Below, in pieces: positions 1 through 22,156 of a DNA stretch of 22,156 nt. Position numbers and translations under genes: made by a program. Every line of letters starts with the position of its first letter. Within the stretch, counting starts at the first letter, position 1. The notes below the pieces were generated by a model, which had not been told where the DNA came from, searched no databases, and saw only the letters and a program-made list of their open reading frames with translations. This DNA comes from a virus. The stretch lies in IMG/VR virus record IMGVR_UViG_3300047678_000011, positions 1 through 22,156 of that record. The stretch is one strand, 5' to 3'.

Positions 1-847
1 CGCCGTTACTGGCCACAGACAGATCGACAGCGAGAAGCTGCCCGTTGCCGAGTGCGCCGCCGCCGTCGCCGGCCTGACGACCGAGAGCTATAGCCCCCAC
101 CGTGGCACCGCCTGCTGGGTTTCCCCAGATCATTATCGCGCCGCTGCCATTGGTCTGAATCTCGGCATTGTTCGCGCTGGAACAGATCACGGTCAGGGCG
201 TTTGCGGTGGCGCCGTAGCCAAGCGTGATTTGCCCGGAACGGTTCGTGCTACCGCCCCTGAGACTGAGGACGGTGTTGGCCGTCGTGTCATCGCACTCGA
301 CTGTGATCGTGTTGCGACTGAAGGTGTGCAGTACAGATCCGGCCTCGCCCGCGCTGCCGGTCGGCCTGAGGACCTTGAACCCCGTTGTGCCGTTCGTCCC
401 AGCCGCGTGAACTTGCGAGGCTGTGAGTGCGCCAGTGACCCGGTTCCACGCGAAGAATAGCGGGCGGTTATTGGAGTCGGAAGAACCGCCGCGGGTTGAG
501 ATGTACGCCTCAGAGTAGCGCGTGCCCGACAGGTAGTAGTCAGACTCAAAATACAGCCCCAGGCTGATGTCGCTGACATCTTTCTTACCCGTTGCTATGT
601 CCACGTTGTAGCCGACTGCCATTACGGCATCTGAGCGGCTCTCGCCCGCGAACTTTGAAACGCCGGTCTCGATGATCCACGGGACCATCGTTGAATAGAG
701 AGACCCCGAGGTGTTCGCGGTCTTGGGGAATACCAGCGTATCCACCGACCAACTGGTGCCGCTGTCCACATCGGTCCTGGTGATCGTATGCTTGCGGACT
801 GCCGCTGAGTTAGCGCCGGTCAACTCGGAAATCTTTGTGTCAGCCAT
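1..847 (-). CDS. Tail fibre-type protein, C-terminal end outside window
   Basis: A long frame open from ATG at 847 to the left edge; 282 residues are visible and the stop lies beyond the window. GGAG lies eight bases upstream of the ATG. The N-terminus MADTKISELTGANSAAVRKH is typical of phage fibre proteins (the ADTKISELT opening). It continues with Gly/Ser/Thr/Asn-rich strands: VDTLVFPKTANTSGSLYSTM, VSDISLGLYFESDYYLSG and repeats such as TNRSGQITLGYGATANALTV. The visible end is Gly/Ala-rich (GRQAGDGGGALGNG). The chain looks like a beta-rich shaft, and the receptor-binding tip is probably beyond the edge. A short minus-strand frame in another register within this stretch is a shadow. Confidence 0.82.
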   Translation of the reverse strand, partial: MADTKISELTGANSAAVRKHTITRTDVDSGTSWSVDTLVFPKTANTSGSLYSTMVPWIIETGVSKFAGESRSDAVMAVGYNVDIATGKKDVSDISLGLYFESDYYLSGTRYSEAYISTRGGSSDSNNRPLFFAWNRVTGALTASQVHAAGTNGTTGFKVLRPTGSAGEAGSVLHTFSRNTITVECDDTTANTVLSLRGGSTNRSGQITLGYGATANALTVICSSANNAEIQTNGSGAIMIWGNPAGGATVGAIALGRQAGDGGGALGNGQLLAVDLSVASNG

Positions 848-851
848 GTTC

Positions 852-1016
852 CTACTCCATCAACAGCAGCGAACTGCCGTCCTCCAATAAGACGTTGCTC
901 ACGCCATCTTCAAGCAGCACGTTGTCCACTCCCGCGCCACCACCGCCAATAACGCTTGGGGCTACCGGAACCTTGATCCCGCCAGAAATACCCCCGGCCA
1001 ATTTCTTCCGCAGCAT
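852..1016 (-). CDS. 54-residue protein with NVLLEDG repeat
   Basis: A very short gene starting at ATG in a TGATG overlap with the propeller stop and ending in TAG four bases before the next start. The N-terminus MLRKKLAGGISGGIKVPVAP is basic and Gly-rich, followed by IGGGGAG. The rest is a tandem repeat: NVLLEDGVS, NVLLEDGSS, then LLLME. The two units have different codons for Val, both Leu, Glu and Asp, so the peptide is conserved although DNA has diverged. Short phage proteins with L-L-L-E-D-G repeats are known to me from tail regions; no function is established. Coupling on both sides and a codon pattern like its neighbours support expression. Confidence 0.75.
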   Translation of the reverse strand: MLRKKLAGGISGGIKVPVAPSVIGGGGAGVDNVLLEDGVSNVLLEDGSSLLLME

Positions 1017-2152
1017 CACACGCCTCCCGCTGGCAGCTTGTAGACATAGGTGGCTTGCGTCGTGCTGTTCACAGCGACCAGGGCGTCTATTCCAGTCCCG
1101 CCGAGATCAGGCACGAGGGCAAAGCGCCCATACGTCCCGTTTGAATCTGCCGCCGTGGGCGTGACGCCGCCGCCACCGTTGGCAACAGTGGACAGCGTGT
1201 AAGTCCCGGTGAACGCATTGGCTCCCGGCGTGAGTTTGTAGAGCGTGGCCCCACCCGACCAGATCAGGAAGGCATTGGAGGCGGGATGCCAGACAATCCC
1301 GGCAGCCGTTCTCGGCGGTGACCCGCTGAGCGTCGGTGAGGTGATCGCGTTGTTGTTCAGGTTGACCACCTGAAAACCCCCGTTTCCCGTGCCCGTGGGA
1401 GACAGGAACACCCACGCCCGTAGGCTGGGCGCAATGGCAGAGGTCACATACAGACCGGGGTTTATCGTCCCCGCGATCGTCGTCACGGCATCCGTCGCCG
1501 TATTGATCGCGTAGAACGAGAAGCAGCCAGAGCCGGTGGCGTAGATGTTTCCCGTCGTCGAGTCGAAGGCACAGGTGCCGAGTGAATAGCCCTCATCGAG
1601 CCCGAACGTCCCCGAGGTCGGGCCGGGGGCTCGAGTCGGGAGTAGCACCCAGATCGGCGTCCCAGAACGATCCAGGCGCCAGATGCCGTTTGAGGAGTAG
1701 CCGTTCGGCCACGTTGCCGGGGAGCCTGCAAGGTAGGTCTTACCACCGCCGTAAGCCACCATGTCGTAGGTGTGGAAGCTGCGAGGCTGGCCGTTCGACA
1801 GCGTGCCGGTGATCTGATCCCCCGCCACTGCGGGAGAGGGGTTCATCAGCCGCACCCACGCCGGGGTCGCTGCCGTCAGGACCAGCTCGTAAGCCTCGTT
1901 CCCCGAGTAATCGCTGTGCCCGCCACCGACCACCATCAGCGACTTGCGGTCGGTATCGACGCAACCACCTGACCACGCGTGAATGATGTTCTGGTGGTTC
2001 ACCGCCCCCGAGGGCTTGACAGCATCGAGGGTGCCGACAGAAGCCACGCTCCCCCAGGTCTTGTCTGCCAGCGCGGCAAACCACGCCGGAGCAGTCCCGC
2101 CGCCACCACTCGGGTTCTGGATGGTGATATTGAAGGAATTACTGTCCGTCAC
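1016..2152 (-). CDS. Beta-propeller (kelch/galactose-oxidase-like) tail protein
   Basis: A 378-residue protein starting at GTG (2152) with GGAG seven bases upstream. The N-terminus NITIQNPSGGGG is short and flexible. From about residue 57 propeller blades repeat: AWSGGCVDTDRKSLMVVGGG followed by HSDYSGNEAYELVL, then SFHTYDMVAYGGGKTYLAGS, GTCAFDSTTGNIYATGSG, IVWHPASNAFLIWSGGATLY and RFALVPDLGGTGIDALVAV. The GGGHSDYSGNE sequence is typical of kelch-type proteins of bacteria and phages. No copper-site residues of galactose oxidase can be assigned. The protein most likely binds a surface glycan or polymer as part of the tail. Mtd of phage BPP-1 has a similar length, but I see no C-type-lectin end or template repeat here. 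Confidence 0.78.
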   Translation of the reverse strand: MTDSNSFNITIQNPSGGGGTAPAWFAALADKTWGSVASVGTLDAVKPSGAVNHQNIIHAWSGGCVDTDRKSLMVVGGGHSDYSGNEAYELVLTAATPAWVRLMNPSPAVAGDQITGTLSNGQPRSFHTYDMVAYGGGKTYLAGSPATWPNGYSSNGIWRLDRSGTPIWVLLPTRAPGPTSGTFGLDEGYSLGTCAFDSTTGNIYATGSGCFSFYAINTATDAVTTIAGTINPGLYVTSAIAPSLRAWVFLSPTGTGNGGFQVVNLNNNAITSPTLSGSPPRTAAGIVWHPASNAFLIWSGGATLYKLTPGANAFTGTYTLSTVANGGGGVTPTAADSNGTYGRFALVPDLGGTGIDALVAVNSTTQATYVYKLPAGGV

Positions 2153-2336
2153 GGGTCAACTCCATTGCCTTTGCGTAGTCGCCGTCTTGATACATGAGGC
2201 AATCACAGTTGAACCGCACGCCTTTCTCCATGTAGTCGATTTCCCGCCGTGCCCAGATGCTTTTGAGGTGCGCGACAAAGGCCCAGCGTTGCTCTTCGGG
2301 TAATTCACGAGCCGCCGCCACGATGTCAGCGTCCAT
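2139..2336 (-). CDS. Small protein with CxC motif between adhesin and propeller
   Basis: A 65-residue protein. ATG at 2336 overlaps the adhesin stop by one base (TGATG), the same junction as at 1016. A GTG at 2345 would add three residues but has only AGG one base upstream, so it is less likely. The N-terminal half is helical (ADIVAAARELPEEQRWAFVA). The middle has CDC (FNCDCLMYQDGD) and the end is charged. The stop overlaps the next gene by 14 bases. The family is not recognised. The size and coupling to both neighbours suggest a tail chaperone or small structural piece, which is inference. Confidence 0.7.
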   Translation of the reverse strand: MDADIVAAARELPEEQRWAFVAHLKSIWARREIDYMEKGVRFNCDCLMYQDGDYAKAMELTRDGQ

Positions 2337-5300
2337 CACGTCCACACCTGACGGAGTGCTATAGGACTCGGTGACACGATGACCTCGGTCACGTCGAAGA
2401 ACAGGTCGGCATAGCCCGCATTAGCGGACCGCCCCGTGGAATAGGACGTGAAAGTCAGCGTGTTGAAAGGGTCGTTACCCCAGTTGGCATAACCCGAATA
2501 CAACTCGACCGGGGTGAAGGAGGTGTCTCCCTCATAGGCCATGCGGAAGTCAATATCCGCCGTCGCGCCCCTAGGCGTGATCTTGTAGTACATCACCATC
2601 CACTGGTTAGCGACGTAGCGCAGGCAGGCGCCGGTGTTCCACTGGCTGTACAGACAATAGCGGTCGTACTTGTTCGTGTAGCCCGCGCCCCTGTCTCTAG
2701 CCGTCTGGTAACGCTCGTCGCCAGAGGCCGGGGAGTTGAACGTCACCAACGGCGGGGAACAGGCCGTGTAGTGCCTGACGATCCCGTAGCCATTGATATT
2801 GGTAATGGTGAGCTCCGCCCCCTGACAGGTGTTACCCCAGCCACTGCGCCCCCAGCCGGCGATCACGCTGGTCTTGTAGCCACCGGCATAGCCCGTGGCC
2901 TGAAGCCGCGCCAGCGGCCAGCGGGTGGCGTACTGAATGTAAATCGGCGTGTTAAGCGGCCAGCTATTCAGGTTGTCCTGGAACATTCGCCGCCAGCCGC
3001 CGGACTGGGCGCCCACGTTCCCCGGATGGGTCAGACGCATGGCAGATGCACCGAGAATGCCGCTCGTCGGCACCCGATAGATCAGACCGTCGCCGCCCAT
3101 CTGTCCAGCGGCGTTGTACAGGTAGTTCCTGTAGAAGTCCGATGACGAGTCGATCCTTGTCGGGTCACCCGTAACCTGCGCGTCAGTCTCAAAGCGCGTT
3201 GCCCAGCCACCGGCCGAGATGGCGGCGTTCTTTCTGGCGAGCCAGTCCGCCTCAGAGTCACCGGGCGGCGGGGTGATAATCACCGTGTTCGTGGCGCGGA
3301 GCTTGTGGCCTGTCGTGGTCGCCGCAGCCCCTGCCCCGCTGTAGATCAGCTTCTTGGCTACCGGGTCATTCGTCACGCCGGTCGGCCACGCCGTACCCGC
3401 TGAGTTCGTGTCCACATCGTAAGCCGTACCCGCAGGATGACTGACGAGGCTGGAATAGGACACCTCACCCGCCGTCCCAAGGGTAAACGTCGCGTTCGGC
3501 ACGGTCTGCCAGACGGGATCGGTGGAAGCCGCTGCCGCCGTGGTTGCAGAGACCGCCGTGCAATACGCCGAGTTGTTCCCCGCGTTGTCAGTAGCCCTGA
3601 CATCGAGGCTGTAGGCCGTGGCAGCCGTCAACCCCGTGGCGGTGAAGGTCGTCCCCGTGATCGGCGTCTGAGCGACACCCCCCAGTCTCGGGGTGTACGT
3701 CGCCACCCCTGATCCGGCATCGGTCGAGGCCGTCCAGTTCCACGTGATCGAGGTCTGGCCGTTAACCACCGCTGAGAGACCCGAGGGGACTGTGGGAGCG
3801 GTCGTATCTGGGGGCAGTGCGGCATAGTTCAGGGAACTAAACGACGCCGTGGCAGAACCCCCCTGAGAGTGGGAGCAGACCGCCACGCCGAACTGGAACT
3901 GACCGGACATAACGATGGTCACGGACCCTCTGGAGGTCCAGGTCACACCGTCAGAGCTGACATAGCCGGTAAACAGGTTCCCCGCCTTGTCGAGTCGAAT
4001 CCACCGGGGGAGCGTGAGCGTGTCCGTCCCCACACTGGTCACAGCCCCACCCGTGGTCGCCCGGTACTGGAACGTGGACCCGTTCGTGGCGGTCGGTGTC
4101 ATAAACATGGCCGCAAACCGCCCACCACCCGCGAGGCTGTCGCGGATCATCAGCCCGGCCTTGGCCGATGCGTGGGTGTTCGTAAAGCTGTCGATCTTCG
4201 CCGTGATCCGCCAGTCACCCGAGGCTTGCTGACTCACGAAGTAGAACTGGTCCGAGGTTGACCAGATGTCTGCCCCACCACCAGTCACATCGAGCGAAGA
4301 AACGCCGCCATAGCTACCGGCTGGTAGAGCGCCGCCGATGTTGGTCGATGACCACAACGGGGCCGCGCTGGTCGTCACGGTCTTGGTCGCCATACCAGCA
4401 GTCGAGTTCCCGGCAACGTCAATACAGTCGATGCCGTAGGTGTAGGTAGTGCCAAAAGCCACGCCCACATCGTCATAGACCACCGCGCCGAAGACGTACT
4501 GCGCCGGGGTTATTTCCGCGATCTTGTTTCCGACCGTTGGCGTACTGGTCCCCGTCACCCGATAGATGCGGTGCTTGGAGACGCCAGACCCCGCGTCAGT
4601 CCCAGGCACTGCCTGCACGTTGACCGTGGGGATGCCGCCGTCGTTGAGGTAGTAGGTCAGAATGACGTTCTTCGGCAGCGTCGGGGGCGTAACGTCAGGA
4701 GGGGTCACGGTGACGGGAATGGTGATCTGCGCCGTCGCCGTGGCCGAGATGTTCCCGGCGATGTCTGTGGCGTCCACCCCAAAGGTGTAGGTGACACCCT
4801 CTTGGACTGCCTTGTCGATGTGCTGAACCTTGCCAGCAACGTACTGGGCCGGTGACACCACGTTAACCACGCCCTGCGTGGGTGTTCCGATTCCAACCAG
4901 CTTGTAGACCCGGTGGTAGGCAATCCCAGAACCAGCGTCCGTGCCGGGGTCGGCGGTAAAGGTGACCGTGGGCACTCCAGACACAACCGCCGAGGAAATG
5001 CTGAGATTGCTCGGGGTCGTCGGGGCCGTAACATCAGGACCTGGAACCGGAACGATCTCCGCCGAGGTGGTGACGTTCAGCGCCGCACTGACGGCTGAAT
5101 CCTTGACCGCAGTAAACGCGACCACCGTGATGCTGTAGGCCGTACTCGCGGCCAGATCAGTGAAGACGTAGGACGGGGAGGTTGTCGAGTCGAGGAGGCC
5201 AGAATACGCGCCACCATTGATGTAGACCTTGTAGCCACGCAACGGCAAAGCATCCGTCGTCGCCGATGGCGTCCAACTGACGTTGATGAAGTTGTCCGAC

Positions 5301-5695
5301 TTGGCGACCAGCGTCAGCCCCGTGGGCGTTGTGGGCGCCGTGTAGACCGGCGGCGGAATGACGATGGGCATGGTCACGAACTGGACCGGAGTCGTTGGCG
5401 GGCCCTCCAGCCCAGCCGCGTTGATTGCCACCACAGACAGGACGTAGGGCGTGTTAGGCGCCAATCCCGTCAGGTCAATTGGCGAGGACGCGCCGGTCGT
5501 GAACGGCAGACCGTTTAGGTAGACGCCATAAGTCCAAGTGGCACCACCGGGCGGCGCGGTAAAGCTCACCGAGGCAGTGCCGGACGTTATCGAGGCGACC
5601 ACCACAGCGGTCGGCGTCTGGAGATTGTCCGGCGTGGATTCATCCGTGAACTTACGGATGGTCGCCACGATGATCCTGCCGGTGCCGTACTTCAC
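2336..5695 (-). CDS. Multidomain adhesin: fibronectin-like repeats, carbohydrate-binding-like domain, lyase-like C-terminus
   Basis: A 1119-residue protein, the largest in the window, with GTG in a GTGA overlap and AAGG eight bases before it. Domains by residue: fibronectin-III-like at 27-108, 119-210, 221-330, 333-440 and 629-720. The third and fourth share PGTDAGSG and a strand with Y-K/R. Residues 446-626 form a concanavalin-like domain (ADIWSTSDQFYFVSQQASGD, KAGLMIRDS). Residues 728-808 look like an Ig-type fold. Residues 815-1119 resemble jelly-roll polysaccharide-lyase or carbohydrate-binding modules (TPIYIQYATRW, ELTITNINGYG, NQWMVMYYKITPRG, and ending in FFDVTEVIVSPSPIA). It probably binds, and may degrade, a host polysaccharide. 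Domain names are by pattern; catalytic activity is not proven. Confidence 0.8.
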   Translation of the reverse strand: MKYGTGRIIVATIRKFTDESTPDNLQTPTAVVVASITSGTASVSFTAPPGGATWTYGVYLNGLPFTTGASSPIDLTGLAPNTPYVLSVVAINAAGLEGPPTTPVQFVTMPIVIPPPVYTAPTTPTGLTLVAKSDNFINVSWTPSATTDALPLRGYKVYINGGAYSGLLDSTTSPSYVFTDLAASTAYSITVVAFTAVKDSAVSAALNVTTSAEIVPVPGPDVTAPTTPSNLSISSAVVSGVPTVTFTADPGTDAGSGIAYHRVYKLVGIGTPTQGVVNVVSPAQYVAGKVQHIDKAVQEGVTYTFGVDATDIAGNISATATAQITIPVTVTPPDVTPPTLPKNVILTYYLNDGGIPTVNVQAVPGTDAGSGVSKHRIYRVTGTSTPTVGNKIAEITPAQYVFGAVVYDDVGVAFGTTYTYGIDCIDVAGNSTAGMATKTVTTSAAPLWSSTNIGGALPAGSYGGVSSLDVTGGGADIWSTSDQFYFVSQQASGDWRITAKIDSFTNTHASAKAGLMIRDSLAGGGRFAAMFMTPTATNGSTFQYRATTGGAVTSVGTDTLTLPRWIRLDKAGNLFTGYVSSDGVTWTSRGSVTIVMSGQFQFGVAVCSHSQGGSATASFSSLNYAALPPDTTAPTVPSGLSAVVNGQTSITWNWTASTDAGSGVATYTPRLGGVAQTPITGTTFTATGLTAATAYSLDVRATDNAGNNSAYCTAVSATTAAAASTDPVWQTVPNATFTLGTAGEVSYSSLVSHPAGTAYDVDTNSAGTAWPTGVTNDPVAKKLIYSGAGAAATTTGHKLRATNTVIITPPPGDSEADWLARKNAAISAGGWATRFETDAQVTGDPTRIDSSSDFYRNYLYNAAGQMGGDGLIYRVPTSGILGASAMRLTHPGNVGAQSGGWRRMFQDNLNSWPLNTPIYIQYATRWPLARLQATGYAGGYKTSVIAGWGRSGWGNTCQGAELTITNINGYGIVRHYTACSPPLVTFNSPASGDERYQTARDRGAGYTNKYDRYCLYSQWNTGACLRYVANQWMVMYYKITPRGATADIDFRMAYEGDTSFTPVELYSGYANWGNDPFNTLTFTSYSTGRSANAGYADLFFDVTEVIVSPSPIALRQVWT

Positions 5696-7761
5696 GCCGG
5701 CACCTTGGCGGTGATCGTCAATGCAGCTGTGCCGCCACCGGCCCCAGCGGTAGAGACCGTCCGCATATTGGCATCGCCCACAACAAACGTCGGCGTCAGC
5801 GGCTTCAGGCGGTCCCCGACAACGTAGATCTGATTTGGGTCTGCCAGAGTGGTCCGGTCCGTCGTGATCGTGACCAGTCCGCCTTCCGTCTTGGCGTCAA
5901 TAGCCGGGGAGTCAACTAGCGCGCCCTCCATCATCTGCCGGAGCGGAACACTTGCCACCGTGATGTGGATGCTCTGTATGACGATGAAGTTCTGACCCAG
6001 CGTGTTGGTCATCGTCCCACCCTGATTCATGTAGGGCGTGACGAAGATCACCGTCGCATCCGGTAGCACTTCAGTCTCGCACCAGAGAAACTCGCGGCTG
6101 TCGGTGACGGTGTGGTGGCCGTATGAGCCAGCGGGGTAGCGACCATCAGGGGATACGGTGTCGCTGTTGGAATAGGTCGCCCCGCCTGAGTTACCGCTGT
6201 AGGCATACATGGCGGTCTGCGCTGGCTGCGCCCCGAGCGTGGACTCGGCAAAGTCGGCCAGCTTCGGGATAAAGGCCCACATCCCCACCCGGATACGCTT
6301 TCCCCTGAGAGCCAGAACCGAGGGACTAGCCACGGTGTCGTAAGTCTCTGTCAGTCGAAACTCGACGTTATTATTGGTCTGCGCCGTTGCCGACTTCAGC
6401 AGAATGGCATTCTGCCCACGGCCAATCATCGCGGGGCCGTACTTGACCGAGCCGCCGGAGGTATAAGTACCTGCGAAGGTCGAGCCCTGCAGGTCGAAAT
6501 TGTTGGCGTCGATGACCGTAATAGTCCAATGGCCGTTGGCGTTAGTGACGCCACCCACGCCGCGCACTTCCATTCGCATAGCTGTGAGCAAGCCGTGAGA
6601 CGCCACGGTCAGGCGAATGGCGCCAGAGCCGTTATTTGCCGCCCCGGTCACGGTCCAGCGCGTGGCGGCACTGATCTTGGTGATCGTGGTATTGGTGGGG
6701 ACAATGCGATTCCAGCCCCGCAGCCAGCAGTCAAACTGAGGATTCGGGAAGTAGTTGTACGCCGGGCCATGCACCTGCCCATTGTCGAGAGGCCATTGGC
6801 CGCGACCCTCCTGATAAAGGACCAGTGCCTTGCAGTTCTCGGTGATGTCCATGAGGGAGTGCATATCGCCGGCATCGCCGACAACGGTGATGACGCTGGT
6901 CTGGTCTAGCCTGTCAAGACGAACGGCCCGATACCCTGAGGTCAGCACCTGTTTCTGACCGACATGGATCGTCAGCTTGATGGCCTTGCACTCCTTCGTG
7001 CCGCCGATAATCAGGTAAGGGGTTGAGCGCGGAACCAGATACGACTGCTCAAGATAGATATTCCCGTCAACGTCCCGGCAGTTGTCTATGGTCGATGACA
7101 GCCCATCAGAACGAGATCCCTCAGCGAGGACGGTCAACGTCACAGAATCGCTGTTGGTCAGCGTGAAATCGCGGATGTTCTCCGTGACCTTGATGTCTAC
7201 CGTGCAGGCGTTGAGGAAGTCACCGATAAACCCAGTGGCGCAGTAATCGCCACGGAACTGCTTGATGTCACCAGACCACCCCTGAAACGAGCCGCCGGTC
7301 TCCAGTCCAAAGCACCGCACCCGCTCGACACTCACGCGCCCGCACTTGTAGTTCTCCTGCGGGGTCTGGCCGGGCCGGCCCAAACGCAGGCCAATAGCAG
7401 CGATCCTGTCGTCGGCAGTTGCCGCCGAGGGATTGCCAATGAAAAGGTCTTTGACCTCGATGCCGTCACGGTTAGAGGCATCAAGAACGGCTTTCGTAAC
7501 GTCTGAAAAAGAGGGTTTCAGGACAAGGCGGCTGCCGCTGGCATACGCATAGCCGGGACCGTGAAACACCGTGGGCGCGGATACCTGCCGCTCAACCAAA
7601 AGTGTCCCAGGCTTGCTCTTGGCGATGAGGTTCTGAGCCGCGCAGAGGTTAAAGACGGTCTCCAGACCATCGGCTGAGACTGCTGACCCGTCAAACTTCA
7701 GCCTGGGTTCGTCCTCCAGGTAGAACTCGCCGCGATGCCGAGCCTGTTTCTGTACCTGCAC
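5692..7761 (-). CDS. Tailspike, beta-helix with C-terminal carbohydrate-binding-like modules
   Basis: A 689-residue protein. GTG at 7761 is chosen because GGAG lies seven bases upstream and one base separates it from the preceding TGA; an ATG at 7794 would overlap the previous gene and add unlike sequence. Residues about 25-325 show repeated short strands with regularly spaced Val, Ile, Asp and Gly (for example VSVERVRCFG, LTNSDSVTLTVLAE), fitting a right-handed beta-helix, as in P22 gp9 (about 667 residues). NYFPNPQFDCWLRGW at about 336-350 opens a jelly-roll-like domain. A VASHGL...GVGG...ANNFDL insertion at about 386-424 is a module shared by many phage proteins. It probably binds and may cut host surface polysaccharide; no catalytic residues can be fixed by eye. 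Confidence 0.8.
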   Translation of the reverse strand: MQVQKQARHRGEFYLEDEPRLKFDGSAVSADGLETVFNLCAAQNLIAKSKPGTLLVERQVSAPTVFHGPGYAYASGSRLVLKPSFSDVTKAVLDASNRDGIEVKDLFIGNPSAATADDRIAAIGLRLGRPGQTPQENYKCGRVSVERVRCFGLETGGSFQGWSGDIKQFRGDYCATGFIGDFLNACTVDIKVTENIRDFTLTNSDSVTLTVLAEGSRSDGLSSTIDNCRDVDGNIYLEQSYLVPRSTPYLIIGGTKECKAIKLTIHVGQKQVLTSGYRAVRLDRLDQTSVITVVGDAGDMHSLMDITENCKALVLYQEGRGQWPLDNGQVHGPAYNYFPNPQFDCWLRGWNRIVPTNTTITKISAATRWTVTGAANNGSGAIRLTVASHGLLTAMRMEVRGVGGVTNANGHWTITVIDANNFDLQGSTFAGTYTSGGSVKYGPAMIGRGQNAILLKSATAQTNNNVEFRLTETYDTVASPSVLALRGKRIRVGMWAFIPKLADFAESTLGAQPAQTAMYAYSGNSGGATYSNSDTVSPDGRYPAGSYGHHTVTDSREFLWCETEVLPDATVIFVTPYMNQGGTMTNTLGQNFIVIQSIHITVASVPLRQMMEGALVDSPAIDAKTEGGLVTITTDRTTLADPNQIYVVGDRLKPLTPTFVVGDANMRTVSTAGAGGGTAALTITAKVPA

Positions 7762-7762
7762 T

Positions 7763-8212
7763 TCACAACTCCCACAGAATAATCGGCGTGTCACTGGTCA
7801 CCTGCCAGTAACCCGCTGTGTCGATACCGTCGATAATCACCAGCCCCTGCGTGCGGATGTAGAGCTTCTTACCCACTCCACCGTCACCGATGACATCTGA
7901 ACCATTTGGCAGCAGGATCAGGTCGTACAGTCCGGTGCTGTAGAAGCGACCGCCACTACCCACCAGAGCAGGCGGGAGAGCCAGCGTTATCGCCGTGGTG
8001 GCGATGATGTTGGTGTGCAGGCTGTCCAGATTCTCGGCGGTGATCGTGGCGTTGGCGTCGTAGTCAATTCTGATGACGCCGATCTGAGAGAGTGCACTGG
8101 ACGGCGCCTTGAACGACGAGCTGGGACCGCCGAGAGCGTCCTGGCCCTCGATCCACTCCGTCCCGTCAAGGATCGTCTTGGTCCTTGGGATTTGCCGAAT
8201 TTGTAGACTCAT
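7763..8212 (-). CDS. Beta-rich tail protein preceding the tailspike
   Basis: A 149-residue protein starting at ATG in an ATGA overlap with the 57-residue gene. The first 45 residues include IPRTKTILDGTEWIEGQDAL, a strand-turn region common in phage tail-fibre base proteins. Later strands include ITLALPPALVGSGGRFYSTG and DLILLPNGSDVIGDGGVGKK, a pattern seen in many tail proteins that present a beta-sandwich. The end is YWQVTSDTPIILWEL. The stop is one base before the tailspike GTG. It may connect the spike to the tail or act as a short fibre; the exact role cannot be determined from sequence. Confidence 0.78.
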   Translation of the reverse strand: MSLQIRQIPRTKTILDGTEWIEGQDALGGPSSSFKAPSSALSQIGVIRIDYDANATITAENLDSLHTNIIATTAITLALPPALVGSGGRFYSTGLYDLILLPNGSDVIGDGGVGKKLYIRTQGLVIIDGIDTAGYWQVTSDTPIILWEL

Positions 8213-8382
8213 TCCGTAACCCGCTCGCTGTCGTCGTCCGTGATCCGCGTGGAGCCGTCATCCGTGACCCGCACGTTCTCGCCGCCTTCACCTCCACCGC
8301 CGCCACCACCACCGCCCCCCGGTGTCTCGTTGTGGCACGGGCACGTTGTCGCCCGGCGGAAGGTGCGATAGATCCGCAGCAC
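8209..8382 (-). CDS. 57-residue glycine-tract protein with acidic repeat tail
   Basis: A very short gene, below most gene-finder limits. GTG at 8382 directly follows the TAA of the previous gene, with no earlier start possible since the codon before it in frame is a stop. The TGA lies in the ATGA overlap with the next start. Residues 1-11 are basic and aromatic (MLRIYRTFRRA), then a CPC motif (TTCPCHNETP), ten consecutive glycines at about residues 22-31, and a tail with an 8-residue period: RVTDDGST, RITDDDSE, RVTE. Ten glycine codons use several synonyms, so it is not a simple slipped repeat. The family resembles short tail-region proteins with R-I-T-D repeats. No function is known to me. 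Both junctions argue that it is translated. Confidence 0.72.
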   Translation of the reverse strand: MLRIYRTFRRATTCPCHNETPGGGGGGGGGGEGGENVRVTDDGSTRITDDDSERVTE

Positions 8383-8694
8383 TTAGAGGTCTCGGTCCCT
8401 GACGATGTGCCAAGTCAGACTCGGCGCCGTCGCCCCCGTGAGGGACAGCCGACACGGCATCCCCGCCGGGAGATCGAGACCAATGGCCCCGTCTGCGGCA
8501 ATGGTCACCGCCGAGCCACTCTCGTAGACCGGGACGAAGTTCGTGCCATCGGCAGAGGCCTGGACAGCCAGCGTGCCACCGCCCCACGTTCCGCGCACCA
8601 CCAGCACCATCGGACGGCTGGAAGCCGCGTCCTTGCGGGGCTTGACCACCGATGAGGTGGTGTTAGAGGTCAATGTTCCTGTCAGTGCAGCCAT
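8383..8694 (-). CDS. Small beta-rich virion protein
   Basis: A 103-residue protein with an ATG at 8694 ten bases after the preceding stop. AAGGA lies 7 bases upstream. The chain is nearly all beta strands: residues 28-50 (PMVLVVRGTWGGGTLAVQAS), then DGTNFVPVYESGSAVTIAAD and GLDLPAGMPCRLSLTG. The DGTNFVPV segment and overall shape resemble small immunoglobulin-like or jelly-roll proteins found among phage tail and head genes. I assign no exact role; decoration or tail-attachment is possible. It is the first gene of the receptor-recognition region and ends in TAA, with GTG of the next gene touching it. Confidence 0.78.
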   Translation of the reverse strand: MAALTGTLTSNTTSSVVKPRKDAASSRPMVLVVRGTWGGGTLAVQASADGTNFVPVYESGSAVTIAADGAIGLDLPAGMPCRLSLTGATAPSLTWHIVRDRDL

Positions 8695-8704
8695 GTGCGT
8701 TTCC

Positions 8705-10519
8705 TTAGCGTCGTTTGCGCCTGCTTGAGTTCACGCCCAGTACACCGCCAACAGCGTCGGCAGCTTCCGGGTTGAGACCGCCAGAAGCCCTGGCAGCCAT
8801 TCGGGAGGGTTCCGCCATCACGGCATCAGCCACCTCGGGTCCGGCACGCATATAGGCGGACATCACGGGACTGGATACAGCGCGAGTCCCGAGAGACATC
8901 GCCAAGTCAATGGGGTTCGGATTGCGCCCAAGGGACGCCCACGCCCCCCTGGTTGCCGTGCCGGAGTCACCAACGACATCGCCCATCCAGGTCGAAATGC
9001 GAGCGGCGTCAAACCACGGGTCTGGCTTGCCAGACAGAACGTCCTGCGCCCGTGTGTACTGGCCCTTGTAGACCTTGCCAAGCGAGGTATTCAGGGGCGC
9101 CGGGTTGACGTTGCCGCGAGTCACCACGTTAGGGCGCTCCAGGACCTTCAGAGCGCGCCACTGAGCCCGCGCCGTCGCCCAGCGCGAGGACAGGTCGGGA
9201 TTGTTGACTTGGCGCTCTACAACGCCGTCCAGCACGTCCTGCAGCCCTTCGTAAGCCTCGGCGAGTTCTGCCTTGCCCTGCGACCACGCATCCCGCGCCT
9301 TCCTGCCAAAGGCGGAACGCACACGCATCAGCTTTTCGCCGGAAACGCCGACGTTGAAGTCCTGCGCCTCCTGCAAGCGCCGGACAGCCGCCTCTATCTC
9401 TGGATTTGGGGTAACGGTGTCCGTGGCCTCTGCCATCAGGTTGTTGAGTTCGCGTCTCGCTGGGTCATCAACCTTGACCCGGCCAATCTGGTTGCCTACG
9501 GCATCGAGTTCCTCGCCAATCGCCTGCGCCCGTTGACCAAGAACCACCCCGGACAGCTCGTCCACGGGATCGGCGCCTATGCGCTCGGCTGACAGGCGAT
9601 TCAGTGCGACTTGGTTGGTGTCTCTGGCCTGATTCAGCCGCCCGCCAATCCACGGGCTTGAACGGATACCTGCTTCAGCCTGCCGGAGTGCCAGGACATT
9701 CCCCCGCTCGCCGGGGGTGAGCTCCATGCCGAGTTCCTGAGCGCGGTTTACCAGTCGCTGGTATTCAGGACCGACGCGCCCGGAACCACTACCGGCCACC
9801 ATGCGCCCGTAAGTGTCGGCGGCGTCTTGTGCCAGCGTCTGCCCTTGGATCTGAGTGGCGCGAGCCATTGCCGAGGACTCAGCCGAACTGGAGCCGCCGA
9901 CCCTCGCCAGATCCTCGGCGAAGTTCCCGAATCGGTTCCCAAGCGCCCGACCGCCCGCAACGAGTTGACCACCTCCCCACGCCAAAGCAGGAGCCGCAAC
10001 GCCGCCAATGGCAGCGCCGATGCCGGTACTGAGAGCCTGATCCGCCAGACCACCCTCGCCAGCGCCGAACCCCGCCAATGCGCCGGTTTCCAAGCCGCGT
10101 TTCGCAATCTCTCCGTACCCATTGCCACCAGCAATGAACCTGCCGGGTCCAAGCACGCCACCGGCAATGTTCAAGCCCAGCGCCGTCTTCGGGTTGTTGT
10201 CGCGAAACTCAGTGTACAGCCCACGGGTCGCGTCCCGCGCCTCGGCGTAGACCTTCGAGAACGGACGCGGGTCGCCCTTGAGCTTCTGATACCCGGCTAT
10301 CCCAGCGCCCATCACCTCGTCACCGAAGTTCATCAGGCCACCCTGCATGAGTGCTGAAGCGCCACCGGCCAGATTGTCATAGGCAGTCGGGCCTGCCTGC
10401 TCAAGGTAAGCCCCACTGGATTCCTTGGCGAGCATGGCCTGAAGCTCAGCGACGGCACCCGGATTGTTGTCAGCCGTTGCCGCCTCGATGGCCTTCCTGA
10501 TTTGCTCCTCAGTTGGCAT
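8705..10519 (-). CDS. Probable DNA ejection protein, large (P22 gp16 position)
   Basis: A 604-residue protein, close to P22 gp16 (609). Its ATG lies inside the previous gene with an 11-base overlap. Residues 1-40 are charged and helical. Residues 112-192 are a long Gly/Ala-rich, hydrophobic region (for example ALSTGIGAAIGGVAAPALAW), a likely membrane-interacting part. The remainder is a mainly helical, charged region with ENLLAR-type and Arg/Glu-rich heptads and several Trp, then a basic, Gly/Ala-rich end (SSRRKRR). No enzyme motif such as a lysozyme site is visible. As the third and largest of a row of three, it probably helps form the conduit for DNA into the cytoplasm. Family identity is inferred from order, length and composition. 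Confidence 0.72.
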   Translation of the reverse strand: MPTEEQIRKAIEAATADNNPGAVAELQAMLAKESSGAYLEQAGPTAYDNLAGGASALMQGGLMNFGDEVMGAGIAGYQKLKGDPRPFSKVYAEARDATRGLYTEFRDNNPKTALGLNIAGGVLGPGRFIAGGNGYGEIAKRGLETGALAGFGAGEGGLADQALSTGIGAAIGGVAAPALAWGGGQLVAGGRALGNRFGNFAEDLARVGGSSSAESSAMARATQIQGQTLAQDAADTYGRMVAGSGSGRVGPEYQRLVNRAQELGMELTPGERGNVLALRQAEAGIRSSPWIGGRLNQARDTNQVALNRLSAERIGADPVDELSGVVLGQRAQAIGEELDAVGNQIGRVKVDDPARRELNNLMAEATDTVTPNPEIEAAVRRLQEAQDFNVGVSGEKLMRVRSAFGRKARDAWSQGKAELAEAYEGLQDVLDGVVERQVNNPDLSSRWATARAQWRALKVLERPNVVTRGNVNPAPLNTSLGKVYKGQYTRAQDVLSGKPDPWFDAARISTWMGDVVGDSGTATRGAWASLGRNPNPIDLAMSLGTRAVSSPVMSAYMRAGPEVADAVMAEPSRMAARASGGLNPEAADAVGGVLGVNSSRRKRR

Positions 10520-11744
10520 TCAGGTAGTCCTTAGCCGTCTTCTTCCCGCCGTATTCGGGCGGCAGAGGACGAATGTCTGAGGACGAGATGTCCTGATAAG
10601 CCGTCCTGCCAGCATTTATAGACCGCAGCAGAGACTGGCGTCGATTCCTCAGGATCTCCAGATTGGCCGACTTGCGGTTAGTCAGATAGCCACCGACAGA
10701 CCGGAGGGCATCGCCTTCCTTGTCTGACAGCGATCCCTTGAGGTTCTGAGCGTTCGCACTGAGGGTTTGCAGGAACTGGTCGTTAAAGATGCCTCGCAAC
10801 ACCTGAAGGTCGGGGTCCAGTAGCGCGGTCCAGTCGGACACCGCATTAGACTCCGGGCCTGCCTCAACCTTCGCAATTGCTGAATCCAACGAGGCAAGTG
10901 CCTGCTGCTGCGTGTCAACCATCGAGGCCAGCAGGTTTAGGTTCTTGACTTTATCGACTTTCGCCGTCTTGGCGCCCTCTACCGTCGCCTCGCCCGTGGC
11001 CTTAGCCTGGACTGCATCCGGAGCGTTCTGGCCCATGACCGCGCCCATGCCGCCAGCGAAGCCAGTCGCACCCGCCGCCGCAGCCTGACGGCTAATACCA
11101 ACGGGGCTATCAGGGATCGCGCCCATGAACTGCGGGGTGCCGCCTGCCTGCTTGGGCGGCAGCATCCACTGCCCGGTGGAGTAGTCCTGCACGGGGGCGC
11201 CGTAAGCCGCAGGCGCGGCCCGCTTCATGTTCAGATACTGCGACTGCTGATCCGGTGACAACTGGCTGTAGTGGTCCCACTCCTGAATCGCGGAGGGAAT
11301 GCCCGCCATCGCCTTGGATCGCAGCGACTGCGCGAACAGCTCGGGGTTCTGCGTGAAGAACTGCGCTTCCGCGATGTCGGCCTGTGACTGGTAAGGCGAT
11401 GCCTGCGCCTTGGCAAGCTCAGCCTGATACAGGGCGTTATCCAGCGGGTCTTTGCCGCTCCGGTACTTCTCCGCCGCCGTACTTGCCCCGTAGGCCAAGG
11501 CAAACGGCAGGCCAAAGCCCCCCGTGGCAATCGTGGACAGGACCGGGATGGCGATGTCTTGCAGGGCTTGCAGGAAGCCGTACTTCGGTCGCGACAACGC
11601 GCCAGCAGGCGGTGGCGGTTGCTGCCCCCGCTGGTCGAGGACCGGCATACCCATCGGCGGGCCTTGCTGCCCCATCAACTCCCGAGGCGGGCCCATCATC
11701 GGTTGCCCCATCAATTCGCGGGGCGGTCCCATGTACTGGTTCAT
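10509..11744 (-). CDS. Probable DNA ejection protein, middle (P22 gp20 position)
   Basis: A 411-residue protein starting at ATG in an ATGA overlap. Residues 5-25 contain MGPPRELMG twice, at 5-13 and 17-25, in a Met/Pro/Gln-rich, disordered-looking N-terminus that continues to about 50. Residues 57-88 form a hydrophobic stretch (around IAIPVLSTIATGGFGLPFAL) that could enter a membrane. A second Ala/Gly-rich segment lies near 219-238. The C-terminal 170 residues are helical with repeated Leu/Ala/Gln heptads, and the end is basic. P22 gp20 has 471 residues. Size, order and the membrane-active segment fit an ejection protein crossing the host envelope. This is a strong inference, but it rests on no diagnostic motif. 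Confidence 0.72.
   Translation of the reverse strand: MNQYMGPPRELMGQPMMGPPRELMGQQGPPMGMPVLDQRGQQPPPPAGALSRPKYGFLQALQDIAIPVLSTIATGGFGLPFALAYGASTAAEKYRSGKDPLDNALYQAELAKAQASPYQSQADIAEAQFFTQNPELFAQSLRSKAMAGIPSAIQEWDHYSQLSPDQQSQYLNMKRAAPAAYGAPVQDYSTGQWMLPPKQAGGTPQFMGAIPDSPVGISRQAAAAGATGFAGGMGAVMGQNAPDAVQAKATGEATVEGAKTAKVDKVKNLNLLASMVDTQQQALASLDSAIAKVEAGPESNAVSDWTALLDPDLQVLRGIFNDQFLQTLSANAQNLKGSLSDKEGDALRSVGGYLTNRKSANLEILRNRRQSLLRSINAGRTAYQDISSSDIRPLPPEYGGKKTAKDYLNAN
11670..11732 (-). repeat. Two in-frame copies of a 27-base unit encoding MGPPRELMG
   Basis: The copies lie at 11706-11732 and 11670-11696, 36 bases apart, inside the N-terminus of the 411-residue protein. They differ at four bases, all in third codon positions (GGA/GGC, CCC/CCT, CGC/CGG, GAA/GAG), so the nine-residue peptide is identical. 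The pattern suggests the peptide itself is maintained. Confidence 0.9.
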
Positions 11745-12631
11745 TTGCCCCCGAACCCAATATTGGCGCTGACGTTGCTCCCCGAAGTCGTCCCGCCCCA
11801 GTTATTGGCCTGCGTGATCCCCGAAGCCATCTGGAGCAGACGCCACGGCTCATCCACTAACTGCTTCTGGAGGTTCTGGTAGTAATCTCCCCACCCGGAA
11901 AGGTTCTGCGCGCCGGTCTGGCCGAAGTTGTACTGATCGGCCGTGTAACCGAGTCCGGCCTGACCCAAGCCGGCGAGGTTCTGTGCCGCAAACTGCCGCC
12001 CAGAAATGTCGGCCATCTGCCCCTGCTGGTTGTAGTCAGCCGACTGACCGGCGAACCCGAGGCCCTGGTTGTACGCGTCGAAGCGGATCTGGGAACTGAT
12101 GTCTGCCGCCCGGTCGCCATAACCTCTCTGAGCGATCCCCTCGGCTATCCCGCGACGCGATGAGCCGGTATTCCCCGAACCCACCGCCGATGAGGCAATC
12201 CCCGGCATGGTCTGCTCGGTGAGTTGCCGGTAGGGGTCTCTGAGGGACGCCTGCACCATGCCGTCAACCGTGGGGTTGTTCGCCACCTGATTGACGAGGT
12301 TCATGTCGATGCCGTTGGCAAAGGGGTTCTGATACCCGACGCCGTTAGCCACCGTGTTCCCGTAGTAGTTCGCCGCCTGCCCGAGACCGGGGGTTAGCTG
12401 CGCGCCAGCCTGCCCAAACGTGTTAGCGACCTGCCCAGAAAGGTCATAGAGGCTCTGCGCGCCACCGTAAGCCTGAAGCTGCTCGGGAGTGATCTGCGCG
12501 GCGTTAGACCCCTGCCCGAAGAGGTCTTTAACCGCCGGGTAAATGGTGTTCTTGAGAATATTACCCTGCGGCGCCCACGGTTCAGTCGTGGTCTTGCTCT
12601 TGCTCGCGCCAATGCCAAAACTAAATCCCAT
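11741..12631 (-). CDS. Probable DNA ejection protein, small (P22 gp7 position)
   Basis: A 296-residue protein, rich in Gly, Gln, Asn, Ala and Tyr, lacking charged clusters. The N-terminus has WAPQGNILKNTIYPAVKDLF. A central segment, TGSSRRGIAEGIAQRGYGDR, is followed by a helical region DISSQIRFDAYNQGLGF. The C-terminal third is Gly/Ser/Asn-rich. The SSRRG segment recurs in internal virion proteins of podoviruses as I know them. P22 gp7 has 229 residues and comes first of three ejection proteins, as here. AGAGGG lies five bases upstream of the ATG at 12631. The stop overlaps the next start by ATGA. Such proteins are packaged in the head and released into the cell with the DNA; for this protein that is inference from position and composition. 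Confidence 0.7.
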   Translation of the reverse strand: MGFSFGIGASKSKTTTEPWAPQGNILKNTIYPAVKDLFGQGSNAAQITPEQLQAYGGAQSLYDLSGQVANTFGQAGAQLTPGLGQAANYYGNTVANGVGYQNPFANGIDMNLVNQVANNPTVDGMVQASLRDPYRQLTEQTMPGIASSAVGSGNTGSSRRGIAEGIAQRGYGDRAADISSQIRFDAYNQGLGFAGQSADYNQQGQMADISGRQFAAQNLAGLGQAGLGYTADQYNFGQTGAQNLSGWGDYYQNLQKQLVDEPWRLLQMASGITQANNWGGTTSGSNVSANIGFGGK

Positions 12632-12661
12632 GATGCCCTCTCAAATACCACTAAAGCACGG

Positions 12662-12677
12662 CTGTTTGAACCGGATT
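12662..12677 (-). promoter_or_regulatory. 16-base repeated intergenic element, copy 2 (upstream of ejection genes)
   Basis: AATCCGGTTCAAACAG overlaps the final bases of the TAA stop of the 88-residue gene and ends 30 bases before the ATG at 12631. It matches copy 1 at 15 of 16 positions. In the promoter reading, TTCAAA (12670-12665) would be the -35 and TATTTG (12647-12642) the -10, again at 17 bases; neither box is strong. The element heads the group of three ejection-type genes. Function is unknown; alternatives are a transcript-processing site or a protein-binding site. Confidence 0.5.
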
Positions 12678-12942
12678 ACTTCGCCACCCAGCCCGTATTC
12701 CCCGTGCCAGATTCCTTGACGTAGAGGCTCGTCCCCGCGCCACCATCAGTCCGGCGGAAGAGCGAACCCACCGGGGCCGTCACCACGCCTTCTGGCGTCC
12801 CATCCCCGAAAGAGATGCCGAGATCCGACAGCAGCACCAGCAGGGCTTGTTCAATCTGCACGAACTCGCCGTTTACCCACCGCGTCAGGTCGGGGAGCGT
12901 CTTTGGGCTTGCCGAACTGGAGCGGTAGGGGAAGGTCTTCAC
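12676..12942 (-). CDS. Short tail protein with a spike-like C-terminal module
   Basis: An 88-residue protein starting at GTG inside a GTGA overlap with the nozzle gene. The N-terminal half forms a helix (LTRWVNGEFVQIEQALLVLL) of the kind found at the base of fibres. The C-terminal half contains GTPEGVVTAPVGSLFRRTDG and then SLYVKESGTGNTGW. This beta-rich ending occurs at the ends of many phage spike and fibre proteins. Here it stands alone as a small protein. It occupies the slot where P22 encodes the tail needle (gp26, 233 residues) and gp14, so it could be a reduced tip component. Its stop opens the second long gap in the window. Confidence 0.75.
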   Translation of the reverse strand: MKTFPYRSSSASPKTLPDLTRWVNGEFVQIEQALLVLLSDLGISFGDGTPEGVVTAPVGSLFRRTDGGAGTSLYVKESGTGNTGWVAK

Positions 12943-14573
12943 CGGCCACCGTCCTGAACGTCGATCTCAACGCCGGTCAGTTCCCAGCTCACGCTCGTCG
13001 CCGCGCCCTCCCACTCACCGATTCGGTAACCGACGTACTTTCCCGTCAGCCGGGTGTCGATCTTGTAAGCCTCGGCGTCGTTGAGGTCGAAAGCCTGGGG
13101 GTCGTCCCACAGGTATTCACCATTGGGCGTCTGCGCGGCACCAATCTGGACCTGCACCACGCCGGACCCGCGCATCTGGGGATACAGACCACGGATGAAC
13201 AGGGACCGAGCAGCGGGAGACCCGAGATTCTCAAGATCCAGTCCGGTCCTCTCGACATAAGCGTAATACGGGGCTGTTGCTGTCCGCGTGGCGTTGACGT
13301 ACTGCGTGCCGTACTCGAGCAGCGCCCCGGTGGTGAATCCGGTGAATGAATTGTCAAAGATCGGCTCACCCTCAGCCGTCACCATGAACAACCGCCTGCG
13401 CGGGTCAGAGGCCCCGAGAGAATCAGCCGTCCACGGTGCGGAATCTATGGGGATGGCAGCTTCTGGACTGCTGAACCGGAGGAGGCCTGTGGTCGGTTGC
13501 GGGCTCTCGGCGATACACGCCACCCACGGCAGATCCCTGAAGTTCCAGGTGTTGGTGATCCAGTTCCAGATGCACGCCCGGTTCGGACTCGACGCCCCAT
13601 TCCTGGGGTAGTAAATCAGGATCTCATTCGCTGCCAGATTGGCAGAAACCCTGACCTTGGACAGGTCGCTGATCTCCGAGAATAGCTGGCGCTCGATCCT
13701 GCCGGCGGCGATGCGGGTATTGCTGTTGCCGTCGTGAACAAAGACCGCTTCATCAGCGACAACAAAGTGCTGATTCTCAAACTGCACCACGCAGTCCTGA
13801 TTCAGGCACCCCCACGGCCAGAGCCTGCGGGTGTCGAAGATGTACGCCCCGCCCACAAACCGCGCCGCGTAGGTCGCCCGCTGCGCGTAGATGATGAAGT
13901 CGTTCCCCAGCGGCTCGCCGTTAACGAGGATGCCGTCCGAGGCGCTGACGGTGTTCGTTCCCGCCAGATTCGTGGGGTCGGCGTAGTCCCACGACATCGG
14001 GAAGGCGTTTGGTTCCGCCTCGTCAGACCAGTAGAACGAGTACGGGGCGTCAGTGACGCCGATTGCCATCAGGAAGGAGCCAAAGCCACGAATGACCTTG
14101 ACGCTCCCACCGGGAGAGGTCGCCGCACCCCAGCCGGGGATTTGCCGAAAGACCGACCCGTCTTTACTGGAGGTCGCTGAGTTCCACGAATACAGCGGGT
14201 AGTCGGTGCCGTTGTTCAGGACGCAGTAGTCCCCGAATGTCGTGGACTGCCCGATGCGGCTGGTGGTCAACGTGGTGGCGGCGCCAGCCTGATTCTGGAG
14301 AGCCGCCGTGAGCATGATCCCGCTTTCGAGTACCTGCACGGTCTCGGTCATCAGCACGGCAATCCGCTGAATACCACCACTCAGCCACGGCTGCATCCAG
14401 GTCGGGAAGTCGTCGGCAATGGTATTGACCAGCCGGTAACCGCCGGACTTCTTGGCCTTGCCGTCCCTGAATGAAACCGCCTCAGCAACCGAAAAAGCCT
14501 GAGAAGGCAGGTCGTGCGGTGCCATGTCGGATACCATCCCCGCCGTGCCCAACTTGTCGAGTTTCAGGATCAC
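12939..14573 (-). CDS. Probable tail nozzle / DNA stabilisation protein, P22 gp10-like
   Basis: A 544-residue, beta-rich protein with repeated aromatic strands, for example SGGIQRIAVLMTETVQVLES, SFLMAIGVTDAPYSFYWSD and EILIYYPRNG, consistent with a propeller-type nozzle subunit. Segments such as NGTDYPLYSWNS and WSDEAEPNAFPMSWDYADP resemble phage nozzle proteins, and a C-terminal domain of about 170 residues follows. Start GTG at 14573 directly follows the TAA of the collar gene. P22 gp10 has 472 residues and lies after gp4, the same relative place. The C-terminal part (ARSLFIRGLYPQMRGSGVVQ) looks like an appended beta-sandwich. Function is inferred from order, size and strand pattern; I see no diagnostic motif. 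Confidence 0.68.
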   Translation of the reverse strand: MILKLDKLGTAGMVSDMAPHDLPSQAFSVAEAVSFRDGKAKKSGGYRLVNTIADDFPTWMQPWLSGGIQRIAVLMTETVQVLESGIMLTAALQNQAGAATTLTTSRIGQSTTFGDYCVLNNGTDYPLYSWNSATSSKDGSVFRQIPGWGAATSPGGSVKVIRGFGSFLMAIGVTDAPYSFYWSDEAEPNAFPMSWDYADPTNLAGTNTVSASDGILVNGEPLGNDFIIYAQRATYAARFVGGAYIFDTRRLWPWGCLNQDCVVQFENQHFVVADEAVFVHDGNSNTRIAAGRIERQLFSEISDLSKVRVSANLAANEILIYYPRNGASSPNRACIWNWITNTWNFRDLPWVACIAESPQPTTGLLRFSSPEAAIPIDSAPWTADSLGASDPRRRLFMVTAEGEPIFDNSFTGFTTGALLEYGTQYVNATRTATAPYYAYVERTGLDLENLGSPAARSLFIRGLYPQMRGSGVVQVQIGAAQTPNGEYLWDDPQAFDLNDAEAYKIDTRLTGKYVGYRIGEWEGAATSVSWELTGVEIDVQDGGR

Positions 14574-15311
14574 TTACCCGGCGCAGAAGCAGATGTAAGC
14601 CAGGATGTAGTGAACAGGAAGGACGCCGTAGACGCTGTGCGTGTGCGAGGCTTCAGTGCCGAGAGCGTGGTTGTGCGACCCACCGCCGCCGACTTCCTCG
14701 ATATACGGCGCGCTGCCCGTAGCAAATGCGGCAGTTGCGATATTGTCCCGAAGAATGGCCGTAGTGCCGCCGGGACTGTTTGCCCCCGTGTAGATGCGGT
14801 GCCCGTGGGCAGGGATCTGGGCGAGGGTCAGAGTCACCGCGTCAATCGTGTGCGTGTGACCCCCGGCATTCGACACTGAAATACTCTCGGCCACCGCCCG
14901 CGTCCCCGAGAAGCCCGTGGGCTGACCCAAGACAAAGCGGCTGCGAAGATCGGGAGTGACCACCGCGTTGTACGTCCCGCCGTCACACAGCCGCCAGCCG
15001 GTGGGAATAGCCCCAGAATTGTGGTTCCACATCAGGATCGAGCCCTTGGGGACCACAGTGGCCGCTGCCGCCCCGCCGATGGTCGTGTAACCGTGGGGGT
15101 CCAGGGTGTTCTTGACCGCCGTCCGCGCCGTCACAATGTCCGCAGGCAGGTTGTTGATCGCCGTGTGCGTCAACGTCACCGCGCCCGTGACAGCGGGGAA
15201 GGAAGCCTTTAACGCCCCCTTGAGACTCCTGATCGAGTCGTCAAAGGTGCTCAGGTACGCCGTCCCTGGAGGGGATAGGGGGTCTAGTTGGCCAATGTAA
15301 CTCTCAGCCAT
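14574..15311 (-). CDS. Tail-collar-domain protein (probable tail fibre or needle-like tip)
   Basis: A 245-residue protein. The N-terminal 85 residues contain a helical segment and a short beta-rich region with DPHGYTTIGGAAA. From residue 88 follows a classical collar-like domain: PKGSILMW, IPTGWRLCDGG, VTPDLRSRFVLGQ, LTLAQIPAHGH, and the hydrophobic end LPVHYILAYICF. Four His-x-His pairs occur at residues 152-154, 169-171, 213-215 and 223-225. In trimeric phage fibres, such pairs can bind metal along the axis; that is family knowledge, and here it is inference. The ATG overlaps the adaptor stop by 8 bases. The gene lies between adaptor and nozzle, an unusual place for a fibre-type domain. A role at the tail tip, as plug or needle, or in receptor contact, is possible. 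Confidence 0.82.
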   Translation of the reverse strand: MAESYIGQLDPLSPPGTAYLSTFDDSIRSLKGALKASFPAVTGAVTLTHTAINNLPADIVTARTAVKNTLDPHGYTTIGGAAAATVVPKGSILMWNHNSGAIPTGWRLCDGGTYNAVVTPDLRSRFVLGQPTGFSGTRAVAESISVSNAGGHTHTIDAVTLTLAQIPAHGHRIYTGANSPGGTTAILRDNIATAAFATGSAPYIEEVGGGGSHNHALGTEASHTHSVYGVLPVHYILAYICFCAG

Positions 15312-15993
15312 ACACCGTCCTCTGCACCAGACTCGACCCCGACAATTCCGCCCGGTTGCCGCGTTCCTGCAAGAGCTGGAGTTCCGCAGAAAACCGCTCG
15401 TCCATCTGTTTGGCGTCGTCGGGCAGTCTCAGGAATAACGCCGCCTCCGACAGTGCCCCGTACAGGAACATATCGGGGCAGGTGGCAAACACCCGGTTCG
15501 TCCCGGCGTCCGAAAGGAAGGCGGGCGTGGCCCAGTACGTCATTCGCACGAAGTACGTCCCCGTGATGGGGGTAATCAACAGCGTGTTGTTGTCGCGGGC
15601 GAAATACTGGGGGACGCCACCGCACTGGACCGTCGAAAGAATGCCGTTCATGGTCTCGACCGAGGTCCGGCGGATCTGCGGTTGTCGGCCACCGTAAGAC
15701 AGGTCAGGCGGGGGCGTCTCGGTCTCAAAGGCGCAATACGACCAGATGTCCTTGATCTCCAGCAGGTCGCTTGGGAGCATCGGCTGGTCGTCGCAGCAGC
15801 CGATCAGGAAGTCCTTGGGGATGACCGCGCCGTTGTAATCGGCGGTCGTGACTTCCATCTCAGGAATACGCAAGGCCCGGTAAGCCCGGCGTTCAGCCGC
15901 TCGGATGAACCCAGCCGCTCGGGCGTCGGTTACCTTGCTGTGGTTGGCCCAGTCCCTGACCGCCGCGACTAGATCGGTGTAGGTGTCCAGCAC
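15304..15993 (-). CDS. Head-tail adaptor, P22 gp4-like family
   Basis: A 229-residue protein that would form the ring below the portal and help close the filled head. The N-terminal MLDTYTDLVAAVRDWANHSK, with DARAAGFIRAAERRAYRALR following, is typical of the phage adaptor family: a helical bundle starting with a tyrosine-threonine loop and a helix carrying E-R-R. The central part is beta-rich, containing DLLEIKDIWS and NNTLLITPITGTYFVRMTYW. The C-terminal half has helices with PDMFLYGALSEAALFL and a region rich in Glu/Leu. The start is GTG at 15993, one base after the preceding TGA. P22 gp4 is shorter (166 residues), but many related adaptors are about 200-230. Position after the coat gene and before the nozzle agrees. 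Confidence 0.82.
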   Translation of the reverse strand: MLDTYTDLVAAVRDWANHSKVTDARAAGFIRAAERRAYRALRIPEMEVTTADYNGAVIPKDFLIGCCDDQPMLPSDLLEIKDIWSYCAFETETPPPDLSYGGRQPQIRRTSVETMNGILSTVQCGGVPQYFARDNNTLLITPITGTYFVRMTYWATPAFLSDAGTNRVFATCPDMFLYGALSEAALFLRLPDDAKQMDERFSAELQLLQERGNRAELSGSSLVQRTVYG

Positions 15994-15994
15994 G

Positions 15995-16411
15995 TCAAGA
16001 CACCGAGCGCACGGAGTTCGGCTTCAGGTTGAAGCGCTTCTCCGTGGTCTTCAGCTTCGGTGTTTCGAGTTCGATAATGCGTTCCAGCCGCCGCAGTTCG
16101 GCCTGCGTGGGCGCCTGCCAGTCGTTGCGACCAAGGCAGTTGATGGGGTCAATGCCGTACTTCACGGCCAGTGCCCGCATGGTGGTGAGTGGAATGCGCG
16201 CCACTGGGACGAAATCCGCTCCGCGTCGCTGCCCCAGGTACTGCTCTTTGTGTCGGCGGGCTTCAGCCGTCGCCACAGCCTCAGCGACGTTGGCGGTCTC
16301 GTTGATGTGCAGGACCACACCGCCGCTCTCTGGACGCTCCAGGTGGTAGCGGTTGGTGTCGAGAGTCACCGGGGGCAGTTGCCCACCCCCGGTGTTGTTC
16401 TCAGAGGCCAC
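15995..16411 (-). CDS. Unknown protein between capsid and adaptor
   Basis: A 138-residue protein whose GTG start abuts the capsid TAA with no intervening base (TAAGTG), so expression probably depends on termination of capsid translation. The N-terminus is flexible and Gly/Pro-rich with a TLDTNRYHLERPESGGVVLH segment. The middle is helical, and the C-terminal third (QAELRRLERIIELETPKL) looks like an amphipathic helix. No family is recognised. Its place between coat and gp4-like adaptor suggests a head-associated or head-completion protein; no motif proves it. The overlap of only one base on the far side (TGACGTG) supports it as part of one translational unit. Confidence 0.78.
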   Translation of the reverse strand: MASENNTGGGQLPPVTLDTNRYHLERPESGGVVLHINETANVAEAVATAEARRHKEQYLGQRRGADFVPVARIPLTTMRALAVKYGIDPINCLGRNDWQAPTQAELRRLERIIELETPKLKTTEKRFNLKPNSVRSVS

Positions 16412-17425
16412 TTAAGCGCCAGTCGCGCTCAGATTGTACAGACGACCCGAACACTCGCCGTTCAGATGAGCCAGCGTCAGCTCAGTGGACAGCAGGGTCC
16501 GACGGTTAAGACCGACCTTGGCGAGGTTCTCGCTCATGATCGGCTGCAAGGTGGGAACCCACCACGCATCCATCTGCAACAGGTACACGTCGTAGCTGGA
16601 CTTTGCAGCACCAGCGGCGGTCATGTACTTGTTGATCTGCACGGAGAGCGTGCCGAACGGATCGCGGTAGAGTTCCACGACGTTCACGATCTCAGTCCCA
16701 CCAGCCACATCGCGGCCACGCACACTGGTAAACGGCGTAGCGCCGCCCACCCGGTAAGCGAAGTCCGCAACGATCATCGAGTGAGCAGGACTGACCATCA
16801 GCACGTTCGGCTCGCCGCCCAGCGCATAGACGGTCTTGTGCAGCGTCAGGATGTCGGCTTCCGTGAGTGGCGCTGCCGTACCGGCGGAAAGCCGGGCGGT
16901 CGAGGCAATCAGGCCGTCCACCGAGGTCAACTGCCGGGCCGTGGTGGAGTTACCCGCCGTGCCAGCCTGACCCAGCAGGAAGGCGTACTCAATATCGCGC
17001 TTGAGCTCCAGGCCCTTCTTCATCACCTGATAGTCGTGGTCGTTCGCCCGACCGTAAACCTCGGTGTTGTCCACCGTGCTGGAGGTCTGCGCCGTTTCCG
17101 CGAAAATCTGCGTGTAGTTACTCTTGTCGGTCGTCAGACCGGCCACACCGGCACTCGGGCCAAGCGTCGCGGTCAGCGACCCCGTGCCAGGCGCGCCTGC
17201 GGTGACGGTGACGGCATCGACACCCTCAACCTGCCGATTGACAGCGGGAGCGCGCAGTGCGTCTTCCTGCCAATGCACGATCTTCTGGTGGCACGACTCA
17301 CTCCGAAACGCGGAGTAAAGCGGGGTGTCTTCCGGGCTGATGAGTCCGATAAGTTCGGACACATCCTCTTTCTGAATGACGGCCTGATAGCTCTGGAGAG
17401 CGCCAGTACCTGGTGAATATGGCAT
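16412..17425 (-). CDS. Major capsid protein, SU10/DUF5309-like
   Basis: The main shell protein, HK97 fold expected, 337 residues. The N-terminal region contains DVSELIGLISPEDTPLYSAF, followed by HWQEDALRAP, a strongly EG-D-containing loop and NYTQIFAETAQTSSTVDNTE. This order (I-x-x-I-S-P-x-D-T-P, then W-x-x-D-L, then N-Y-T-Q-I-F) is the pattern I associate with SU10-type capsid proteins. The segment GLELKRDIEYAFLLGQ matches the spine-helix position. The ATG at 17425 follows the scaffold stop by 19 bases and has AAGGA and GAGG just upstream. P22 coat (430 residues) is a different capsid family, so the P22-like order here is combined with a different coat lineage. A 477-residue antisense frame covers this gene and is taken as a shadow. 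Confidence 0.9.
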   Translation of the reverse strand: MPYSPGTGALQSYQAVIQKEDVSELIGLISPEDTPLYSAFRSESCHQKIVHWQEDALRAPAVNRQVEGVDAVTVTAGAPGTGSLTATLGPSAGVAGLTTDKSNYTQIFAETAQTSSTVDNTEVYGRANDHDYQVMKKGLELKRDIEYAFLLGQAGTAGNSTTARQLTSVDGLIASTARLSAGTAAPLTEADILTLHKTVYALGGEPNVLMVSPAHSMIVADFAYRVGGATPFTSVRGRDVAGGTEIVNVVELYRDPFGTLSVQINKYMTAAGAAKSSYDVYLLQMDAWWVPTLQPIMSENLAKVGLNRRTLLSTELTLAHLNGECSGRLYNLSATGA

Positions 17426-17444
17426 TGTCCTCGTTCCTTACTGG

Positions 17445-18455
17445 TTAACGAGGGCGGTCGGTGCCTCTTCGGCTGGCGAGGATCTGGGCTGCAAGCCGGG
17501 TCTGCTCCTGCTTGGAACCTGCGTTCCGCAACTGGCTGACCATACTGCTGTCCTTCTGCTTCGCCACCGTGGGTTGCGCCGTCGCCCCTCGGGTTGATTT
17601 GAGCGTCTTGCCCGGACTCGCCTGCACGACTTTCTTCGTGCCGACCTTCTGAGCCTCGTCAAACGCACGCGCCTTGCGAAGCGTGAGGAACGCCTGAGCG
17701 CTGTCCCACTGGGCAACCTCGTTCCGGTTCCAGCCGATTGAAGCGGCGTAGTCGATCAGGGAGTGGTACTCCCCCTCCGACCAGCCACCCGGATACACCC
17801 TGGTCAGAGTGGCGACAGCCTCGGTTACCCGTGCCGCCTTCTCTGCCTTGCGTACCCGCTCGACCTCACCCAGAAACCCCTGCTCTTGGGCCTGCTGGGC
17901 TTGATACCGCTGCTGCGCCTGCTGTAGGCGTAACTGCGACTTCTGGAAAGCTACGGGGTCTTTTTCGAGCAAGTCGGCCCAGTCGATACTCTGGAGTCTC
18001 TGAAGCTCCGCCACAGCGGCCTGCTTCAACGCCCCCAGGTGGTATGACAGGGTTTCCGTCGCCTGCTCGAAACTCTTCCTCTGCTCCGATAGTGCCTGCG
18101 TCTTCTGGGTGTAGTCAGCCTCCCGCAACAGACCTCGGGTCAGTTCCTTTACCGGTAGCTCGGTGCCATCCGGCAACCTGACCACCTGATCTTCACTGAG
18201 CGCCAATGGCCCCGATTCAGTTTCTTCGGTGTCTCCGGTTTGCTCTTGCGAGTCCGAATCCAACGCCTCAACGTCGTCGGCTGGGCTGTCTACCGCCTCG
18301 GTCAATACCCCTTCGGGCTCTGACTCCGGCCTTACGCTCGCCTCGTCCTGGGGTGATCGTTGCGATTCCCGGCGCTTGGCGAACAACTCCGCAGCTTGCT
18401 GCGTATTGAGACTCGACTTCCCGAGGGAGTGGTCGAGGGGGGTTGCGACTTCCAT
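17445..18455 (-). CDS. Capsid scaffolding protein
   Basis: This protein directs prohead assembly and then leaves or is degraded. The start is ATG at 18455, with AGGAG six bases upstream, the best ribosome site in the window. A longer frame reaching 18695 is rejected because its extra 80 residues are Arg/Thr/Pro-rich shadow sequence overlapping the previous gene. The product has 336 residues (P22 gp8 has 303). Residues 33-85 are acidic and low-complexity. Residues 91-125 hold a typical scaffold-family segment, VVRLPDGTELPVKELTRGLL followed by READYTQKTQ. Residues 120-215 are Gln/Glu/Lys-rich coiled coil, and residues 270-336 are basic, fitting coat binding by the C-terminus. It sits directly before the coat gene, as expected. 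Confidence 0.88.
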   Translation of the reverse strand: MEVATPLDHSLGKSSLNTQQAAELFAKRRESQRSPQDEASVRPESEPEGVLTEAVDSPADDVEALDSDSQEQTGDTEETESGPLALSEDQVVRLPDGTELPVKELTRGLLREADYTQKTQALSEQRKSFEQATETLSYHLGALKQAAVAELQRLQSIDWADLLEKDPVAFQKSQLRLQQAQQRYQAQQAQEQGFLGEVERVRKAEKAARVTEAVATLTRVYPGGWSEGEYHSLIDYAASIGWNRNEVAQWDSAQAFLTLRKARAFDEAQKVGTKKVVQASPGKTLKSTRGATAQPTVAKQKDSSMVSQLRNAGSKQEQTRLAAQILASRRGTDRPR

Positions 18456-18502
18456 GTCGCTCCTTCCATCCTTGGTGGGGCTAGTGTTCACCGCCCGAAA
18501 CA

Positions 18503-18518
18503 CTGTTTCAACCGGATT
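18503..18518 (-). promoter_or_regulatory. 16-base repeated intergenic element, copy 1 (upstream of scaffold)
   Basis: AATCCGGTTGAAACAG begins two bases after the TAA of the 105-residue gene and lies 47 bases before the scaffold start. A copy with one mismatch sits in the only other gap above 20 bases, at 12662-12677. Read as a sigma-70 promoter, TTGAAA (18511-18506) would be the -35 box and AACACT (18488-18483) the -10 at 17-base spacing; the -10 match is poor. A small hairpin GAAAC-AGT-GTTTC overlaps the 3' end. The repetition and placement are seen directly; promoter function is inference. Confidence 0.5.
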
Positions 18519-18519
18519 C

Positions 18520-18837
18520 TTACGCCTGCCGGTCCTTCTCCAGGTTGTACGCCGCGATGGCCCCGGCCATCTCCCTGACCATCTGCTGGAGGGAGTACGC
18601 CCGCATATACGCCTGCTCCCGAGCCGCCGTGTCTTCGGGGCGCGACTCCAGTATCTGGTCGGCGTAGGTCTGGAGTAGCTTCTGGTACGCCGCAATTGCC
18701 GCCGCCGAGTTCAGGAACTCGTAGGCATTAGCCGCGTCGTCCCCTAACTTTGAGAGTCTCTCGGCTGGACTCAGCTTCGGCGGACTGGTCTGGTAGGGTC
18801 GCCGCAGCCACTGCGGGTACAGGGTTTGCAAGTTCAT
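18520..18837 (-). CDS. Small helical protein of unknown function between portal and scaffold
   Basis: A 105-residue, mostly helical protein with an Ala/Tyr/Leu-rich core (for example NSAAAIAAYQKLLQTYADQI). The ATG at 18837 has AAGG 8 bases upstream. The N-terminal 36 codons overlap the end of the preceding gene. The non-overlapping remainder has no competing minus-strand frame and its amino-acid pattern is protein-like, so the gene is credible. The family is not recognised. Its stop is directly followed by a 64-base gap carrying the 16-base repeated element, so it is the last gene of the terminase-portal group. A head-completion or assembly role is possible from context alone. Confidence 0.72.
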   Translation of the reverse strand: MNLQTLYPQWLRRPYQTSPPKLSPAERLSKLGDDAANAYEFLNSAAAIAAYQKLLQTYADQILESRPEDTAAREQAYMRAYSLQQMVREMAGAIAAYNLEKDRQA

Positions 18838-18958
18838 CTATGGCCTTCAGTTTCGCCAGTGCCTGAGCATTGGGTGAGGGTCTACGCATCTTCTCGATCA
18901 TCTCGTCGCGGCGCTCGCGTTGTCGGCGCGGCCACCAGTCTCGGAACTCTTCCGTCAT
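18728..18958 (-). CDS. Small Arg-rich protein of unknown function
   Basis: A 76-residue protein starts with ATG three bases after the portal stop. GGAG lies 8 bases upstream of the ATG and itself overlaps the portal end, so translation is probably coupled to the portal. The N-terminal 28 residues are strongly charged (EEFRDWWPRRQRERRDEMIE) and probably helical. The C-terminal part is Ala- and Pro-rich and ends in a basic tail. No family is recognised. The last 110 bases overlap the next gene in a different frame, so one of the two genes may use a shorter product, or the region may truly code twice. Position between portal and scaffold suggests a head-assembly role, which is inference only. 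Confidence 0.6.
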   Translation of the reverse strand: MTEEFRDWWPRRQRERRDEMIEKMRRPSPNAQALAKLKAIDELANPVPAVAAATLPDQSAEAESSRETLKVRGRRG

Positions 18959-18961
18959 GGG

Positions 18962-21046
18962 TTACTCCGTTATTGCCACGGGGCGGTTCTGGTCCCGCTC
19001 CAGTCGAAACTCAGCTTCCGCCTTGGCCCAGTCGAGGGTCAGGTTGGCGTTCTTGAAACGCACATCATCAGCCGCCTTCTCAGCGTCAAGATCCAGCTTC
19101 TCCTTGCCGAGTTGGAGGGTGCCGTCTACCTGCTGCTTCTGGATCTGGATCTGCGCCAGCGTGACCGCCTCGGCCTTGGCCTTGGCCTCCGCCTCCTGAG
19201 CCATAGCCTGCTGCGCCTGCATCCCGAGCCGCTGCTTAACCTGCGGGTCGTTCGGGTTGGCGAGGAACGGCGCCGAGTACCCGGCCAGATCGAACAGCGC
19301 GGCGTAGACGCCATAGCGCTCAACAGGGCCGTAGAGCGGCTTCACGGCCTCGTCCAGGCTCATCAGGTTGTGAATGGCAATCAGCGATCCCGCCCGGCGG
19401 GCGATCTCCTCGTCTGTTAGAGCCACGGCCACGGTCATCCCCGCCCGATACCCCATCTGCTGGGGGCCGAGCATCCGGACCTTGCCCTTCTTCGCCATCT
19501 CGATGACATGGCCAGACTCAAAGCCGATGCGGTAAATGTCGTCAAACAGCGGCTTCAGGACGATTTCCGCAAAGCTCCGCGCCATCTCCAGCACCCGTTC
19601 ATTGCTGGCGTTGGTCAGGTTGGCGATCATGTCCTCGGAGTTCTGGTTGCTGATCGCGTCGCCGTTCAGTCCCTGGGAGAGTCGGGACAGACCCGTCCGC
19701 TGCTCCTTCTCCTGCTTGACCATCTCGTAGACACTGAACGTCGCCGTGTTCACCTGCGGCTGCGGGGGCACGCTGACCGCATTGGGGTCGCTGGAGTCAA
19801 TGACCAGTCCAGGAGGGTTGTTAATCAGATCCTGCGGATTCTTGATGACGCCCCCGGACAGGTTGGCGATCTTCGTCGGGTTGTTGGCCCTGAATATCGT
19901 GTCAATCGCACCCCGGATGATGTTGGAGTTGGTGCGCTGAATGTCCGTGGTCACATCGGCAATGCTCATGCCGATGCCCTTGTGCGACAGCAGGAATGGC
20001 GACCACGACCTGTATGGCTTCTCCGCCACGCGCTCCTTGTGCAGCAGCGTGCTGCCCGCCCGGATGAACTGCCACATCTCCGGCTCGCCATCGTCGTCCA
20101 TGTCCACCATGCGGTAGTGCTCGTAGGTGGTAATCAGGCGGGATTCCCCCTCCTTGCGTCCGATCCGGTTGATCGAATCATCCACCGAGAAGCGCGAGGC
20201 CCGCTGCGTGTCCCGGTTGACCGCATCGCCCCCCTGCAACTTGTCCACCACGATGGGATCGAAACCGTAGGCGATCAGTTCGCCACGGGAGTAGTCGTGC
20301 CGCTCCCAGCAGGACCGCGCCTCATCCAGGCTGCGGGCGTTGGCCTCAAAGCCGAAGTCCTCCGGCGGGATGACATCGACCCGGATCATGGGCCTCTGCT
20401 CGACCCGGTACAGGACGCCAGACACCACCCGGCGCTGTCGAGGCGTTGGACCGTAGGGCGTCGGGATGATCTCCGTGATGATCTTGTCGTCGGTGAGTTC
20501 GGCGATCTCCACGTCCTCCCTCGATGCCACCTGGGTCAGTTGCTCGTAGGGAACGTCGGTGAAGGTCTCGGGGATACGCTCGGTCTTGACCTCGTGCCAA
20601 CGCTTGAAGATGCACACCTTGGTCAGCAGGGCGTCGTGAAAGGCCCACGACAGGTTCCGATAGCCGGGGTTCTCCCGGTAAAACACCGCCTTGACGTAAT
20701 CCGTGGCGAGTTCAGCGGCCTCCGCATCGCCATCGGCTTCGGCGTCGAAGTACACGGGATTACGGGTGCTGCTGAACGTCCGCAGCATCTTGGCCTTGAT
20801 GCCCTCCACCGCGTCGAGTACGTCCCGGCTGCGATGCTCTGAGGACACCCCGTCGAGAGGATTGGGAAAGACCCCGTAATACGCCGCGTAGGCATCCGCC
20901 CGCTGGGTCTCCATCAGCGAGGCGACATCCCCGGACGAACTGGTAACGTCGTCCTGCAACATCCTGACAATCTGGGCGTCGTCATACCGATAATCCGGCG
21001 CCTCGGTCCCCAGTTCCTGCTCCATCACTTGCACTGCCACGGCCAC
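18962..21046 (-). CDS. Portal protein, P22-like
   Basis: The portal forms the dodecameric ring at the capsid vertex through which DNA enters and leaves. The start chosen is GTG at 21046, one base after the terminase stop, because GGAG sits 8 bases upstream; an in-frame ATG at 21025 has no comparable site. This gives 694 residues, close to P22 gp1 (725). The N-terminal half contains conserved-looking segments such as DVLDAVEGIKAKMLRTFSS and RVDVIPPEDFGFEANARS. The middle holds the stem-like stretch TGLSRLSQGLNGDAI. The C-terminal about 100 residues are rich in Ala, Glu, Lys and Gln and look like a long helix or coiled coil, as in the barrel of P22-type portals. A long antisense frame opposite this gene is considered a shadow. 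The function is secure from sequence character plus position between terminase and scaffold. Confidence 0.92.
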   Translation of the reverse strand: MAVAVQVMEQELGTEAPDYRYDDAQIVRMLQDDVTSSSGDVASLMETQRADAYAAYYGVFPNPLDGVSSEHRSRDVLDAVEGIKAKMLRTFSSTRNPVYFDAEADGDAEAAELATDYVKAVFYRENPGYRNLSWAFHDALLTKVCIFKRWHEVKTERIPETFTDVPYEQLTQVASREDVEIAELTDDKIITEIIPTPYGPTPRQRRVVSGVLYRVEQRPMIRVDVIPPEDFGFEANARSLDEARSCWERHDYSRGELIAYGFDPIVVDKLQGGDAVNRDTQRASRFSVDDSINRIGRKEGESRLITTYEHYRMVDMDDDGEPEMWQFIRAGSTLLHKERVAEKPYRSWSPFLLSHKGIGMSIADVTTDIQRTNSNIIRGAIDTIFRANNPTKIANLSGGVIKNPQDLINNPPGLVIDSSDPNAVSVPPQPQVNTATFSVYEMVKQEKEQRTGLSRLSQGLNGDAISNQNSEDMIANLTNASNERVLEMARSFAEIVLKPLFDDIYRIGFESGHVIEMAKKGKVRMLGPQQMGYRAGMTVAVALTDEEIARRAGSLIAIHNLMSLDEAVKPLYGPVERYGVYAALFDLAGYSAPFLANPNDPQVKQRLGMQAQQAMAQEAEAKAKAEAVTLAQIQIQKQQVDGTLQLGKEKLDLDAEKAADDVRFKNANLTLDWAKAEAEFRLERDQNRPVAITE

Positions 21047-21047
21047 G

Positions 21048-22156
21048 TTAGAGTCTCCACTTCGGGGCCAGCGGCTGGCCTTGATTGAACGTCGGCGGGG
21101 GCACAAGCACCCCGAATTTCTGAATGGTCTGGTGGCCGTAACGCACAGCCGCCATCACGTCGTCATCGACCTTGACGAGCTTGCCGTCCTTGCGGTGGTA
21201 CTTGCGCAGCTCGTCGAAGAACTCGGGGCAGGTGCTGAACACCTTGAACCGGCCCGTCCTCATGCGTTCGTACATCGCCATCAGGCCGGGTTCCACGAAC
21301 CTTGAACCGTCAGGATTCTCAAAGTCAGCGGTGTTCCTCACCCCAGCGGCTTCATACAACGCCCTCACGGTCTGTCCTGATCCCTTCTCCCGGCTGTCAG
21401 CGTCGGGCGGGAACACACAGGGGGCGTGCGGCCACTGGCTATTCGCCACGGCAGCATGAGCGGCCACAATCTCGTCCTTCTGCCGGTACGTCCGCGTGAC
21501 GTAGATCACGTCCTGCTCGGCGTCCCAAGCGAGCCACGCAATGGCCGTGGGATGGTCAATGCCGATGTCGATGGCCCGAATGATCCGATACCAGGGGCGA
21601 GACTCCAAGGGGAACGGGTCGCACTTGATGCGGTCTTCATCGATTGGAAAGACCAGGCCTGTGCCGAAGTAGGGCTTGCCCTCGGAGCGCATGGCCCGTT
21701 CGTGCGGGGGGACGGAGGCGAGGATGCGCTCCTGTAGCTCGAGGGTCAGGTGGGGGCAGTCCCGCCAAGCGATGGGGCCGATGAGCGACTGGTGCGCGCC
21801 CCTCGACTCCATGAACTGCTGCACAAGGCCTGTCATGCCCATCTCGGGAGTCATGGTGTAGGTCAGCAGGCCCCCCTGTCCTCTACGCCCGTTCATCGTC
21901 CGCACGACCAACTGGCCCACGATGTCATCCGGCGGCTGCTCGTCAACGTGGATCAGGTCCACCACCGACCCGGCGAACGGTAGGGAGTCCGATCCCGTGC
22001 GGGCCTGTGAGTACGCCCTGAGACTGACCGTCGAGACCCCGCCCGACCTGTGCTTGACGGTGACATCTCGTGCCAGTCCGGGCACCTGGGAGCGGGTAAT
22101 GCCCCGCACCTCGTCGGGGTGTATCCAGCCCCCCGTAACCGTGCCGTCGTCCTTCA
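21048..22156 (-). CDS. Terminase large subunit, C-terminal part (5' end outside window)
   Basis: This is the DNA-packaging motor ATPase and nuclease that loads the genome into the prohead through the portal. The frame stays open to the window edge, so the N-terminus and Walker A are not visible; 368 residues are seen. Counting from the first visible residue, a Walker B-like segment VDLIHVDE lies at about 65-72 and a coupling motif TYTMTP at about 98-103. A nuclease-like block follows, with AIDIGIDHPTA near 195, an aspartate in PPDADSR near 251 and KVDDDVMAAVRYG near 328-340. The acidic residues fit the RNase H-like metal site of terminases. A GTG at 22109 is internal rather than a start, because clearly homologous coding lies upstream of it. 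The gene ends in TAA one base before the portal start. The family call is from motifs and position. Confidence 0.9.
   Translation of the reverse strand, partial: KDDGTVTGGWIHPDEVRGITRSQVPGLARDVTVKHRSGGVSTVSLRAYSQARTGSDSLPFAGSVVDLIHVDEQPPDDIVGQLVVRTMNGRRGQGGLLTYTMTPEMGMTGLVQQFMESRGAHQSLIGPIAWRDCPHLTLELQERILASVPPHERAMRSEGKPYFGTGLVFPIDEDRIKCDPFPLESRPWYRIIRAIDIGIDHPTAIAWLAWDAEQDVIYVTRTYRQKDEIVAAHAAVANSQWPHAPCVFPPDADSREKGSGQTVRALYEAAGVRNTADFENPDGSRFVEPGLMAMYERMRTGRFKVFSTCPEFFDELRKYHRKDGKLVKVDDDVMAAVRYGHQTIQKFGVLVPPPTFNQGQPLAPKWRL

Follow-up and report, generated by a model that had tools for sequence, protein, structure and literature searches.

Why do the only two non-coding gaps in this stretch of phage DNA open with the same short word, and what might that word do? 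The window analysed is the entire virus record IMGVR_UViG_3300047678_000011 (22,156 bases), a fragment of a phage genome in which the minus strand carries all genes. Their order runs terminase, portal, two small genes, scaffold, capsid, a 138-aa gene, a 229-aa gene, collar, a 544-aa virion protein, an 88-aa gene and DNA ejection, with further virion and tail proteins 3' of the ejection gene, and the window holds the virion genes of a podovirus whose distant relatives, at ca. 25–40% amino-acid identity, are of the LUZ24/PaP3 and phiEco32/7-11 types. The major capsid protein gene lies at 16412..17425 (minus strand; phrog_1328, E 7.9e-61) and the gene of the 544-aa protein, a packaged-DNA stabilisation or nozzle-like virion structural protein, at 12939..14573 (minus strand; phrog_3287, E 3.6e-82).

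Gap A comprises 64 nt of non-coding DNA (18456..18519, minus strand) between a small gene after the portal and the head scaffolding protein gene (17445..18455, minus strand; phrog_3927, E 7.7e-33), whilst gap B comprises 44 nt (12632..12675, minus strand) between the 88-aa gene (12676..12942, minus strand) and the DNA ejection protein gene (11741..12631, minus strand; phrog_4287, E 3.1e-13). The ORF upstream of gap A (18520..18837, minus strand) resembles by eye an 84-aa ORF in the same place in the related contig L127, and its real start is probably further downstream than annotated. After re-annotation no other non-coding gap in the 22-kb window reaches 20 nt, the remaining gene junctions being 19 nt or shorter once small minus-strand ORFs of 76 aa (18958-18728), 57 aa (8382-8209) and 54 aa (1016-852) are counted; the first-pass annotation had noted the two gaps as the only ones above 20 bases in a single block, which thus extends to the whole window. 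The 57-aa ORF, which occupies an apparent gap of 170 nt, encodes a polyglycine stretch with a RVTDDGSTRITDDDSERVTE tail.

Copy A of the element, AATCCGGTTGAAACAG, lies at 18503..18518 and copy B, AATCCGGTTCAAACAG, at 12662..12677, both on the minus strand and both in the direction of transcription. They are equal at 15 of 16 bases, as the first reading of the sequence had it, and its failure to see another copy by eye was borne out, the window holding only these two at up to three mismatches (two found, 0.11 expected) and no gap holding any further match even at five. That reading had also placed both copies immediately after a stop codon, which is right to within a base for copy A, beginning one base past the TAA at 18522-18520, and slightly off for copy B, which shares its first two bases with the end of the TAA at 12678-12676. 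The element therefore sits 0–1 nt from the upstream stop codon, and 47 nt (copy A) or 30 nt (copy B) from the downstream ATG; in gap A a Shine-Dalgarno sequence, GGAAGGAG, stands directly ahead of the scaffold ATG. The 16-mer is a contiguous, non-palindromic, oriented word, and identity drops abruptly past it, to 7 of the next 30 nt.

By itself a repeat of this size is ordinary, as 20 pairs of 16-mers in the window differ at no more than one base, but its placement in both gaps is not. With two gaps there is a single pair to compare, and the probability that they share such a word is ca. 1.6e-5 by composition; 60,000 Markov re-draws of the gaps gave no case at 15/16 and 19 at 14/16. Real sequence is more permissive than this: in a control of 257 loci, 2 of 11,307 pairs of stop-proximal 60-nt stretches had such a word in common, the window's pair being one of the two, and shifted controls of the same scan gave 2 of 11,311 and 3 of 10,892, a rate of ca. 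2e-4 per pair of 60-nt stretches, or an expectation of ca. 0.02–0.03 if ca. 136 pairs of gene ends are compared in such a window. Across 30 related loci, two gap pairs shared at least 14 of 16 bases against 1.25 expected in shuffles; such pairs are thus about as rare there as in shuffles, which makes the window an outlier. That two short intergenic stretches simply happened upon one 16-mer, spotted among many inspected features, is unlikely, the more so as both copies lie on one strand at nearly equal offset from the stop, yet we still give chance a probability of about one quarter, because some such cases will be luck across a large scan. Were it chance, the pair would show how readily a compact genome yields a word in two copies.

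The explanation that we favour, tentatively and short of an even bet, is that the 16-mer acts in cis as an oriented regulatory site of low copy number, most plausibly a promoter, or the chief part of one, recognised by a phage-specific factor. An oriented, conserved, low-copy element in gaps that head late genes is what is generally sought in a late promoter, and this is what the gaps hold. In its favour, the sole two gaps of at least 20 nt in 22 kb both begin with the element in the same orientation, the composition-based probability of this is very small, and identity ends sharply after the 16-mer. Against it stand the two copies only, the lack of the element in any relative found, the lack of a conserved -10, and the anchoring to the upstream stop and not to the downstream start, which is unusual for a promoter. 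If the reading holds, the copies would head two late transcription units, one running from scaffold through capsid to tail and the other from DNA ejection to tail fibre, and a phage-specific factor would boost the scaffold–capsid and ejection genes via the 16-mer. Its reader would be an alternative sigma factor, a single-subunit RNA polymerase or a late activator, not host sigma-70, and transcripts would start ca. 6–8 nt past the element, if it behaves like the single-element promoters of phiEco32, leaving short leaders before entry into the scaffold and ejection genes. Function, factor and start sites are all our inference.

The first-pass annotation had offered the element as a late promoter or activator site, with a TTSAAA as the -35 box and a weak -10 at 17 bases. 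The idea of a late regulatory signal stands, owing to the placement and to the internal late promoters of phage 7-11, whilst its sigma-70 form is not supported. TTSAAA (TTGAAA/TTCAAA) matches TTGACA at 5/6 positions in copy A and at 4/6 in copy B, but the best -10 candidates at 17 nt, AACACT and TATTTG, reach only 3/6 each and are unlike one another, and the -10 is usually the better-kept half in true sigma-70 promoters. No -10 is common to both gaps, no -35 and -10 hexamers near consensus and 16–18 nt apart are present, and a sigma-70 scan of the region returned nothing where 3.7 matches were expected by chance. An ordinary host sigma-70 promoter is the least probable of the explanations considered here, and a very improbable one.

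Internal late promoters of the kind proposed have precedent. Salmonella phage 7-11 has the same gene order as the window (terminase, portal, small gene, scaffold, capsid, and on to DNA ejection), its gene 18 is homologous to the gene of the 544-aa protein (27%), and between its structural genes it carries internal late promoters that its own sigma factor gp47 reads, among them those before genes 8, 12, 16 and 22, of which the gene 12 promoter showed activity only in vitro (PMC8948821). These promoters, like the element, are low-copy, phage-specific and placed in non-coding gaps. They differ in being bipartite, GTAAtg-(16)-aCTA, where the window's element is contiguous, and in preceding genes 8 (capsid), 12, 16 and 22, where the window's copies precede the scaffold and ejection genes. 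The gp36 promoters of phiEco32 (tAATGTAtA; PMC4331800, PMC8948821) resemble the window's element in being a single contiguous conserved sequence in few copies, here one of 9 nt that suffices, with starts 6–8 bp downstream (PMC8948821); they head middle and late units, and the motif is of other sequence than the window's. Neither a gp47-type GTAA...CTA at about that spacing nor a tAATGTAtA with up to one mismatch occurs in the window, so the element belongs to neither of those promoter families. Promoters of single-subunit phage RNA polymerases (T7-like) are likewise contiguous, oriented words of ca. 16–20 nt in few repeats, those of Xp10 being two long repeats (PMC4331800), but no polymerase is seen in the 22-kb fragment, nor in those of the portal-closest records that were tested. 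In PaP3, the annotation places a putative promoter directly ahead of the small gene that comes before the scaffold.

Promoters read by phage factors have been described as well conserved and low in copy number and have been sought by pairwise comparison of late intergenic regions, with alignment recovering those of phiEco32 and Xp10 (PMC4331800). The 7-11 promoters predicted in this way (PMC4331800) differ from those mapped (PMC8948821), so such predictions can fail. Usual motif finders miss the promoters that phage-encoded sigma factors and polymerases recognise, since these are few and sequence-specific. In a lineage of which no member has been studied, a clean pair would offer a handle on late-gene timing and on the factor that reads the late genes. 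A more specific form of the promoter proposal, which we put forward as speculative and on balance doubtful, would make AATCCGGTTSAAACAG a promoter class for an undescribed factor in an uncultured podovirus lineage related to LUZ24 and 7-11, with at least three late units split at the scaffold and ejection genes.

The copies are also direct repeats around a block of seven genes, from the scaffold to the 88-aa gene, and could represent a shared short boundary, either a relic of module exchange or a site for it; a role for short boundary sequences at module junctions has been put forward in phage mosaicism (PMC3029335). The 24 bases 5' of the copies, nearly all of them coding, agree at 13 of 24 positions, as might fit such a linker. 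Related phages, however, share the gene order yet lack such repeats, which argues that the block is not an insert, and base composition is unchanged at the block's borders, and we regard the linker as improbable. Since no factor was found and there are two copies only, it nevertheless retains, as does chance, a part of the probability.

Anchoring to the upstream stop would suit a signal acting on RNA just past the stop codon, in processing, 3'-end protection or control of re-initiation, and other stop-anchored repeats, some of them terminators, occur in a few relatives. A local hairpin is present in gap A alone (z -2.67), but gaps A and B fold differently, neither whole gap is more stable than its shuffles, no Rfam family matches, and neither gap has a terminator-like site on the coding strand, that is, a G+C-rich hairpin followed by a T run. 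The processing site that had been suggested as an alternative finds no shared hairpin in these gaps, and an RNA-level signal is, in our judgement, slightly less probable again than the linker. The start-associated sequences (SAS) of cluster K mycobacteriophages (PMC3203893) offer a comparison in form, both they and the element being short, non-palindromic, phage-group-specific repeats at gene junctions. SAS lie 3–7 bp before start codons and include the ribosome-binding site (PMC3203893), whereas the window's copies sit at the upstream stop with 30–47 nt between them and the start codon, and the Shine-Dalgarno sequence falls outside them. A shared coding reading of the copies (NPV-E/Q-T, +1 frame) was dropped, as nothing supports a frameshift.

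Relatives were sought among viral contigs (with portal, capsid, terminase and the 544-aa protein), bacterial genomes (with terminase) and phage records (by DNA), and none of these searches found one near enough for intergenic conservation. The best portal match shared ca. 36–38% identity. The best terminase match (L126, 3116-4567) shared ca. 55–56% and has neighbours that differ from the window's; on that contig the window's portal, scaffold and capsid proteins all go unrecognised, a sign of module exchange. The nearest syntenic relative is L127 (terminase 48%, portal 36%), in which ca. 20 nt separate the small gene from the next start codon, without the element. The scan of relatives suggested with the first-pass annotation thus gave none with the element in a comparable place, a result that also fits chance. 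Across 18 related records at up to three mismatches, the element was infrequent, matching 10 times against 7 for a reversed control. Exact 16-mers occur in 39 stretches of the viral contigs, in ca. 22 independent contexts (13 stretches for the reversed-pattern control), and 38 of the 39 fall inside ORFs of at least 100 aa, which again speaks for chance; the one exact copy outside such ORFs, in L028, lies between convergent genes and was set aside as probably fortuitous. On the sequences covered, in a search that may omit records very near the window, the element appears private to this phage or to unsampled kin.

Intergenic repeats of the relatives are mostly terminators, Shine-Dalgarno words or stop-spanning repeats. 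For example, a stop-spanning GAGGYCGCG-TAA-GCGGCCCRTAGG recurs at gene junctions in L226 (~338-365 and ~599-626) and L234 (~5796-5823), and ACAGGCCGTTGAGGCTTTGAGG stands right behind two stop codons in L207 (~1433-1460 and ~1705-1735). AATCCGGTACAAACAG recurs near the terminase on the minus strand in several terminase relatives, where we assume it to be coding.

Candidate factors were looked for in related records. No sigma-factor region 2 scored above cut-off in 31 related records; portal relatives gave weak Sigma70_r4_2 matches of ca. 131–133 aa, below cut-off, and at least one of these, directly upstream of the terminase, is probably the small terminase. In favour of a phage-specific factor, T7-like single-subunit RNA polymerases of ca. 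860–910 aa are encoded in four records whose capsid is akin to the window's (L309, L310, L311 and L312); against it, no such polymerase was seen in the tested records ranked nearest by portal. The intergenic repeats of the polymerase-bearing records are different ones, and the window's element is not among them. A polymerase-bearing relative, L316 (G016), carries an intergenic repeat of its own, TCGAMCAAATACCTGCCAA, in two nearly identical copies at 11908-11923 and 18380-18395 on the minus strand, one of which stands upstream of its T7-like RNA polymerase gene, and a word similar to TCGAMCAAATACCTGCCAA lies in an intergenic gap of G033 (L320, within 21286-21547); this repeat is possibly a promoter of that clade.
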